Shown: one piece after another, positions 1-64,000 of the stretch
Layout: every line of letters begins with the position of its first letter
Numbering within the stretch: position 1 is the first letter of the stretch
Source: Rhodothermus bifroesti
Lineage (GTDB): Bacteria; Bacteroidota; Rhodothermia; Rhodothermales; Rhodothermaceae
DNA: 64,000 nt
Direction of reading: 5' to 3'
Assembly: GCF_017908595.1 (NCBI RefSeq)
Contig: NZ_JAGKTL010000003.1
Coordinates: 124,001 to 188,000 of the forward strand
Notes under the pieces: model-generated
Database searches by the model: none
What the model was told of the DNA's origin: nothing
Seen by the model: the letters and a program-made list of their open reading frames with translations, nothing else
Translations under genes and position numbers: made by a program

Positions 1-2
1 AT

Positions 3-134
3 GTGGTAGACATCACCACAGGCGATCCGAACGTACCTTATCGAAATAGCGCCGGCGAGGAAAACGAAGGATGGTTTGCTATTCAGGATTTGGAAGTCAT
101 CGAAGAGGAAAAACCACGCCTATTTGTAAACTAA
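3..134 (+). CDS. C-terminal fragment of an unknown protein
   Basis: The window opens inside a reading frame whose last 43 residues are visible, ending in the sequence EEEKPRLFVN before a TAA stop. The tail is acidic and shows no motif that I recognise. A hairpin with a T-run follows 22 bases after the stop, which supports this being the true end of a plus-strand gene. The gene is convergent with the flavoenzyme gene that follows. Nothing can be said about function from this fragment. Confidence 0.6.
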   Translation: MVDITTGDPNVPYRNSAGEENEGWFAIQDLEVIEEEKPRLFVN

Positions 135-155
135 ACTTGCCGGGTTGCGTGTCCC

Positions 156-185
156 AAGCCAGGGCTAGAAAGGCTCTGGCTTTTT
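156..185 (+). terminator. Factor-independent terminator after the first partial gene
   Basis: Two 11-base arms (156-166 and 172-182) pair with two G-U wobbles around a 5-base loop and run into five T residues. The T-run overlaps the stop codon of the convergent minus-strand gene, so the two transcription units share this end. Confidence 0.75.
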
Positions 186-1725
186 ATACGGTTGTTTCAG
201 GAACAATAAATCCACTCCGTTGCAATGCTGCCCATACTTCCTCGCGTGTGGCGGGAATCTTGTGACAGGCCGCTAGCACGTCCTCCGCTTGGGCTGGATA
301 AAATCCGTGGCGGTCTTCTGTGAGCCCAGCCAAGTCAAAGGGCGCTAGGGTAGCGTTTAGCGTTTCTGGCGTAGGGGTGCATCCCTGCTCGATTTCTGCC
401 AGTAGCGCTTCTTGTTGTTGGACAAACTCCTGGTGGTCGGAGAGTAGAAAGCCCGGAATGCCGGTTTCTTTTTCGAGTCGCAGGCGGGTTTCCCGGAAGC
501 TGGCGGCAGCGAAGTAGAGCTTGGAAAGCCCAGCAAAGGCCTCGGGCTGATTGAGCACGCGCCATAGGCCACCGATGAGCCGAGCTGTGTGGTCGAATTC
601 GTGCAACGTAATCGTCTGGTATTGCTCAAGGGCTTCGGTTGGTGGAGCGCCGTTGTATTGACACAGCAGCGTAGCTAAACGCCAAACGCCCAGCAGGGTC
701 AGCGGAATGCCAGTAGAAAGCAAGGGATCGAGGATGCCCACGCTACTGGGTAGCAGTGCCCAGTGCCGGCCAATCAGTTGCCGAAAGCACTCCGGGCGCT
801 CGGGCAGCATGCGAAGCGGGTAGAGCGGTTGGGCATGGGCAAGCAAGGCCTGAAGGGAAGGATACCGCGTCAGCAGCTGCCGCCAACATGCTTCAGGGTC
901 CTGATCCGGTAGGCGATCGGTGCGCAAGGTAAAGCCTAGGCTGGTGATCCCGTTATCGAAATGCAGCACCCAGGCCCAGCCTTCTTCGAGCAAGTGGTGC
1001 ACTGCGGCGTCGTCAGGCATGTAGGGCCAGGCTTCCTGAGAAGAGGCTAGCCAGGCATCGGCGCGGGCAACCTGTCGAAAATGCGAAAAGATGGCCACAC
1101 GTTCTGGAAGGTAGGGATGCGGTTCAGGCCTGAAGCCCATCTGGCGGGCCAGCCAGGCATGGGCTCCTGTGGCATCCACCACAAAGCGCGCCTCGAGCGT
1201 TTCCAAGCCCTCGGGTCCCTTAACGTTAAGCTTCATGCCGCATGCTGTTTCCGTAGCGTGTAGCGGCATGGTGTTTTCCAGGTATACGACGCCTGCGCGA
1301 CAGGCTAAATCAACAAGGTGCTTATCGAAATCCGGCCGAAACCAGTGGGTGTCGGCAATGGCGTCATGCGGCGAGGCCGCCACAAGCAGATAAGCCCGCT
1401 GCCCATGCAATGTAGGCTTCCAGCCTTGTTCAGCTTGGTGCCAGAAGAACGTAAACCCCCGTTTTTTTCCTACAGGGAGTTCGGGATAATGGGCTTTCCA
1501 GGAACCATATTTTGAGAAAGGGAGCAGCTCCGGTACCTCAAACGTGCGTGCAATGCGCTCTAGGTATAAATTGGCCAGGGGCGTCGAAGACTCGCCGATC
1601 ACAAAGCGGGGGTGTCGGCCTTTTTCAATAAGCACGACCGAGAACCCCTGTCGCTCGAGGAGCAGGGCCAGTAAAGATCCGGCAAATCCGCTCCCTAAAA
1701 TGGCAAGGTCAAACTGTTTGCTCAT
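184..1725 (-). CDS. FAD-dependent halogenase-like oxidoreductase
   Basis: Predicted 513-residue soluble flavoprotein. The N-terminus has the dinucleotide-binding motif GSGFAG followed by a beta strand ending in EKG. About 35 residues further on is GESSTP, the counterpart of the GE(S/T)xTP motif of flavin-dependent halogenases and related monooxygenases. A KRGFTFFWH stretch and a WAWVLHF segment (compare WxWxIP of tryptophan/phenolic halogenases) also fit that superfamily. Family knowledge suggests FADH2/O2 chemistry on an aromatic or alkyl substrate, by halogenation or hydroxylation. The degenerate WxWxIP motif makes true halogenation uncertain. I chose the ATG that overlaps the preceding radical SAM stop as ATGA; the frame stays open 30 codons further upstream. 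It is last in a three-gene operon. No flavin reductase is adjacent, although one lies about 58 kb away in this window. Confidence 0.8.
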   Translation of the reverse strand: MSKQFDLAILGSGFAGSLLALLLERQGFSVVLIEKGRHPRFVIGESSTPLANLYLERIARTFEVPELLPFSKYGSWKAHYPELPVGKKRGFTFFWHQAEQGWKPTLHGQRAYLLVAASPHDAIADTHWFRPDFDKHLVDLACRAGVVYLENTMPLHATETACGMKLNVKGPEGLETLEARFVVDATGAHAWLARQMGFRPEPHPYLPERVAIFSHFRQVARADAWLASSQEAWPYMPDDAAVHHLLEEGWAWVLHFDNGITSLGFTLRTDRLPDQDPEACWRQLLTRYPSLQALLAHAQPLYPLRMLPERPECFRQLIGRHWALLPSSVGILDPLLSTGIPLTLLGVWRLATLLCQYNGAPPTEALEQYQTITLHEFDHTARLIGGLWRVLNQPEAFAGLSKLYFAAASFRETRLRLEKETGIPGFLLSDHQEFVQQQEALLAEIEQGCTPTPETLNATLAPFDLAGLTEDRHGFYPAQAEDVLAACHKIPATREEVWAALQRSGFIVPETTV

Positions 1726-2690
1726 GAGGCCATGCATTGGGTGCAGGGAACGGGCGGTTCCCAGTTTTGCGTTTGGTTGATGCGCGTAAAGCGCTGTTGT
1801 TGCAGGCGGGCGCAATTTGGACAGCTATAAAAGCGATGTAAATCCCACGTATCGAGCAGGCGCACTGGTGCGGGTTGCGTGAACAGATAGGCGGCAGCGG
1901 CTTCGATTTCTTCAGGGGTAGGTGGTGCGAACTGCCCGTTTTGTTGCAGCAGCTCCATGATCCCATTGCCGGAGCGTGTTGGAATAAGCACGACGGTTTG
2001 AATCCCGTTTTCCACAGCCCATTGCACCGTACGCTGCGTCCAGTATAAGGCTTCAGCTGGCGGAAGAAACGGGGGTTTGAGCAGGATAAAAGCCCGGATG
2101 AGCAGGTGGTGCGCGTGCAGCCAAGCTACAGCCCGATCTAACTGGCCGACAGTGAGTTGTTTGTTGAGCGCTTCAAGCACGCCAGGATGGATGCATTCCA
2201 CCCCAATAGCTACTTCGAGTTGACCTTCAAGAAGCGCCTGAAACTGCAGCGTACGCGAGCCAAGCAAGGCAGGGTGCGACTCCACGATGACGCGGCGGCA
2301 TGCGCGAACGCGCTCGGCAATACCGGCATAAGCTGCAGGAGGGATGGCTAGCCGGTCGAAGAAGCTTCCGCTGTTGTAAAGCTTGACAGCGTCGGCTTTG
2401 GGCAGCTGCATGAGGGCGTGGTCGAGCTGATGGAGCAGCTGGGTTGCACTTACTGGGGCGATCGTTGTGTGCTGCCACAGGTCACACATGGTGCACGTCC
2501 ATGGGCACTCTCGGTTTGTCAGAAAAATGACATTGACCCGCTCTAGGCGACCATCGGGGGCCCGCTCCAGTTCGTGATGAAAACCCTGCGGCCGCCACGG
2601 ATCAACCGCAGCTCGAGCAGGCCGTAGCTGACGAATAAGCCGGGTGCGCTCCAGTGGCCTGAGTGTTTCCCAGTGCATGAGCTCGATCAT
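1722..2690 (-). CDS. Radical SAM protein, TIGR01210/RaSEA-like family
   Basis: Predicted 322-residue Fe-S enzyme. The cluster motif CPWTCTMC (CX3CX2C) lies near residue 63. LYNSGSFFD, VIVESHP and LLKPPFL follow in order, the pattern I associate with TIGR01210, the radical SAM family that includes the archaeosine synthase partner RaSEA. Two C-terminal CxxC pairs (CPNC and CTQC) could bind zinc or a second cluster. The substrate is unknown. In archaea RaSEA acts on a lysine-modified tRNA base, but the bacterial setting here, between an amide ligase and a flavoenzyme, points elsewhere. The start overlaps the upstream stop as ATGA and the end overlaps the next start the same way, so translation is probably coupled. 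An internal Met at residue 5 is an alternative start. Confidence 0.8.
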   Translation of the reverse strand: MIELMHWETLRPLERTRLIRQLRPARAAVDPWRPQGFHHELERAPDGRLERVNVIFLTNRECPWTCTMCDLWQHTTIAPVSATQLLHQLDHALMQLPKADAVKLYNSGSFFDRLAIPPAAYAGIAERVRACRRVIVESHPALLGSRTLQFQALLEGQLEVAIGVECIHPGVLEALNKQLTVGQLDRAVAWLHAHHLLIRAFILLKPPFLPPAEALYWTQRTVQWAVENGIQTVVLIPTRSGNGIMELLQQNGQFAPPTPEEIEAAAAYLFTQPAPVRLLDTWDLHRFYSCPNCARLQQQRFTRINQTQNWEPPVPCTQCMAS

Positions 2691-4012
2691 GCCGCAAAGA
2701 GATCTTCTACCATGCGTCGGAGCTGCCGCTCAGCGGGGATCAGGTCTCGCAAGCGAGTGGGGGGCAAGGCCCCATGCTGGAAGCGACGTTTTTCAAAAAT
2801 TGGCATTTCCATGCCCGTTATGGCTTTAACACCATGGTAGACCACGGCGCCTTTAAGCTGGTACAGCTTGGCCTTGTCGTAGCCGGTTAGCGCAGCAAAA
2901 GGAATTTTCTCGGCCACTTCAATTACACTTGGGCGCGTATACGGACTAAAGCCCGTAAATCCAAAATGCCGATTGATCGCGAACGTACGCGTATAGGCGC
3001 GACTGAGGCCGCCTGTATAGGTCAGCGAATGCTTGAGCTTATCTACTCCCCAACCCTCGTGATACAACAGCGGATTGTTGATAATGCTATAAACAGTGAG
3101 TTCGGGGTTGTGCTCGATGGGATAAGCCCGAAGGTTTTCGTCGCCTCCTTCACCGTCGAGCAAGTACTTCCAGTCGGGGTAGCGTTTGCGCAATGCCTGG
3201 GCTAAGGCATAGTGCATGGCAGCCGACTCGATATCGAGCGGCTTATAGTCTTCTACCAAGCGAACCACTTCACGCAAGTCGATCCCTGCAAGGTCCGTCT
3301 CAACGGGCTCCCAGAACAGCTCCAGTCCGAGTGTTTTTAGGAAAGTGAAGGCTTGGTCCCGGTCTGCTCCACCCCCGAGGTCGAGTGTAAAAGCTTTTAG
3401 GCGAGCAGGGTTCATGCCCAGTGACAAGAGGGTGTGGTAGGTAACCAGAAACACAGAGCCGCTGTCAATACCGCCAGAAAAGGTTACGCCAATTGGGGCA
3501 TCGGCTGGGATGCTGAGCAACCAGCGTCGGATTTCCTCCTGAAGCGCGCCAATGTAGTAGCGGCCAATGGTAGGCAGATCGGGCGGTAGGGTTTCTTGAG
3601 GAATCTCAAAAAAGCGTGTATAAGCCGGTGCCGGGTCCGGGCAGCCAATCAGCTCCAGCGTTACCACATAGTGTGCTGGGACCATCCGCGTGTAGCTGGG
3701 ATGGAACTGATCAGCAAAACCAACAGATTGCAACCATTGGTAGATTTCTTCAATCCGATGGGCTACGACCAGGGCAGGTCCATCTTCACGCTTGGCTAGA
3801 AAATAGCGCATGGGCCGATCCATTGAGCGTGCCAGCCGCACCGTCTTGCCGTCGCGTGCTACGAGCGCAAACGAACCCTCGATGGCACGAACAGCGGCTG
3901 GGTCACCCGAGCGCACGCGCGCGCGTGCTTCATCGAGGGTCATGTTTAGGATATGATTAAGTCCGGGGTCTGTCAGGTCGATCACGTCTTCGATGTAGCG
4001 GGGTCGAAGCAT
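2687..4012 (-). CDS. Asparagine-synthase-like amide ligase lacking the glutaminase cysteine
   Basis: Predicted 441-residue ATP-dependent ligase. The C-terminal two thirds carries the PP-loop FSGGIDSGS near residue 180 and a DGEGGDE motif, both typical of the asparagine synthetase synthetase domain. The N-terminal part resembles a shortened class II glutaminase fold, but the chain begins MLRPRY with no Cys at position 2, so glutamine hydrolysis is not expected. This arrangement is known from beta-lactam synthetases and other ligases that use free ammonia or an internal amine. The start chosen is the Met before the first conserved-looking strand; the frame extends 44 codons upstream through low-quality sequence. 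It is the first gene of the trio, divergent from the GH3 gene. A conventional but ammonia-dependent asparagine synthetase cannot be excluded. Confidence 0.75.
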   Translation of the reverse strand: MLRPRYIEDVIDLTDPGLNHILNMTLDEARARVRSGDPAAVRAIEGSFALVARDGKTVRLARSMDRPMRYFLAKREDGPALVVAHRIEEIYQWLQSVGFADQFHPSYTRMVPAHYVVTLELIGCPDPAPAYTRFFEIPQETLPPDLPTIGRYYIGALQEEIRRWLLSIPADAPIGVTFSGGIDSGSVFLVTYHTLLSLGMNPARLKAFTLDLGGGADRDQAFTFLKTLGLELFWEPVETDLAGIDLREVVRLVEDYKPLDIESAAMHYALAQALRKRYPDWKYLLDGEGGDENLRAYPIEHNPELTVYSIINNPLLYHEGWGVDKLKHSLTYTGGLSRAYTRTFAINRHFGFTGFSPYTRPSVIEVAEKIPFAALTGYDKAKLYQLKGAVVYHGVKAITGMEMPIFEKRRFQHGALPPTRLRDLIPAERQLRRMVEDLFAA

Positions 4013-4220
4013 GGCTGCTTGGGCAGTTGGTGGTCGGGGTCGCCAAGTTTGAGACAAAATAGTACAATTCTTCGGCTGCCTCATGCAAGGCAAAAGGGTT
4101 GGCAGCCGGTGCATCTTATGCTGAACATGTGCGGTTCGTAGCAAGCTGCCCGATAAGGACTTGCAACATCAAGTTGCGCATTGTAGCATATTGCAAGGTA
4201 AATCAAACTCAGAAAACGTT
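4013..4220. promoter_or_regulatory. Divergent promoter region between ligase trio and GH3 gene
   Basis: About 208 bases separate the two divergent starts. The part nearest the GH3 gene contains a 7-base inverted repeat, CTTGCAA at 4160-4166 and TTGCAAG at 4191-4197, with a partial TTGCG copy between. The spacing could fit a dimeric regulator operator. I see no convincing -35/-10 pair or small precursor-peptide gene in the stretch. Confidence 0.35.
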
Positions 4221-6746
4221 ATGACACGTCTTGCTACAAGTGGGCTTGTTATGCTGCTTTTGGTCGGCGTAGCCTGGGCGCAATCTGCTAAGCGTGTGGA
4301 TTCGCTGCTGCAGGCGATGACACTGGCCGAAAAGATTGCGCTGCTCCATGGGGCAATGGATCCGACCGGTGAAGCGGGGGCTGGCTACGTGCCTGGTGTG
4401 CCGCGGCTAGGTATTCCGCCTATGCGTTTGACCGACGGTCCTGCAGGTATTCGCACGCGGCATCCGGCTACGGCACTTCCGGCTCCTGTGGCGCTTGCGG
4501 CTACTTTTGAACCTGAGCTTGCCTATCGTTATGGCCGAGTCATGGGCCAAGAAGGGCGGGCACGTAAGCATGAAGTGCTTCTTTCCCCAATGGTTAACAT
4601 CATCCGCGTACCTGAAGCTGGCCGCAACTTTGAAACCTTTAGCGAAGATCCCTTGCTTTCGGCGCGCATGGTAGCAGCCGAAGTTCGCGGCATTCAGGAC
4701 GCAGGACTCATGGCCACGGTGAAGCATTATGCAGCGAACAACTTTGAAAACGACCGCATGCGGGTCAATGCAGTGGTGGATGAACGGGCGCTTCGGGAAA
4801 TCTACCTGCCCGGATTCGAAGCGGCGGTCAAGGCCGGTGTAGCCGCTGTAATGTGTGCCTACAATAAGGTTAACGGCGCCTATGCCTGCGATAATGAGCA
4901 CTTGCTTAGTCAGATCTTGCGCGAAGAGTGGGGTTTTGAGGGGTGGGTTATGACCGATTGGTTTGCCTGGCATAGCTTGGAGTCGCTTGCCAAGGGGTTG
5001 GATCAGGAAATGCCGGGCTTTACCCTGCGATTTGGTGGTTCCAATATGTCGTTAGCGCCGGCCGTGTTTGCCGATTCGCTGCTTGCAGCTGTCACTTCAG
5101 GGCGTATAGATGAGGCATTTGTAGATCGCGCCGTGCGCCGCATTCTGCTGCAGATGGCACGTTTTGGATTGCTTGAAGGCGCGGCCAGTTCTCCGGCGGA
5201 GATCGATGTTGAGGCGCATGCCGCTCTTGCCCGCGAAGTAGCCGAGGCCGGGGCAGTGCTGCTGCGCAATGAGCGCCAGACGCTGCCACTTACTGCTGAA
5301 GATCTATCCAATTTGGTTGTCGTTGGTCCGACAGCTACCCGGCCGCTTGTTGGAGGTGGGGGGAGCTCACGCGTTGTGCCTTTCCGCACTACAGCTGCCC
5401 TAACCGCCTTACAGGAACTGGCTGGGCCTTCTGCGCAGATTCGTTATGTGGCGGGCATTGACCTGGATGGGGTGGCGGTGCCTACCACTGTTTTGCAGAC
5501 ACCGGATGGCCGCCCAGGCTTGCAGCGTCAGGGCCCCGACGGCACAGTGCAGGTGGATGCTCAGCTTGACTTTACCGGCGAGCGGGCACTCCCGGCTGGT
5601 TCACAGTGGACTTGGACGGGTACGCTAACAGCCCCAGAAGCAGGCGAGTACGAACTCAAGCTGCAAACAGCTGGCGGCGTAGGCACGCTTACTGTTGACG
5701 GTCAGGTCGTGCTGCGTACAGGGATGTTTTTCAGTGATGCCAGCCTCATTCCCACAGCCGATGGTTTGGAAAATGCCACTTACCGGGTTGCTTTGCAAGC
5801 AGGTCAGCAGTTGTCGCTTGTGGTGCAGGTCTCCGGTCAACAGCCGTCGCTGCCTTTTCTCCCTGCCGAGCGCCAGCCGGTGCAGGTACGACTGGCTTGG
5901 GTGACTCCTCAGCGCCGTGCCGCTTTTTTGCAAGAAGCTGAGGAAGCAGCCCGTGCGGCCCGGGCCGCTATCGTCTTTGTACATGAAGAGGGCACCGAAG
6001 GGCGCGACCGTCCCTCACTGGCGCTGCATCCGGATCAGGATGCGATGGTCGAGACGGTAGCAGCAGCTAACCCGCGTACAACAGTGGTGCTGCATGTAGG
6101 TGCGCCAACGCTGATGCCTTGGGCCGATCGCGTTGGCGCCATCTTGCTAATGTGGTATCCTGGCCAAGAGGGAGGCTGGGCTACGGCGAACTTGCTCCTG
6201 GGGCGTGCCAACCCCGCTGGACGGTTGCCTGTGACGTTCCCGCGTCGTGCCGAGGATGCACCAACGGCAGCACCTGAACGCTATCCTGGCGTGAATCTGA
6301 CCGCCCGCTACGATGAGGGCATTTTCGTGGGGTATCGCTGGTACGATGCGCAGCGCATTACACCCCTTTTCCCCTTTGGCCATGGGCTTTCCTACACTAC
6401 GTTTGCCTATGAAAACTTGCGTGTTGAGCCCGATGGCGATGGTTTGATGGTGCGCTTTTTTGTACGCAATACAGGCGATCGCCCTGGCAGCGAGGTGTCC
6501 CAAGTGTATTTGGGACCACCAGAGCATCCACCCGTACCTATGGCACCGCTACACCTGGCAGGATTTCAGCGTGTAACCCTCGCCCCAGGTGAAGCCAAAG
6601 AGGTGTCGATGCGCATCGATAGCCGAGCGCTGTCGTACTGGTCGGTGACTGACCACGCTTGGGTAAAAGCAACCGGGCGCCGACCGGTCTACGTGGGGGC
6701 TTCCTCGCGCGATTTGCGGTTGCAGACAACCATCGAGGTGCGTTAA
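4221..6746 (+). CDS. Exported GH3 beta-glucosidase-type glycoside hydrolase
   Basis: Predicted 841-residue secreted enzyme. A signal peptide (MTRLATSGLVMLLLVGVAWAQ) selects this start over one 20 codons upstream. The GH3 N-terminal barrel follows, with KHYAANNFE and the nucleophile motif VMTDWFAW (Asp near residue 246). The GH3 C-terminal alpha/beta domain is interrupted by a PA14-like insertion around residues 420-560 and contains EEGTEGRD near residue 590, where the acid/base Glu lies in related enzymes. A fibronectin type III-like domain ends the chain. PA14-bearing GH3 enzymes usually act on beta-glucosides or related oligosaccharides released from plant or algal polymers. The location is probably periplasm or cell surface. 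No transporter or SusCD pair is adjacent, so substrate specificity is open. Confidence 0.9.
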   Translation: MTRLATSGLVMLLLVGVAWAQSAKRVDSLLQAMTLAEKIALLHGAMDPTGEAGAGYVPGVPRLGIPPMRLTDGPAGIRTRHPATALPAPVALAATFEPELAYRYGRVMGQEGRARKHEVLLSPMVNIIRVPEAGRNFETFSEDPLLSARMVAAEVRGIQDAGLMATVKHYAANNFENDRMRVNAVVDERALREIYLPGFEAAVKAGVAAVMCAYNKVNGAYACDNEHLLSQILREEWGFEGWVMTDWFAWHSLESLAKGLDQEMPGFTLRFGGSNMSLAPAVFADSLLAAVTSGRIDEAFVDRAVRRILLQMARFGLLEGAASSPAEIDVEAHAALAREVAEAGAVLLRNERQTLPLTAEDLSNLVVVGPTATRPLVGGGGSSRVVPFRTTAALTALQELAGPSAQIRYVAGIDLDGVAVPTTVLQTPDGRPGLQRQGPDGTVQVDAQLDFTGERALPAGSQWTWTGTLTAPEAGEYELKLQTAGGVGTLTVDGQVVLRTGMFFSDASLIPTADGLENATYRVALQAGQQLSLVVQVSGQQPSLPFLPAERQPVQVRLAWVTPQRRAAFLQEAEEAARAARAAIVFVHEEGTEGRDRPSLALHPDQDAMVETVAAANPRTTVVLHVGAPTLMPWADRVGAILLMWYPGQEGGWATANLLLGRANPAGRLPVTFPRRAEDAPTAAPERYPGVNLTARYDEGIFVGYRWYDAQRITPLFPFGHGLSYTTFAYENLRVEPDGDGLMVRFFVRNTGDRPGSEVSQVYLGPPEHPPVPMAPLHLAGFQRVTLAPGEAKEVSMRIDSRALSYWSVTDHAWVKATGRRPVYVGASSRDLRLQTTIEVR

Positions 6747-6771
6747 GCTGCACCCTCAAGGGCAAAACGCG

Positions 6772-6801
6772 AAGGGGCCGTTCTTAGAGGAACGGCCCCT
6801 T
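6772..6801 (+). terminator. Terminator hairpin between GH3 gene and tRNA-Gln
   Basis: A perfect 12-base inverted repeat (6772-6783 and 6790-6801) with a 6-base loop lies 25 bases after the GH3 stop and seven bases beyond the tRNA 3' end on the other strand. It can end both units. The T-tracts are weak on both sides. Confidence 0.7.
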
Positions 6802-6807
6802 GTTGCG

Positions 6808-6880
6808 CTGCCCGGGGAGGACTCGAACCTCCAACCCCCTGATCCAGAGTCAGGTGCTCTGCCAATTAAGCTACCGGGCA
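6808..6880 (-). tRNA. tRNA-Gln (anticodon CUG)
   Basis: Read on the minus strand, a 73-base cloverleaf is complete. It has a 7-bp acceptor stem (TGCCCGG with CCGGGCA), a D arm, the anticodon stem CCTGA/TCAGG around loop CTCTGGA, a GGAGG/CCTCC T stem with TTCGAGT, and discriminator G. The anticodon CUG reads CAG. The 3' CCA is not encoded and must be added by nucleotidyltransferase. Confidence 0.95.
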
Positions 6881-6965
6881 GTGGCAAAGCGTGCTATGCA
6901 ATGCATAAAGCGCTACTCGGTTCCAAAGGGGTCTTTGATGCACTTCGCTCAAGGTTAGGGAACCT

Positions 6966-7643
6966 ATGGGCGCTAAACGGGGTGTGGCTGCACTTAAGTT
7001 GGGTAGACAACTTGCCGTGCCGCAAATCCTTAAAGTCTTCTATGAAGAACCGGCAGCGCTGGAGCCAGAGACCCTTGTCTGGCCCCCTGTTGCGGGAGCG
7101 CCTTGTTACTATCGCGTATATCTAGCTGGAACGGATCTTGAACGCCTGCGCATCGGACTAACGGCGCTGCTGCCTGAGGCTTTTGTACCTCCGCTATGCC
7201 AAGTATTACAACACTGGCCTTTTTGGTGGCAGGTGGATGAGGGCGGTGATACGCATGTGCTGGAGGCTGACGTGCTAGGTCAGGTAGTGGCACAACCAGA
7301 TGCAACAGCAGTACTCATTGGTGGAAAAACCGCAGTTTTGCCCGTTTTTCCTGCGCTCTTGGTAACTGCTGATCGCCAGGAAAGTCGTAAAACGCTGCAG
7401 GCATTGCTCAACGACGGTTGCTTGGTCGCGTTGCGAGAGCCAGCTCATCACGGCTACGACTGGCACTTGTTTGCCGACGTGCCGCTTTTAGCATCCTTTA
7501 AGACGGCGTTGCAGGCGCATCCTTGTCCAGCAGTGCGACGTTTTTTAGTGCCGTATTCCAAGGCCCGTACCGAAGAACGTTTTTACTTTGAGCAATGGAT
7601 GCTGGATGGCCCCTCGCTGCCGGATTACATCCAGGAGATCTGA
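6966..7643 (+). CDS. Unknown protein encoded just upstream of ribD
   Basis: Predicted 225-residue soluble protein without signal peptide or clear membrane segment. I do not recognise the family. It is rich in aromatic and Pro residues, with PFWWQ near the middle and a C-terminal FYFEQWMLDGPSLPDYIQEI. A GGTTAGGG stretch lies just before the ATG. Its stop codon overlaps the start region of ribD, so the two are very probably co-transcribed and perhaps translationally coupled. A role linked to riboflavin or nucleotide metabolism is only a guess from this position. Confidence 0.65.
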   Translation: MGAKRGVAALKLGRQLAVPQILKVFYEEPAALEPETLVWPPVAGAPCYYRVYLAGTDLERLRIGLTALLPEAFVPPLCQVLQHWPFWWQVDEGGDTHVLEADVLGQVVAQPDATAVLIGGKTAVLPVFPALLVTADRQESRKTLQALLNDGCLVALREPAHHGYDWHLFADVPLLASFKTALQAHPCPAVRRFLVPYSKARTEERFYFEQWMLDGPSLPDYIQEI

Positions 7644-7669
7644 CGGCGCGTACCGAAGCCGAGCGCTAC

Positions 7670-8773
7670 ATGGTGCGCTGTTTGGAACTGGCCTTTCGCG
7701 GGGCTGGGCACGTGAGTCCTAATCCTATGGTGGGGGCTGTGCTCGTGGGTGCTAACGGTCAGGTGCTTGCTGAAGGGTGGCATCACACCTACGGCGGTCC
7801 GCATGCCGAGCGCATCGCTATTGAAGAAGCATTGCGTCGGCATGGGCCGGAGGCGCTGCGGCAGGCAACCCTATACGTTAATCTGGAACCTTGTGCGCAT
7901 TATGGTAAAACGCCGCCATGCGCAGACTTCATCTTGGCCCATGGCATTCCGCGTGTGGTGGTGGGTATGGTCGACCCATTTCCACAGGTAGCAGGTCGCG
8001 GTATTGCGCGGTTGAGAACCCATGGGGTGCAGGTAGAGGTGGGTGTGCTGGAGGCGATTTGCAGGCGTTTTAATGAAGCTTTTGTACATCACGTCCAAAC
8101 AGGTCGGCCGTTGGTAACACTGAAAATGGCGCAGACGCTGGATGGTTTTGTGGCTACGCGGGCAGGCCAATCCCGCTGGATTTCGGGTAAGGCAGCGCGC
8201 GTGCTGGTGCACCACTGGCGGGCCGTGCTTGACGGGGTGTTGGTAGGTAGCACTACAGCCGCGATGGATGATCCAGCCTTGACCGTGCGACACGTAGAGG
8301 GCCGGCAGCCTGTGCGCATTGTGCTTGACCGGACTGGAACGCTGCCACCAACACTCCGGGTCTTTACGGATGAACAGGTAGCCGCCACGCTAGCCGTTGT
8401 GGGGCCAGCGGTTCAGCCTGCTTATGCGCAATCCTTAATGCAAAAAGGGGGTAGGTTGTGGCAGCTGCCGCTACAAGCAGGCCATCTAGATTTAGCCGTG
8501 CTTTTGGAACGTTTAGGGCGTGAAGGAGGCCTAGAAGGGCGCCCCATGCAGTCGGTGCTTGTCGAAGCGGGGCCACGCTTGGCTACGGCCTTGCTTTGCC
8601 AGAGGCTAGTAGATCGGTTTTTCCTGTTTGTGGCGCCACGGCTGTTTGGTGGGGGCATAGCTTTGCTGAACGATTTAGGCATACGGCAAATCGAGGAAAG
8701 CATAACGTTTGCCCTACATCGATGGACTGAAGTGGGCGAAGACCTACTGTTTATAGGCTACCTGCGAGCCTGA
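7670..8773 (+). CDS. ribD: Riboflavin biosynthesis deaminase/reductase RibD
   Basis: Bifunctional enzyme of riboflavin synthesis. The N-terminal deaminase converts diaminohydroxyphosphoribosylamino-pyrimidine, and the C-terminal reductase reduces the ribosyl side chain. Visible deaminase signatures are SPNPMVGAV, then HAE in GGPHAERIA and the zinc motif NLEPCAHYGKTPPCADF. The reductase half contains LKMAQTLDGFVAT and SRWISG. Length (about 367 residues) is normal. The start is unclear. The ATG used here begins MVRCLELAF, but RibD proteins usually have several residues before this point. A CTG at 7640, which would form a CTGA overlap with the previous stop behind a GGAG sequence, is a plausible true start. 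Confidence 0.95.
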   Translation: MVRCLELAFRGAGHVSPNPMVGAVLVGANGQVLAEGWHHTYGGPHAERIAIEEALRRHGPEALRQATLYVNLEPCAHYGKTPPCADFILAHGIPRVVVGMVDPFPQVAGRGIARLRTHGVQVEVGVLEAICRRFNEAFVHHVQTGRPLVTLKMAQTLDGFVATRAGQSRWISGKAARVLVHHWRAVLDGVLVGSTTAAMDDPALTVRHVEGRQPVRIVLDRTGTLPPTLRVFTDEQVAATLAVVGPAVQPAYAQSLMQKGGRLWQLPLQAGHLDLAVLLERLGREGGLEGRPMQSVLVEAGPRLATALLCQRLVDRFFLFVAPRLFGGGIALLNDLGIRQIEESITFALHRWTEVGEDLLFIGYLRA

Positions 8774-8776
8774 GCT

Positions 8777-9970
8777 TCAAGCAGCTGCTACGGTTTGCTG
8801 CATAAGCATTTGGGTTAGGCGTCGCCGCAATGCCGGTAGGTCAACATAGATGGCACTGGGTGGGAACGGTACGTCTAGCACAGGAATGCCCTGCTGGAGA
8901 TAAACCACGCGACGCGTTGCCGGGAGCGAGGCGTCGGCAACCAAGCCCAAAAGGCGTGAGGCATGAGGAGTAACGACTTCAGTTTCGCCCACCACAATCG
9001 CCTCGTAGCCCATCGACCAAAGCACGATGCGGAACAGATCGATTACATGTGGATCGCGCAGGTGCAAGTGAACGATGCCGCGCATGCGCACAGGCAGACT
9101 TGGAGGCGCTTCAGGCTGCGTGACGCCTTCTAAAAGCGACTCGATATGGGCCAGTTCTTCTAGAAGCTGATGTACCTGATCGACAAATCGATCAAAAGGC
9201 AGACGGCGATGTGGAGGCATGGGGCCAGTTCGAAGCGTTGTAAAGGCATTCCCGCTTTCGCCTAGGCCCAGGCGCTTCGCCAGCTCGTTTGCCTCGTAGA
9301 CCAGTTCCGCTGTAGTACGTGTAGCCGGAGGCTGCTCGGCGTGATGCTCGGCTACCGCTTGGGCCAGTGTATCGGGAAGGTGCCAGTGCAAACAGAGGGC
9401 GTAGCCAGCTACAGCGTGGTCGACTTCAAACAGCTCTCGTTCCAAAACATGCAATGGCTCAGGGCCTTGACGTGCCGCCAGCAAAGCCTGGGCATAGACT
9501 ACCCCATGGTGGGTTAGGAGCACGAGCTTGCCAATGTCGTGCAAAAGTCCCGCGACAAAGGCTTCCTCACTGTTGGCGCAATGCAGGGCGCGGGCTAGTT
9601 CACGGGCCAGCAGAGCTACCGTGATGCTATGCCGCCAAAACGCCGAAGGATCGCCTGGCCATTGCTTAAGCAGGTTACGCTTCAAATTTAACACAGAAAT
9701 GCCTAAAGCCAGGTTGATCACGGCTTCATGACCCAGCAGCACAATGGCCTGCTGCACGGTCTGCACACGCCGCGAGACACCGTAAAAAGCCGAATTCGCA
9801 GCCCGAAGCATACGGGCGGTTAGCGCTGGGTCCGACTCGATCACCTGGATAACTTTGCGAAAGTCTACCTCAGGTTCACGAGACAAGGCCAGCAGGCGTT
9901 CGACGGCTGCCGGAAGCGGGGGGAGCGAACGAACACTCTCAAGAATATAGTCGGGAATTGGGGCGGCCAT
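8777..9970 (-). CDS. HDOD-domain signalling protein
   Basis: Predicted 397-residue cytoplasmic protein. Residues about 10-210 form an HDOD domain (LPPLPAAVERLLAL, then SDPALTARMLRAANSAFYG and LLHDIGKLVLL). HDOD proteins are HD-superfamily relatives usually involved in signal transduction, often in two-component or cyclic-nucleotide networks. The GLLHDIGK motif is retained, so metal binding is possible. The last 110 residues (from about 290) look like a degenerate receiver fold: DPHVIDLFRIVLWSMGYEAIVVGE resembles the first strand and helix of a response regulator, but without a clear phosphoacceptor Asp pocket. The gene is convergent with ribD with only three bases between stops. Confidence 0.85.
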   Translation of the reverse strand: MAAPIPDYILESVRSLPPLPAAVERLLALSREPEVDFRKVIQVIESDPALTARMLRAANSAFYGVSRRVQTVQQAIVLLGHEAVINLALGISVLNLKRNLLKQWPGDPSAFWRHSITVALLARELARALHCANSEEAFVAGLLHDIGKLVLLTHHGVVYAQALLAARQGPEPLHVLERELFEVDHAVAGYALCLHWHLPDTLAQAVAEHHAEQPPATRTTAELVYEANELAKRLGLGESGNAFTTLRTGPMPPHRRLPFDRFVDQVHQLLEELAHIESLLEGVTQPEAPPSLPVRMRGIVHLHLRDPHVIDLFRIVLWSMGYEAIVVGETEVVTPHASRLLGLVADASLPATRRVVYLQQGIPVLDVPFPPSAIYVDLPALRRRLTQMLMQQTVAAA

Positions 9971-10135
9971 CGTTAGCTACGATTTGTAATTCCCGGAGGG
10001 TAAGAGCGTAACGGAAGTCCTCCACGTGTCAAGTTTCGGCTGTTTAGAAAAAACCGAAACTTACGGACGTCGTTAAGGTACCTTCCCGCTACGTATGCCC
10101 TTTTTAACAAGAACTATGCCTAGGGTGAAAGGGTC
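9971..10135. promoter_or_regulatory. Divergent region upstream of ribE with inverted repeat
   Basis: This 165-base stretch lies between the divergent HDOD gene and ribE. A perfect 9-base inverted repeat, AAGTTTCGG at 10031-10039 and CCGAAACTT at 10054-10062, has a 14-base spacer. I looked for the conserved boxes of an FMN riboswitch and did not find them. The repeat may be an operator or an RNA hairpin in the ribE leader. Confidence 0.4.
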
Positions 10136-10771
10136 GTGTTTACGGGCATTATCGAAGAAGTGGGGCGTGTGCAGCAGGTCGAGCCGCTGGGTGGAGGAAT
10201 GCGGCTGACGGTTGCGGCACCGATGGCACAAACGCTACGCCCCGATCAAAGTGTAGCGGTCAATGGGGCATGCCTGACGGTAGTGTCGGCCAGCGCATCG
10301 CACTTTGAGGTTGTGGTGGTAGAAGAGACGCTGCGTAAAACTACTTTAGGCGACCTAACACCTGGGATGCCGGTTAACCTGGAACGGGCGCTTCAGGTTG
10401 GGGCGCGGCTGGATGGCCATTTTGTACAGGGTCATGTCGATACGATTGGTGAGGTGCTCGAAATCATCCCAGAAGCTACAGGTCGCCTTTACCGCATTCG
10501 TTTTCCGGAAGCTTTTCGGGCGTATGTGGTGCCTACCGGGTCAATCGCTCTTGATGGCATTAGTCTGACCGTAGCCCGTCTCGAAAGCGATACGCTAACG
10601 GTCGCCATCATTCCCCATACGTTGGCAAAGACCAACGTGTCGACCTGGCAGCCTGGTAGCCGTGTCAACATCGAATTCGATGTGCTCGGTAAGTACGTTG
10701 TTGCTTGGCTTACGCAACGCGAGGACCCAAGCTTTGAGCGCTTGCGTTCTTTACTTCCCAAAGGTGCTTAA
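10136..10771 (+). CDS. ribE: Riboflavin synthase alpha chain
   Basis: Predicted 211-residue enzyme that dismutates two 6,7-dimethyl-8-ribityllumazine molecules to riboflavin. It begins with the family hallmark MFTGIIEEVG and has two homologous lumazine-binding repeats: VNGACLTVV with GHFVQGHVD in and after the first half, and LDGISLTVA in the second. The start codon is GTG. The gene is followed after 12 bases by miaB and is not joined to the other rib genes of the window (ribD upstream, ribBA downstream), so the riboflavin pathway is dispersed here. Confidence 0.95.
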   Translation: MFTGIIEEVGRVQQVEPLGGGMRLTVAAPMAQTLRPDQSVAVNGACLTVVSASASHFEVVVVEETLRKTTLGDLTPGMPVNLERALQVGARLDGHFVQGHVDTIGEVLEIIPEATGRLYRIRFPEAFRAYVVPTGSIALDGISLTVARLESDTLTVAIIPHTLAKTNVSTWQPGSRVNIEFDVLGKYVVAWLTQREDPSFERLRSLLPKGA

Positions 10772-10783
10772 GACGCGTGGGTT

Positions 10784-12232
10784 ATGAACCTGATTCCAGA
10801 CCTGGAAATTTTGGATGAGTTGGATGCGCCTCGGCTGACAGCCCAGGAGAGCGAAGGGGCGCGCAAAGTATATATCGAAACCTACGGCTGCCAAATGAAC
10901 GTCTCCGATTCGGAGATCGTGGCGGCCATCTTGCGGGCGCACGGTTTTGGGTTGACACGCAACCCAGAGGAAGCCGATGTGGTGCTGCTTAACACCTGCG
11001 CCATTCGGGAAAATGCGGAACAAAAGGTGCGTCATCGCCTCGATGTGTTTCGGGCCCATAAACGCAAACGCCGCCCAGGCTTGCAAATTGGCATCCTGGG
11101 ATGCATGGCTGAGCGGTTACGCCACAAGCTACTTGAGCAAGAGCAGCTGGTAGACTTGGTGGTAGGGCCGGATGCCTATCGAGAGCTGCCACAGCTACTT
11201 GAAGCAGCGGAAACCACAGGCCAAGCCGCGGTCAACGTTCAGCTCTCGCGTGAAGAGACGTATGCCGATATTGCCCCGGTCCGCTACGACTCCAACGGCG
11301 TGACGGCCTACGTGTCGATCATGCGCGGCTGCGACAACATGTGCGCCTTTTGCGTGGTGCCATTTACGCGTGGTCGCGAGCGCAGCCGACCGGTCCAAAG
11401 TATCCTGGACGAATGTGCACGCCTGGTCGAAGAGGGCTACCTAGAAGTGACCGTGCTGGGGCAAAACGTCAATTCTTACCGCTACGTTGCCGATGGCACG
11501 GTAGTCACCTTTCCAGAACTACTTTACCGGATCAGTCGGATTTCGCCGGAGCTGCGCGTGCGCTACTCCACCAGCCATCCTAAAGACTGCTCCGACGAGC
11601 TGCTTTACGTGCACCGCGAGTGTCATAACGTATGTAATTACATTCACTTGCCAGTTCAACATGGCAATACCGATGTGCTGCGCCGCATGCGTCGCACCTA
11701 TACGCGGGAACAGTACCTAGCGCTTATTGAACGCGCCCGGCGCATTGTCCCTGGCATTGCACTTTCGACCGACGTTATTGCAGGATTTTGCGGAGAAACC
11801 GAAGCGGAACATCAAGATACGCTCTCGCTGCTTGAGCAGGTGCGTTTCGACCACGCCTACATGTTTCTCTACTCAGAGCGCCCGGGAACCTACGCTGCCC
11901 GTAAGTACAAGGACGATGTGCCCTTGGAGGTCAAAAAGCGGCGCTTGCAGGAAATCATTGAATTGCAAACCCGCATTTCGCTTGAAAACAACCGCAAGGA
12001 AATCGGCCGCGTGCATACCGTTTTAATTGAGGGTCCAGCGAAGCGTGGATCAGATCAGCTTTGCGGCCGTACCGACACAAACAAAATGGTGGTCTTTGAC
12101 CGGCAGACGTTTCATGCGGGCGAGTATGTGTTGGTGCGGATTACCGGCTGCACCTCGGCCACGCTGTTTGGCGATCCCCTAGCGCGCACGACGCTGGCTG
12201 AAGCTGCACGCGTGGAAACAGGCCGGCTTTGA
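10784..12232 (+). CDS. miaB: tRNA-2-methylthio-N6-dimethylallyladenosine synthase MiaB
   Basis: Radical SAM methylthiotransferase, 482 residues, that adds the 2-methylthio group to i6A37 of tRNAs reading UNN codons. The UPF0004 domain opens with [10 protein letters not shown] and provides three cluster cysteines (that one, NTCAIRENA, and LGCMAE). The radical SAM core has [17 protein letters not shown], and a TRAM domain ends the chain. The order fits MiaB rather than RimO. It is the first gene of a block followed by a sigma-54 activator and lptE, an arrangement I know from Bacteroidota. Confidence 0.95.
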
Positions 12233-12333
12233 AGCCTGTCACCACTCTGTGACAACCTGACAGGGCATGTTTTGGTATTTTATCCCACAAGGCTCCTTGT
12301 CAGAAGCTCGTAAGCGTTTACGCTAAACATGAT

Positions 12334-13650
12334 ATGGATCGGGAAGCCATTCAGCAGCGCTTTGGGATTATCGGGCAATCGCAGGCCATCCGCAATGTGA
12401 TCGATCGCGTTCGTTTGGTAGCGCGCACCGATATTACCGTATTGCTTCAAGGCGAAAGCGGTGTAGGTAAAGAATTGCTGGCGCATGCGATTCACGAAAT
12501 TAGTCCACGGCGGCATGGGCCTTTTGTGATTGTCAACTGCGGGGCTATTCCAGAAGGATTGATCGAGTCGGAATTGTTTGGCGCCGAAAAAGGTGCTTAT
12601 ACAGGTGCAGTTGAACGCCGTAAGGGATACTTTGAGGAAGCCGATGGCGGGACGATCTTTTTAGATGAGATTGGCGAGATGCCCTTGGCAGCGCAGGTGC
12701 GTCTGCTCCGCGTCTTGGAGACCGGAGAGTTTAGTCGCGTAGGATCTAGCCGCCCGATCAAAACCGATGTGCGGGTGATTGCAGCTACAAACAAAGACCT
12801 GGCTAAAGCCGTTCGTGCAGGCCTCTTCCGGGAGGATCTTTATTACCGCATTAGTACCGTTGTTATTGAAATTCCGCCGCTTCGGGAGCGACGCGAAGAC
12901 ATTTTGCCGCTGTTTGAGTACTTCTTGCAGCGGGCAGCGCAGCGCTATAGTACGCCAATGCGGCGTCTGGATGAGGGAGCGCGGCAACTCCTGCTGCGCT
13001 ACCACTGGCCGGGCAATGTGCGCGAACTGCGCAACGTGGCCGAGCAGGTAGCAGTGCTGCTCAACAAGCCTATCATCAGCGCTGAAGATCTGCGTTCGCT
13101 TTTGCGGGGGGTAAGCACAGGGCGTAGCCTAATCCCAATGCCTCGCCTTTCAGGACAAGAAGGTCAAGATGCCCGAGAGCGAGAGCTTATCTACCGGCTG
13201 CTACTGGAGTTGCGGCTAGGCGTGCAGGAAATCAAGGCATTGCTCCATCGCCTGGTAGGTGAACAGATACCAAGACCTGAACAGCTGCCGGCACCGATGA
13301 AGCATTTCTCGCCCCCTAGCTCGGTTTGGGCAGAGGCAGAAGATGCCGCATTTGTCGAAGACGTTCCCTTTGAGGAAGCGGACGAAATCGACTACGAACC
13401 GCTTCATCCTACGCCGCAACAGGAAACAGCGCAGACTGAGGCGGCAAGCAGTGCAGCTGCTCAAGAGAACACCGCTGCTTTAGGCTCGCTAAACGGGGAA
13501 AAACTCCCCACGCTGGCCGAAGCGGAGCGATGGCTGATTGTTGAAGCACTGAAGCGTTATAAGGGCAATCGACGACAGGCTGCTAGGGCTCTGGGTATTA
13601 GCGAGCGCACGCTTTACCGCAAGCTCAAAGAGATCGATGAGGCGTTTTAG
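12334..13650 (+). CDS. Sigma-54-dependent transcription activator without receiver domain
   Basis: Predicted 438-residue AAA+ activator. The central domain begins almost at the N-terminus with FGIIGQSQAIR. It has Walker A GESGVGKE, the sigma-54 loop GAYTGA (usual form GAFTGA) and Walker B GGTIFLDEIGEM. A Fis-type HTH (GNRRQAARALGISERTLYRKL) closes the chain. The roughly 150 residues between ATPase and HTH are acidic and Gln/Ala-rich and probably disordered. With no receiver, GAF or PAS domain, its input signal is not evident. Position between miaB and lptE is typical for Bacteroidota-like genomes. The target promoters are not known from the sequence. Confidence 0.9.
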   Translation: MDREAIQQRFGIIGQSQAIRNVIDRVRLVARTDITVLLQGESGVGKELLAHAIHEISPRRHGPFVIVNCGAIPEGLIESELFGAEKGAYTGAVERRKGYFEEADGGTIFLDEIGEMPLAAQVRLLRVLETGEFSRVGSSRPIKTDVRVIAATNKDLAKAVRAGLFREDLYYRISTVVIEIPPLRERREDILPLFEYFLQRAAQRYSTPMRRLDEGARQLLLRYHWPGNVRELRNVAEQVAVLLNKPIISAEDLRSLLRGVSTGRSLIPMPRLSGQEGQDARERELIYRLLLELRLGVQEIKALLHRLVGEQIPRPEQLPAPMKHFSPPSSVWAEAEDAAFVEDVPFEEADEIDYEPLHPTPQQETAQTEAASSAAAQENTAALGSLNGEKLPTLAEAERWLIVEALKRYKGNRRQAARALGISERTLYRKLKEIDEAF

Positions 13651-14152
13651 CAGATACCGGCTGGGCATCGGATTGCTGCTGGTCGGGTTAAGCGGTTGTG
13701 CCTACTATAGCTTTACCGGCGCAACCATTCCCACGCATCTGCGCACCATTGCCATCCCACTGGTAGAGGATCGTTCTAGCAGTCCGTTTGCGAACTTAGA
13801 CCAACAGCTGACCAACCTGCTGATCGATCGTTTTGTGAACCAGACGCGCCTGTCGCTGGAGCCAGAACCTGGATCGGCCGATGCGCTGCTTGAAGTGCGC
13901 ATCGATCGCTACACCAATGAACCTACCGCTGTAGGGGGGGCCGAACAGGCCGAACGCAACCGCGTGACAATCACCGTTACCGTACGCTACGTCGATCAGG
14001 TAAACGACCAAGAATTGCTTGCGCGCAGCTTCTCTGCTTTTGAGGAATACGATCCAGTAAGGCAAGGACTGGCAGGAGAAGAAGAGGCTGTCCAGGTTGT
14101 GCTGCGTAACCTGGCAGATGATATTTTCGCAGCAGCTACAGCCAATTGGTAA
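13637..14152 (+). CDS. lptE: LptE-family outer-membrane LPS assembly lipoprotein
   Basis: Predicted 171-residue lipoprotein. The signal peptide ends in the lipobox LSGC, and the mature chain begins CAYYSFTGATIPTHLRTIAIPLVED. This fits the Bacteroidota-type LptE family, which plugs LptD and helps place lipopolysaccharide in the outer leaflet. The start overlaps the end of the sigma-54 activator by 14 bases, so the two are translated together. Assignment rests on the lipobox, the early IAIP segment and the conserved neighbourhood. Sequence similarity to the proteobacterial LptE is expected to be low. Confidence 0.8.
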   Translation: MRRFSRYRLGIGLLLVGLSGCAYYSFTGATIPTHLRTIAIPLVEDRSSSPFANLDQQLTNLLIDRFVNQTRLSLEPEPGSADALLEVRIDRYTNEPTAVGGAEQAERNRVTITVTVRYVDQVNDQELLARSFSAFEEYDPVRQGLAGEEEAVQVVLRNLADDIFAAATANW

Positions 14153-14218
14153 GTACCTGGCAAGACGGCAGCATTCGTTGTATCTTGTGTTCGATTGGCA
14201 ATCTGCCCGGCCAAAACC

Positions 14219-14872
14219 ATGGCGCTTCCAGACCTGCGCGATGCGCTACGTTACATTGAAACAGGACAGCCCCGCCAGGCGCTGGTGCTGCTCTACCCAC
14301 TGGTAGAGCGCTTTCCAGCCTGGAGTGCAGCCCAGCTGCTTCTGGCTCGGGCCTTGGAGGCCGATGGAAGATGGGACGAGGCATTGGAAGTCTGGCAGCG
14401 ACTTGCGTTTTGGTTGCCCGAGAGTCCTGTGGTGCAGCAAGGCTTGCGCCGTGCTTTGCGACAGCTTACGCTGCCAGAAGCCCCCTCAGATGCCCTTACG
14501 TCTGCGCTGCCCGACCCTGCCCTGGCACAATTACCCGAACCGCTTCGCCAGCTTGCGCAAACAGCTCCAACTGAAGCGAGCTCGGCGCTTACGCAAACCG
14601 ATGATTTGGACATAGACCGACTGATTGCCGAGCTGGAGTCGGCGCGCATTGTGCCCCGTCCCGACTTAGAAGATATCCCGCCACCGGAACTGGAGCAGGA
14701 CGTCGACGACTTGGTTTCGGAAACGCTGGCGCGTATCTATGCGGCACAGGAACAGTACGCCGAGGCTGCCCGGGTCTATGAAAAGCTAGCCCAGCAACAC
14801 CCTGAACGTGCCGAATCCTACCGTCAAAGGGCAGCAGAAATGCGCGCTAAGGCCGCGCAACAGACGGGCTAA
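14219..14872 (+). CDS. TPR-repeat protein
   Basis: Predicted 217-residue soluble protein with tetratricopeptide-like helices at both ends (DALRYIETGQPRQALVLLYPL near the N-terminus and ARIYAAQEQYAEAARVYEKL near the C-terminus). An acidic Pro-rich linker joins them. No signal peptide is visible, so it is presumably cytoplasmic and a scaffold for protein contacts. An ATG eight codons upstream is in frame but gives a less natural N-terminus. It follows lptE by 66 bases and is followed by anmK after six bases. Its partner is unknown. Confidence 0.75.
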   Translation: MALPDLRDALRYIETGQPRQALVLLYPLVERFPAWSAAQLLLARALEADGRWDEALEVWQRLAFWLPESPVVQQGLRRALRQLTLPEAPSDALTSALPDPALAQLPEPLRQLAQTAPTEASSALTQTDDLDIDRLIAELESARIVPRPDLEDIPPPELEQDVDDLVSETLARIYAAQEQYAEAARVYEKLAQQHPERAESYRQRAAEMRAKAAQQTG

Positions 14873-14878
14873 CAGGCT

Positions 14879-16093
14879 ATGCATACGCCGTCATCTCTTC
14901 CCTTGTGCTGGCAGCGCCTTTGGCAGCGTGATGCACGGCACGTTGTGGGCTTGATGAGCGGCACCTCGCTCGATGGTATCGATGCCGCCTTGGTTTACGT
15001 AGCAGGCAGTGGACGTGGGCTTTCGCTTGAGCTCAAAGCCTTCGCGCACCGTCCCTTTCCTGAAGCATTGCGTGCGCTCCTGCTACGCAATAGCCAGCCA
15101 GGGCATTCTTCCGTACGTGACCTAGCGCTACTGAACGTACGCCTGGCGCAACTGTATGCCGAAGCCGTGCAAGACGTGTTGCACAAGGTTGGGTTACCCC
15201 TTGAAGCCCTAGACTTGGTTGGATCGCATGGGCAAACCGTGCATCATGTGCCTGAGCCAGTAGCCTGTGCGGGTGCAGAGGTAACGGCTACGTTTCAGCT
15301 TGGTGACCCTTCGATACTGGCAAACCTGCTGGGTGTGCCTGTGGTGGGCGACTTTCGACTGGCCGATATGGCCTTAGGGGGGCAAGGGGCGCCTCTGGTG
15401 CCTTACTTTGACTACGTGTATTTTGCACATCCTACCGAAACGCGTGGTTTGTTGAACATTGGGGGCATTGCCAACCTAACGGTGCTCCCAGCCAACGCGT
15501 TGCCAGACGACGTTTATGCCTTTGATACTGGACCAGGTAACATGCTGATTGATGCACTGGCTAAACGGCTTTGGGGCATACCCTACGATCCCGAAGGACA
15601 ACATGCAGCGCAAGGGCGCGTCAACGAAAGCTTGCTTGCCAGTCTGCTCTGCGACCCATACTTTTTAAAACCACCGCCTAAGTCCACAGGTCGAGAGTAC
15701 TTTGGGGAAGCCTTTCTAGAAGCCTACCTCGAGCAGGCAAGAACCGAGGGGATAACCGATCCCCATGACCAGATGGCTACGCTGACGGCACTGACGGCTG
15801 CGGCAGTTTACCAGGCTTATGCGCGTTACGTGCGCAAGCAGCATCCGTTGGATGTGCTTATCGTCTCGGGCGGTGGCGTTCATAACCACACGCTGATGGC
15901 GCTCCTTGAACGTTACTTTGCTCCTATTCCGGTGCGCACAACGGCCGACTACGGCTTGGATCCTGATGCTAAAGAGGCCTGCTGCTTTGCCGTGCTGGCC
16001 CATGAGCTGCTCAACGGCGTACCGACAAACCTACCCCGCGTAACTGGGGCCCGCAAAGCCACGCTATTGGGTAAGTTGTGCCTTCCAGCCTGA
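14879..16093 (+). CDS. anmK: Anhydro-N-acetylmuramic acid kinase
   Basis: Predicted 404-residue kinase of the hexokinase/ASKHA fold. It cleaves and phosphorylates 1,6-anhydro-MurNAc from cell-wall turnover to MurNAc-6-phosphate. The diagnostic N-terminal motif GLMSGTSLDGIDAALV is complete. NIGGIANLTVLP, FDTGPGNMLIDAL and the C-terminal VSGGGVHN nucleotide-binding segments follow in the expected order. It is co-directional with thiL, 12 bases away. No other muropeptide recycling gene is adjacent. Confidence 0.95.
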   Translation: MHTPSSLPLCWQRLWQRDARHVVGLMSGTSLDGIDAALVYVAGSGRGLSLELKAFAHRPFPEALRALLLRNSQPGHSSVRDLALLNVRLAQLYAEAVQDVLHKVGLPLEALDLVGSHGQTVHHVPEPVACAGAEVTATFQLGDPSILANLLGVPVVGDFRLADMALGGQGAPLVPYFDYVYFAHPTETRGLLNIGGIANLTVLPANALPDDVYAFDTGPGNMLIDALAKRLWGIPYDPEGQHAAQGRVNESLLASLLCDPYFLKPPPKSTGREYFGEAFLEAYLEQARTEGITDPHDQMATLTALTAAAVYQAYARYVRKQHPLDVLIVSGGGVHNHTLMALLERYFAPIPVRTTADYGLDPDAKEACCFAVLAHELLNGVPTNLPRVTGARKATLLGKLCLPA

Positions 16094-16105
16094 ACGGTAA
16101 CAACA

Positions 16106-17176
16106 ATGAGTGAACCCTTTACGCCCATTCGTGAAGTTGGCGAATTTGGACTGATCGATCGGTTGCAAGCCATCTTGGGTGAACCTGCCGATCCGGACCT
16201 GATCATGGGCATTGGCGACGATGCCGCCGTTTATCGCCTGCCCGACCAAGAAACCGTGCATGTGATTACCAGCGATGCCCTGCTTGAGGGCGTGCATTTC
16301 GATCGGCTGATGACGCCCATGGAGCATCTAGGCTATAAGGCCATTGCGGTTAACGTAAGCGATGTAGTGGCCATGAATGCCGAGCCTAGGTATGCGACCA
16401 TTACCTTAGGCCTACCTTCAAAGATTTCGGTTGAGATGGCCGAAGCTTTTTATCGAGGCATCCGGCGTGCCTGCGAAGCGTATGGACTAACCCTTGTAGG
16501 GGGCGATACCACGGCCGCGCATGCCCTGTGCATTTCCATTACCGTGGTCGGCGAGGCCCGGCTCGATGAGATCATCTTCCGACGAGGAGCCCGGCCTGGC
16601 GATCTGCTGTGCGTGACGGGCGACTTGGGCGCTGCCTACGCAGGGCTCAAGATTCTGCTGGAAGAACGTAAGGCGCTCAAAGAAGAGGGGCTAAACTACA
16701 AACCTGACCTAGAGCCTTTTCGCTATGTGATCCAGCGGCAACTGCTGCCGCAAGCTCGTCTTGACGTAATTCGGGATTGGCGTCAGCGAGGCGTGCGGCC
16801 GCATGCCTTGATCGATATCTCAGACGGTTTGGCTTCCGAAGTGCATCATTTGTGCCGGCACAGCGGCTGTGGGGCATTGGTCCATGCTGCGGCTATCCCT
16901 GTGGCCCTGGAAACACGCGACGTGGCTGACCGCTTTGCTGAAGATGTCGATACCTATGCCCTTTTTGGGGGCGAAGACTATGAGCTGCTTTTCGCCCTAC
17001 CCCCTGATCAGCTGGAGCGGCTCGATCCGCTTTCTTTCAATGTTATCGGCGAATTTCTACCAGCAGAGCATGGGGTACAGGTACAAACGCCTGAAGGGGC
17101 CGTGATTCCGCTAGACCCCGCCGGTTATCAGCATTTCCGTCAAGAGGAAGATGGTGAAGCCGATTTGCTGGGATAA
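16106..17176 (+). CDS. thiL: Thiamine-monophosphate kinase
   Basis: Predicted 356-residue enzyme that phosphorylates thiamine monophosphate to the active cofactor thiamine diphosphate. Signatures are FGLIDRL, then MGIGDDAAV (metal and substrate binding), VNVSDVVAMNA, LVGGDTTAA and a late FGGEDYELLFALP. Length is slightly above average owing to an insert near EERKALKEEGLNY. No TPP riboswitch is apparent ahead of it, and it reads as the last gene of the anmK-thiL unit. It is convergent with ribBA, with one base between stops. Confidence 0.95.
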   Translation: MSEPFTPIREVGEFGLIDRLQAILGEPADPDLIMGIGDDAAVYRLPDQETVHVITSDALLEGVHFDRLMTPMEHLGYKAIAVNVSDVVAMNAEPRYATITLGLPSKISVEMAEAFYRGIRRACEAYGLTLVGGDTTAAHALCISITVVGEARLDEIIFRRGARPGDLLCVTGDLGAAYAGLKILLEERKALKEEGLNYKPDLEPFRYVIQRQLLPQARLDVIRDWRQRGVRPHALIDISDGLASEVHHLCRHSGCGALVHAAAIPVALETRDVADRFAEDVDTYALFGGEDYELLFALPPDQLERLDPLSFNVIGEFLPAEHGVQVQTPEGAVIPLDPAGYQHFRQEEDGEADLLG

Positions 17177-17177
17177 G

Positions 17178-18494
17178 CTAAAACAGCTGACCAAGCACGC
17201 TGCGGTCGTGCTCGTCGAGGTGGTTGAGGATTAAATGGCCCATGCGGTCCCGCTTGGTAAGCAGATAGCGCCGGTTGACCTCATTGGGCGGGATTTCAAT
17301 CGGCACACGCTCGACGATTTCCAGCCCGTAGCCGGCCAAGCCTACGCGCTTGCGTGGGTTGTTGGTCATCAGGCGCAGCTTCCGAATGCCTAGGTCACGC
17401 AGAATCTGGCAGCCAATGCCATAGTCGCGATGGTCCATCTGGAAGCCCAGTGCTAGGTTGGCTTCAACAGTGTCCAGTCCCTGTTCGTCTTGTAGCTTGT
17501 AGGCACGGAGCTTATTGACCAAGCCAATGCCGCGTCCTTCTTGCTTCATATAGAGCACAACGCCTCGGCCTTCTGCTTCGACGCGGCGCATGGCTGCCGC
17601 AAGCTGCTCCCCACAGTCGCAACGTAAGGAGCCAAAAATATCGCCTGTAACGCACTGGGAATGGACGCGCACCAGCACGGGCTCGTCTTCCTGCCAAGAT
17701 CCTTTCACAAGCGCTAGATGGACGTCGCCGGTGTAGCGCTCTTCGTAGGCAATCAGCCGGAAGTTCCCGTACTTTGTAGGCAGATCGACTTCAACAAGCC
17801 GATTGATCAGCCGCTCGGTGCGCATCCGATAGGCGATCAGATCTTTGATCGTAATTAAGCGCAATCCAAACTGTCGAGCCAGCGCCACGAGCTCGGGCAC
17901 GCGGGCCATAGTACCGTCGTCGTTGAGAATCTCCACCAATACCCCTGCAGGGTAAAGGCCAGCCAACCGGGCTAGGTCGACAGCGGCTTCGGTATGGCCA
18001 GCGCGGCGCAACACGCCACCTGGGCGTGCCCGCAAGGGAAAGACATGGCCCGGACGGGCAAAGTCCGACGGGCGTGCTGTCGGATCGGCCAAAGCCCGGA
18101 TGGTGGCGGCCCGATCGGCTGCAGAGATGCCTGTGGTGGTGCCGTGGCGATAGTCGACCGATACGGTAAAGGCCGTCTCGTGCAGGGCTGTGTTGGTGGG
18201 CGTCATGAGATCTAGGTCTAGCTCTACCGTCCGCTCTGGGGTGAGCGCCACACAGATCAGCCCCCGCCCGTATTTGGTCATAAAGTTGACCCATTCGGGC
18301 GTAATTTTTTCAGCTGCTCCAATAAAGTCGCCTTCGTTTTCCCGATCTTCATCGTCTACCACAATGACCAGTTTCCCTGCCCGAATGTCGGCAATCGCAT
18401 CTTCAATCGTGTCAAACGGCGAAGCCGTGCCTTCCCCAGAAGCCGCGCAGCATGGTGGCGTAGATTCGTGGGGATTGAGTGGTTCAAAGGCCAT
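17178..18494 (-). CDS. ribBA: Bifunctional DHBP synthase / GTP cyclohydrolase II
   Basis: Predicted 438-residue enzyme that supplies both starting branches of riboflavin synthesis. The N-terminal RibB half forms dihydroxybutanone phosphate and carries [12 protein letters not shown] and [12 protein letters not shown]. The C-terminal RibA half opens GTP and carries the zinc ligands in [21 protein letters not shown] and the motif QEGRGIGL. The chosen Met gives about 50 residues before the RibB core; an upstream Met 15 codons earlier is possible. The gene lies 65 bases downstream of yajC on the same strand. Confidence 0.95.
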
Positions 18495-18559
18495 ATGGCA
18501 TGCTCTTGGGCTTACTGCGCGAAGTTGAACCGATGGCACTGGCCCGAGTTCTCTGGGGG

Positions 18560-18868
18560 CTATTCTTTGGACAAAACGGTAGCAATGGCCGACTTTTCAA
18601 CGCGCAGCTTGGTGTTGGTATCGACTTGCAGCAACAAGCTGGTTTCGTCGACCTGGGTAACGGTGCCGTGAATGCCGCCAATGGTTACCACCTTATCGCC
18701 TTTCTTTAACGCAGCGATCATCTTTTGGCGCTGCTCTTCTTTCTTTTTCTGGGGGCGAATGAGGAAAAAGTAAAACACGATAAAAATCAAAATCAGCGGC
18801 AAAAACGTCACCAGAGGGCTAGGGGCCCCATCGGCAGGTTGCGCTAGAAGCAGCACGTTGTACCACAT
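18560..18868 (-). CDS. yajC: Preprotein translocase subunit YajC
   Basis: Predicted 102-residue inner-membrane protein. One hydrophobic helix ([14 protein letters not shown]) is followed by the family signature [13 protein letters not shown] and a small C-terminal domain with [15 protein letters not shown]. YajC associates with SecDF-YajC and supports protein export. The gene stands directly downstream of the SRP RNA on the same strand, so two export components are neighbours, though the SRP RNA has its own T-run ending. Confidence 0.95.
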
Positions 18869-18941
18869 AGAGGTTCGCGTAAGCTTGGTGAATGATTGCT
18901 GCTAAAATACGATAAGATGCCTTGAAAGAAACAACAAAAAA

Positions 18942-19046
18942 GGAAGGGCAAGCGAACCGTATCGCGCCGCTACAACCTCCTACCGTTGCTGCCTTCCGGC
19001 CCTGGCGGGGTTCAGAGGGAGCTGGCCGTACGGGACTTGCCCTTCC
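18942..19046 (-). ncRNA. ffs: Small bacterial signal recognition particle RNA (4.5S type)
   Basis: Read on the minus strand, the ends GGAAGGGCAAG and CTTGCCCTTCC pair perfectly to close a long hairpin of about 105 bases. The apical part contains CCAGGGCCGGAAGGCAGCA, the conserved domain IV with a GGAA tetraloop that binds Ffh. The closing helix is followed by six T residues, so termination is built in. No Alu domain is present, as in Gram-negative short SRP RNAs. Confidence 0.93.
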
Positions 19047-19089
19047 GGGCGCTACTCAACGAAGCGTATCGAACGGAGGTTCCGCCAGG

Positions 19090-21579
19090 CTATACCAAGC
19101 CAGCAGGGTCGATGTCGAGTGTCAGCCGATAACCCTGGGGCAGTGGTCCTGTAGCTTCAAGGGCCTGGCGCAACAGGGGCTGGAGTGCTGGTGCCTCAGG
19201 CTGGCGGGCAACCTTAATGAGTGTCTGGTAGCGGTAACGCCCCTGTAAACGTTCGTGCAGCGCAGGTCCTGGTCCCAAGACTTCGACGCAATGGTTGCCC
19301 GGCGTTTGGGCAAGCAACGTGCGGAATTGGGCTGTCCATGTCTGCAGTTGTTCCTGCACGCGTGCTTCGTCAGGGCCACTGCATTCGGTTATGGCCAAGC
19401 GGGCATAAGGTGGATAGCCAAGCTGCCGGCGCTCGGCCAGCAACTCGCGGGCCAGTCCGGCAAAATCGTGACGCAGCAAGTAGCGGAAGATGCGGTGGTT
19501 GGGGTTACGCGTCTGCAGCAGGACTTCGCCAGGGCGATCGGCACGCCCGGCCCTGCCGGCCACCTGCATGAGGAGCTGAAACGTGTGCTCTTCGGCCCGA
19601 AAGTCGGGTAGCAGCAGTCCTACGTCTGCATTGACCACGCCAACCAAGGTTACACGGGCAAAATCAAGCCCTTTGGCAACCATCTGTGTGCCAATCAGAA
19701 TATCGGCTTCACCACGGCCAAAGCGATCCAGCAGTCGGTGATGCGCCCGCTTGGCGCGCGTTGTGTCCAGATCCATACGCAGGATGCGCGCTTCCGGAAA
19801 GTGCATCGTCAGTGCTTCTTCAACGCGCTGTGTACCTGCACCCAGCGGCAGGAGCGTAGGTTGGTCGCACTGGGGACATAGCGTGGGACGGCCTGTTGCA
19901 TAACCACAGTAATGGCACCGAAGCTGGTGATGTACCTTGTGATAGGTTAACGTCACTGAGCAATGAGGGCAGTGGGGGGCCCAACCGCAGTGGGTACACT
20001 CCAAGACCGGTGCAAAACCGCGCCGGTTTTGCAGTAAAATAACCTGCTCGCCACGCTCAAGCCGCTCGGCAATGGCACGTGCTAACGGTGGCGAAAGAGG
20101 GCTGCCCTCTTGCAAGCGCGTGTGGCGCAAATCGATGATGCGAATGGTGGGCAAACGGGCTGGCTGCTGGCCTACGGTTGGGGCACGGCGCCGCATTTCT
20201 AGTAACGTGTACTTGCCACTGCGCGCATTGGCATAGCTTTCTAGGCTGGGCGTAGCTGAGCCTAAAATGCACACAGCCTGATTGTGACGGGCGCGATAGA
20301 CCGCCACGTCGCGGGCGTGGTAGCGAGGCGCAGGGTCGAACTGTTTGTAAGAACGCTCGTGCTCTTCATCAACGACCAGCAATCCTAGATTCGATAGCGG
20401 GGCCAGTACGGCTGAGCGCGGGCCAATGACAATCGGATAGCGGCCTGCTCGGAGCTGGCGCCAGGTATCGTAACGTTCGCCATCGCTCATTCGGGAATGC
20501 AACACAGCGACCTCGTCGCCAAAATGCGCACGAAAACGCCGGACCGTCTGGGGCGTCAACGCAATCTCAGGAACCAGCACAATGCCTGTGCGCCCTTGGG
20601 CACGCACCTGTTTAAGTGCAGCAATGTAGACTTCGGTTTTACCGCTGCCGGTGACGCCGTGTAGCAAAAACGCCTCAAACCGTTGCGCGTTAATGGCAGC
20701 CTCAATGCGTTCCAGCGCGGCAGCCTGTTCAGGATGAAAGCTATATTGCGGTGGAGATGGAGGTGGTGGTTCGTCCTCTAGAGGCGAACGGATAACCTCT
20801 TTTTCAACGATTTCCAGCACGCCTAGGGCTACCAGGCGACGAAGTGTGGCTGCCGTGGCTCCAGCCCGTGCAAGCAAATCCCTTTGTGCCGGCTCGCTTT
20901 TGCCTTCAAGTTGGAAGGCCTCGAGCGCTTCAACTAAGGTGCGCTGCCGGATGCCCCGCAGCAGGTGCTGCAGCTGCGCTCGGGCTGCCGGCGCCTGATA
21001 CGCTGGGGTAAAACGCACGTGCCGCTCAGTTTTAATCTGCACGCGAGGGGCGCTCAAGGCTTCCTCTATGCGGAGGTATCCTTTGGCTCGCAGTCGGTGC
21101 AGTAAAGCATAGGGGATCCTGCCCAGCGTCTGGCGCAAGTGCTGGATGGTTGTCCCAGGATGGGCTGTCACAAAGCGCAGGATTTCAGCTGCGCGGCCGT
21201 GCAGTTCTTTGAGAGGCTGTTGGGCCAAATAAAGTCGCTGCTGGCTTTCGACTTCAAGTCCAGGAGGAAGAGCTGCCCGGATCACCTCGCCCCAGCTGCA
21301 CAGATAGTAGTCGGCCATCCATCGGGTCAGGTCAAGCAACTCTTCGGTTAGGACCGGCTCCGCATCCAATACGTCCAGAATAGGCTTTAAAGAGGTCGGG
21401 GGCGACTCGGGGGGATCAACCGGTACCACCACGCCAGTCAGGCGCCGGGTTCCAAACGGTACAAGCACGCGGCAGCCTGGTTGCGCCAGACCTTGAAAAG
21501 CCGGAGGCACACGGTAGGTAAAGAGCTGGTCAATGGGTAGGGGCAGGGCGACCTGCACCATGTCAGCGAGGGCCTTCAT
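19090..21579 (-). CDS. priA: Primosomal replication-restart helicase PriA
   Basis: Predicted 829-residue 3'-5' DNA helicase that recognises stalled forks and reloads the replisome. The N-terminal DNA-binding domain starts VQVALPLPIDQLFTY. Helicase motifs include GVTGSGKTEVY and DEEHERSYKQ, and eight cysteines arranged as CxxC pairs form the two zinc sites (CTHCG, CPHCS, CHYCG, CPQCD). Length is typical. A second in-frame Met six codons in may be the real start. It follows rpe by 19 bases on the same strand. Confidence 0.97.
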   Translation of the reverse strand: MKALADMVQVALPLPIDQLFTYRVPPAFQGLAQPGCRVLVPFGTRRLTGVVVPVDPPESPPTSLKPILDVLDAEPVLTEELLDLTRWMADYYLCSWGEVIRAALPPGLEVESQQRLYLAQQPLKELHGRAAEILRFVTAHPGTTIQHLRQTLGRIPYALLHRLRAKGYLRIEEALSAPRVQIKTERHVRFTPAYQAPAARAQLQHLLRGIRQRTLVEALEAFQLEGKSEPAQRDLLARAGATAATLRRLVALGVLEIVEKEVIRSPLEDEPPPPSPPQYSFHPEQAAALERIEAAINAQRFEAFLLHGVTGSGKTEVYIAALKQVRAQGRTGIVLVPEIALTPQTVRRFRAHFGDEVAVLHSRMSDGERYDTWRQLRAGRYPIVIGPRSAVLAPLSNLGLLVVDEEHERSYKQFDPAPRYHARDVAVYRARHNQAVCILGSATPSLESYANARSGKYTLLEMRRRAPTVGQQPARLPTIRIIDLRHTRLQEGSPLSPPLARAIAERLERGEQVILLQNRRGFAPVLECTHCGWAPHCPHCSVTLTYHKVHHQLRCHYCGYATGRPTLCPQCDQPTLLPLGAGTQRVEEALTMHFPEARILRMDLDTTRAKRAHHRLLDRFGRGEADILIGTQMVAKGLDFARVTLVGVVNADVGLLLPDFRAEEHTFQLLMQVAGRAGRADRPGEVLLQTRNPNHRIFRYLLRHDFAGLARELLAERRQLGYPPYARLAITECSGPDEARVQEQLQTWTAQFRTLLAQTPGNHCVEVLGPGPALHERLQGRYRYQTLIKVARQPEAPALQPLLRQALEATGPLPQGYRLTLDIDPAGLV

Positions 21580-21598
21580 GGCTTATGCGCCGGCAGCC

Positions 21599-22270
21599 TT
21601 AGGCTTCCAGCAACAGGGCCTGCCGGAAGGCAGCCACATTCTGCGCAATAGGCAAACGTTGGTTAAAAATGGCGCTGCCGGCTACAATGACCGTGGCACC
21701 GGCACGTACGACCTCAGCTACGTTGTGCGGGTAGATGCCGCCGTCAACGGCAATATGGGCGTGTGAACCGATGGCATTCAGCAAACCCCGCAAGCGTTGC
21801 ACCTTGGCTGTGCAGAAAGGGATATATTCCTGGCCGCCAAAGCCTGGATCCACTGTCATGACCAAAATGAGATCCACCAGAGGAAGGATTTCTTCCAAGG
21901 CGGAAAGCGGGGTGGCTGGGTTGAGCGCAACGCCTACCCGTTTGCCAAGCATTCGGATCTCCTCGAGGGCCCGGTGCACATGGGGGGTGGCTTCGACATG
22001 CACGGTGAGGTTGTCTGCCCCAGCGCGAGCAAAATCAGCCAGAAAACGCTCTGGCCGCTCTACCATCAGGTGAACGTCCAACACCGCCCCTAGCTCGTCG
22101 GCCAGCGGCCGCAAGGCCTCGACCACGAGCGGTCCCATCGTCAGGTTAGGCACAAAATGCCCGTCCATCACGTCGATGTGGATCCAGTCTGCACCAGCCT
22201 CGAGGGCGGCGCGGCACTGCTCCCCTAGGCGAGCAAAATCGGCCGACAAGATGGAAGGCGCCAGAATCAT
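21599..22270 (-). CDS. rpe: Ribulose-phosphate 3-epimerase
   Basis: Predicted 223-residue TIM-barrel enzyme of the pentose phosphate pathway interconverting ribulose-5- and xylulose-5-phosphate. It starts ILAPSILSADFARLG. Metal ligands and catalytic Asp residues lie in IHIDVMDGHFVPNL, VHLMV and AVDGGIYPHN. The phosphate-binding region ends with VAGSAIF. It sits one base after the nuoH stop, so nuoH, rpe and priA are probably transcribed together. Confidence 0.96.
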   Translation of the reverse strand: MILAPSILSADFARLGEQCRAALEAGADWIHIDVMDGHFVPNLTMGPLVVEALRPLADELGAVLDVHLMVERPERFLADFARAGADNLTVHVEATPHVHRALEEIRMLGKRVGVALNPATPLSALEEILPLVDLILVMTVDPGFGGQEYIPFCTAKVQRLRGLLNAIGSHAHIAVDGGIYPHNVAEVVRAGATVIVAGSAIFNQRLPIAQNVAAFRQALLLEA

Positions 22271-22271
22271 T

Positions 22272-23294
22272 TTAGAACAAGGCTACGCCGAGTGCAACAA
22301 GGATCACGTTGGCCAAGCCAATGGGCAGGAGGTACTTCCAGCCTAGCGTCATCAGCTGGTTATACTTGAAACGCGGGAAGGTCCAACGTACCCAGATGTA
22401 CAAGAAGGCAAAGAAGCACGTTTTAGCCAAAAGCGAAAGGAACTGTAGCAGCCCCAGCCATAAGCTGCCCTCTAACGCTGGAAAGACGCTAAGGAGTAGG
22501 GGCTCAAAAGGCACCAAATACCCACCAAAGAAGAAGGTGGCAATCACAAACGAGGCAACGAACAGGTTGACGTATTCTGCCAGGAAGAACATGCCAAACT
22601 TCATACCGCTATATTCCGTGTGATACCCCCCGACCAGCTCTTGCTCGGCTTCAGGCAGGTCAAACGGTAGGCGGTTGGTCTCGGCAAAGGCCGTTACGAT
22701 AAACACCAAGGCCCCAATCGGATTCGTAAACACGTGCCAGCCTAAAAGGGCCCATCCGTCGCGCTGGCTTTCAACGATGGCACTGACGTTCAGTGAGCCG
22801 GCTTGCAGCACAACCGAGAGCACAGCGGTACCCATCGCCAGCTCATAAGAAATCATCTGGGCCGAAGAGCGCAGCCCACCCAACAGGGAGTACTTGCTGT
22901 TAGAACTCCAGCCCGCTAGCGTAATGCCATAGACGCTGATAGACGTAAGGGCCAGAATCGCTAGTACCCCTACATCAATGTCAGCAATCACAACGCCACG
23001 GGCAAAAGGAATTAAAGCAGGCACCGTCATGGCGATCGTCACCATGATCAGTGGTGCCAGCCCATGAATGAACCGATTCGCCTGAGCGGGAACGATATCT
23101 TCTTTAAAGAGCAGCTTGACCACGTCAGCAAAAGGCTGCAAAAAGCCCACAGGTCCTACGCGATTGGGCCCGGGTCGGTGCTGAATAAAGCCTGAGATTT
23201 TACGCTCGGCATAAACGAGCACCGAAGCGGTTAAGAGCATTCCATTGATAATGAGAAACGCAATCAGCGCAGTCCAGTACAGCGGCAGCTCCAT
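22272..23294 (-). CDS. nuoH: NADH-quinone oxidoreductase subunit H
   Basis: Predicted 340-residue membrane subunit of complex I with about eight transmembrane helices. It links the peripheral arm to the proton channels and lines the quinone chamber. RKISGFIQHRPGPNRVGP and the FAETNRLPFDLPEAEQELV loop are complete family signatures. The subunit is encoded apart from the nuoA-G cluster, separated by an oppositely oriented peptidase gene, and is followed by rpe and priA rather than nuoI. The usual nuoI partner is not in this window. Confidence 0.97.
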   Translation of the reverse strand: MELPLYWTALIAFLIINGMLLTASVLVYAERKISGFIQHRPGPNRVGPVGFLQPFADVVKLLFKEDIVPAQANRFIHGLAPLIMVTIAMTVPALIPFARGVVIADIDVGVLAILALTSISVYGITLAGWSSNSKYSLLGGLRSSAQMISYELAMGTAVLSVVLQAGSLNVSAIVESQRDGWALLGWHVFTNPIGALVFIVTAFAETNRLPFDLPEAEQELVGGYHTEYSGMKFGMFFLAEYVNLFVASFVIATFFFGGYLVPFEPLLLSVFPALEGSLWLGLLQFLSLLAKTCFFAFLYIWVRWTFPRFKYNQLMTLGWKYLLPIGLANVILVALGVALF

Positions 23295-23537
23295 TGTATT
23301 TAAGAAGGCTTAGGGTTTGCACGTTTTTCGACACGCAGTTGCTTTCTTTGCAGGCGTGTCCTAACATCTGAAAGTACACCGCTGCAAGCCAGTTGTGCAA
23401 CGCTTAGGCTGGTAGGGCAAGCGCACAAAGACCCAAGAGCGTATGCTTTTAGGGAGATTTCAACACACTGTAACCCTAGGCTTGGGCTTCCCGTAAGTTT
23501 ACCCAGAACCTTTCCAGTCACCAATCGGATCCATCCT
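23295..23537. promoter_or_regulatory. Divergent intergenic region nuoH / S9 peptidase
   Basis: These 243 bases must hold promoters for both the nuoH-rpe-priA unit and the peptidase gene. I see no strong hairpin, no small open frame with good coding character, and no unambiguous -35/-10 pair. Confidence 0.3.
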
Positions 23538-26258
23538 ATGCATCGCTGGTTGCTGCTGTTATGTTTCACGCTATGGACGGGGTCTCTTATGGCGCAAGTA
23601 GCGCCTCGTTCTTATCTCGATCGGTTGCCGCCTCTGCTGGATCGAGAATTGTTTTTTGGCGAACCCGAGATCTCGGGCGCGCGCCTTTCTCCAGATGGTC
23701 GGTATCTCACCTTCCTGAAGCCTTATCGCGGCGTACGTAACATTTGGATTAAAGGCATTGACGAGCCATTTGAGGCGGCACGGCCACTGACGGCCGACGA
23801 ACGCCCAGTGCCCGGCTATTTTTGGAGCGAGGATAGCCGTTATGTTCTCTACGTGCAGGATAAGGGCGGCAATGAAGACTTTCACCTTTATGCTGTTGAC
23901 CCGACTGCAGAGCCAGACCCAGCAACAGGCGTGCCCCCAGCCCGCAACCTAACACCTTATGAAAACACGCGGGCTATTGTTCTGGCTACACCAGAGGTAA
24001 CACCGCGCCAGATTCTCGTTGGGCTGAACGACCGCGACCCGCGCTGGCACGACGTGTATCGGCTGGATCTGGACACAGGCGAGCGTACGCTGCTGCTGAA
24101 AAACGAAGCTGAGCTGGCAGGCTTTGAGTTTGACCTAGAAGGCCGTTTGCGCCTTGCACTTCGGGTGACCGAAGACGGTGGCAGTGAAATCCTACGGGTG
24201 GATGGCGAGCATCTTACGCCAGTCTACCGCTGCTCGGTTGAAGAAACCTGCACGACTGTCCGGTTTCATCGCAATGGGCGACAGGTGTACTTGATCACGA
24301 ACCGAGGTGAACACGACAAAACGGCGCTGGTGCTTTTCGATCCAGAAACTGGACAAGAAACGCTTGTCGAAAGGGATCCAGAAGGACAAGTAGACTTTGG
24401 CGGAGCGATTTTTTCGGACCAGACCGAAGAGCTGGTAGCCACCTACTACGTGGGCGACCGAATGCGCGTTTATCCGAAAGACGCGACGTTTGCCCAGGAT
24501 CTGGAATTCTTGCGCACGCAACTTCCCGAAGGGGAGCTGTATTTCGGCTCGGCTACCGAAGACGAACGCCTTGTGCTGGTTACAGTGCAGCGTGATGTGG
24601 ATCCCGGGGCTGTATACCTTTACGACCGGCAACAGCGTAAGGTACAGTTGCTCTACCGCAGCCGTCCGGAGTTGCCGGTTGAGCATTTGGCGCCAATGCA
24701 AGCGGTTCACTATCGCGCTCGTGATGGTGCTGAAATCCCGGCTTACCTTACTTTGCCGAAAAACGTTGAGCCTAAAGGTTTAGCCGCTGTTGTTTTGGTT
24801 CACGGTGGTCCTTGGGCCCGGGATTTTTGGGGCTATGATCCTTATGCGCAGTTTCTGGCTAACCGTGGCTATGCTGTTTTGCAGCCCAACTTCCGTGGTT
24901 CCGAGGGTTACGGTAAGGCGTTTCTCAATGCCGGCAATAAGCAGTGGGGTACAGGGGTGATGCAACACGACGTGACCGATGGGGTGCATTACCTGATCGA
25001 AAGCGGTATCGCCGATCCTCAAGGGATTGCCATCATGGGTGGCTCTTATGGGGGGTATGCTACGCTTGCCGGACTTACCTTTACACCGGAGCTGTATGCG
25101 GCAGGCGTATCGATCGTGGGTCCTTCTAACCTGATCACGTTACTTAAAACCATCCCGCCCTACTGGGCGTCTGCGCGCCGCATTTTTGATACCCGTGTAG
25201 GCAATCCGGACGATCCAGCCGACCGCCTGCGGCTCATAGCGCAATCGCCCTTCTACCATGCGCACCGCATTCGGGCACCTCTGTTGGTCATCCAAGGGGC
25301 AAACGACCCGCGTGTTAAAAAGACCGAAAGTGACCAAATTGTGGTGGCGGCGCGTGAAAATGGGGTAAGTGTAGCCTATATGGTGGCGCCCGACGAAGGG
25401 CACGGCTTCCGGGGCGAAATGAACCGCTTGGCCATGATTGCCGCGATCGAGCGCTTTTTGGCGCAGCATTTGGGTGGACGTTTTCAGGCCACGATGAGCG
25501 CTGAGCTTGAGGCGCACCTCCGGTCGCTGATGGTCGATCCAGCAACGGTTACGTTGCCCGATACGCTGGCCTTGCAGCAGGCGCAACGTGGTGCGCTTCC
25601 TCCGGCGCAAGGTACTTGGCTACGGCCGGTTACGCTGCACTACGAAACCACCCTATCTGTGCAAGGCCAGACGTTTACGCTGCGCTCAGAACGGCGTTTG
25701 GAGTTAGGAAGGTTGGACGGCCAGGTCGTCTGGCAATTGGTCGATCGCGTACGGATGCCCATGGGCGAAACGACCGATACTGTTTGGGTTGACCAGGCCA
25801 CGCTGCGCCCGCTGCGTCGCCATGCGCAGGGTATGGGAACGCTTTGGTTGACTTATGAGGACGGGCATGTGTCAGGCCGTCTGCAGTCGCCCATGGGTAC
25901 CATGAACATTGAAAAGGAGCTGCAAGCACCTGTTGTGGGTGATGGGGGCGCATTTGACTTGTACCTGGCAGGCCTTCCACTTCGGGAAGGCTATGAGGCT
26001 ACGCTGCGTGTTTTCGATCCGCAGCAGCAAGAGGTGCGGCCTATGAAACTTACTGTCACGGGTACGCAGACGGTAGCAATACCGGCGGGCACGTTTACCG
26101 CGTATGTGGTGCGCCTTGAAGCTCTCGACGGCGGGTCAGGCAGTGGCCTACTCTACGTCAACCAAGAAGCACCACACCATGTCCTTCAAGCAGAGATGCA
26201 GCTCCCTGCGCAGATGGGAGGTGGTACGGCCAAAACCCGCCTGCTGGCAATGGAATAG
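23538..26258 (+). CDS. Exported S9-family prolyl oligopeptidase with extra C-terminal domain
   Basis: Predicted 906-residue protein with a signal peptide ([20 protein letters not shown]). A beta-propeller (about 40-380) with TolB-like blades such as [13 protein letters not shown] precedes an alpha/beta hydrolase. The serine lies in GGSYGGYA (near 503), Asp in GANDPRV (near 590) and His in DEGHGF (near 622). It belongs to the DPP4/acylaminoacyl peptidase branch that cleaves small peptides in the periplasm or at the surface. About 260 further residues follow the hydrolase and resemble a DUF3108-like beta-rich domain, which is uncommon for this family. It is inserted between nuoH and nuoG on the opposite strand and has its own terminator. 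Confidence 0.9.
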
Positions 26259-26270
26259 CTTAAAAACAAG

Positions 26271-26302
26271 TGTGGGGCAGACCCCTAGGGGTCTGCCCCA
26301 CA
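26271..26302. terminator. Bidirectional terminator between peptidase and nuoG
   Basis: A perfect 32-base palindrome (arms 26271-26285 and 26288-26302) sits between the convergent stops, with an A-tract to its left and a short T-tract to its right. It can terminate transcription in both directions. Confidence 0.85.
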
Positions 26303-26329
26303 GGTTTAGGTTCGGCTATTTGCCGAAGG

Positions 26330-28060
26330 CTATACTTCAGCACCGATTTCCACCAAACGGACACCTTCAAGTCCCATGGCTTCGTAGGTAGCGCCCTCAA
26401 AAGCCGGGATGGTCTCAGCGATTTCCTGCATGATATATTTGGGTCCTTTGTAGCGTAAGGGGTAGCCCAGGCGCTCGGCGATCTCGGGAAGAATTTCCCA
26501 GCTCGGCTTACAGTCGACCTGGTGCTTTTCGTTATACCAGCGGTCGTAGGGGGTGCCGTGCTGATCAAGGCGGCTTTTGCCGATTTCCTGCATCAAGGCG
26601 CGGTTGACCGTACGAATGGCTTTAGCTGGACGCACGCGTTGGGCATGCCCGTCGCAGTTGACGTAGGTGCCAATGGTTTCAACCACAGTTGCTGCAGGCA
26701 GGGCCACATCGGCCACCGGCAGCGTCTGGTTTGTGGTGTTGTAGTAGTGCAGGATGACCGGAATATTTTCCAGCTCTGCTGCTGTGAAAATTCCCGACCC
26801 TACGGGATCCTCTTCCAGCACGTAAAGGGCCGCAATGGTCCCATTTTGCAAGTGACTCCGTACCAGGGCTTCGTCAATAGGCTGAATGCCCAGTCGCAGG
26901 CAGCCTTGTGCATTGGGAGTACGGTCGTCGGTGCGTAGCCATCCATCGCCGTGGCCGGGTTCAATATGCGGAATGTAGACGGGAGGTGCTGCCCCCAAGG
27001 CTTCGGCCAGACGCTTAAGCAGGTAGTTGTCTTCAACAGTAGCATAGGCCGAGGCGATAAACAACACCCGGTTGCCGGCCACTCCTTTAAGGAGCTCAGC
27101 GGCGCGGGTGTAGGCTTCTTCCCAACTTACGCGCGTGCGCTTTCCTTCCCGGCGTATTTCAGGGCCTTCAGGGCGGTCCTCATTGAACCGTCGATAGTCG
27201 AGCCGGTCTTCGTCGGGCAGCCAGTAGCCGTTGACAGCGGCGTTGGCGCGTGCCGTGATCTCCACGATCAGGTTATCCCGCACCCAATAGTAGCAATTTG
27301 ACCCCTTGGCGTTGGTGATGGTGATCGAGGGCGTAGCGCTCATCTCCCAGGGGCGAGCTTTGAAGCGGGCATCGATCGAGGTGAGCGCTCCTACGGGGCA
27401 CAGATCGATCACGTTCATCGAATACGGGTCGTCGAACGTAACGCCAGGGGGCGTGATGGGGTAGTTCTTGACGCCGCGTTCGATAATGGTGAGCTGGTGG
27501 CTTTTAGAGACTTCGTCGGTAAAGCGGACGCATCGGGTACAGTTGATGCATCGCTCGGCATCGAGCATAACGCGCGGCCCCAGTTTTACCCGTTTGGGCT
27601 TGTGCACTTTAAGGAACTCAAAGCGGGAGCCTTCAGGGCCGTACTTGTAGGCCTGGATTTGGAGTGGACATTTGCCAGCCTGATCGCAAATGGGGCAATC
27701 GAGCGGATGGTTAATCAGCAGAAATTCCAAGTTGTCTCGCTGCGCCCGGGCCACTTTGTCGCTGGTGCGGTGCGTGCGAACAACCATCCCATCGGCCATG
27801 TCGAGCGAGCAGCTTGTTTGGAGCTTGGGCATGAACTGGATAACGGGCTGGCCGTTTTCATCTAGTTTCGGCTTCCCTGTGTCTCGGTCGATGACGGGCA
27901 TGCCCACTTCGACCAAGCATTGCCGGCAGTTAGCCGGAATCGACAAAGCTGGGTGGTAACAAAAGTGGGGCAGCTCGATCCCGTGATCTAGGCAAAACTG
28001 CAGCAGCTTAGGCCGCCCTTCAAATTCATATATCCTGCCGTCTATAGTGACCCTGGGCAT
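26330..28060 (-). CDS. nuoG: NADH-quinone oxidoreductase subunit G (short form)
   Basis: Predicted 576-residue Fe-S subunit of the peripheral arm. The N-terminus has a 2Fe-2S ferredoxin-type domain (CYHPALSIPANCRQC), then the CPICDQAGKCPLQ and CINCTRC / CPVGAL segments that hold the N5 and N4 clusters. The molybdopterin-oxidoreductase-like remainder is much shorter than in Escherichia coli, and the place where cluster N7 cysteines would lie reads SATPSITITNAKGSN, so N7 appears absent. It is the last gene of the nuoA-G unit and ends at a strong terminator. Confidence 0.93.
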   Translation of the reverse strand: MPRVTIDGRIYEFEGRPKLLQFCLDHGIELPHFCYHPALSIPANCRQCLVEVGMPVIDRDTGKPKLDENGQPVIQFMPKLQTSCSLDMADGMVVRTHRTSDKVARAQRDNLEFLLINHPLDCPICDQAGKCPLQIQAYKYGPEGSRFEFLKVHKPKRVKLGPRVMLDAERCINCTRCVRFTDEVSKSHQLTIIERGVKNYPITPPGVTFDDPYSMNVIDLCPVGALTSIDARFKARPWEMSATPSITITNAKGSNCYYWVRDNLIVEITARANAAVNGYWLPDEDRLDYRRFNEDRPEGPEIRREGKRTRVSWEEAYTRAAELLKGVAGNRVLFIASAYATVEDNYLLKRLAEALGAAPPVYIPHIEPGHGDGWLRTDDRTPNAQGCLRLGIQPIDEALVRSHLQNGTIAALYVLEEDPVGSGIFTAAELENIPVILHYYNTTNQTLPVADVALPAATVVETIGTYVNCDGHAQRVRPAKAIRTVNRALMQEIGKSRLDQHGTPYDRWYNEKHQVDCKPSWEILPEIAERLGYPLRYKGPKYIMQEIAETIPAFEGATYEAMGLEGVRLVEIGAEV

Positions 28061-28081
28061 GGTAGCGCAACGTCGGGTTAG

Positions 28082-28504
28082 TTACAAAACTTGGTGTAAC
28101 GTAGGACGATAGTCTTTGTAGGTCAACGCGTCATGGGCATAGGCGTTCAGTAAACGGTAGGCAAAAAGAAACGTGCCTAACCGGGCATAGCGATAGCCCC
28201 AGTAAGCTGTGGCCAGCGCCAATGGGGTAGTAAGGACGAGCACATAGTCGGGCAAAGCAATGCGAAAAATAGCCGCCACCAGTAGCACCAGCGTGGCCAG
28301 GATGCCCAAGAGCATGCCAAGGCGAGCCCACATGCGATAGCGCCGCAGTTGACGCATCCGCTGGGCAATAAACTGTGGATCTAAATAGCGTAGGCGTTCG
28401 TCAGGTGGCAAGCGCAAAGCCACCTCGCCCAGGTCAGGGGCCAGCGTTTTGGCCACTTCCTGGAAAAGTTGGTCCACGAGAGGTGGAGGAACGTAGGGGA
28501 TCAT
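28082..28504 (-). CDS. Unknown two-helix membrane protein within the nuo cluster
   Basis: Predicted 140-residue protein. The first 60 residues are charged and helical (LPPDERLRYLDPQFIAQRMRQL). Two hydrophobic helices follow (LGMLLGILATLVLLVAAIF and YVLVLTTPLALATAYWGY), then a short soluble tail. I do not recognise the family. It lies between nuoF and nuoG with gaps of 9 and 21 bases, so it is co-transcribed with complex I. It could be an assembly factor, an accessory subunit or a passenger. No metal-binding motif is visible. Confidence 0.75.
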   Translation of the reverse strand: MIPYVPPPLVDQLFQEVAKTLAPDLGEVALRLPPDERLRYLDPQFIAQRMRQLRRYRMWARLGMLLGILATLVLLVAAIFRIALPDYVLVLTTPLALATAYWGYRYARLGTFLFAYRLLNAYAHDALTYKDYRPTLHQVL

Positions 28505-28513
28505 ACCCGTTGC

Positions 28514-29848
28514 CTATGCGGTTGCAGTTACGTCCAATCCTGTCGGAATCAGACTGGGCTTACACTTAGCTTCAAATTCTTCCCGAAAACGCAAGATGGT
28601 ATAGCGAACCGGCCAGGCGGCAGCATCGGCCAAGGCACAGATAGTCCGACCCTCCATCTGATCACACAAATCCAACAGCAGGTCCAAGTCGCGCAGCCGG
28701 CCTTCGCCTTCGTCGATGCGGGTGACGATGTTTTCCAGCCAGCCTGTGCCTTCTCGACAAGGCGTGCATTGGCCGCAGCTTTCGTGGGCGTAGAAGTGCG
28801 TTACGCGTCGCAGCCACGAGACCATGTCGGTGTCTTCGTCGAGCACCAGCAAGCCGGCCGTGCCCATCATTGAGCCTGCTTCGCGGAGCGACTCAGCGTC
28901 CATAGTTACCCCGTCGATCATATCGGCCCGTAGAGGTGGGGTAGAGCTTCCTCCCGGAATGACAGCCTTCAGCTTTTTGCCCCCACGAACGCCACCAGCT
29001 ACCTCATAAATCAGGTCCGTAATCAACATGCCTGTGGGGTATTCGTAAACACCAGGGCGGTTGACGTGGCCCGAGATACCGTAAAGTACAGGCCCTGGAT
29101 GGTTAGGTGCTCCAATAGCTGCAAACCATTCCCCACCATTGCGGATAATCAGAGGCACGTTTGCCAGCGTTTCGACATTGTTGATGGTGGTGGGGTAGCC
29201 CCACAGCCCACGCTGGGCCGGAAAGGGCGGCTTGATGCGCGGATAGGCCCGTTTGCCTTCGACCGATTCCATCAAGCTGGACTCTTCGCCGCAGATGTAG
29301 GCGCCTGCGCCTTTGTGAATCACAATATCGGCTGAAAAGTCCGTGCCCATGATGTTATTTCCTACGTAGCCCTTTGCGTAGAGCTTTTCCAACTCCCGCT
29401 CCATGTGCTCGATCCACCGTGCAAACTCCCCGCGCACGTACAAGTAGCAGGTGCGCACCGACATGGCATAGCAGGCGATCAGAATGCCTTCAAAGATCTG
29501 ATGGGGATTAAACTCCATGAGCTGACGGTCTTTGAAGGTGCCTGGCTCGCTCTCGTCACCGTTACAGCACAAAAAGCGGGGGCGTCCGTCAACAGGGGGC
29601 ATGAAGCTCCATTTAAGGCCGGTAGGGAATCCAGCACCGCCTCGACCACGCAGCTTGCTTTTTTTGACTTCTTCGATAACCAAAGCAGGATTCCAGCGGC
29701 CTGAGGTAAGGACCTCGCGAAGCGTCTGGTAGCCCCCGTGGGCTTCATAAACTTCCAGGCGATGCAGATCCCGCACGGGGGGGAGCAGCACCCGTTGATA
29801 ATTGCGCCAGTCTCCGGCTTTGCTCTGGGTGGCGTTTGTCGCAGCCAT
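28514..29848 (-). CDS. nuoF: NADH-quinone oxidoreductase subunit F
   Basis: Predicted 444-residue flavoprotein that oxidises NADH through FMN and passes electrons to cluster N3. The glycine-rich NADH loop GRGGAGFPTGLKW, the FMN-binding GAGAYICGEESSL and the 4Fe-4S motif ESCGQCTPCREG are all intact. It is preceded by nuoE after a gap of 140 bases in which I find no gene. That gap is unusually wide for this operon and may hold an internal promoter or processing site. Confidence 0.97.
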   Translation of the reverse strand: MAATNATQSKAGDWRNYQRVLLPPVRDLHRLEVYEAHGGYQTLREVLTSGRWNPALVIEEVKKSKLRGRGGAGFPTGLKWSFMPPVDGRPRFLCCNGDESEPGTFKDRQLMEFNPHQIFEGILIACYAMSVRTCYLYVRGEFARWIEHMERELEKLYAKGYVGNNIMGTDFSADIVIHKGAGAYICGEESSLMESVEGKRAYPRIKPPFPAQRGLWGYPTTINNVETLANVPLIIRNGGEWFAAIGAPNHPGPVLYGISGHVNRPGVYEYPTGMLITDLIYEVAGGVRGGKKLKAVIPGGSSTPPLRADMIDGVTMDAESLREAGSMMGTAGLLVLDEDTDMVSWLRRVTHFYAHESCGQCTPCREGTGWLENIVTRIDEGEGRLRDLDLLLDLCDQMEGRTICALADAAAWPVRYTILRFREEFEAKCKPSLIPTGLDVTATA

Positions 29849-29988
29849 ATTTCAAACGTTAGCTTGCTCCATGACTTAGGAAAACCTTGGCCATTTTCTG
29901 GGAGAGACGTCTAAGTGTTCTGTACCCGAGGTATTGGGTGCAGGTAAATCTGCAAAACGAGTTTGCACATGCCGGCCATAGCATGGGT

Positions 29989-30663
29989 TCAGCGCACGTG
30001 TTGCGCTCTTGGGGGCGTGCGGTAGGTTTCGATGGCTTCTGCGTCGCTGCGACGGTTCCCGCCCAGTTCTTGTTCGTCTTGCGGAAGCGTTAACGACACA
30101 AATGGGGGCAGTTGTCCCTGCTTTAAGGCCTCTAGCAGCTGGTCGATTTTTTCAGGGGTCAGGTTGTGCACATAAGGCCCATTGGATACTTGCAACACCG
30201 GAGCCGAGCCACAGGCACCCAGGCATTCGACTTCTTGCAGCGTAAACAGTCCATCTGGGGTGGTTTCGCCTTTATGAATGCCCAGCTTTTGCTCGAGGTA
30301 ATGCAAGATGTCGTATCCACCGCAGACCTGGCAGGTAAAGCAGGTGCAAACGTCGAGCACGTATTTGCCTTTTTTCTCCTTGTAGTACTGTGTGTAAAAT
30401 GTGGCCACGCCATAAACCTGGGCATAAGGTATGCCTAGTTCGTCGGCCACCAGTTGCAGCACTTCCGGAGGTAAAAAACCAAACTTTTCCTGGGCCAGCC
30501 AGAGCGTTTTCATGACAGCGCCGGCGGGCTCCAGGTATTGCGCCTTAAAGCGGGCAATTTGGGCCTTTTCTGCTTCCGTGAAAAAAAGCTCTTCGGCCGG
30601 AATTTGCGGTTCTGGCTTGAGCTCCGGAAGCGGAACGATAGGGTTTTTGATAAAATCTGCCAT
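29989..30663 (-). CDS. nuoE: NADH-quinone oxidoreductase subunit E
   Basis: Predicted 224-residue thioredoxin-like 2Fe-2S subunit (cluster N1a) paired with NuoF. Ligands are in VCTCFTCQVCGG and VECLGACGSAPV, and VYGVATFYTQY is the usual preceding helix. N- and C-terminal extensions are polar and probably flexible; the tail beyond LTLPQDEQELGG has no recognised role. It follows nuoD by 14 bases. Confidence 0.95.
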   Translation of the reverse strand: MADFIKNPIVPLPELKPEPQIPAEELFFTEAEKAQIARFKAQYLEPAGAVMKTLWLAQEKFGFLPPEVLQLVADELGIPYAQVYGVATFYTQYYKEKKGKYVLDVCTCFTCQVCGGYDILHYLEQKLGIHKGETTPDGLFTLQEVECLGACGSAPVLQVSNGPYVHNLTPEKIDQLLEALKQGQLPPFVSLTLPQDEQELGGNRRSDAEAIETYRTPPRAQHVR

Positions 30664-30677
30664 AGCACCTGCAGGGT

Positions 30678-32000
30678 TTACTTATCCGCCTCACCCATGA
30701 CCGGGTCAACCGTACCGATCAGAATGACCATGTCGCCGATCATCGCACCTTCCATCATGTACTCTAAGCCTTGCAAATTGGCAAAGCTGGGGGCCTTAAT
30801 GCGCACGCGCCAGGGCTTGCCGGTACCGTCCGAGATAATGTAAAAGCCCAGTTCGCCTTTGGGGGCTTCAATGGCGTGGTAGCTGTGTGCTCCTTTCGGT
30901 GGGCATACACCAACATCGGTATACAGAAAGTCGTGAATCAGGCCTTCCATGGAATAGTAGACTTCTTCCTTGGAAGGGTAGGACAGCTTGGCGTTGTCGT
31001 TACGAATAGGGCCTTCGGGCAGTCGTTCCAGGCACTGGCGGATAATCCGCACGCTTTCTTTCATTTCTTCCATGCGGACAAAATACCGGGCCAGGCTGTC
31101 TCCTTCGGTACGGATAGGGATGTTAAAATCCACTTCCTCATACCTTAGGTAGGGTTCAAAGCGGCGGATGTCATAATCCACACCGCTGCCGCGCAGGGTG
31201 GGTCCGGTAACGCCTAGTTCGATGGCTTCTTCGGCCGTGAGGACGCCAATGCCTTCGTTACGGTCGATCCAGATTTTGTTGCGGTTGATGATTTTTTCCC
31301 AGCCTGCCAGTTCCTGCGGAAATTCTTCGACGAAACGCCGGATCATGGCAAGGGCCGTTGGGGACAAATCGGAAGCGACGCCCCCAATGCGGCTGTGAGA
31401 AACGGTAAAGCGGGCGCCGCATACCTCATCAAAGATGCTGTAGATTTCTTCGCGATATTTAAACGCCCAGAGAAAGACCGAAACGGCGCCAGCATCCATC
31501 AGTCCCACGCCAAGCCAGAGCAGGTGGCTGGAAATGCGCGCCAGTTCGCACAGGATCATGCGAATCCACTGGGCCCGCTCGGGCACTTCGATTCCGGCCA
31601 CTTTTTCGACGGCCAGGCACCAAGCTACGTTGTTGGAGTAGGGAGACAGGTAGTCCATGCGATCGGTATAGGGCATGAACTCCTGATAGGTTTTGTGCTC
31701 AGCCACCTTTTCCAGCCCTCGGTGCAGGTAGCCTAAGTCCAGCACGCACTTTTCCATCACCTCACCGTCGAGTTTGACGATGCATCGGAGCACGCCATGC
31801 GTAGCTGGATGCTGCGGCCCGATATTGAGGATCATTTCGTGCTCGAGGGGGTCGGGTTCGCCGTCACCACGGGGATGGTGGCGCGTTTCTAGCCAGGTGT
31901 GTTTGGTTTCCAGCCGGCGATAAATGGCTGCATTATGCCTGGGCCAGAAGTTAAACAGCTCGTGGCGATCAGGACCGACAAAGCTGGGTGCCGTACTCAT
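30678..32000 (-). CDS. nuoD: NADH-quinone oxidoreductase subunit D
   Basis: Predicted 440-residue subunit that forms much of the quinone pocket. ILNIGPQHPATHGVLR, the loop with the key quinone-site His, is present, as are YLHRGLEK and NNVAWCLAVEK. The last conserved Asp is in the usual C-terminal segment VDPVMGEADK. About 55 residues precede the core, a longer N-terminus than the Escherichia coli NuoD module. NuoC is separate here, not fused, and lies six bases upstream. Confidence 0.97.
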   Translation of the reverse strand: MSTAPSFVGPDRHELFNFWPRHNAAIYRRLETKHTWLETRHHPRGDGEPDPLEHEMILNIGPQHPATHGVLRCIVKLDGEVMEKCVLDLGYLHRGLEKVAEHKTYQEFMPYTDRMDYLSPYSNNVAWCLAVEKVAGIEVPERAQWIRMILCELARISSHLLWLGVGLMDAGAVSVFLWAFKYREEIYSIFDEVCGARFTVSHSRIGGVASDLSPTALAMIRRFVEEFPQELAGWEKIINRNKIWIDRNEGIGVLTAEEAIELGVTGPTLRGSGVDYDIRRFEPYLRYEEVDFNIPIRTEGDSLARYFVRMEEMKESVRIIRQCLERLPEGPIRNDNAKLSYPSKEEVYYSMEGLIHDFLYTDVGVCPPKGAHSYHAIEAPKGELGFYIISDGTGKPWRVRIKAPSFANLQGLEYMMEGAMIGDMVILIGTVDPVMGEADK

Positions 32001-32006
32001 GGCAGC

Positions 32007-32699
32007 TTAGGTCTCCTCAGTTTCGGCTGGAGGTTCTTCGTAGCTTGGTGGAGGGACGTAGCCGTGGGCGCGCGCAAACGGATCGTAGGTGAGCGGTCCT
32101 CCTGGGGTTTGCGGCGGCAACGGCAATGAACCAGGAATGCCTAGCAAGGGGAATTCCTTGCGTAAGGGGTGATATTCGAAGTCCTCCGGCATATACATCC
32201 GGCGCAAATCAGGGTGCCCCTCGAACCGAATGCCAAACATGTCGTAGCATTCTCGCTCGTTCCAGTTGGCCGCTCGGTAGACCGACGTCACCGAAGGCAC
32301 GACCGGATGGTCCTCTTCAAGGCGTACCTTCAGCCGAATGCGCTTGCGGCGCTCGATGGCTACTAGATTGTAGAACACCTCAAAACGCCCTTCGTCTGTA
32401 AAGCGATCGATGCCCCCCAAATCGGCTAGGTAGTTGAAGCCTTGCGCCTCTTTTAGAAAACGGCACACATCGACGATGCGGTCGGCGCGAACGCGTACGG
32501 TGTGTTCCCCTGCGTAGAGCTCAACCGCTTCGATAGCGTCCCCAAACTGTTCTTGCAGCGCCTCGACGACTTCGGGGACATAGGTAGTGGCTTTGGCGTG
32601 TGGGTTGTGCTCATCTCCACGCGGTGGATCGACCGCAGTGAAGTAGAACTTCAGAGCCTCGGGCGTCTTAGCGCGTTCGTTACTCTTCTGCTCGGCCAT
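32007..32699 (-). CDS. nuoC: NADH-quinone oxidoreductase subunit C
   Basis: Predicted 230-residue peripheral-arm subunit (30 kDa family). The signature [21 protein letters not shown], followed by [16 protein letters not shown], is unmistakable. The C-terminus continues about 45 residues beyond the core in a Pro-rich tail ([17 protein letters not shown]). The start overlaps the end of nuoB by 20 bases, indicating coupled translation. Confidence 0.96.
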
Positions 32700-33288
32700 G
32701 GTTAAAGGATGACTTCAGGGACCGGTGCAGCACGTTACGGGCTACAGGTTCGTCGCCTTCAGGCGACAGTACTTGTGGACGGATAGGCGGTGCAGCTGGG
32801 CGCGGTTCACCATGCAGATAATCTTGGGCAACGGAATACGTATTCCGAATTTTTTCCTGGATGTCCATCAGTGCATGCAAAACAGCTTCTGGACGTGGCG
32901 GGCAACCCGGAATGTAGACGTCTACCGGTAGGAAATTGTCGATGCCCTGCACAACGCCGTAGCAGCGATGCATGCCGCCAGTTGAAGCACAAGCCCCCAT
33001 CGCAATGCACCACTTGGGATCAGGCATCTGATCCCAAACGCGCCGAATGGCGTGGGCCATTTTGTAGGTACACCACCCAGCGACAATCATCAAGTCGGCC
33101 TGCCGGGGCGAAAAGCGCATGGCTTCGCTGCCAAAGCGAGCTACGTCGTATTTGGGCCCTGCAAAGGCCATCATTTCAATAGCACAGCAGGCTAGCCCCA
33201 TGGGCATCGGCATGAGCGAATTGGAGCGCGCCCAGTTGAGCACCACGTCCAAGCGTGTTGTCAAAAATCCTTCACGAAGATCCAGCAT
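32680..33288 (-). CDS. nuoB: NADH-quinone oxidoreductase subunit B
   Basis: Predicted 202-residue subunit carrying cluster N2, the last electron carrier before quinone. The four cysteines are visible in [21 protein letters not shown] and [14 protein letters not shown] 40-residue polar C-terminal extension follows the core. It overlaps nuoC and follows nuoA after 75 bases without a gene. Confidence 0.97.
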
Positions 33289-33363
33289 GCTCGCCTCAGG
33301 AAAATCATTGGCAACAAGTCCAGGGGTTTAATGAGCCAGGCATGAGGCTGTTTCAGCCGGGGC

Positions 33364-33735
33364 TTAGTCGAACTCCAGGCCGCCCTTTTTGATGTCGTAC
33401 AGCAATCCTACAACCAAAATGACAATAAAAAACACAACGACGGCCAGTGCCCCTAAGCCTGCACCGGCTTCGATGAAGTCGCGATAGCTGACAGCCCAAG
33501 GATAGAGGAACACGATTTCAACATCAAACACGATGAAGATCATAGCGACTAAATAGAACTTCACCGTGTAGCGCTCGCGGGCGGACCCTATCGGATCCAT
33601 ACCGCTTTCGTAGGGCATGCGCTTAATCGGGTTTGGGCGACGGGGTCCAAGGATTTCAGCCAGCTTGAGCAGCGAGAGCGCAAGCCCTACAGCCAGCGCT
33701 ATCATAATGAACAGGGGTAAAAAGTCGTGCAGCAT
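33364..33735 (-). CDS. nuoA: NADH-quinone oxidoreductase subunit A
   Basis: Predicted 123-residue membrane subunit with three transmembrane helices and the signature loop PYESGMDPIGSARERYTVKFYLVAMIFIVFDVE split over the middle. It is the first gene of the cluster. Upstream on the same strand lies purB, 62 bases away, so nuo transcription may begin inside or after purB; I do not see a convincing promoter there. Confidence 0.96.
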   Translation of the reverse strand: MLHDFLPLFIMIALAVGLALSLLKLAEILGPRRPNPIKRMPYESGMDPIGSARERYTVKFYLVAMIFIVFDVEIVFLYPWAVSYRDFIEAGAGLGALAVVVFFIVILVVGLLYDIKKGGLEFD

Positions 33736-33797
33736 ATCCTCTATGGCCTAAAAGTCAGCACTAAACAGAGCAAAGTATCGAACCTGGGCCATGTTCG

Positions 33798-35138
33798 TCA
33801 ACGGTTTTCAGCGGCTTTAACAGGGGTTTCTTCGTTCGGCGTTTTTTCGAGTCCCACGCGCCGAAAAATTTCATCGACATGGCGCAGGTGGTACTCGGGA
33901 TTAAACGCTTCGCTCAGCTCTTCTGGCGTCAAGTATTGGGTGATGCCAGGATGTTGCTGGACAATTTCGTAAAATGGCCGCTCTTCATCCCAAGCCTGCA
34001 TGGCCGCTGGCTGCACCAAGTCATAGGCTGCTTCGCGGCTTAGACCCTTGTCAATCAACATAAGCAACAAACGCTGGCTGTGGTAGAGACCAAACGTGAG
34101 TTCCATGTTGCGGCGCATGCGGCGAGGGTAGACGACGAGTGTGTCGAGCACGTCGGCGTAGCGGTAGAGGGCATAATGCACCAGCGTAGTGGCGTCGGGC
34201 AGAATCACGCGTTCAACAGAGGAGTGCGAGATGTCGCGTTCGTGCCAGAGCGCAACGTTTTCGTAGGCCGAAAGCATGTAGCCGCGCAAAAGCCGAGCGC
34301 AGCCGGTAATGTTTTCGGAAGCGATTGGATTGCGCTTGTGTGGCATTGCCGAAGAGCCTTTTTGGCCTTTCCCGAAGGCCTCTTCTACTTCGCGCACTTC
34401 GCTGCGCTGCAGGTGCCGGATCTCGATCGCCAATTGTTCCAGCGTGGCACCAATAAGGGCCAGTACCGATAGGTAGTGCGCATGGCGGTCGCGGGCCAAC
34501 ACCTGGGTAGAGATGGGTGCTGGTTTTAGGCCAAGCTTTTCGCAGGTGAGGCGTTCAACTTCAGGAGGAATGTGCGCAAACGTGCCTACGGCGCCCGAGA
34601 GCTTGCCCACGCGCATTTCTTCGGCAGCCGACACAAAACGGAGGCGGTTGCGCTGCATCATGTCGTAAAAAAGCGCCAATTTGAGCCCAAATGTGGTAGG
34701 TTCGGCATGCACCCCGTGCGTTCGGCCCATCATTAGCGTGTATTTGTGCTCGCGGGCTCGCCGGGCCAGTACATCGAGAAAATGATCCAATGCTTCCAGA
34801 ATCAGCGCATTGGCTTGCTTGAGGCGATAGGACCAGGCGGTGTCAACGACATCGGAAGAAGTAAGGCCGTAGTGAATCCAGCGCCGCTCTTCACCCAGGG
34901 ATTCGCTGACGGCACGTGTAAAGGCCACCACATCATGGCGGGTGATTTGTTCCAGTTCGTGGATCCGTCGCACATCGAAGCGTGCATTTTGGCGCAGCTT
35001 TTCCACATCCTCGCGTGGGATCACGCCGATTTCAGACCAGGCTTCGCAAGCGGCCAGCTCTACCTCAAGCCAAGACTGATACTGGGCCTCTTCGCTCCAG
35101 AGCCGGGCCATTTCGGGACGCGTATATCGGGCAATCAT
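33798..35138 (-). CDS. purB: Adenylosuccinate lyase
   Basis: Predicted 446-residue homotetrameric lyase acting twice in purine synthesis (SAICAR and adenylosuccinate cleavage). The fumarase-superfamily signature [16 protein letters not shown] carries the catalytic Ser loop. [14 protein letters not shown] and [13 protein letters not shown] supply the active-site His residues. The start at [14 protein letters not shown] matches the family N-terminus; the frame continues 12 codons upstream. It sits 75 bases downstream of the ECF sigma gene and 62 bases before nuoA. Confidence 0.96.
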
Positions 35139-35213
35139 AGCAGACGATTGGTTCAAACCCAAATCTGCCGGCAAGTTAAGGCAAAAGTGCCTAGCTGAAG
35201 GGCGAAAAAACGT

Positions 35214-35810
35214 TCAAAGACTGCTTCGCTTACCCCGAAGGTATTGGTAGAGCAACCGGCGTGCTCGAAAAATGTGTGCTTTGACGGTACCTAGCGGCAA
35301 GTTGAGCTCCTCGGCAATTTCTTCATAGGATTTTTCCTGCTGGTGGCGTAAGACAATGACCAGACGATACTTTTCCGGTAGGGCATCGATGGCCTCTTGG
35401 AGCAAAGCGCGGCGCTGATCCTCAACGATGTGGCGGTCTGGGAAATACGTGGTATCGGCCAGCTCGCGCTCAAGCGTTCCTTCGCGCGTTTCAATGGGTT
35501 CATCAAGCGAAAGCGCCTTAAGCTTTTTGCGCCGCAGGTAATCAATGGCGTGGTTGGTGGCAATCTTATACAGCCAAGTGGAGAACGCAAACTCGGCCGA
35601 GTAGCTCTCAAGTGCGGTAAAAGCTTTGATAAAGGTCTCTTGTACCAGGTCTTCTACTTCCTGCGGATCGCGCACAAGACGTGCAATGTGGCGGTAGAGT
35701 GCCAAGCGATACTTATTCACGAGCGCCTCATAGGCTGCTTGGTTGCCATGAAGCGCTTCGGTCACAAAGGCGCGATCCTGCTCGCTGGATGCTGAAGGGT
35801 GCAAAGACAT
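35214..35810 (-). CDS. RpoE-like ECF sigma factor
   Basis: Predicted 198-residue sigma-70 family factor with region 2 (LVQETFIKAFTALESY, followed by FSTWLYKIATNHAIDYLRRKK) and region 4 (LPEKYRLVIVLRHQQEKSYEEIAEELNLPLGTVKAHIFRAR). These are the only two sigma domains, as in the ECF group. No anti-sigma factor or zinc-finger protein is encoded beside it; the next gene on the strand is purB. Its regulon and control are not visible. Confidence 0.92.
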   Translation of the reverse strand: MSLHPSASSEQDRAFVTEALHGNQAAYEALVNKYRLALYRHIARLVRDPQEVEDLVQETFIKAFTALESYSAEFAFSTWLYKIATNHAIDYLRRKKLKALSLDEPIETREGTLERELADTTYFPDRHIVEDQRRALLQEAIDALPEKYRLVIVLRHQQEKSYEEIAEELNLPLGTVKAHIFRARRLLYQYLRGKRSSL

Positions 35811-35894
35811 GCGCGTTTTAGGCTAAGCGCATTGCAAAACATTGCATCACGGACGCATCTGGGTTGCAAGATAGTAAAGAAGCTAGCTAGAAAA

Positions 35895-35925
35895 AATAAG
35901 GCCTACCTGCCTCGGCAGGTAGGCC
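35895..35925 (-). terminator. Terminator after glnN
   Basis: Perfect 12-base arms (35900-35911 and 35914-35925) with a 2-base centre, read on the minus strand, lead into a T-rich tract (CTTATTTTTT). It lies 25 bases past the glnN stop and separates glnN from the ECF sigma gene. Confidence 0.88.
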
Positions 35926-35949
35926 AAAAGGGAATGAGCTCGTCCGCAA

Positions 35950-38154
35950 TTATTTCACGAACAGGATTTCGCGATAGGTTGGCAGGGGCCAGTAGTCGTG
36001 CGGAACGACACGCTCCAGCCGGTCGGCTACTTCGCGCACCGCTTGCATAGCAGGTAGCACGTTGTAGCACTTGTGGCGGGCATTTTCCTCGATGTTGTCA
36101 CTGCGCTTCTGGTTTTCGGCGCTCAGCACGTCGAGCTTTTGTTGTAGTTCGTTGATCAAGCCAGCTACTTCTTGTGCTGTTTTGCGCACGCCCTCAACGT
36201 TGAGGTTTGCATCTTCCGCCTCGTCAAGTGTTTCAGCCAGATCCCGCAGGTAGCGCAGTGCGGCAGGGAGGATCATGGTGCGGGCCATGTACTCCGAGGT
36301 TTCTGCCTCAATATTGATTGTCTTTGTGTACTGGTCGAGCAGGATCTCATGCCGGCTTTCCAGCTCGCGGCGGCTGAGTACGCCATGGCGCTCGAAAAGC
36401 TGGACGTTCTTTTCGTGGAGCAGATACTCGAGGGCCTCAACCGTATTGCGCAGGTTGAGCAGGCCACGCCGTTCCGCTTCGGCATGCCATTCGGCCGAGT
36501 AGTTGTCGCCGTTGAAAATGATCGCTTTGGATTCCCGGATGACCTCGCGCAATACTTCCCCTACAGCTTCCTCGAAAGCTTGTTTGGTACGCTTACCTTT
36601 AGCCTTGAGTTTTTCCTCAAGCATCGTGGCCATTTCATCGAGCGCATCGGCCACGATGGTGTTCAGCACCGTGTTCGGAAACGAAATGGACTGCGAAGCG
36701 CCTACAGCACGGAATTCAAACTTATTGCCGGTAAAGGCAAACGGCGAAGTACGGTTGCGGTCGCCAGCATGCCGAGGTAGGTGGGGAAGTACGGGTACGC
36801 CCAGGCCTAGCAAGCCACCGGTTTTGCTTGAACGGGCTCCGCCATTTTCAAGCTGATAGAAGATATCCTCAAGCTGCTCGCCTAGAAAGACGCTCATAAT
36901 GGCCGGTGGCGCTTCGTTGGCGCCTAAGCGGTGATCGTTGCCCGCTGTAGCCACCGAAATGCGCAGCAAATCCTGATGCTTATAGACAGCCCGCACGACA
37001 GCTGCGCAAAAGAACAGAAATTGCATGTTGTCGTGCGGATTGTCGCCAGGGTCAAGCAGGTTCATCCCGGTATCGGTGGCCATCGACCAGTTGTTATGTT
37101 TGCCTGAGCCGTTAATCCCAGCAAACGGCTTTTCATGCAGCAAGCATACCAGGCCGTAGCGCCGCGCCACGTTTTTGAGTGTCTGCATGACGAGCTGCTG
37201 GTGGTCGGCGGCCAAGTTGGCCTGTTCAAATAAGGGGGCGATTTCGTATTGACTGGGGGCCACCTCATTGTGGCGTGTTTTGACCGGAACGCCTAGCTTG
37301 TAGAGTTCTTTTTCGACCTCTAGCATGAACGACAGCACCCGCTCGGGAATGGATCCAAAGTAATGATCCTCCATTTCTTGCCCACGGGGTGGCTTGGCGC
37401 CAAAGAGCGTGCGACCGCAAGTTGCTAAATCAGGACGACGGTAGAAAAATTCTTCGTCGATCAGGAAATATTCCTGCTCGCTGCCAACGGTAGAATAAAC
37501 CTTGTGGACGTTCTTGACGCCAAAGAGCGCAAGCACGCGTCGGGCTTGTTTGTCGAGCGCGTGCATAGAACGCAAAAGCGGAATTTTATGGTCGAGCGCC
37601 TCGCCTGTCCACGACGCAAAAGCAGTGGGAATGGCCAAATATGCCCCTTTCGGGTTTTCCATGATGAAAGCTGGAGAGGTCGGATCCCAGGCGGTATAGC
37701 CTCGCGCTTCAAAGGTGGCCCGCAAACCACCGCTAGGGAAGCTGGAAGCGTCCGGCTCTCCTTGAATAAGATCTCGACCCGAAAAGACCGCAATGGCTCC
37801 ACCTCCTTTGTTGGGAGTAATGAAGCTTTCGTGTTTTTCGGCGGTCATGCCCGTTAGGGGCTGGAACCAGTGCGTAAAATGCGTGGCACCTTTTTCGATA
37901 GCCCACTCTTTCATCGCCAGGGCCACCGTGTCGGCAATCTCCGGCGAGAGCGGCTCGCCTTTTTCAATCGTAGCCACCAGGCTTTCAAAGACTTTTTTGG
38001 GCAGCCGATTTTTCATCTCCTCCAGTGAGAAGACGTTCTCGCCAAAGATGCGCTCAATGTCCATGGGTTGAGGCTTGACCTCCTGGCGACCATTGACCAA
38101 AAGGCGCGTTTTGGTAGCGGCAATTACGTTGTAATCGAGCAACAGCTTGTTCAT
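35950..38154 (-). CDS. glnN: Type III glutamine synthetase
   Basis: Predicted 734-residue ATP-dependent ammonia-assimilating enzyme of the GSIII class, found in Bacteroidota, cyanobacteria and some anaerobes and far longer than GSI. Visible GSIII features are [35 protein letters not shown] split by normal sequence, [15 protein letters not shown], and the ATP-loop region [15 protein letters not shown]. The long C-terminal helical region (after about 560) is class-typical. An Lrp/AsnC regulator starts 29 bases upstream on the same strand, suggesting local nitrogen or amino-acid control. GSIII is generally not adenylylated. Confidence 0.97.
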
Positions 38155-38183
38155 GGGAACTAGGTCTACTTAAAGGTTTAGGT

Positions 38184-38687
38184 TTAAGAGGATTCGAACA
38201 CTTCGACCGGCAGAAGCTCTGTAGGCGCCACCGGAAGCCGCCGAGTTTCTTTAAAGGTGCTGAGCACAATGCTCGTAATCGTGCCATGCACGCCAGGCCA
38301 CGACTGAATGCGCGAAAGGAGCCGCTCAAGCGTAGTAGTATTGCGTGTGCGTACTTTAAGGATATGCGAGCCTTCGCCCGTGATGGAATGTACCTCCAGC
38401 ACTTCGTCTAGTGCCGTGGCACGCCGGATAAATTCCGGATAGTATTCAGACCCGTCCACAATCACCCGGATAAAGGCCGTAATGTCGAAATGCAAACGCT
38501 TGGGGTCCAGCACCGCATGATAACCCGTGATTACCCCCCGTTCTTCCAGCTTGCGCATCCGCTCACTCACCGAAGGCACCGACAGGCCCACTTCCTCGGC
38601 AATGCGGTTGCGCTTCATGCGCCCATGCTCCTGCAAGAGCTCCAAAATCCGGACATCGATCTCATCGATCCGTTCTACCGTGCTCAT
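38184..38687 (-). CDS. Lrp/AsnC family transcription regulator
   Basis: Predicted 167-residue regulator with an N-terminal winged HTH (IDVRILELLQEHGRMKRNRIAEEVGLSVPSVSERMRKLEERGVI) and a C-terminal RAM ligand-binding domain (from about residue 70, with EVHSITGEGSHILKVR). It probably binds an amino acid, forms octamers and wraps DNA. It is encoded directly before glnN, so glnN and itself are the likely targets. The upstream region contains a hairpin and AT-rich stretches that could be its sites. Confidence 0.92.
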   Translation of the reverse strand: MSTVERIDEIDVRILELLQEHGRMKRNRIAEEVGLSVPSVSERMRKLEERGVITGYHAVLDPKRLHFDITAFIRVIVDGSEYYPEFIRRATALDEVLEVHSITGEGSHILKVRTRNTTTLERLLSRIQSWPGVHGTITSIVLSTFKETRRLPVAPTELLPVEVFESS

Positions 38688-38904
38688 GATGCGATCGTTT
38701 AGGTTGATGATTAATTTAGATAAATAAGTTTTGTCAAGTGTAGTCTGTGTTTAAAAAAATACGTTGAACAAAAGGGGTTCCAGGATCAGATGTGGTGTAA
38801 GATAGCGCTTCTAAACAGAAGCGCGAGAGGTGCCTTAAAAATTTAAAAAGTATGTCGTTTGGGATCCTCAATCCCGGAAAAGCGGTTTGCACAAAGCGAT
38901 TTGT
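38688..38904. promoter_or_regulatory. AT-rich control region between Lrp regulator and tRNA
   Basis: These 217 bases separate the divergent Lrp-glnN unit and the plus-strand tRNA. The part next to the regulator is strikingly AT-rich (AATTTAGATAAATAAG), suitable for Lrp wrapping and a promoter. An 8-bp stem with a 4-base loop lies at 38805-38824 (GCGCTTCT and AGAAGCGC) without a T-run on either side. Confidence 0.45.
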
Positions 38905-38977
38905 GGGCCCGTAGCTCAGCGGTCAGAGCAGCGGACTCATAATCCGACGGTCGTAGGTTCGAATCCTACCGGGCCCA
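38905..38977 (+). tRNA. tRNA with CAU anticodon (elongator Met or lysidine-type Ile2)
   Basis: The cloverleaf is complete: acceptor GGGCCCG with CGGGCCC, D stem GCTC/GAGC, anticodon loop CTCATAA, T stem TAGG/CCTA with TTCGAAT, discriminator A. The anticodon is CAU. The base 27-43 pair is a mismatch. CCA is not encoded (CAA follows). Sequence alone does not decide between elongator tRNA-Met and tRNA-Ile whose C34 is converted to lysidine by TilS; the anticodon arm resembles Ile2 types. It lacks initiator features such as three G-C pairs next to the loop. Confidence 0.93.
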
Positions 38978-38982
38978 CAAAG

Positions 38983-39020
38983 ACAAAAAAACCCCTTTAA
39001 AGGGGCTTTTTTTGTTTAAA
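38983..39020. terminator. Bidirectional terminator tRNA / peroxiredoxin
   Basis: A CCCCTTTAAAGGGG core is flanked by complementary A- and T-tracts of seven bases on either side. It ends the tRNA transcript on the plus strand and the peroxiredoxin gene on the minus strand. Confidence 0.88.
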
Positions 39021-39031
39021 GAGGACGCCGC

Positions 39032-39547
39032 TTAAGATTTGGGCATTTCCTTAAGCTTTTTAAGTGTCTCATACACTTCGCGGTCATGGCGAGCGGGATC
39101 GACCTTTTCAAAAACGTGTGCCACGCGTCCTTCAGGATCGATGAGAAACGTTACTCGTTTGGCATATAACCCCCCTACACCCAGCACGCCGTAGGCTTTA
39201 GCAATCTTTTTGTCGTGGTCACTGATGAGGTCGAAGGGGAGGTTGTATTCCTTTTTGAAGCGCTCTTGCGTTTCGATGTCGTCCAGACTAACACCTAAAA
39301 TAACGGCGCCTTGGGATTGGATTTTTTCATAGGCATCGCGTAACGTGCATGCCTCGGTTGTGCAGCCCGGGGTAAACGATTTGGGATAGAAATACAGCAC
39401 AACCCAATGGCCGCGTAGATCACTTAGGCGAATCGTTTTGTTACCGGTCGCTTGGGCTTCAAAATCGGGTGCGCGTTCGCCCACTTTAGGTATGTCGTCT
39501 TGGCCCAAGCCCCAAAGCATCAGCAGACTAAGCATTAGCGGAAACAT
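39032..39547 (-). CDS. Exported PrxQ/BCP-type peroxiredoxin
   Basis: Predicted 171-residue thiol peroxidase. The peroxidatic Cys is in SFTPGCTTEACTLRD (near residue 62), with the resolving Cys five residues later, the pattern of the bacterioferritin-comigratory PrxQ group. The first 15 residues (MFPLMLSLLMLWGLG) form a short hydrophobic segment not found in the cytoplasmic BCP and look like a signal peptide, so the enzyme probably acts in the periplasm. Its reductant there would be a membrane-linked thioredoxin-like protein that is not encoded nearby. Confidence 0.9.
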   Translation of the reverse strand: MFPLMLSLLMLWGLGQDDIPKVGERAPDFEAQATGNKTIRLSDLRGHWVVLYFYPKSFTPGCTTEACTLRDAYEKIQSQGAVILGVSLDDIETQERFKKEYNLPFDLISDHDKKIAKAYGVLGVGGLYAKRVTFLIDPEGRVAHVFEKVDPARHDREVYETLKKLKEMPKS

Positions 39548-39653
39548 GGCGGCTTGCGGTTTAAATGCTTGTTTAAACCCCTAACAATGTGGCTAAAATT
39601 CGGTTTCCTATCAAGGTCTGTAAATTGGGCAAAGCCCGCGCAAAAGCGTTAAA

Positions 39654-41789
39654 TTGCACACATCTAGATCCAGCCCTGCGGCAGCCGTGTCTGAGCTCAA
39701 CGTCTTATCCACCGACGTGCGCTATTTGGAAGGCGTAGGACCGCGTCGCGCCGAAGCGTTGGCCCGTGTAGGGGTGACTACAGTGCGCGATCTGCTGCAC
39801 TATTTCCCGCGTCGCTATCTAGATCGCTCGACCATTGTGCCGCTACGGCGACTGGACGAGCGCATGGGGCCGATAACGGTTGTTGGGACTGTACGCCTAG
39901 CCGGAGTCGTTGAGGGCAAGGGCCGCAAACGCTTTGAATTGATCCTGGAAGATGAAAGCGGGGGGCGCCTCAAGTGCGTCTGGTTTAACCGGCTGAGCTG
40001 GGTTGCAAAAGCCTTTAAAGCCGGGGATCGCGTGGCCTTTCATGGTAAAGTGCAGCGCTACGGTTATACCTTTTCCATGACGCACCCCGACTTTGACCGG
40101 CTCGATGGCGAAAGCGTTGCTCTGGCCACAGGGCGCATCATTGCACTCTACCCTGGTAGTGCAGTGCTGGAGAGGGTAGGACTTACCAGCAGAACGTTTC
40201 GTCGCATTTTGTATGCTTTTTTTAAAGCCCACGGCTTGAAGCTTCCGGAAATCCTACCCGCGTGGATGCGCACGCGCTATGAGCTTATGGATGGACGCGT
40301 GGCGCTTCGGGCCGTTCATTTCCCACGTAGCCAAAGTGAACTGGCGCAAGCGCGTGAGCGGCTTAAGTTCGAGGAGCTATTCTTTATCCAGTTGATGCTG
40401 GCGCGCACAAAGCAAATCCGTCAAACCGTGGCCGGTCCCATCTTTGGCCCGCCTGGCGAACGCTACTACCGATTCCTTAACGAGGTGCTCCCGTTTAGGC
40501 TGACGCAGGCGCAGCAGCGAGCGCTTGAAGAAATCGTGCAGGATACCCGGTCGGGTCGGCAAATGAACCGGCTTTTGCAGGGCGACGTGGGCAGCGGGAA
40601 AACCGTCGTGGCTATGGCTGCCATGCTTCATGTTGTGGACAACGGCTACCAGTGTGCCTTTATGGTTCCGACCGAAATCCTGGCTGAGCAGCATTATGCC
40701 AACCTGAAACGCTATCTGGAGCCGTTGGGTGTTGAAGTACGGCTGCTGCTAGGCGGCCAACGCAAGGCGCTCCGGGAGGAAATCCTGGCCGATCTGGCTG
40801 AAGGCCGAGCGCATGTGGCTGTGGGCACGCATGCTGTGATTCAAGAAGCAGTGCAGTTTCATCGCCTGGGCTTGGCTATTGTGGACGAGCAGCATCGCTT
40901 TGGGGTAGTGCAACGGGCCGAGCTGTTTGCTAAGGGGGAAAATCCGCATATGCTGCTCATGACCGCGACCCCTATTCCGCGTTCGCTGGCTATGACGCTC
41001 TACGGCGATCTAGACGTGTCGATCATCGACGAGCGCCCCGCCGGCCGAAAGCCGGTGATCACCTGGATTCGCTCCGAAAAGCGTCGGGGTGAAGTGTATG
41101 CCTTCTTACGAGAGCAGCTGCGGCAGGGACGTCAGGCCTACGTGGTCTATCCCCTGGTCGAAGAAAGCGAAAAGATGGACCTACAAGACGCAGAAAACGG
41201 CTATCGAAGGTTGCAGGAGCTGTTTCGCCCTTACCGGGTCGATTTACTCCATGGCCGCATGTTGCCCTATGAAAAGGAAGAGGCTATGGCCCGCTTCAAG
41301 CGAGGGGAAACAGACATTCTGGTGGCCACAACGGTGGTCGAGGTAGGTGTCGACGTGCCCAACGCAACCGTCATGATTATTGAACACGCCGAGCGCTTTG
41401 GACTAAGCCAGTTGCATCAGCTTCGAGGACGCGTTGGGCGTGGTGCTGCGCAAAGCTATTGTATTCTGATGGTAGATCATCGGCGCACGGCTGAGGCCGA
41501 AGCCCGCTTGCAAGTGATGGCCGAGACCGATGATGGCTTCAAAATCAGTGAAGTGGACCTAAAACTACGCGGGGCAGGCGACTTTTTTGGTACGCGCCAG
41601 AGTGGACTGCCCGACCTGAAGATTGCCGACATCACGCAGGACCAGCCGATTTTGATTAAGGCACGTGAGGCGGCCTTTGAGCTGGTCCGGCGGGATCCTG
41701 AGCTCGAAGCCCCCGAGCATGCTATGCTTCGCGCCTACTACGATCGCTTCTATGCTAAGCAGTCGTTGGGCTTTGCGCGGGTAGGTTAG
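39654..41789 (+). CDS. recG: ATP-dependent DNA helicase RecG
   Basis: Predicted helicase of about 700 residues that remodels stalled forks and Holliday junctions. The wedge domain starts YLEGVGPRRAEALARVGV and includes an OB fold. Helicase motifs are GDVGSGKTVVA (Walker A), VDEQHRFGVVQR (DEQH), MTATPIPRSLA, and QLRGRVGRG. The start is not secure. A TTG gives a normal-length N-terminus, and a GTG 11 codons downstream (VSELNVL) is an equal candidate; no ATG lies in range. The stop overlaps the convergent tesB stop by 4 bases. Confidence 0.95.
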   Translation: MHTSRSSPAAAVSELNVLSTDVRYLEGVGPRRAEALARVGVTTVRDLLHYFPRRYLDRSTIVPLRRLDERMGPITVVGTVRLAGVVEGKGRKRFELILEDESGGRLKCVWFNRLSWVAKAFKAGDRVAFHGKVQRYGYTFSMTHPDFDRLDGESVALATGRIIALYPGSAVLERVGLTSRTFRRILYAFFKAHGLKLPEILPAWMRTRYELMDGRVALRAVHFPRSQSELAQARERLKFEELFFIQLMLARTKQIRQTVAGPIFGPPGERYYRFLNEVLPFRLTQAQQRALEEIVQDTRSGRQMNRLLQGDVGSGKTVVAMAAMLHVVDNGYQCAFMVPTEILAEQHYANLKRYLEPLGVEVRLLLGGQRKALREEILADLAEGRAHVAVGTHAVIQEAVQFHRLGLAIVDEQHRFGVVQRAELFAKGENPHMLLMTATPIPRSLAMTLYGDLDVSIIDERPAGRKPVITWIRSEKRRGEVYAFLREQLRQGRQAYVVYPLVEESEKMDLQDAENGYRRLQELFRPYRVDLLHGRMLPYEKEEAMARFKRGETDILVATTVVEVGVDVPNATVMIIEHAERFGLSQLHQLRGRVGRGAAQSYCILMVDHRRTAEAEARLQVMAETDDGFKISEVDLKLRGAGDFFGTRQSGLPDLKIADITQDQPILIKAREAAFELVRRDPELEAPEHAMLRAYYDRFYAKQSLGFARVG

Positions 41790-42664
41790 TCTGATCGAAT
41801 GCGCATCAGTCCTTCTTGGACCACGGCGGCTACAAGTGTACCGTCGCGCCGGAAAAACAGCCCTCGATTAAGTCCACGGGCATGGGCAGCAACAGGACTT
41901 TCCATGGCAAAAAGCAGCCATTCATCGACCCGAAACGGCTGGTAGAACCACATCGCATGGTCTAGGCTAGCGGCTTGCACATGGGGCTGAAGAAACGATA
42001 GCCCATGCGGCAGCATGGCCGTACCCATAAACCCAAAGTCAGAAGCATAGGCAAGCACGCTGCAATGGAGTGCCGGGTCATCGGGCAGTTTGCCTGCGGT
42101 GCGTAGCCATAGGTGCCGGCGGGGAGGTCGCTTTTCTGGGAAAAGTAAATTGGTGGGTTCAACAGGCCGAATTTCTATAGGTCGCTCATGCAGCAAAAAG
42201 GGGCGAAGGACTTCGGGGGCCTGTTCGGCCAGCTGCCGCCGCAATTCAGCTTCTGGCATGAGTGTTTCGGGGGGCGGCACCTCGGGCATGGGATCCTGGT
42301 GCGTTACCCCAGGCTCATCGATCTGGAAAGATGCCGCCAAGTTAAAAATGGGTCGTCCATGTTGGATGGCTGTTACGCGACGTGTGGTAAAGCTACGGCC
42401 GTCACGCAAGCGCTCGACCAAGTAGACGATGGGAGCGTTGGGGTCCCCTGGTAGAATAAAGTAGGCGTGCAGCGAGTGCACTTGCCGTTCTGCTGGCACG
42501 GTATAGGCCGCTGCCCGCAAGGCCTGGCCAAGCACTTGCCCACCAAAAACGCTAGGGCTGCCAATATCACGACTGGGTCCGCGAAAGATGTTTTCTTCAA
42601 GCCGTTCAAGCTCCAGCAGGTGTAAAAGCTGGCAGATAGGGCTGCTTGGCGGTTCAATGCACAT
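41786..42664 (-). CDS. tesB: Acyl-CoA thioesterase II
   Basis: Predicted 292-residue double-hotdog thioesterase that hydrolyses acyl-CoA to free acid and CoA. Family signatures are FGGQVLGQALRAA and SLHAYFILPGDPNAPI in the first hotdog, and SLDHAMWFYQPFRVDEWLLF with the late Asp/Gln region in the second. The start used overlaps the SDR stop by 11 bases; a Met four codons earlier is possible. Pairing with a FabG-like SDR suggests fatty acyl or hydroxyacyl metabolism. Confidence 0.93.
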   Translation of the reverse strand: MCIEPPSSPICQLLHLLELERLEENIFRGPSRDIGSPSVFGGQVLGQALRAAAYTVPAERQVHSLHAYFILPGDPNAPIVYLVERLRDGRSFTTRRVTAIQHGRPIFNLAASFQIDEPGVTHQDPMPEVPPPETLMPEAELRRQLAEQAPEVLRPFLLHERPIEIRPVEPTNLLFPEKRPPRRHLWLRTAGKLPDDPALHCSVLAYASDFGFMGTAMLPHGLSFLQPHVQAASLDHAMWFYQPFRVDEWLLFAMESPVAAHARGLNRGLFFRRDGTLVAAVVQEGLMRIRSD

Positions 42665-43424
42665 AGCTGCCGGCATTTACGTCGATGGTGCAGCCGGTGG
42701 CGTGGTCAGCCATGCCGCTGGCCAGCAACACCACCAGGGGTACCAGGTCTTGGGGTTCGGTAAGTCGCTCCAGCGCAAGGTCTCCTAGCGCGATTGCTGG
42801 ACCATAGCGGTCGATAAAGTCCTGGGCCATATCGGTACGCGTAAAGCCTGGGGCCACTACGAAGGCACGAATGCCGGCGCGGCCTAGTTTAGGGCTACGG
42901 GCAATGGAACGCGTGAGCGCCACAAGTCCGCCTTTAGAGGCTGCGTAAGCCATGTATTCGGGCGTGTCTCCCCGAAAAGCTGCTCGTGAAGCAATGTTGA
43001 TGATGCGACCGCCACCTTGCCGTAAAAACTGAGCAATAGCCAGGTGGCAGAGCAAGGCAGCTGCCCGTAGGTTAACGGCCAGCGTCTGCTCCCAAGCGCG
43101 CAGCCACACTTCTGGGGAAGCCTGAAGCTCGATGCCAATCGCCACACCGGCATTGTTGATGAGCACATCCAGGCGGCCGTAGACTGCTAGCACCTCTTCG
43201 AACAAACGCTGGCAGGCGGCAACGTCGGCCAAGTCGGCCCCAAAGGCCTGAGCGTCACGACCCAGTTGTGCCGCGAGTCTTTCGGCCACCTCACGGTTTT
43301 GGTGGTAATGCACGGCCACCGTAGCCCCGGCCTGTGCCAGCCCTTCGGCCAGTGCCTTCCCAATGCCACGGCTGGCACCCGTTACGAGCACCACGCGACC
43401 GCTAAGATCCAGCGTCAAGGCCAT
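42654..43424 (-). CDS. FabG-like short-chain dehydrogenase/reductase
   Basis: Predicted 256-residue NAD(P)-dependent oxidoreductase of the classical SDR type. The cofactor loop is TGASRGIGKAL, NNAG is present, and the catalytic Ser/Tyr/Lys set lies around IASRAAF and YMAYAASKGG. FVVAPGFTRTDM is the usual substrate-side segment. The start chosen is the Met just before the first strand; the frame runs 36 codons further up through sequence unlike an SDR. Likely substrates are beta-ketoacyl thioesters, given the adjacent tesB, but specificity cannot be read from the sequence. Confidence 0.88.
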   Translation of the reverse strand: MALTLDLSGRVVLVTGASRGIGKALAEGLAQAGATVAVHYHQNREVAERLAAQLGRDAQAFGADLADVAACQRLFEEVLAVYGRLDVLINNAGVAIGIELQASPEVWLRAWEQTLAVNLRAAALLCHLAIAQFLRQGGGRIINIASRAAFRGDTPEYMAYAASKGGLVALTRSIARSPKLGRAGIRAFVVAPGFTRTDMAQDFIDRYGPAIALGDLALERLTEPQDLVPLVVLLASGMADHATGCTIDVNAGSYVH

Positions 43425-43526
43425 ACCTGTTTTTGGTGGATGCAAACTGCTTGCGCAATCTACAAGGCCGTAGACTTTTTCTCCAGGCCTGCATGTTGTA
43501 GTTTTTACGAGGAAAGCCGGCCGAGT

Positions 43527-44033
43527 ATGCAACGCTTTACACTGCTTATTGGATGGAGCCTATGGCTGGCCGGGTGCAATCCTTTTGCGCCTGCGCTGGA
43601 AGAAGGTGATCCTTTTGCGGCTTTTATGGGCGATCCACGCACCATCGAAGGCTTTTTTCAGAATTTCCAAGTAGCCTATGAACTGCGTGACATCAGCCTC
43701 TACGAGCCCCTCTTGGACTCAGCTTTTGTGTTTGTCTTTTATGATCCCGATGCACAAGTTGAGCGCCAATGGGGTTTTACGCAAGAACTAGAAGCAACGC
43801 GTCGGCTCTTTCTGGGGACAAGTACCATTCAGCTGCGCTGGAATCAGATCCTTATGCAAGAAGTTTTCGACGAAGGCCGGCAGGCCCGGGTAGTGCGCTC
43901 CTTCAGTCTGCTGGTAACCCTCGAGCAGGGCAGCCTTTTCCGAAGTAGCGGCAATGTCAATTTTTTGCTGGTGCGGCCCGACACGCTCTCCCCTTGGCGA
44001 TTGCGCCGCTGGCGTGACGAAAGTGAGCTGTAA
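43527..44033 (+). CDS. Predicted lipoprotein of unknown function
   Basis: Predicted 168-residue exported protein. The signal peptide (MQRFTLLIGWSLWLAGC) ends in a lipobox LAGC. The mature part begins NPFAPALEEGDPFAAF and has an alternating helix/strand look (IEGFFQNFQVAYELRDISLYEPLLDSAFVF, split by normal sequence) reminiscent of SnoaL/NTF2-like folds, but I do not recognise a named family. It is divergent from the SDR gene and ends at a strong terminator. Confidence 0.8.
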   Translation: MQRFTLLIGWSLWLAGCNPFAPALEEGDPFAAFMGDPRTIEGFFQNFQVAYELRDISLYEPLLDSAFVFVFYDPDAQVERQWGFTQELEATRRLFLGTSTIQLRWNQILMQEVFDEGRQARVVRSFSLLVTLEQGSLFRSSGNVNFLLVRPDTLSPWRLRRWRDESEL

Positions 44034-44043
44034 GCGCAGCAAT

Positions 44044-44079
44044 AAAAAAGCCCCGCCCAAAATCTGGCGGGGCTTTTTT
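44044..44079. terminator. Bidirectional terminator lipoprotein / TonB receptor
   Basis: Perfect 14-base arms (44044-44057 and 44066-44079), each with six A or T at the outer end and a GCCCCGCC core, flank an 8-base loop. It ends one base before the receptor stop codon on the minus strand and serves both converging genes. Confidence 0.93.
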
Positions 44080-44080
44080 G

Positions 44081-45991
44081 TTAGTGCTGTAGCACGAGGC
44101 TAAGAGAAAGCATGCGGCCAGGTTCGTAGACAGCCATGCCTGCCGCATAAGGATTGCGCAGGTAGGACAAATGCTGCCGATAGGTGCGGTTGAGCACGTT
44201 GTGCACGTCCAAGCGCACTTCTACTGGCCTGTAGCGATAGCGTACGCCCAAGTCGATGCGATACCACGAAGGCGTTGGGGTTTCGTTTAAGGTGGCATCC
44301 ACCCTACCCTGACGGGCCTGATACATTAGGCTCGCCCAGCCCTGAAGTGCCTGTTGCTCGGGCGTATGAACTTTGGCTTGGATTGTCCAGGGTTGGATTT
44401 CAGCCAGGGGCGTGTGATGGGAGCGGTTTTCACCCCACGTGTAGCTGGTTTGCAGCGAACCCCAGGGTAGCGCCAAGCGTACCTCACCTCCAATCAATAA
44501 AGCACGCACGCTGCTGTAGGTCTGCCAGTTCATAGCATAAGCTTGCCGACGTTCCAAATAGACGTAGTTCCAGACGTGCGTGCCATAAAAACGCAGCTCT
44601 AGGTTTTGCCACTTGCTACTGGCTTGCAGTCCAGCACGTACAGGCTGGGCCAGTGTAGGATTGGCGACCCAATGGGGCTGGCCCATCATGCGGCGCAGCC
44701 CAAAATAAAGCTGTTCCACTTGCGGCGCCTCGCTGGCCAACTCGGCTTGCAGGCCCCACCAGAACGCTGCGTTCATTTTTTGATAGGCAATGCCAAGCGC
44801 CAACGGTACAAACCAGCGTTGCGTTTGCGCACGGGGATGCAGCATTCGAAACAGTTCCAGGCGCTCTTTGTCTCCGATGGCAACGTGGGTTAGCCCAATG
44901 CGACCGCTCATCGATAGGGCCTGCCAAGTAAACGTCCGCCCCATGGCACCGGAAAACACACGAGCCGAAGGAATGACGTTTTGCGTCATGGACATGCTCG
45001 CACCCATGATATTTTCCGCCTTCCAGAAACGATAAAAAAGTTCATAGTCGGTGTGCTGAGCAGTGCCTGTTAGACCGATGGTAAACGTGCGGGCTTTGGT
45101 TTCCATAGGCATCGTGGAGGCTGAGGCACGTAGGCCGTTATCCATCCCATGCCAGCTATAGTTTGCATACAGTCGATGGCCTGCAAAGGCGATGAAGGCG
45201 TGTCCCATCTGGTTTTCACGCTCGTCCATCGTCAGGTAAGGAAAAGCGATGTCACGGGTCACAAAGTACCCCCCGCCATATTGGAGCTTACCCTGACGGC
45301 CTTCTAGGTTGCCTTCAAGCCACTGGCCACGTATGTGCGCATCGCGATAGCCGTACAAGTCGCCAAAAGACTGGCCGCGACCTGTAGTGTAGGAACGCGG
45401 ATTAAGCCAGCGTAGCGACAGCCTGTGGTTTTGCCCAGAAGCGCTAAGGGCACCCTCAAAACTGGATTCTGCCGCTAAGCGCGATTGGAACATGGCCGTA
45501 ACCGACCAAGCCTGCGTAGGCGGCCGGCGTTGATAAGCCACGCGCCCACCGAGTCCCGACTGCAACGCCAGACCACTGGGGTCAATTGCTACAGCCATGA
45601 GCTCTAGTGGATTTACCCGCACCAGGGGCGGATCCATGCGATTAGGGCAGGCATTGTAGAACCGCTCACCATCGATGGTAACTTCAATCTCGCCCCGTTT
45701 GAATCCCCGCAAGTAAAAATCAGGCGTCAGCGCCATTCCACGGCGGATCAATCCTATCCCCTGATCTTCTACAATCCGATAGAGGGCTTCTTTGCCTATC
45801 GTAGCTTCACGTGTGCCAAGGTGCAGCACGCGTGCAGTGATCGTAACTGGTTCAAGCACAACCTCAAAGGCCACACGACTGGTATCGGTCTGGCCATAGG
45901 TGCTTTGTAGGGTGCTGGCTACAACAAAACATAGCAAAACACTCCACCCTAGACGGCGAAGCAAAACATGCGCAGCCATGATTTTCTTCAC
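44081..45991 (-). CDS. TonB-dependent outer-membrane receptor with OprC-like copper site
   Basis: Predicted 636-residue receptor with signal peptide, plug domain (VTITARV, then TPDFYLRGFKRGEIEVTIDGER) and a 22-strand-type barrel ending in LSLSLVLQH. In the plug is CPNRM (Cys near 115, Met near 119) followed by DPP, and in the barrel WHGMDNG (His near 281, Met near 283). The CxxxM plus HxM combination is the copper-coordinating site described for Pseudomonas aeruginosa OprC, with similar spacing. It is the second gene after a small exported Cys/His/Met-rich protein. I infer copper uptake; other soft metals remain possible. The barrel is also Met-rich, which suits a soft metal. Confidence 0.88.
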   Translation of the reverse strand: MKKIMAAHVLLRRLGWSVLLCFVVASTLQSTYGQTDTSRVAFEVVLEPVTITARVLHLGTREATIGKEALYRIVEDQGIGLIRRGMALTPDFYLRGFKRGEIEVTIDGERFYNACPNRMDPPLVRVNPLELMAVAIDPSGLALQSGLGGRVAYQRRPPTQAWSVTAMFQSRLAAESSFEGALSASGQNHRLSLRWLNPRSYTTGRGQSFGDLYGYRDAHIRGQWLEGNLEGRQGKLQYGGGYFVTRDIAFPYLTMDERENQMGHAFIAFAGHRLYANYSWHGMDNGLRASASTMPMETKARTFTIGLTGTAQHTDYELFYRFWKAENIMGASMSMTQNVIPSARVFSGAMGRTFTWQALSMSGRIGLTHVAIGDKERLELFRMLHPRAQTQRWFVPLALGIAYQKMNAAFWWGLQAELASEAPQVEQLYFGLRRMMGQPHWVANPTLAQPVRAGLQASSKWQNLELRFYGTHVWNYVYLERRQAYAMNWQTYSSVRALLIGGEVRLALPWGSLQTSYTWGENRSHHTPLAEIQPWTIQAKVHTPEQQALQGWASLMYQARQGRVDATLNETPTPSWYRIDLGVRYRYRPVEVRLDVHNVLNRTYRQHLSYLRNPYAAGMAVYEPGRMLSLSLVLQH

Positions 45992-46048
45992 GTTGGGTTA
46001 CTAAGCAACGGATTGAAAGGCATTAGAACCTGTCCTACAGCAGGTGTT

Positions 46049-46420
46049 CTACAGGCTGCGCGGCGGATGAAAGATATCTGCCGTTAGGCGAAGAGCGCAG
46101 AGAAAGGAGATATGAGGCACATGCCGTGTAGCCTGCTCAGGCATCCCAACCGTCGCTGGGGCGGGCAGTGGACCGTACGGCATCGTGCTGCCTGGCATGG
46201 CCTTGGACGCGTCGTTGCAACGCTGCCAAAGCGGCGTCCCCTCAGGGCTGTGGCAGGTGCATGGTCTCCCATGATGTGGGCAGGCCATGTGGTGGCAGGC
46301 TACCAGCGCATGCGCAGGTGCTTTGATGAAGCGCAGCGCCGACCATGGCCCAATGGGCCCAAGCAGCACGATGCTAAGCCCAAACGATAGCCAGCGAGCA
46401 GGTTTAAAGCGGCGCCACAT
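46049..46420 (-). CDS. Small exported Cys/His/Met-rich putative metal-binding protein
   Basis: Predicted 123-residue protein with a basic N-terminus and a hydrophobic signal or anchor (LSFGLSIVLLGPIGPW). Next comes a dense metal-ligand segment, CHHMACPHHGRPCTCHSPE, then a further Cys and several Met residues, and a short tail ending FHPPRSL. I do not recognise a named family. It resembles in style the small Cys/His proteins encoded beside copper TonB receptors in other phyla (for example DUF2946 in Proteobacteria). The receptor gene follows after 57 bases. It may bind or hand over copper in the periplasm. Upstream in-frame Met codons at 46435 and 46516 are alternative starts. Confidence 0.7.
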   Translation of the reverse strand: MWRRFKPARWLSFGLSIVLLGPIGPWSALRFIKAPAHALVACHHMACPHHGRPCTCHSPEGTPLWQRCNDASKAMPGSTMPYGPLPAPATVGMPEQATRHVPHISFLCALRLTADIFHPPRSL

Positions 46421-46583
46421 GGCCAGCAGAAGCATTTCTGTTATAAAGGAGCGAAAAAGACGTTTTAGGGCAACTCCCTGAGGAAAATCTTGTGTGAAAA
46501 ACCCGCACAACTTCAATGAATGGCACTTTACGCTTGAGGCTACGTATCAAGTCCCGCTGTCTTTGAGCACATTGGCAGAAGCT

Positions 46584-47954
46584 ATGCGTCATCAGGCTTT
46601 AGCTTACGTCGATACCCATTTTGAGCGATTTGTAGCCGAGCTTCAAGACCTGCTTCGGATTCCCTCTATTAGTACCGATCCAGACTATGCAGGTGAAGTG
46701 CGGCGTGCAGCTGCTTGGCTAGCCGATCATTTTCGGGCACTGGGTTTCCAGACCGTAGAAATCTTTGAAACCGAGGGCCATCCGATAGTCTATGCAGCAT
46801 ACGAGGTTGGAAGCGACCGGCCTACTGTGTTGGTTTATGGCCACTACGATGTGCAGCCCCCGGATCCCCTAGAGCTGTGGACCTCGCCGCCGTTTGAGCC
46901 TCGGATTCAGGATGGAGTGCTTTATGCCCGGGGGGCTTCCGACGATAAAGGGCAGCTGTTCATGCACGTGAAAGCCGCCGAAGCGTATTTGAAGACAGCC
47001 GGCACGCTGCCTGTAAACTTAAAATTTTTGATTGAGGGTGAAGAAGAGTCGGGTTCGGTGCACCTTAGGCCGTTTATTGAGGCACATCGCTCGTTGCTTT
47101 CAGCCGACGTTGTAGCGATTTCCGATACGGCACTTTTTGCGCCAGGCGTCCCCTCGATCACCTATGGTCTGCGTGGGCTGGTGTACGTCGAGGTTGAGCT
47201 CACTGGCCCGGTGCGTGACCTGCACTCGGGTGTTTATGGCGGTGCTGTGGAAAACCCCATCAATGCCTTAGCACGGCTGATTGCAGGCTTGCACGACGCC
47301 CAGCATCGCATAACCATCCCAGGTTTTTACGACAACGTAAGGCCATTAACTGAAGAGGAGCGCCAGGCCTTTCGGGAATTGCCTTTCGATGAGCAGGCCT
47401 GGATGAAGGCTATTGGCGTCTCGGCGGTACGCACCGAAGCAGGTTATACCATTTTGGAAGCCATCACTGCGCGGCCGACGCTGGACGTCAACGGCATTTG
47501 GGGAGGGTATCAAGGAAAAGGGGCTAAAACGGTGCTACCGGCCAAGGCTGGCGCCAAAATTTCCATGCGCTTGGTGCCCGACCAAGATCCTGAAGATATT
47601 ATAGCAAAAACGCAACGCTATTTTGAGCAGCATACTCCGCCTACTTGCCAATTACGCTTTACCGCCTTGCATGGAGGCCGTCCGGTGCTGGTGAATACCC
47701 GGCATCCAGCCCTGCAGGCAGCTGCTGAGGCGATGGCGCGCGTGTTTGGCCGTCGGCCCTACTTCACACGTGAAGGAGGGTCTATTCCTGTAGTAGCCGA
47801 TTTTAAGCAGCTTTTGGGGCTCGATAGCGTGCTCATGGGCTTTGGCCTAAACTCGGATGCGATTCACGCCCCTGACGAACACTTTGGGCTAGATCGCTTC
47901 CGGCAGGGTATTGAAAGCATCATCTATTTCTGGCAATGCTACGGGGGCGCGTAG
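46584..47954 (+). CDS. M20-family metallopeptidase (dipeptidase type)
   Basis: Predicted 456-residue zinc aminopeptidase/dipeptidase. Metal and catalytic motifs are VYGHYDVQPPDP, GASDDKGQLFMH and IEGEEESGS, and the dimerisation domain follows (DLHSGVYGGAVENP). The closest characterised relatives are CNDP-like dipeptidases and M20 dipeptidases rather than ArgE or DapE. No signal peptide is seen with the chosen Met, so it should be cytoplasmic. The frame extends 30 codons upstream, overlapping the promoter region of the divergent Cys/His-rich gene, with no support. Confidence 0.92.
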   Translation: MRHQALAYVDTHFERFVAELQDLLRIPSISTDPDYAGEVRRAAAWLADHFRALGFQTVEIFETEGHPIVYAAYEVGSDRPTVLVYGHYDVQPPDPLELWTSPPFEPRIQDGVLYARGASDDKGQLFMHVKAAEAYLKTAGTLPVNLKFLIEGEEESGSVHLRPFIEAHRSLLSADVVAISDTALFAPGVPSITYGLRGLVYVEVELTGPVRDLHSGVYGGAVENPINALARLIAGLHDAQHRITIPGFYDNVRPLTEEERQAFRELPFDEQAWMKAIGVSAVRTEAGYTILEAITARPTLDVNGIWGGYQGKGAKTVLPAKAGAKISMRLVPDQDPEDIIAKTQRYFEQHTPPTCQLRFTALHGGRPVLVNTRHPALQAAAEAMARVFGRRPYFTREGGSIPVVADFKQLLGLDSVLMGFGLNSDAIHAPDEHFGLDRFRQGIESIIYFWQCYGGA

Positions 47955-48039
47955 TGCGGTCTGGAGAAACAAAAAAATTTTCTCAACGGTTTGGACGCTT
48001 GGCCAAAGCGTTCGAAGTGAAGGTTTGCACGTAACGGCA

Positions 48040-49434
48040 ATGATATTTGTTGCGCTGGGTGACACCGAGGCGATAGGAGCCAACTGTCATTTTCTCAAGC
48101 TGGATGGGACGGGGTTACTTTTGGACGTAGGGCTCGATCCGAACAAAGAAGGGCCTGCAAGTTTGCCTCGGTTTGAACTGATTCATCGCCAACTAGATTG
48201 GTACGTGGATCACGCCATTGTCACCCATGCACATCATGACCACATCGGAGCTTTGCCCGTTTTGCTGCGTGAATTTCCGCATGTGCTGGTGCACATGACC
48301 CGGGCTACGCGGCAGCTGGCTGAGTTGCTGCTACCGGCTTCAGCTCGACTGCAACGGAAAAGGCTTCTTGAGGGCCGCACAACCTTTTCTCCCCTGTTTG
48401 ACGAAAAGCAGCTCGAAGGCTATAGCTACCTGTACCTGACGCATGAGCCTGGCGAAGCATTTAATGTGACCGGCTTGCGGGGGCGCGCGCCGATAAGCGC
48501 CCGGTTTTACTTTGCCGGGCATGTGTTAGGTGCCGCGGGAGTTTTGCTCGCCCATGAGGAAAATGGTCGCCGGCAGCATGTTTTTTATACGAGCGATACC
48601 AACCTACGGGCCCAAGCGATTCTTCCAGGAGGTGAATACCCCGAGACCTCTGTCGATGTGCTGATCTTGGAGTCCACAGCAGGCGCTGATCCAGAAGCCG
48701 AGCGCACCACCCGTAAACTTGAAGAAGAGCGCTTTGGAGAAGCTGTGCGGCGGGTGTTAGACCGGGGTGGCAGCGTGTTGGTGCCGGCTTTTGCCTTGGG
48801 CCGTGCGCAAGAGGTGCTAGCCGTAATCGACCGGCTCAAGCGCGAAAAGGTGCTGCCGGCCAGCGTGCCTGTCTACACCGCCGGTACGATGCGCGCCATA
48901 GCTGATCTGTACGACCGAACGCGTTTGACTACACCTCGCATTGATCCTTCTTTTGAAGTGTTTCGCGTCGAGCAACGGCGCTTTCCGCGCAAGCTGCGCG
49001 GGGTGCTCGAGGCCCTGAAGGAGCCCGCCATTTACGTGCTCAGCAGTGGGATGATGTTTGAACGCTCCCTGTCGAACCAGATGGCACAACTCATGGTGGA
49101 AGATGAACGACACGGGATTTTTCTGGTCGGCTTCTCTAAAGAAGGATCACCTGCGCGGCGATTGCTGGATGCAGCAGCCGCAGGAGCCGAAACCGTAGTC
49201 TTGGAGGAGCAGCGCGGTCCGCAGCCCCTCCGCTGTGAAGTTGCTCGTTTTCGTTTCAGCGGCCATAGCCACCGACGTGACCTGCTCAGCCTGGTCGAGC
49301 GCCTTCAGCCGCGGCATGTGCTCCTTGTGCATGGCGATGAGGAAGCACGCCAGTGGATGGCCGATAACATTCAATTTTTCTACCCTGAAGTGCACGTGTG
49401 GCTGCCGAGATCCGGCGAACCGCTGGAGTTGTAA
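48040..49434 (+). CDS. Beta-CASP metallo-beta-lactamase-fold nuclease
   Basis: Predicted 464-residue member of the RNA-processing branch of the metallo-beta-lactamase superfamily. The zinc motif is THAHHDHIG. Beta-CASP elements follow as ILESTAG, PAFALGRAQEVL, LSSGMM and a late SGHSHRRDL with VLLVHGD. Relatives of the CPSF73/YSH1 type act as RNA endo- or exonucleases. The start at MIFVALGDTEAIGANC fits the first MBL strand; the frame reaches further upstream into the previous gene without support. It lies 85 bases after the peptidase gene and 30 bases before the FAD/Fe-S oxidoreductase. Confidence 0.9.
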   Translation: MIFVALGDTEAIGANCHFLKLDGTGLLLDVGLDPNKEGPASLPRFELIHRQLDWYVDHAIVTHAHHDHIGALPVLLREFPHVLVHMTRATRQLAELLLPASARLQRKRLLEGRTTFSPLFDEKQLEGYSYLYLTHEPGEAFNVTGLRGRAPISARFYFAGHVLGAAGVLLAHEENGRRQHVFYTSDTNLRAQAILPGGEYPETSVDVLILESTAGADPEAERTTRKLEEERFGEAVRRVLDRGGSVLVPAFALGRAQEVLAVIDRLKREKVLPASVPVYTAGTMRAIADLYDRTRLTTPRIDPSFEVFRVEQRRFPRKLRGVLEALKEPAIYVLSSGMMFERSLSNQMAQLMVEDERHGIFLVGFSKEGSPARRLLDAAAAGAETVVLEEQRGPQPLRCEVARFRFSGHSHRRDLLSLVERLQPRHVLLVHGDEEARQWMADNIQFFYPEVHVWLPRSGEPLEL

Positions 49435-49464
49435 GGCAGCCCCTAAAAAACCTAGACCTGTTGG

Positions 49465-52395
49465 ATGGAGACCCTAACCGTTGTAGCCCCAACGCGGCCA
49501 GCGTTGTCGCCCGAACGCCTGGAGGCTTTTTGCCATGCGTTGCGTCCGCAGCTTCGCGGAAGGCTCTACACCGATGCCATGACGCGGGCACTTTATGCAA
49601 CCGATGCCAGCATTTACCAGATAGAGCCTGTTGGCGTGCTTATTCCAGCCCATGTCGACGATGTGCAGGCTGCGCTAGCGCTGGCTTCTCGCTTCAGCAT
49701 CCCGGTGTTGCCTCGGGGAGGCGGTTCGTCACTTGCTGGGCAAGCTGTAGGTGAGGCTTTAGTCATTGATTTTACACCGCACCTGCATCGCATTCTGGAA
49801 ATCAATCCCGAAGAACGCTGGGCACGCGTAGAGCCAGGCTGCACTATGGAGCAGCTTAACCTCGCGTTACGGCCTTTGGGATTAATGGTGGGGCCTGATC
49901 CTGCCAGCGGTGCGCGGGCAACGCTGGGGGGTATGCTGGCCAACAATTCGACGGGTGCCCATTCGATACTCTATGGCAATATGGTTGAGCATGTGCGCGC
50001 CGTCAACGCGCTACTGGCCGATGGCACGCCGGTCCATTTTGAAGCACTCGACGAAGCCGCTTGGGCCGAACGCATGCGGCGCAATGACCCTGAGGGTCGG
50101 CTCTACCGTGAGCTCGACGACTTGCTGCGGGCAAAAGGCGACATCATTGCCCGCGATACGCCTAAACACTGGCGTCGCAACAGCGGCTATCGGCTGGAAT
50201 ACTTGCTTGAGGCCCGCTCCCGAAACCTGGCACAGCTGCTCTGCGGAAGCGAAGGGACGCTGGCTGTGGTCACGGAACTGACCATCGGGCTGGTGCCCCG
50301 TCCTAAGCGTACAGCCCTCGGTGTGGTGCACTTTGATACCCGAGAAGAAGCCCTGCGTGCTGTGACAACAATTCTCGAAACCAAACCTGCAGCCGTTGAG
50401 CTTTTTGACGGCGTGGCCATCGAAGCAACGCGCCATGCGCCTGGCTATGCTCCGCGACTGGCTACGTTTATCGTGGGCAATCCTGGTGCTGTGCTGATTA
50501 CGGAGTATTTTGGAGAGAGCGAGACTGAACTGGTGGCCAAGCTCGATGCTCTAGAAGCTACGTTGCAACGCGCTGGCTATGGCTATGCCATTGTGCGCGC
50601 TCTGCAGCCCGAGCATATCCAAAACGTGTGGGCTGTTCGAAGTGAAGGCGTCGGGTTGGTGATGGGCGTCAAAGGGGATCACAAGCCCTTGCCCATGATT
50701 GAAGATGCTGCCGTTCCCGTAGAGCATTTGGCCGACTACGTGGCTGATTTAGAGCGCCTTTTCCAGGAGACCCATACGCAGGCTGTGCTCTACGCGCACG
50801 CCTCAGCAGGCTGCCTGCACATCCGTCCTTTCCTCAACACAAAAGATGCTCGCGAAGTGGAGAAAATGCGTGTGCTGGCCACAGGCTCGATGGAACTGGT
50901 TAAAAAATATGGGGGCGTACTGTCTTCCGAGCATGGCGATGGCATTGTGCGGGGATGGCTCAACGAAGCTTTTCTCGGTCCAGAACTTTATGCCGTCTAT
51001 CGGCAAGTCAAGCAAATCTTTGATCCTAATGGCCTGCTAAACCCGGGCAAGATTATCGATACCCCACCGATGACTGAAAATTTGCGTATGGGGCCTACCT
51101 ATCGCACGATCGAACTGGTCGAAGAACTGGACTGGTCCGAAGAAGGTGGCTTTGCTCGGGCAGTAGAGCAGTGCAACGGCAACGGCGCTTGCCGCAAGCT
51201 CGAAAGCGGCACGATGTGCCCGAGTTTTATGGTTACGCGCGACGAGCGGCACACCACACGCGGACGGGCTAACGCGCTGCGTTCGGTACTCTCAGGCGCA
51301 CTGCCCGTTGAAGCGCTCACTGGGCGCGCCCTTTACGAAGTCATGGACCTGTGCATCCAATGCAAGGCCTGTAAAACGGAGTGCCCCTCAAACGTCGATA
51401 TGGCCAAAATGAAGACCGAGTGGCTAGCGAAGTACTGGGAGGCCAACCGCGTGCCGCTGCGCGTGCGTTTGTTTGCCAACCAACCTCGGCTAGCCCGGTG
51501 GATTGGAGGCGGATGGAAAGCACGGCTGGCCAATATCGGATTGCGCAACGCCTTCGTACGCCGATTGATGGACTGGACGTTGGGCATCAGCGCCCAACGC
51601 CAATTACCGACATTCGCGCTAGAGCCTTTTACCACCTGGTTTCGGAAACAAAGCTGGCCGACTACGGGACCAACCGTGGTGCTCTTTGCAGATACCTTTA
51701 ACAACTACCATCATCCCGAAGTCGCCCAAGCAGCCGCGCTGTTTTTTGCGCGTTTAGGCTTCCAGGTAATCGTGCCCGAGGAAAAGGCCTGCTGCGGTCG
51801 TCCCTTGATCTCAAAGGGACTTGTGAGTCAGGCCCAGCGTCAGGCCCTAGAGGCCCTGGAACGGCTTTATCCCTATGTCGAACAGGAATTACCCATTATA
51901 GGCCTAGAACCCAGCTGCATTCTAACGTTTCGTGACGAACTGCTCAGCCTGTTGCCAGGAGATCCGCGCGCACGAAAACTGGCACGCAGCGTCTTTACTT
52001 TCGAGGAATACGTGGCACGCTTGGCCGACGAAGGACGCCTGCGTGAGGTGCGTTGGACCGAAACGGCACGACGCGTCCTGGTGCATGGCCACTGCCATCA
52101 AAAATCGTTGGTAGGCATGGGACCAACGGCACGCATTCTGGCCCTGCCCCCAAATTATCGCGTAGAGGTGCTCGACACGAGCTGCTGCGGTATGGCAGGA
52201 GCCTTTGGATATGAAAAAGAACACGTCGAGATTTCTCTGAAAATGGCCGAGCGGCGCCTGGCTCCAGCAGTGCGAGCAGCCAGTGAAGACACCCTCATTG
52301 CGGCAGCCGGAACTTCGTGTCGCGCGCAAATTTTCGACACAACCGGCCGGCGCGCTTGGCATCCGGCAGAGATTTTGCTACAGGCGCTGACCTAA
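49465..52395 (+). CDS. Large FAD-linked oxidase fused to 4Fe-4S and CCG domains
   Basis: Predicted 976-residue oxidoreductase. The N-terminal half is a PCMH-type FAD domain (LPRGGGSSLAGQAVGE, then DPASGARATLGGMLANNSTG) plus the FAD-oxidase C-terminal domain ending at LNPGKIIDTPP. Two 4Fe-4S motifs follow (CNGNGACRKLESGTMCPS and CIQCKACKTECPSNVD). The C-terminal part has cysteine-rich CCG domains (KACCGRPLISKG, HGHCHQK and TSCCGMAGAFGYEK). This layout matches fused glycolate/D-lactate dehydrogenase (GlcD+GlcF-like, YdiJ-type) enzymes that feed electrons from 2-hydroxyacids to the membrane. The substrate cannot be fixed from sequence. Confidence 0.93.
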   Translation: METLTVVAPTRPALSPERLEAFCHALRPQLRGRLYTDAMTRALYATDASIYQIEPVGVLIPAHVDDVQAALALASRFSIPVLPRGGGSSLAGQAVGEALVIDFTPHLHRILEINPEERWARVEPGCTMEQLNLALRPLGLMVGPDPASGARATLGGMLANNSTGAHSILYGNMVEHVRAVNALLADGTPVHFEALDEAAWAERMRRNDPEGRLYRELDDLLRAKGDIIARDTPKHWRRNSGYRLEYLLEARSRNLAQLLCGSEGTLAVVTELTIGLVPRPKRTALGVVHFDTREEALRAVTTILETKPAAVELFDGVAIEATRHAPGYAPRLATFIVGNPGAVLITEYFGESETELVAKLDALEATLQRAGYGYAIVRALQPEHIQNVWAVRSEGVGLVMGVKGDHKPLPMIEDAAVPVEHLADYVADLERLFQETHTQAVLYAHASAGCLHIRPFLNTKDAREVEKMRVLATGSMELVKKYGGVLSSEHGDGIVRGWLNEAFLGPELYAVYRQVKQIFDPNGLLNPGKIIDTPPMTENLRMGPTYRTIELVEELDWSEEGGFARAVEQCNGNGACRKLESGTMCPSFMVTRDERHTTRGRANALRSVLSGALPVEALTGRALYEVMDLCIQCKACKTECPSNVDMAKMKTEWLAKYWEANRVPLRVRLFANQPRLARWIGGGWKARLANIGLRNAFVRRLMDWTLGISAQRQLPTFALEPFTTWFRKQSWPTTGPTVVLFADTFNNYHHPEVAQAAALFFARLGFQVIVPEEKACCGRPLISKGLVSQAQRQALEALERLYPYVEQELPIIGLEPSCILTFRDELLSLLPGDPRARKLARSVFTFEEYVARLADEGRLREVRWTETARRVLVHGHCHQKSLVGMGPTARILALPPNYRVEVLDTSCCGMAGAFGYEKEHVEISLKMAERRLAPAVRAASEDTLIAAAGTSCRAQIFDTTGRRAWHPAEILLQALT

Positions 52396-52402
52396 AAACT
52401 TG

Positions 52403-52428
52403 GCGGGGTCGAATTTTGACCCCGCTTT
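52403..52428 (+). terminator. Terminator after the FAD/Fe-S oxidoreductase
   Basis: Perfect 8-base arms (52403-52410 and 52418-52425) of GCGGGGTC enclose a 7-base loop and lead to a short TTT. It lies seven bases beyond the stop and separates this unit from the glutamate dehydrogenase gene. Confidence 0.75.
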
Positions 52429-52508
52429 AACAATTTGGAAGCGCTTTTTTAACTTGTTTGGCGTACATTCGATCTTGTACAACACCGACAACCAACCGCT
52501 TTAGCGCG

Positions 52509-53942
52509 ATGCAACTGCCTGAAACGCTTGTCGAGGCGCGGCCGTACTCGTTTTTTGAACAGGTCAACCGCATTTTTGACCGAGCCGCTGCCTATACCAA
52601 ACATCCTAAGGGACTGTTGGATCAGATTAAGGCCTGCAATAGCGTCTACCGGGTGGAATTTCCAATTAAGCGGGATGACGGTTCTATTGAGGTCATCCGC
52701 GCCTATCGAGCTGAGCACAGCCATCACAAGCTCCCCACGAAAGGGGGCATTCGCTACGCGGAAACCGTGAACGAGGACGAAGTGATGGCGCTTGCTGCAT
52801 TGATGACGTACAAGTGCGCTATTGTGGACGTACCCTTTGGAGGGGCAAAAGGGGGCGTTAAAATCGATCGGCGAAAGTATAGCGATGCTGAACTAGAGCG
52901 CATTACACGGCGCTACACGTTTGAGTTGCTGCGCAAAAACTTTATCGGTCCAGGCATTGATGTTCCGGCGCCAGACTATGGGACTGGGCCGCGCGAAATG
53001 GCGTGGATTCTGGATACGTACAATTCGTTCTCCTCGAATCCTTTGGAAGCGTTGGCTTGCGTCACAGGTAAGCCAGTGGGTGAGGGCGGCGTACGCGGTC
53101 GCAAGGAAGCCACGGGGCGGGGGGTATACTTTGGTGTGCGCGAGGCTTGCAGCGTAGAGGAAGACATGAAAGCCTTAGGGCTTGAGACAGGCCTTTCTGG
53201 CAAGACCGTCGTGGTGCAAGGCTTGGGAAACGTCGGCTACCATGCGGCCAAGTTTCTGGCCGAAGGGGGAGCGGTCCTCGTTGGGCTGGCGGAAATTGAA
53301 GGAGCAATTTACAATCCTGAAGGGCTCGACCTAGAGGCTGTGATGGCGCATCGCCGGCAAACCGGCTCGATCCTTAACTTTCCAGGTGCCAAAAACTTGG
53401 AGCGGACCGAAGATGCTCTGGAGCTCCCCTGTGACATTCTGGTGCCTGCTGCGCTAGAGAATCAGATTACCGCAGAGAATGCCCCACGCATTCAGGCCAA
53501 AATCATTGCCGAAGCAGCTAACGGCCCTGTTACGGTAGAGGCTGAAGAGATCTTGCTCAAAAAAGGCGTGCTTATCATTCCCGATGTGTATTTGAACGCC
53601 GGTGGGGTGACGGTTTCTTACTTTGAATGGCTGCGCAATTTATCGCACGTTCGGTTTGGGCGGCTGAGCAAGCGATTTGAAGAGCGTACTTTTAGCCGCA
53701 TTTTGGAAGTGATTGAAGACCTAACGGGCAAAAAGGTCCCCATCGAACTGGTTCAGGAGGTAGCTCATGGGGCTGACGAAGAGGACCTGGTAAACTCCGG
53801 TCTGGAAGAAACCATGGTGACGGCTTACCAGGAAATTCAAGCAATTCGGCGGAAGCACAACGTTGACTTGCGCACGGCGGCATTTATTAGTGCTATCGAA
53901 AAAGTAGCCAAATCTTACATTGAGCTAGGCATCTTTCCGTGA
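52509..53942 (+). CDS. Glutamate dehydrogenase
   Basis: Predicted 477-residue hexameric dehydrogenase interconverting glutamate and 2-oxoglutarate plus ammonia. It has KGGIRY, the catalytic lysine segment [35 protein letters not shown] and the nucleotide loop [16 protein letters not shown] and [13 protein letters not shown] follow late in the chain. The sequence fits the family of catabolic/thermophilic GDHs of about 420-480 residues. Coenzyme preference is not decided. The start selected gives [13 protein letters not shown]; an in-frame Met 17 codons upstream has no support. Confidence 0.95.
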
Positions 53943-53949
53943 GCAGGGT

Positions 53950-53980
53950 GTGGGGGACGGTGCAGCCCGCCGTCCCCCAC
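53950..53980. terminator. Hairpin between glutamate dehydrogenase and sppA
   Basis: A perfect 11-base inverted repeat (53950-53960 and 53970-53980) lies between the convergent stops. It has no clear T-run on either side, so it may act as a weak terminator or as a barrier to exonucleases. Confidence 0.65.
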
Positions 53981-53993
53981 GGCACGCTGCTAC

Positions 53994-55796
53994 TTAGCGA
54001 ATACGTACCTCTGGCAGCATCCAAGCCAGTGGTTGACCATGGAAAAGTCGAAGTGTTTCGAAGGCAGTGCGGTAGGTCTCCGAAAGGCCAGGCGTGTTGG
54101 CAGTGCGCAGTTCGAGACGGGCGGCTTGGGCTTCCAGGTGCTCTAGGAGCTGTTCCGCAAATGTCTTGGGCCGAGGTAGCGTGCGCACGCGGTAGGTGCC
54201 GGGAGCCAGTCCAGCCTTTGTTGCAGCAATTTCGATGGCACGGTCTAGCCCTCCCAACACATCGACCAAGCCCACCTGATGCGCTGCTTCGCCCGTCCAG
54301 ACACGGCCGCCCCCCAGGGCATCTACCGAGTCGACCGGTAGGCCACGGGCCTCAGAGACTTTTTGTAAGAAAGTGCGATAGGTGGCTAGGATGGCTTGTT
54401 CAAGGCGTTGCAACTCATAAGGCTCGGGGGGCACTAGGCCAGAAAACATGTCGGCATAAGGACTGGTGCGCAGCAGGTCGAACGTAATCCCGATTTTGTT
54501 TTCCAATAGGCCCTGCGCGTTAAACAGGATACCGATCACTCCAATAGAGCCTGTGATCGTTAGCGGATCGGCTACAATGGAGTCTGCAGCGGTGCTAATC
54601 CAGTACCCTCCCGAAGCGGCCAACCCCCCCATAGAAACAATGACGGGTTTAACGGAGGCGGTTTGGCGGATGGCTTGCCACATGGCTTCGGAGGCTGCTG
54701 CTGAACCTCCTGGCGAATGAATGCGCAGTACAACAGCTTTGACGCGATTGTTTTCACGGGCTTCACGGAGGGCTTCAGCCAGCGTTTCGCTTCCTAAAAA
54801 CTGTCCGCCAAAAAGTGGATTAGGATCCGTGCGGCTTTTGCCCGGCACAATTGTCCCGACAGCATATACCACCGCAATTTCCCCCTCGTTGCCGGTAGCT
54901 AGTCCAGCTTCGCGGTCAGGTACGCGCAGGTATTGGGTTAGTGAAACCTGGCGAAGTCGGTCCTCATTTGGGTAGCCCAAGTGGGTTTTCAAGCTGGCTT
55001 GAATTTGCGCTGCATCGCGCAGCCCGTCGAGCAAACCAGCAGCTACTGCTTCTTCTGCTGTGAGCAAGAGCTGCTCGGTAGCTAAGCGGTTTAGGGTTTC
55101 GATGGGGAGCTTACGGGCTTGGGCGATCGAGGCTAGAAAATGCTGATTGTACGTGTCAAGCAGCGCCTGAAGCTGCAGGCGGTTTTCGTCTGATAACCGC
55201 TCGCGCACAAACGGCTCCCCAGCGCTTTTGAAAGCTCCTGCACGTACGACGTAGGCTTCAACATCCAGCTGATCTAGCAGCCGTTTGTAAAACTCGGCGG
55301 CTAGATACAATCCATTAAACTCAAAGAGCGACTCTGGTCCGGCAAATACGCTATCGGCCACGCTGGCGACAAAGTAATCCGCTTCATCCATGCCAAAGTC
55401 TTCACAGGATGCAATGAGCATTTTGCCGCTGGCCTTAACCTCTTGCAAAGCTTGTCGAATTTCTTCCAGCGTAGCCCAAGGAGCTTCTAGGTCACGAAGG
55501 CGCAACCAGATGGCCTCGATCCGATGATCAGCTGCTGCTTTGCGCAACGCGTGCGTCAGGTCGCGCAAGCCGTAGGCAGGTTCATCAAGCAATAGGCGGC
55601 TTAAGGGATCTCCAGAGACCACCTCAGGAAGATTGCCGCCAAGCTCCACCACGAGCACCGAGCCCGCGCGAACCGTCGGTGGACGTTCGGCCAGCGAAGC
55701 CAGACTAAACAGCAGCAAAAAGCCAAAAAGCAAAACTAGTCCTAAAGCGATCAGGGTACCCAAAATGCTGGCCAGAAGGGCAGAAAAAAAGCGCAT
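53994..55796 (-). CDS. sppA: Signal peptide peptidase SppA, 67-kDa type
   Basis: Predicted 600-residue membrane-bound serine protease that degrades cleaved signal peptides. One N-terminal transmembrane helix (LGTLIALGLVLLFGFLLLF) is followed by tandem S49 domains. The general-base Lys lies in RAGAFKSAGEPF in the first domain and the nucleophile Ser in IHSPGGSAAASEAMW in the second, as in Escherichia coli SppA. AASGGYWISTAAD and SITGSIGVIG are further conserved segments. The start was chosen at MRFFSALLASILG, which places the helix close to the N-terminus; the frame extends 20 codons upstream. Confidence 0.94.
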   Translation of the reverse strand: MRFFSALLASILGTLIALGLVLLFGFLLLFSLASLAERPPTVRAGSVLVVELGGNLPEVVSGDPLSRLLLDEPAYGLRDLTHALRKAAADHRIEAIWLRLRDLEAPWATLEEIRQALQEVKASGKMLIASCEDFGMDEADYFVASVADSVFAGPESLFEFNGLYLAAEFYKRLLDQLDVEAYVVRAGAFKSAGEPFVRERLSDENRLQLQALLDTYNQHFLASIAQARKLPIETLNRLATEQLLLTAEEAVAAGLLDGLRDAAQIQASLKTHLGYPNEDRLRQVSLTQYLRVPDREAGLATGNEGEIAVVYAVGTIVPGKSRTDPNPLFGGQFLGSETLAEALREARENNRVKAVVLRIHSPGGSAAASEAMWQAIRQTASVKPVIVSMGGLAASGGYWISTAADSIVADPLTITGSIGVIGILFNAQGLLENKIGITFDLLRTSPYADMFSGLVPPEPYELQRLEQAILATYRTFLQKVSEARGLPVDSVDALGGGRVWTGEAAHQVGLVDVLGGLDRAIEIAATKAGLAPGTYRVRTLPRPKTFAEQLLEHLEAQAARLELRTANTPGLSETYRTAFETLRLFHGQPLAWMLPEVRIR

Positions 55797-55996
55797 AGCT
55801 TTACGGTAAATGGTCCTAAAGAAAGCCGTTGTAGGTCTACGCACACGCCCTAGCAAGGTTACAAAGCCTAATGTCTGCGAAAGTAGACAGTGGCAAAGGC
55901 TTGCAAAGGGAAATTACGCTGAAATAACCACTTTTGCATTTTTGGCACTGGGCTTGTCGAAGTTTTAGAAAAGTAAACCTAAAAGTAGGTGGGATC

Positions 55997-56881
55997 ATGC
56001 GTTGGCTTTGGATAGGTATCGGCTGCCTTTGGCTGACATTCGGCGTATTGCCGGTCCAAGCTCAGCGGTCGTCAGAAGGCGTGCCGCGTGCACCTTCCAA
56101 GGAGCGGGTGCGTGAGGCAAAGCCCCCGCGCAAGGCGTCGCGTCTTCCAGCTGAAGCACCGCGTGTTGGAGCAAAATCTGACAATGTTCCGGGGCAGGTT
56201 TGGTCCCGGCCTTACCGTGCCGCTCCCGTTTGGGTAGTGGCACCACCGCCACCATCGCCCAAGTATGTGGTAGCTTTCCATTTCTGGAAGCATCCAGCGC
56301 ATCGTCACCGGCCTTTTCGGTATCGGCTGCGCCAGTGGTTGTATTGGGATGTGCGCGGTTGGGGACCAGTTCGGCCAGTGTGGCTTGAGGTTGAGGTAGT
56401 TTACCGCGCGCGCCTTCGGGCGGTTTATGCTGGATTTGTCGTGGTGGATTTGTGGGTTGAAACGGTGAGGTTTTATGATCGGGGGCGCTATTGGGGGCAT
56501 GTGATCATGTTTCCACCTGCGCTACAACATCTCGAAGCACGTTTTTATGCGGACGGGCGCATGGTGTTTGAACGCATGGTGTTTCTTGGAGAAGGGCTGG
56601 AAGCAGGGCTTTATCTTATGGCAGGTCGTGGGGCGCAATGGGAGATGCCGGAGTTTATCGGGCGTGTGGATCTTGCGCGTGCTCGCGTAGAGGCCCTACC
56701 TGGAAGCGATGGCTGGCCGCAAATGACCGGAGCTTGGGTACCTCTGTTGCCGACTGATGGCGCTTGGTATGCTGTAGAAGACCCCAGGTCCTTAGCGCCG
56801 CGTGAAGACGTACAGCGCTTTACCGTCGAAGGGCAGCCGGTACAATTGTCACGACGGCTGGTACTAGAGCGTTTGGAATAG
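55997..56881 (+). CDS. Secreted Trp/Arg/Tyr-rich protein of unknown function
   Basis: Predicted 294-residue exported protein with a clear signal peptide (MRWLWIGIGCLWLTFGVLPVQAQ) preceded by an AGGTGGG sequence. The region after it is basic and Pro-rich, then aromatic and basic (FHFWKHPAHRHRPFRYRLRQW). The C-terminal half has alternating strands such as YRARLRAVYAGFVVVDLWVE and FYADGRMVFERMVFLGEGLE. I do not recognise the family. It may be periplasmic or envelope-associated. It is divergent from sppA, 200 bases away, and immediately precedes hrcA. Confidence 0.75.
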   Translation: MRWLWIGIGCLWLTFGVLPVQAQRSSEGVPRAPSKERVREAKPPRKASRLPAEAPRVGAKSDNVPGQVWSRPYRAAPVWVVAPPPPSPKYVVAFHFWKHPAHRHRPFRYRLRQWLYWDVRGWGPVRPVWLEVEVVYRARLRAVYAGFVVVDLWVETVRFYDRGRYWGHVIMFPPALQHLEARFYADGRMVFERMVFLGEGLEAGLYLMAGRGAQWEMPEFIGRVDLARARVEALPGSDGWPQMTGAWVPLLPTDGAWYAVEDPRSLAPREDVQRFTVEGQPVQLSRRLVLERLE

Positions 56882-56885
56882 GCGA

Positions 56886-56909
56886 AACCGCATTTGCCGT
56901 TATGCGGTT
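56886..56909. promoter_or_regulatory. Inverted repeat ahead of hrcA
   Basis: An 8-base perfect inverted repeat, AACCGCAT and ATGCGGTT with an 8-base spacer, stands between the secreted-protein stop and the hrcA start. Its geometry is close to a CIRCE element, but the sequence is not the CIRCE consensus. A second small repeat (GATACA / TGTATC, 56911-56928) follows. It may be an operator or a weak terminator. Confidence 0.4.
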
Positions 56910-56954
56910 GGAGATACAGGCCTTTGTATCTTGGTCATGTGAGGATGGTAGGCA

Positions 56955-58070
56955 ATGCGCATGGTGCGGATAGGGCATGCGATGCGGCATCGGCAATTAT
57001 CTCGCCGACCGCTGGCAGATCCCGCTGCCCCGCTGAATGCGCGGGAGCGTGAGATCCTGCGGTTGGTTGTCGAGAGTTTTATTGATACGGCAGGTCCGGT
57101 GGGGTCGCGTTTTCTGGCCCGTCGGTATCCTATCGGTCTGAGCCCAGCCTCGATTCGCAACACCATGAGCGATTTAGAGGAAATGGGCTATTTGGACCAT
57201 CCTTACACTTCAGCCGGTCGCATTCCAACAGACTTGGGCTATCGAACGTTTGTCGATGCCTTAATGGAGGTGCCCAAGCTTACACCAGATGAATGCCGGC
57301 TGTTGGAGCGGAGGGTACGTCAAGTGAGCAACGACCCGGAGGAGCTGTGGCGGGAAAGCACGCGGCTTTTAGGGCAGCTTTCCCATCTGCTTGGCGTTGT
57401 GCTGACCCCCCGCCTGTCGACTGGGGTACTGGAACGGCTGGAGGTTGTACCACTTTCGTCGACCCGCGCCATGTTTGTGCTCAGCGTGCGCGGCGGCTTG
57501 GTGCGTACAATTCTTGCAGAGCTGCCCTCGGAGCTGAGCCGGCGTGACCTAGAACTGGTAGTCGCATTGCTGAATGAGCGCCTGGCTGGTCTGACCTTGG
57601 CTACCGTTCGTAATACCTGTGCCCAACGTTTGCAGGATGTAGAAGACCGAACCGGGCTAGTGCAGCTCATGATCGGCGAGGCTCCGACCCTGTTTGCTGA
57701 GCCGAGCGAAGGGCGCTTGCGTTTTGGCGGGACCCAGTATATCATGGGGCAACCGGAGTTTCGGCATGCGGAAGAGCTTCGCACCTTGTTCCTATTGTTA
57801 GAGGATGAAGAGGCGCTGGTTCAACTGCTGGAAGGTCCCGAGCTTTCGGAAAATGTTGAAATCGGTCGCGCGCAGGTTTCCATTGGCCGCGAGAACCCAG
57901 ACGAAAAGGTAGAAAAGTTTTCGATCGTTACCGCCCGCTATCGCTTAGGCGATGCGGTGGGAACTATTGGCGTTATCGGGCCTACGCGCATGGACTACCG
58001 GCGCGTGATGGCGCTGGTGCAGGAAATGGCCACGCTGCTCAGCCGACCTGCAGACGAGGTGGTCAACTAA
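56955..58070 (+). CDS. hrcA: Heat-inducible transcription repressor HrcA
   Basis: Predicted 371-residue repressor of chaperone genes. The N-terminal winged helix includes NAREREILRLVVESFIDTAGPVGSRFLARR and SPASIRNTMSDLEEMGYL. The core ends with the GAF-like domain and the conserved late YRLGDAVGTIGVIGPTRMDYRRVM. HrcA folds with help from GroEL and usually binds CIRCE sites. Here it heads hrcA-grpE-dnaJ; groEL and dnaK are not in the window. A second Met nine codons in is an alternative start. Confidence 0.95.
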   Translation: MRMVRIGHAMRHRQLSRRPLADPAAPLNAREREILRLVVESFIDTAGPVGSRFLARRYPIGLSPASIRNTMSDLEEMGYLDHPYTSAGRIPTDLGYRTFVDALMEVPKLTPDECRLLERRVRQVSNDPEELWRESTRLLGQLSHLLGVVLTPRLSTGVLERLEVVPLSSTRAMFVLSVRGGLVRTILAELPSELSRRDLELVVALLNERLAGLTLATVRNTCAQRLQDVEDRTGLVQLMIGEAPTLFAEPSEGRLRFGGTQYIMGQPEFRHAEELRTLFLLLEDEEALVQLLEGPELSENVEIGRAQVSIGRENPDEKVEKFSIVTARYRLGDAVGTIGVIGPTRMDYRRVMALVQEMATLLSRPADEVVN

Positions 58071-58092
58071 TCCTGCAAAAAAACATTACGCT

Positions 58093-58704
58093 ATGGAGCC
58101 CAAAGACGTGCAATCGCCGCAGACGCATACGGAACCTCCCTTAGAAAGTCAACTTTCAGATACAACTGCACCGGGGAATCTAAGCGAGGAGACCAGTGCC
58201 TTAACGGCGCGTATTCAACAATTAGAGGCAGAGCTTGCCCAGCTACAGGACAAGTTTCTGCGCACGGCAGCCGAATTACAGAACTATCGCCGGCGCGTTG
58301 AGCAAGAAAAACAACAGTTGTTGGAACTGGGCAAAGCTGCTGCATTGCGACCACTGCTAGATGTGCTCGACGACTTGGAACGCTCGTTAGCAGCTGCACA
58401 GCAAACCGAAGGTCAAGATGTCGAGACGGTTTTGCGGCAGCTTCGCGAGGGCGTTTCCCTGGTCTATCGCAAGTTTCTGGATGAACTGGCCCGTTTAGGG
58501 GTGCAGCCCATTGAGGCCACAGGCAAGCCGTTTGATCCTATCCTACACGAAGCGTTGCTGCAGCAGCCTGCCCCTGAAGGGGCGGTGCCAGGAACCGTGC
58601 TTGAGGAAATTCAAAAAGGGTATCTTCTAGGTGAGCGCGTGCTGCGCCACAGCCGTGTGGTGGTGGCTGCGCCGCCGGATGGGAAAGAGCAGCCCGTAAG
58701 CTAA
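58093..58704 (+). CDS. grpE: Nucleotide exchange factor GrpE
   Basis: Predicted 203-residue cochaperone that releases ADP from DnaK. A polar N-terminus of about 45 residues precedes a long coiled coil (ARIQQLEAELAQLQDKFLRTAAELQNYRRR, split by normal sequence) and a C-terminal beta domain with the signature FDPILHEALLQ and later VLEEIQKGYLLGERVLRHSRVVVA. It lies 22 bases after hrcA and nine before dnaJ, so the three are one operon. Confidence 0.96.
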   Translation: MEPKDVQSPQTHTEPPLESQLSDTTAPGNLSEETSALTARIQQLEAELAQLQDKFLRTAAELQNYRRRVEQEKQQLLELGKAAALRPLLDVLDDLERSLAAAQQTEGQDVETVLRQLREGVSLVYRKFLDELARLGVQPIEATGKPFDPILHEALLQQPAPEGAVPGTVLEEIQKGYLLGERVLRHSRVVVAAPPDGKEQPVS

Positions 58705-58713
58705 AGGGCCTTT

Positions 58714-59871
58714 ATGCGCGATTACTACGAAGTGCTTGGGGTGGACCGCAGTGCCTCACTGGAAGAAATCAAACGGGCTTACCGCAAGCTGGCGCTGCAA
58801 TACCACCCCGACCGCAACCCCAACAATAAAGAAGCTGAAGCGCGTTTTAAAGAAATTGCAGAAGCCTACGCGGTGCTTTCCGATCCGGAGAAACGGCGGC
58901 GTTATGACCGGTATGGTCACGCCGGTCTGCGGGAAGGTGGCACTGCGTCGGGGGCGTCTCCTTTTGAGGATCTGAACGATATTTTTAGTGCCTTTCACGA
59001 TATTTTTGGCGCCTCGGGTGCTGTCTTTGAAGAGGTCTTTACCGGGCAGCGGCGCGCACGAAGGCGTGAAAGCGGGCGGGCTGGGGGCGATGTGCACGTT
59101 AAGGTGGCTCTAACGCTCGAAGAAATCGCCGAAGGCACTGAAAAAGAAATTCCTGTGCGCAAGTACGTCGCCTGCCAAGCCTGTGGTGGAAGCGGCGCTG
59201 AAGGGGGCGTTGCAGGGTACACCACGTGCCCTACGTGCCACGGCACTGGTGAACTGCGTCAGGTTTCGCGCTCCATCTTTGGTCAGTTTATCAACATCCA
59301 AACCTGCCCGCACTGCCGAGGCGAGGGACGGGTGCTGCGCAACCGCTGTGCGGCTTGTGGCGGCAGCGGCCGCCAGATGGCTGAGGTGACGGTGCGCGTA
59401 ACCATCCCGCCAGGAGCCGTAGCAGGGCATTACCTTACGCTTCAGGGAGCCGGGCATGCAGGGATCAACGGTGGGCCAGCGGGCGACCTGATTGTAGAAA
59501 TCGAGGAGCTTCCTCACGAGCACTTTGTACGGGAGGGGCTGGACATCTACTACGATCTGTTCCTCTCTTTCCCTGATGCTGCTTTAGGCACCGAAGTGGA
59601 AGTGCCTACGCTGCGCGGACGGGCGCGGTTGCAAATTGAGCCCGGCATTCAGTCCGGGAAGATTCTCCGCATGCGGGGGCGCGGCTTGCCAGAGCTTAAT
59701 AGCTCACGCCGGGGGGACCAACTGGTGCGTGTGCACGTGTGGACGCCCACAGAACTCACCGAAAACGAACGCCGAATTTTGGAGCAACTGCGGCATTCGC
59801 CTTCCTTCCAGCCCCGTTTGGAAGGCGAACGCAAATCGTTCTTTAGTCGGGTTAAAGACGCCTTTCGCTAA
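58714..59871 (+). CDS. dnaJ: Chaperone protein DnaJ
   Basis: Predicted 385-residue Hsp40 that delivers clients to DnaK. The J domain has [22 protein letters not shown] and the HPD motif in [10 protein letters not shown] Gly/Phe region with [14 protein letters not shown] is followed by four CxxCxGxG repeats ([32 protein letters not shown]) that bind two zinc ions. C-terminal substrate-binding domains follow. This is a full type I DnaJ, last in hrcA-grpE-dnaJ. Confidence 0.97.
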
Positions 59872-59885
59872 AAACGAAAGGCTAG

Positions 59886-60440
59886 ATGCCTTCAAGGGAG
59901 CTTATGGCAAGCCTATCGCGTGGCGAAGCGTTCCGGCAAGTGATGCGACGCGTCCCGTCGCCCGTTACCGTAGTGACGGCGGCAACGGCTGAAGAAATGC
60001 GCGGCATTACCATCGGATCCTTTACCAGCGTATCGCTGAATCCCCCACTGATTTCCTTTAACGTCAGCCATCGGGCACGCATGCATGCAGTGCTGCTTAA
60101 GGCTGAGCGATTTGCCGTACATCTGCTGCGTGCCGAACAGGTCTACCTCAGCCAACGCTTTGCTGAACCTGGCCTAAGCGGTGCTGAGCAGTTTGCTGGA
60201 CTAGCATACCGGGTGGAGGGCCACGGTATGCCCATTCTGGAAGGCGTGCTGGCCGTACTCTACTGCCGCCCTTATAGCAGGCTAGAGGCCGGCGACCACA
60301 CAATCTTTGTAGGCGAGGTCTACGATCTGGAAGCCCACGAAGATGGCCTGCCCGTGCTGTATTACAACCGTGCGTACCGCGTTGTGGGTGAAACACTGGC
60401 TCCAGGTCCGGCCATCGATCACGAAACCCCAGCACCGTAG
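59886..60440 (+). CDS. Flavin reductase domain protein
   Basis: Predicted 184-residue FMN-binding split-barrel protein of the flavin reductase (RutF/HpaC) family. FRQVMRRVPSPVTVVTA, then GITIGSFTSVSLNPPLISFNV and the late DHTIFVGEVYDLEA match the fold. Such enzymes supply reduced flavin to two-component monooxygenases. A halogenase-like flavoenzyme exists at the other end of the window, but no link is shown. It starts 14 bases after dnaJ behind AAAGG and may be read through from that operon. Its end overlaps the convergent TIGR02757 gene by 22 bases. Confidence 0.88.
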   Translation: MPSRELMASLSRGEAFRQVMRRVPSPVTVVTAATAEEMRGITIGSFTSVSLNPPLISFNVSHRARMHAVLLKAERFAVHLLRAEQVYLSQRFAEPGLSGAEQFAGLAYRVEGHGMPILEGVLAVLYCRPYSRLEAGDHTIFVGEVYDLEAHEDGLPVLYYNRAYRVVGETLAPGPAIDHETPAP

Positions 60441-61183
60441 AGCGCAGCTCCAAAAAGGGCGAAATCGTAACGCGCCGGATCTTCAGCGCAGAGTTTCCGG
60501 CAGTTTTCTGTAAGCTCCTGAACAGCCCGCCAATCGTTTTGCGGTCGCGTCAACAACCCCCAAGCCCGTGCCTGGCGACCTACGTGCACATCTAAGGGCA
60601 GTACCAGCTGGCGAGGGGAAACCGTTTCCCAAAGCCCAAGATCTACCGGACCTGGGCGCACCATCCAGCGAAAATACAGCGCCAGTCGTTTACAGGCACT
60701 GCCGCTGGAAGGACGTGGCAGGTGCTTGCGCAGACGCGCCGGTGTTCCAGGCAGCGCGCATAAAGCTTGGCTTAACGCCTCGAGGGCTGGCGCGATATCG
60801 GGGGCTTCAGACGGCAGGTGCTGCGCGACAAAAGCAGCTACCGATCCATACCGACGCAGCAAGGCTTGTAGGTTAAGCGTGAGCCATAGCGCATCAACGG
60901 GCTGAAACGTGCGATGGCAAAACGCGGCAAGCCGATGACCATCGCGCTCTGGATCGAATCGACGGACAAAATGGTAAGGCTGGTAGTCCATGCAAGCGCA
61001 CAGCACTTCGAGCTTACGCAAGATGAGCGTGCGGCGCCCCCAGGCAAGCAGGGCGGCATAGAGGCCGATCACTTCCTGATCGCCCGGATCGTCAAAGGCA
61101 TGCACCACCGCAATAGGATCCTGGGCGATAAAGGCAGGTTGCTCGTAGCGAGCCACCAAAGCCTCTAAAAACAAAGCATCCAT
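60419..61183 (-). CDS. TIGR02757 family protein (DUF2400)
   Basis: Predicted 254-residue protein of a family common in Bacteroidota and some other phyla without an established function. Recognised segments are FDDPGDQEVIGLYAALLAWGRR near the N-terminus, LNLQALLRRYGSV, and LRKHLPRPSSGSACKRLALYFRWMVR followed by LVLPLDVHVGRQARAWGL (each part of longer stretches). The helical pattern recalls DNA glycosylase-like folds (helix-hairpin regions), which is inference only. The Met at MDALFLEAL was chosen; seven codons upstream another exists. It precedes the threonine-dehydratase-like gene's stop by five bases on the same strand. Confidence 0.85.
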   Translation of the reverse strand: MDALFLEALVARYEQPAFIAQDPIAVVHAFDDPGDQEVIGLYAALLAWGRRTLILRKLEVLCACMDYQPYHFVRRFDPERDGHRLAAFCHRTFQPVDALWLTLNLQALLRRYGSVAAFVAQHLPSEAPDIAPALEALSQALCALPGTPARLRKHLPRPSSGSACKRLALYFRWMVRPGPVDLGLWETVSPRQLVLPLDVHVGRQARAWGLLTRPQNDWRAVQELTENCRKLCAEDPARYDFALFGAALYGAGVS

Positions 61184-61188
61184 GCATT

Positions 61189-62166
61189 TTACCTCTGAGA
61201 ACAAGGCGGCCCTTGGGCAAACCAGCTTAGCGCCTGGCGCAGCTCTACGTTGCCCCCGCTGATAATTACCCCAACGCGCTGGTTGGCGACCGCTACCTTA
61301 CCTTCCCATAAGGCTGCCAACGCCAAGGCGCCAGTAGGTTCGACAACAAGCTTTAGCCGTTCCCATAAAAAATACATGGACTGCAGAATGGCTTCCTCAG
61401 AAACCGTAACCATGTCGTCTACATAACGCCGAATGATCGGGAAGGTGATTTGACCTAAAGAAGGGGTCCGAGCCCCATCAGCGATGGTGTCGGGATTGTG
61501 CACCTGATGCAGACGGCCTGTTTGAAACGAGCGGGTTGCATCGTCGGCGCGTTCAGGTTCTACACCAATCAGTCGGCACTGGGGCGCTAAAGCCCGCACA
61601 CTCAAGGCCGATCCGGCGAGCAAACCCCCTCCCCCACAAGGCACCAAGAGCACGTCTAAAGAGCCCACCTCTTCGAGGAATTCTTTGGCCACGGTTCCCT
61701 GTCCAGCTACAACGTGGGGGTGATCGTAGGGAGGAATCAGCGTTAGGCCCCGAGCTTGGGCAATCTGGTGCCCTAATGCTTCGCGTGAGGTTTGCGCCGG
61801 GTCATAGTGGATGATTTCGGCACCGTAGCTGGCCGCAGCAGCCTGTTTAACAGCGGGGGCCGTGGTGGGCATAACGACCGTGACCGCAACCCCTAGCAAC
61901 TGTCCAGCTAACGCTAAGGCTTGGGCATGATTCCCTGAAGAGTAGGTGAGCACGCCACGGGCACGGTCGGTTTCCGGGAGCGAAGCCAGGGCATAATAGG
62001 CCCCGCGAAATTTGAAGGATCCGGTGCGTTGAAAGTTTTCGCACTTGAGCAGCACGTAAGCCCCGCATAGCTTATCCAGCGTGCGTCCATGCATGACCGG
62101 CGTGCGGTGCGCTACGCCGTCCAACTGCCGGGCTGCCGCGAGCACAAACTTATAGGAAGGAATCAT
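61189..62166 (-). CDS. PLP-dependent threonine/serine dehydratase-like enzyme
   Basis: Predicted 325-residue fold-type II PLP enzyme. The cofactor lysine is in GSFKFRGAYYAL, with SSGNHAQALA and the Gly-rich phosphate cup PCGGGGLLAG. The length lacks the C-terminal regulatory domain of biosynthetic IlvA, so this is the catabolic threonine dehydratase / serine racemase group. Products would be 2-oxobutanoate or pyruvate plus ammonia, or racemised serine; sequence alone does not decide. It is co-directional with the TIGR02757 gene and divergent from the outer-membrane protein gene. Confidence 0.9.
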   Translation of the reverse strand: MIPSYKFVLAAARQLDGVAHRTPVMHGRTLDKLCGAYVLLKCENFQRTGSFKFRGAYYALASLPETDRARGVLTYSSGNHAQALALAGQLLGVAVTVVMPTTAPAVKQAAAASYGAEIIHYDPAQTSREALGHQIAQARGLTLIPPYDHPHVVAGQGTVAKEFLEEVGSLDVLLVPCGGGGLLAGSALSVRALAPQCRLIGVEPERADDATRSFQTGRLHQVHNPDTIADGARTPSLGQITFPIIRRYVDDMVTVSEEAILQSMYFLWERLKLVVEPTGALALAALWEGKVAVANQRVGVIISGGNVELRQALSWFAQGPPCSQR

Positions 62167-62276
62167 GAATATTTAATACATAAGGCTTTTTTGATTAAAA
62201 AATATGTTGATTTACAAAATTCTATTTAATAATATAGGAAGAAGTCAAAATAATCAAAATTAAATTAGGTATCCCT
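62167..62276. promoter_or_regulatory. AT-rich divergent promoter region
   Basis: This 110-base stretch is far richer in A and T than anything else in the window and lies between divergent starts. TTGATT with TAATAAT about 17 bases further toward the outer-membrane gene is a candidate -35/-10 pair. No hairpin is evident. Confidence 0.45.
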
Positions 62277-62966
62277 ATGAGACCTCTAATTTGCCTACTC
62301 CTGCTCGGTAGTTTGCTGCACGTACACGCAGCGCAGGCCCAAGAGATTCACTTAGGAGCTGATGTAGTGAGCCGCTACGTTTGGCGTGGACTGGATTTTG
62401 GGGAGTCGATGAGCGTACAACCGGGATTACGGCTCACCACAGGTCCACTAACAATTGGCACCTGGGCTTCCTATGCCATCGCTACTCCAGGAGCTTATGC
62501 CAATGAGCACGACCTGTACCTTAGCCTCAATTTTGGCGCTTTAACGATAGGCGTGACCGATTATCACTTCCCAACTCCAGAGGGGCGGAAGTTCTTTAAC
62601 TTTGATAACAACGGAAGAGGTGCACATTATTTGGAGCCTTTTGTGCAACTCTCTGGACCAGCGCAGGCGCCGTTCACGCTCTTTGCAGGGCTTTTTGCCT
62701 ACAATGACCCTGATTATTCGGTCTACCTGGAAGCCCAATATCCCTTTGCTGTCAATGGGGTCCAGCTGACAGCAAAGGTAGCAGCTGTAGGGGGCAGGAG
62801 CAGCTTTTATAATACCGGCAGTGCGGCGTTGGTAACATTAGGGCTTTCGGCTTCCCGAACGATCCCTATTACCGAGCAGTTTGGACTTCCCGTTTTTGTA
62901 AGCTATATCCTCAACCCCAATCCCCGTGTTGAGCGGTCTTATCTGGTTTTTGGCCTTACATTGTAA
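62277..62966 (+). CDS. TorF-like putative porin or outer-membrane beta-barrel protein
   Basis: Predicted 229-residue exported protein. A signal peptide (MRPLICLLLLGSLLHVHAAQAQ) is followed by amphipathic strands. The opening SRYVWRGLDFGESMSVQPGL resembles the TorF/TIGR02001 family of putative porins, and the chain ends in the barrel-like YLVFGLTL. The function is unknown. The gene has a well-formed terminator. It could also belong to another small barrel family with the same SRYVWRG start. Confidence 0.8.
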   Translation: MRPLICLLLLGSLLHVHAAQAQEIHLGADVVSRYVWRGLDFGESMSVQPGLRLTTGPLTIGTWASYAIATPGAYANEHDLYLSLNFGALTIGVTDYHFPTPEGRKFFNFDNNGRGAHYLEPFVQLSGPAQAPFTLFAGLFAYNDPDYSVYLEAQYPFAVNGVQLTAKVAAVGGRSSFYNTGSAALVTLGLSASRTIPITEQFGLPVFVSYILNPNPRVERSYLVFGLTL

Positions 62967-62972
62967 GCAAAC

Positions 62973-63017
62973 GCGGGTGCTCTGGTGCTTGAGGTATACC
63001 AGGGCGCCCGCGCTTTT
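62973..63017 (+). terminator. Terminator after the outer-membrane protein gene
   Basis: Two 14-base arms starting GCGGGTGC and ending GCGCCCGC pair with two G-U wobbles around an 11-base loop and run into TTTT. It touches the stop of the convergent DUF4342 gene and may serve both. Confidence 0.75.
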
Positions 63018-63328
63018 CAGGATTCAGAAGACGGAGGGATTTCGCTACCTGGAAGCTCAGGGGGTGAAGGGGGACGGCGCTCGATAATCACGTCTACGTC
63101 GCTTACAAGCGCAGCAATTGCGCCTACTGCAGCCAATGTAGGGGCAAACAGTACAGCCGCTGCCGCACCACCTACGCCTACAGAAAGCGGAAACTCCAGC
63201 AACACCCGATCATCCTTTTTGAGAATCACCCTTCGGGCATTCCCTTCCTCAATAATCTCCTGAACGCGCTCGAGCAGTTGCGTGCCACGTACCCGAAATT
63301 TTTCAAACTGAGGGCTGGTTGTCTTCAT
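63017..63328 (-). CDS. DUF4342 domain protein
   Basis: Predicted 103-residue small protein. FEKFRVRGTQLLERVQEIIEEGNARRVIL, a DRVLLEFPLSVGVG strand and a hydrophobic glycine/alanine-rich segment (LFAPTLAAVGAIAALVSDVDV) match the DUF4342 family, whose members often contain a UBA-like start and an amphipathic membrane segment. The C-terminus is Pro-rich. The function is unknown. The Met at MKTTSPQFEKF was preferred over one 12 codons upstream. Confidence 0.82.
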   Translation of the reverse strand: MKTTSPQFEKFRVRGTQLLERVQEIIEEGNARRVILKKDDRVLLEFPLSVGVGGAAAAVLFAPTLAAVGAIAALVSDVDVIIERRPPSPPELPGSEIPPSSES

Positions 63329-63419
63329 CGCTTGATCAAAAAGGCGCCTCTTGCTTAGAGGCACAATACGTGCAGCCCTGCTTGAGGTTGCGCCTCTTTT
63401 GGAAAAGTTCGGTTACGAC

Positions 63420-63599
63420 TCAGTTGACCGTGGTATACTGTCGAAATTCAAACCAGAGCAGCATACCGATGTCGGTTGGACCTAAGGGACAGCCTGCCTG
63501 AGCATACGCCAGCCAAACGCGCCGGTAAAGCAGGTGTACATAACGCTGTAGCACTGGGGGCAATGCAGCTACTGCCCGGTGATCAAAGGTAAATTCCAT
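63420..63599 (-). CDS. Possible small protein of unknown function
   Basis: A 59-residue frame, MEFTFDHRAVAALPPVLQRY onward to a C-terminal LWFEFRQYTTVN, has plausible helical composition. It has no recognised motif and no clear Shine-Dalgarno. An in-frame ATG five codons upstream also exists. It lies upstream of the DUF4342 gene on the same strand. It could be spurious. Confidence 0.35.
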   Translation of the reverse strand: MEFTFDHRAVAALPPVLQRYVHLLYRRVWLAYAQAGCPLGPTDIGMLLWFEFRQYTTVN

Positions 63600-63614
63600 A
63601 AGTAAACGACGCAT

Positions 63615-64000
63615 TGCGTAACGACAAAGGAGTGATGTATAGGGAAGTGATCGACCAGAAAAGCCTTGTATTAAGGCCTAGATGGCACTTCTATGAGCCG
63701 CTTTTAGTCCATCTAAAGTAACCGCAGTTTATAAAAACTTTTAGGGGGAGCAAACCCTGGGCCCCATTGGAAAATATGCACGCTCTCTAAGCTAGGCTGC
63801 GTGCAGCAAGTGCAGATGAAATGCCTGGTCTCCGTAGGCTGTCGCTGGATAGCTGCATCCGATTGCAGGGTAGGGTTGTGCAGCGCGAAAGGTGTGTTTT
63901 GATGGCTCCCAGTATGCTTACGAGTGACGTTGCCTCTGGCCTGAAGCCTTGGAAACCTCGTGCCCCCTTGGCTATTATGTACCGTCTCTGTGATATAGCT
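63615..64000. other. Poorly coding tail of the window
   Basis: These 386 bases hold no convincing complete gene. A 6-base inverted repeat (GCACGC and GCGTGC) lies near 63780-63806. An open frame with an ATG at 63902 runs to the window end (MAPSMLTSDVASGLKPWKPR and beyond) and may be the 5' end of a gene, but 33 codons are too few to judge. No RNA gene is recognised. Confidence 0.4.
63902..64000 (+). CDS. Possible 5' end of an unknown gene cut by the window edge
   Basis: An ATG opens 33 codons without a stop up to the boundary. Composition is neutral and no motif is seen. It is listed only because it is the last open frame in the window; it has no support from a ribosome binding site or homology I can recall. 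Confidence 0.2.
   Translation, partial: MAPSMLTSDVASGLKPWKPRAPLAIMYRLCDIA

Follow-up and report, generated by a model that had tools for sequence, protein, structure and literature searches.

In archaea, RaSEA converts preQ0-Lys to archaeosine in a complex with the lysine-transferring enzyme ArcS; the lysine is attached and then processed, and its nitrogen is retained (PMC11298593). Among flavin-dependent halogenases, substitution of the catalytic lysine of PltM (K87A) yields an inactive enzyme (PMC6424973). The enediyne cassette of Streptomyces clavuligerus has the gene order DUF1702-VCBS-UnbU-PKS-thioesterase, with UnbU following the VCBS protein. We know of no explanation for the functions of UnbV and UnbU in this cassette, and the literature searched, which left out most subscription papers, names the UnbV domain only in passing.

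We analysed a 64,000-nucleotide stretch of the Rhodothermus bifroesti genome (hereafter the window) that carries a compact operon on the minus strand, encoding in order an amide ligase (LIG, 4012–2687), a radical SAM enzyme (RSAM, 2690–1722) and a halogenase-like flavoenzyme (FMO, 1725–184). The three superfamilies, and small biosynthetic operons as a class, are already familiar. The trio itself is a real, conserved biosynthetic unit that has apparently gone undescribed: no description of it was found in the same body of literature, a result that is not proof of novelty.

Operon layout and the three gene products

The features of the operon, with the basis of each assignment, are:

2687..4012, minus strand: LIG, amide ligase of asparagine-synthetase/beta-lactam-synthetase fold, 441 aa (PF00733 over cut-off, AlphaFold model)
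3461..3478, minus strand: SGGIDS ATP-pyrophosphatase loop of LIG, residues 179–184 (conservation)
3134..3157, minus strand: DG(E/D)GGDEN motif of LIG, residues 286–293 (alignment)
2687..2690, minus strand: ATGA overlap of LIG and RSAM (sequence)
1722..2690, minus strand: RSAM, RaSEA-like radical SAM enzyme, 322 aa (TIGR01210 at E 1.5e-28, below cut-off; model)
2484..2507, minus strand: CxxxCxxC [4Fe-4S]/SAM motif of RSAM, C62, C66 and C69 (conservation)
1722..1725, minus strand: ATGA overlap of RSAM and FMO (sequence)
184..1725, minus strand: FMO, predicted flavin-dependent halogenase of PltM/CtcP type, 513 aa (PltM match)
1462..1464, minus strand: K88 of FMO, paired with the catalytic Lys87 of PltM (alignment)
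709..735, minus strand: FxxPxxSxG-type motif of FMO, residues 331–339, ILDPLLSTG (sequence)

Both junctions are exact ATGA stop/start overlaps, confirming the first-pass annotation of this DNA. The ATG starts at 4012 (LIG), 2690 (RSAM) and 1725 (FMO) coincide with the points at which the alignments of close relatives begin, and the longer TTG starts in the open reading frame list (4144 and 1815) are unsupported for the same reason. A scan for promoters and terminators gave no more sites than shuffled sequence. The beta-glucosidase-like gene at window positions 4161–6746 (plus strand) is divergent from the operon and has a homologue near the trio in two sister genomes only; we therefore do not consider it part of the unit.

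LIG matches PF00733 (Asn_synthase) at 53 bits, over a cut-off of 21. Residues 4–441 of its AlphaFold model (pLDDT 82; region 291–334 modelled poorly) superimpose on residues 40–489 of beta-lactam synthetase, the top Foldseek match, with a VIA-align Z of 24.4 and an rmsd of 3.8 over 371 aligned residues; the Z scores for human asparagine synthetase (23.0) and E. coli AsnB (22.9) differ little from this. LIG residue 4 corresponds to residue 40 in beta-lactam synthetase and to residue 37 in human asparagine synthetase; the LIG chain thus begins beyond the stretch that bears the glutaminase Cys. The N-terminal glutaminase domain is truncated and lacks the catalytic Cys (position 2 is not Cys), and the score against TIGR01536, the glutamine-hydrolysing asparagine synthetase model, is 49 bits, short of the cut-off of 267. 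Having no glutaminase of its own, LIG would draw on free ammonia or on an amino acid for its nitrogen. In the ATP-pyrophosphatase loop, S179, G180, G181, D183 and S184 are invariant (68/68 rows). E288 pairs with the GEGSDE Glu of asparagine synthetase; at the position of that enzyme's catalytic Glu, the LIG family has Asp in 61 of the 68 rows and Glu in the other 7. Beta-lactam synthetase has Tyr348 at this position (that of AsnB Glu348); the LIG family has Glu or Asp there throughout (68/68). From these features we infer that LIG should be an ATP-dependent amide ligase with ammonia or an amine as co-substrate. At one other locus (L038:5835-6035), a LIG fragment covering residues 33–99 and 87% identical to the window LIG lies upstream of the intact gene and is a partial duplication.

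The best model for RSAM is TIGR01210 (RaSEA), at 100 bits against a curated cut-off of 212. Because this score is below half of the cut-off, we regard RSAM as RaSEA-like and not as RaSEA. TIGR01210 is the sole NCBIfam model matched by all 17 aligned RSAM members, five of which also match MnmL weakly; 15 of the 17 match PF04055, which the window RSAM does not. The CxxxCxxC motif is found in 72 of 73 rows, the remaining row having a gap there. Comparison of the RSAM model (pLDDT 94) by VIA-align gave queuine lyase (PDB 6p78) as the best match (Z 18.2, rmsd 3.2, 218 aligned residues) and yeast Elp123 as the second (Z 16.4, a gap of 1.8 Z), and the nearest Foldseek match was Elp3. A C-terminal Cys motif that might have bound an auxiliary cluster or zinc is unconserved, being absent in three relatives (L045, L048, L049). 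In three loci (L150, L151, L154) the RSAM match is split in two pieces, perhaps by inserts or frameshifts. Relatives of RSAM (28–30% identical) also occur on the Streptomyces plasmids pFRL5 and pFRL3 (L208 and L209:14929-16044), where they are followed by genes for a P450, serine hydroxymethyltransferase, GT9 and carbamoyltransferase and by heptose genes; RaSEA-like radical SAM enzymes are thus present in apparent actinomycete natural-product clusters as well.

FMO matches PF04820 (Trp_halogenase) at 47 bits (cut-off 21). Its nearest solved structures are PltM and CtcP, with E-values against PltM of 8.6e-40 (single sequence) and 1.2e-75 (profile). K88 is invariant (69/69 rows), and G11, G13 and G16 of the GxGxxG FAD motif are present in 69/69, 67/69 and 67/69 rows, respectively. 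The first position of the FxxPxxSxG-type motif is F in 55/69 family members. Since the invariant Lys corresponds to PltM Lys87, FMO is most probably a true halogenase. The WxWxIP hallmark of tryptophan-type flavin-dependent halogenases reads WAWVLHF in the window, without IP, and its second Trp is Tyr in 20/69 rows. The best NCBIfam model of FMO is that of QhpG, a monooxygenase, far under its cut-off, and FMO is similar to GoxB and LodB as well. QhpG, GoxB and LodB are flavoproteins whose names refer to the modification or maturation of other enzymes. The fold-level calls of the first-pass annotation were borne out for the asparagine-synthase-fold ligase (by both PF00733 and the model) and the halogenase-like flavoenzyme (by PF04820 and the PltM/CtcP match), while for the radical SAM enzyme the model named, TIGR01210, is indeed the best but "TIGR01210-type" is too strong a label.

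Conservation and descent of the trio

RSAM orthologues were collected from samples of three phyla, with strong matches in 16 of 247 Bacteroidota genomes and matches in 19 of 372 Planctomycetota and 36 of 376 Acidobacteriota genomes (of which G627 is weak). Neighbourhoods were counted over the 72 loci with RSAM, excluding the window and two weak matches. LIG lies near RSAM in 68/72 loci and FMO in 56/72, and wherever all three are together they are on one strand in the order LIG-RSAM-FMO (56/56). Spacing is mostly within a few tens of bases, and four loci have an extra gene or a 1–2 kb gap. RSAM without LIG nearby was seen at L109, L115 and L120 (Planctomycetota) and L131 (Acidobacteriota). A LIG profile search found no match in 80 genomes picked as being without a close RSAM relative (0/80).

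FMO is not near RSAM in 16 genomes and is encoded elsewhere in 13 of these (Planctomycetota 11/12, Acidobacteriota 1/3, Bacteroidota 1/1); the separated planctomycete genes have neither LIG nor RSAM alongside. At a threshold of E 1e-30 no FMO match was found in the Acidobacteriota G720 and G798 and the planctomycete G616, despite the presence of RSAM. In G123 and G250, RSAM lies near the end of its contig, and neither case is very informative on separation. That the set is retained though dispersed argues most strongly for a shared pathway. The usual setting of a halogenase is a strain-specific antibiotic cluster. This one keeps the same two partner enzymes over three phyla, even where the genes lie apart, which points to a molecule that has a lasting role in the cell.

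Pairwise distances among LIG, RSAM and FMO correlate with r of 0.92, 0.88 and 0.86 (56 rows), as is expected for co-inheritance. In the LIG and FMO trees the Rhodothermus sequences fall inside an Acidobacteriota clade (support 100/99), and the RSAM tree does not settle their placement relative to Acidobacteriota. The LIG and FMO placements suggest horizontal transfer of the unit and run counter to purely vertical descent within the phylum.

The first-pass annotation proposed a single dedicated pathway. The genes proved to be neighbours in related genomes, so the single-pathway idea survived that comparison, and a dedicated pathway is strongly supported by order and strand, by co-occurrence even when dispersed and by correlated divergence. 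That the trio serves one shared pathway is very probable. No carrier protein, transporter or precursor is conserved with it, and, on a RiPP reading, no small ORF or precursor near it stood out as conserved.

Association with UnbV and UnbU proteins

The most frequent neighbour family of the trio is UnbV_ASPIC/FG-GAP (CRTAC1), which was seen at 17 of 75 loci spread over all three phylum groups. An RnfD-like membrane protein lies beside the trio at 11 of the 75 loci, and Pfam confirmed the two families as UnbV_ASPIC and NQR2_RnfD_RnfE. A tblastn search with the RnfD-like protein led to proteins carrying the annotation enediyne biosynthesis protein UnbU. Strong UnbU matches occur in 10/16 trio genomes and 1/20 others in Bacteroidota, 11/36 and 1/40 in Acidobacteriota, and 1/19 and 0/40 in Planctomycetota, where two weaker matches were also found. 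Of the 22 genomes that have both, 11 carry UnbU no more than 10 kb from the trio (approximately 0.1 expected by chance). UnbV_ASPIC domains are present in 40/40 trio genomes (median 10.5) versus 28/40 non-trio genomes (median 2), the latter taken from the drawn samples and not phylogeny-matched. A TPR-FG-GAP-UnbV protein is found in 40/40 versus 13/40 genomes (Fisher p 1.6e-11; the p-values ignore shared ancestry, which inflates these tests).

The association is not strict: UnbU is missing from most Planctomycetota and from the four other Rhodothermus genomes, and UnbV also occurs without the trio. The first-pass annotation described the operon as isolated, with no transporter, carrier protein or precursor peptide visible; this holds within the window, but in many other genomes the trio is linked to UnbU-like membrane proteins and to UnbV_ASPIC proteins, which are secreted. 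On balance, a functional link between the trio and the UnbV/UnbU proteins is more likely than not.

The R. bifroesti genome itself has an UnbV-UnbU pair on another contig (L171, C2:489000-508000). Its neighbours include genes for a multihaem cytochrome c, two more UnbV_ASPIC proteins, an acyl-CoA dehydrogenase-like protein and FixX, FixC, EtfA and EtfB-like proteins, making this an unusual envelope redox locus. The CRTAC1-UnbU order is that of VCBS-UnbU in the S. clavuligerus cassette. Among the genes listed at this one locus, none was recognised as PKS or DUF1702. The neighbours of an UnbU-like gene in Metabacillus were uninformative, and a Sinorhizobium record carried no annotation.

Proposed pathway, alternatives and relation to described systems

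We favour, with moderate confidence, a single pathway that combines an amide ligase, a radical SAM enzyme and a halogenase, the trio forming one biosynthetic unit for a halogenated small molecule. LIG would activate a carboxylate with ATP and join it to an amine. RSAM would act next through 5'-deoxyadenosyl radical chemistry, most likely cleaving a C–N bond of the ligated group by analogy with archaeal ArcS and RaSEA and with queuine lyase; the assignment of RSAM as a C–N lyase, drawn from fold and weak sequence similarity with a structural margin of only 1.8 Z over Elp3, is tentative. FMO would then place a halogen on an electron-rich ring via hypohalous acid and its catalytic lysine, in the manner of PltM. 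The product may be used with or by UnbV_ASPIC (CRTAC1) envelope proteins and, in some lineages, the membrane protein UnbU. The amide bond, radical step and halogenation of the first-pass annotation are each backed by fold or active-site residues, while we infer their order, along with the C–N cleavage, the halide and the ring.

The alternative nearest to this scheme keeps the trio and changes the last step: FMO would be a flavin monooxygenase and the product hydroxylated instead of halogenated. The incomplete WxWxIP motif and the sub-threshold QhpG match agree with it, but the universal catalytic Lys and the PltM and CtcP structures make it unlikely. Similarity of FMO to QhpG, GoxB and LodB would also fit an enzyme-maturation role, in which the trio would supply the secreted UnbV_ASPIC beta-propeller proteins with a cofactor or prosthetic group and UnbU would handle it at the membrane. 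Such a role would account for the universal presence of UnbV_ASPIC and its TPR form in trio genomes and for the 11 of 22 adjacent UnbU genes; we nevertheless think it rather unlikely, as UnbV_ASPIC also occurs in 28/40 non-trio genomes and its TPR form in 13/40, and the S. clavuligerus cassette has UnbV-UnbU with no adjoining trio. The shared UnbV-UnbU order could instead mean that the trio belongs to a dispersed enediyne-like natural-product cluster, which we judge very unlikely, PKS and DUF1702 genes having gone unrecognised at the R. bifroesti UnbU locus.

RSAM raises a different possibility. RaSEA, Elp3 and queuine lyase, to which it is similar, are all nucleobase enzymes; the latter two head its fold lists, and the TIGR01210 and weak MnmL matches point the same way. 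The trio might accordingly modify tRNA or another RNA, LIG amidating a carboxylated base that FMO oxidises or halogenates. Domain models, however, found no RNA-binding domain in LIG, RSAM or FMO; FMO resembles a halogenase of small-phenol type and retains the catalytic Lys, RSAM is patchy in distribution (19/372 and 36/376 genomes) and its relative on the Streptomyces plasmids sits in an apparent small-molecule cluster. RNA modification is thus improbable. That three unrelated genes are neighbours by chance or for housekeeping is extremely unlikely: each superfamily is common on its own, but chance adjacency is contradicted by the constant order over three phyla and the lack of LIG in genomes without close RSAM, and FMO is kept even when dispersed.

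Returning to the halogenated small molecule, we can picture, though only as a long shot, a halogenated, amidated cofactor or redox-active metabolite serving an envelope system of UnbV_ASPIC and RnfD/NqrB-like UnbU proteins, of which the enediyne UnbV-UnbU pair would be a specialised offshoot. What is newly seen here is the genome-level link of the trio to TPR-FG-GAP-UnbV and UnbV-UnbU proteins, and this association offers a testable handle on two proteins of the enediyne cassette.

The trio shares with ArcS and RaSEA the attachment of a nitrogen-donor amino acid followed by radical SAM processing, as proposed here, and RSAM is a distant RaSEA relative. LIG, however, has the AsnB/beta-lactam synthetase fold and is not ArcS-like, RSAM scores under half of the RaSEA cut-off, and the trio adds a halogenase and is bacterial. 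Queuine lyase (6p78) is the nearest structural match of RSAM, yet the two are 14% identical and profile sequence search missed it. LIG has the fold of beta-lactam synthetase and asparagine synthetase B over almost its whole chain, together with the SGGxDS loop, but differs from both in lacking the N-terminal stretch that carries the nucleophilic Cys, and from beta-lactam synthetase in having Glu/Asp in place of Tyr348. FMO shares the FAD fold, catalytic Lys and FxxPxxSxG-type motif with PltM and the tetracycline 7-halogenase CtcP, although it is distant from them in sequence, has no PKS context and keeps two partner enzymes across phyla. The enediyne cassette UnbL-UnbV-UnbU-PKSE-TE has its UnbV-UnbU order repeated in R. 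bifroesti, and the pair lies beside the trio in 11 genomes; the S. clavuligerus cassette region differs in having no trio genes, and the L171 gene list shows no recognised PKS or DUF1702 gene.
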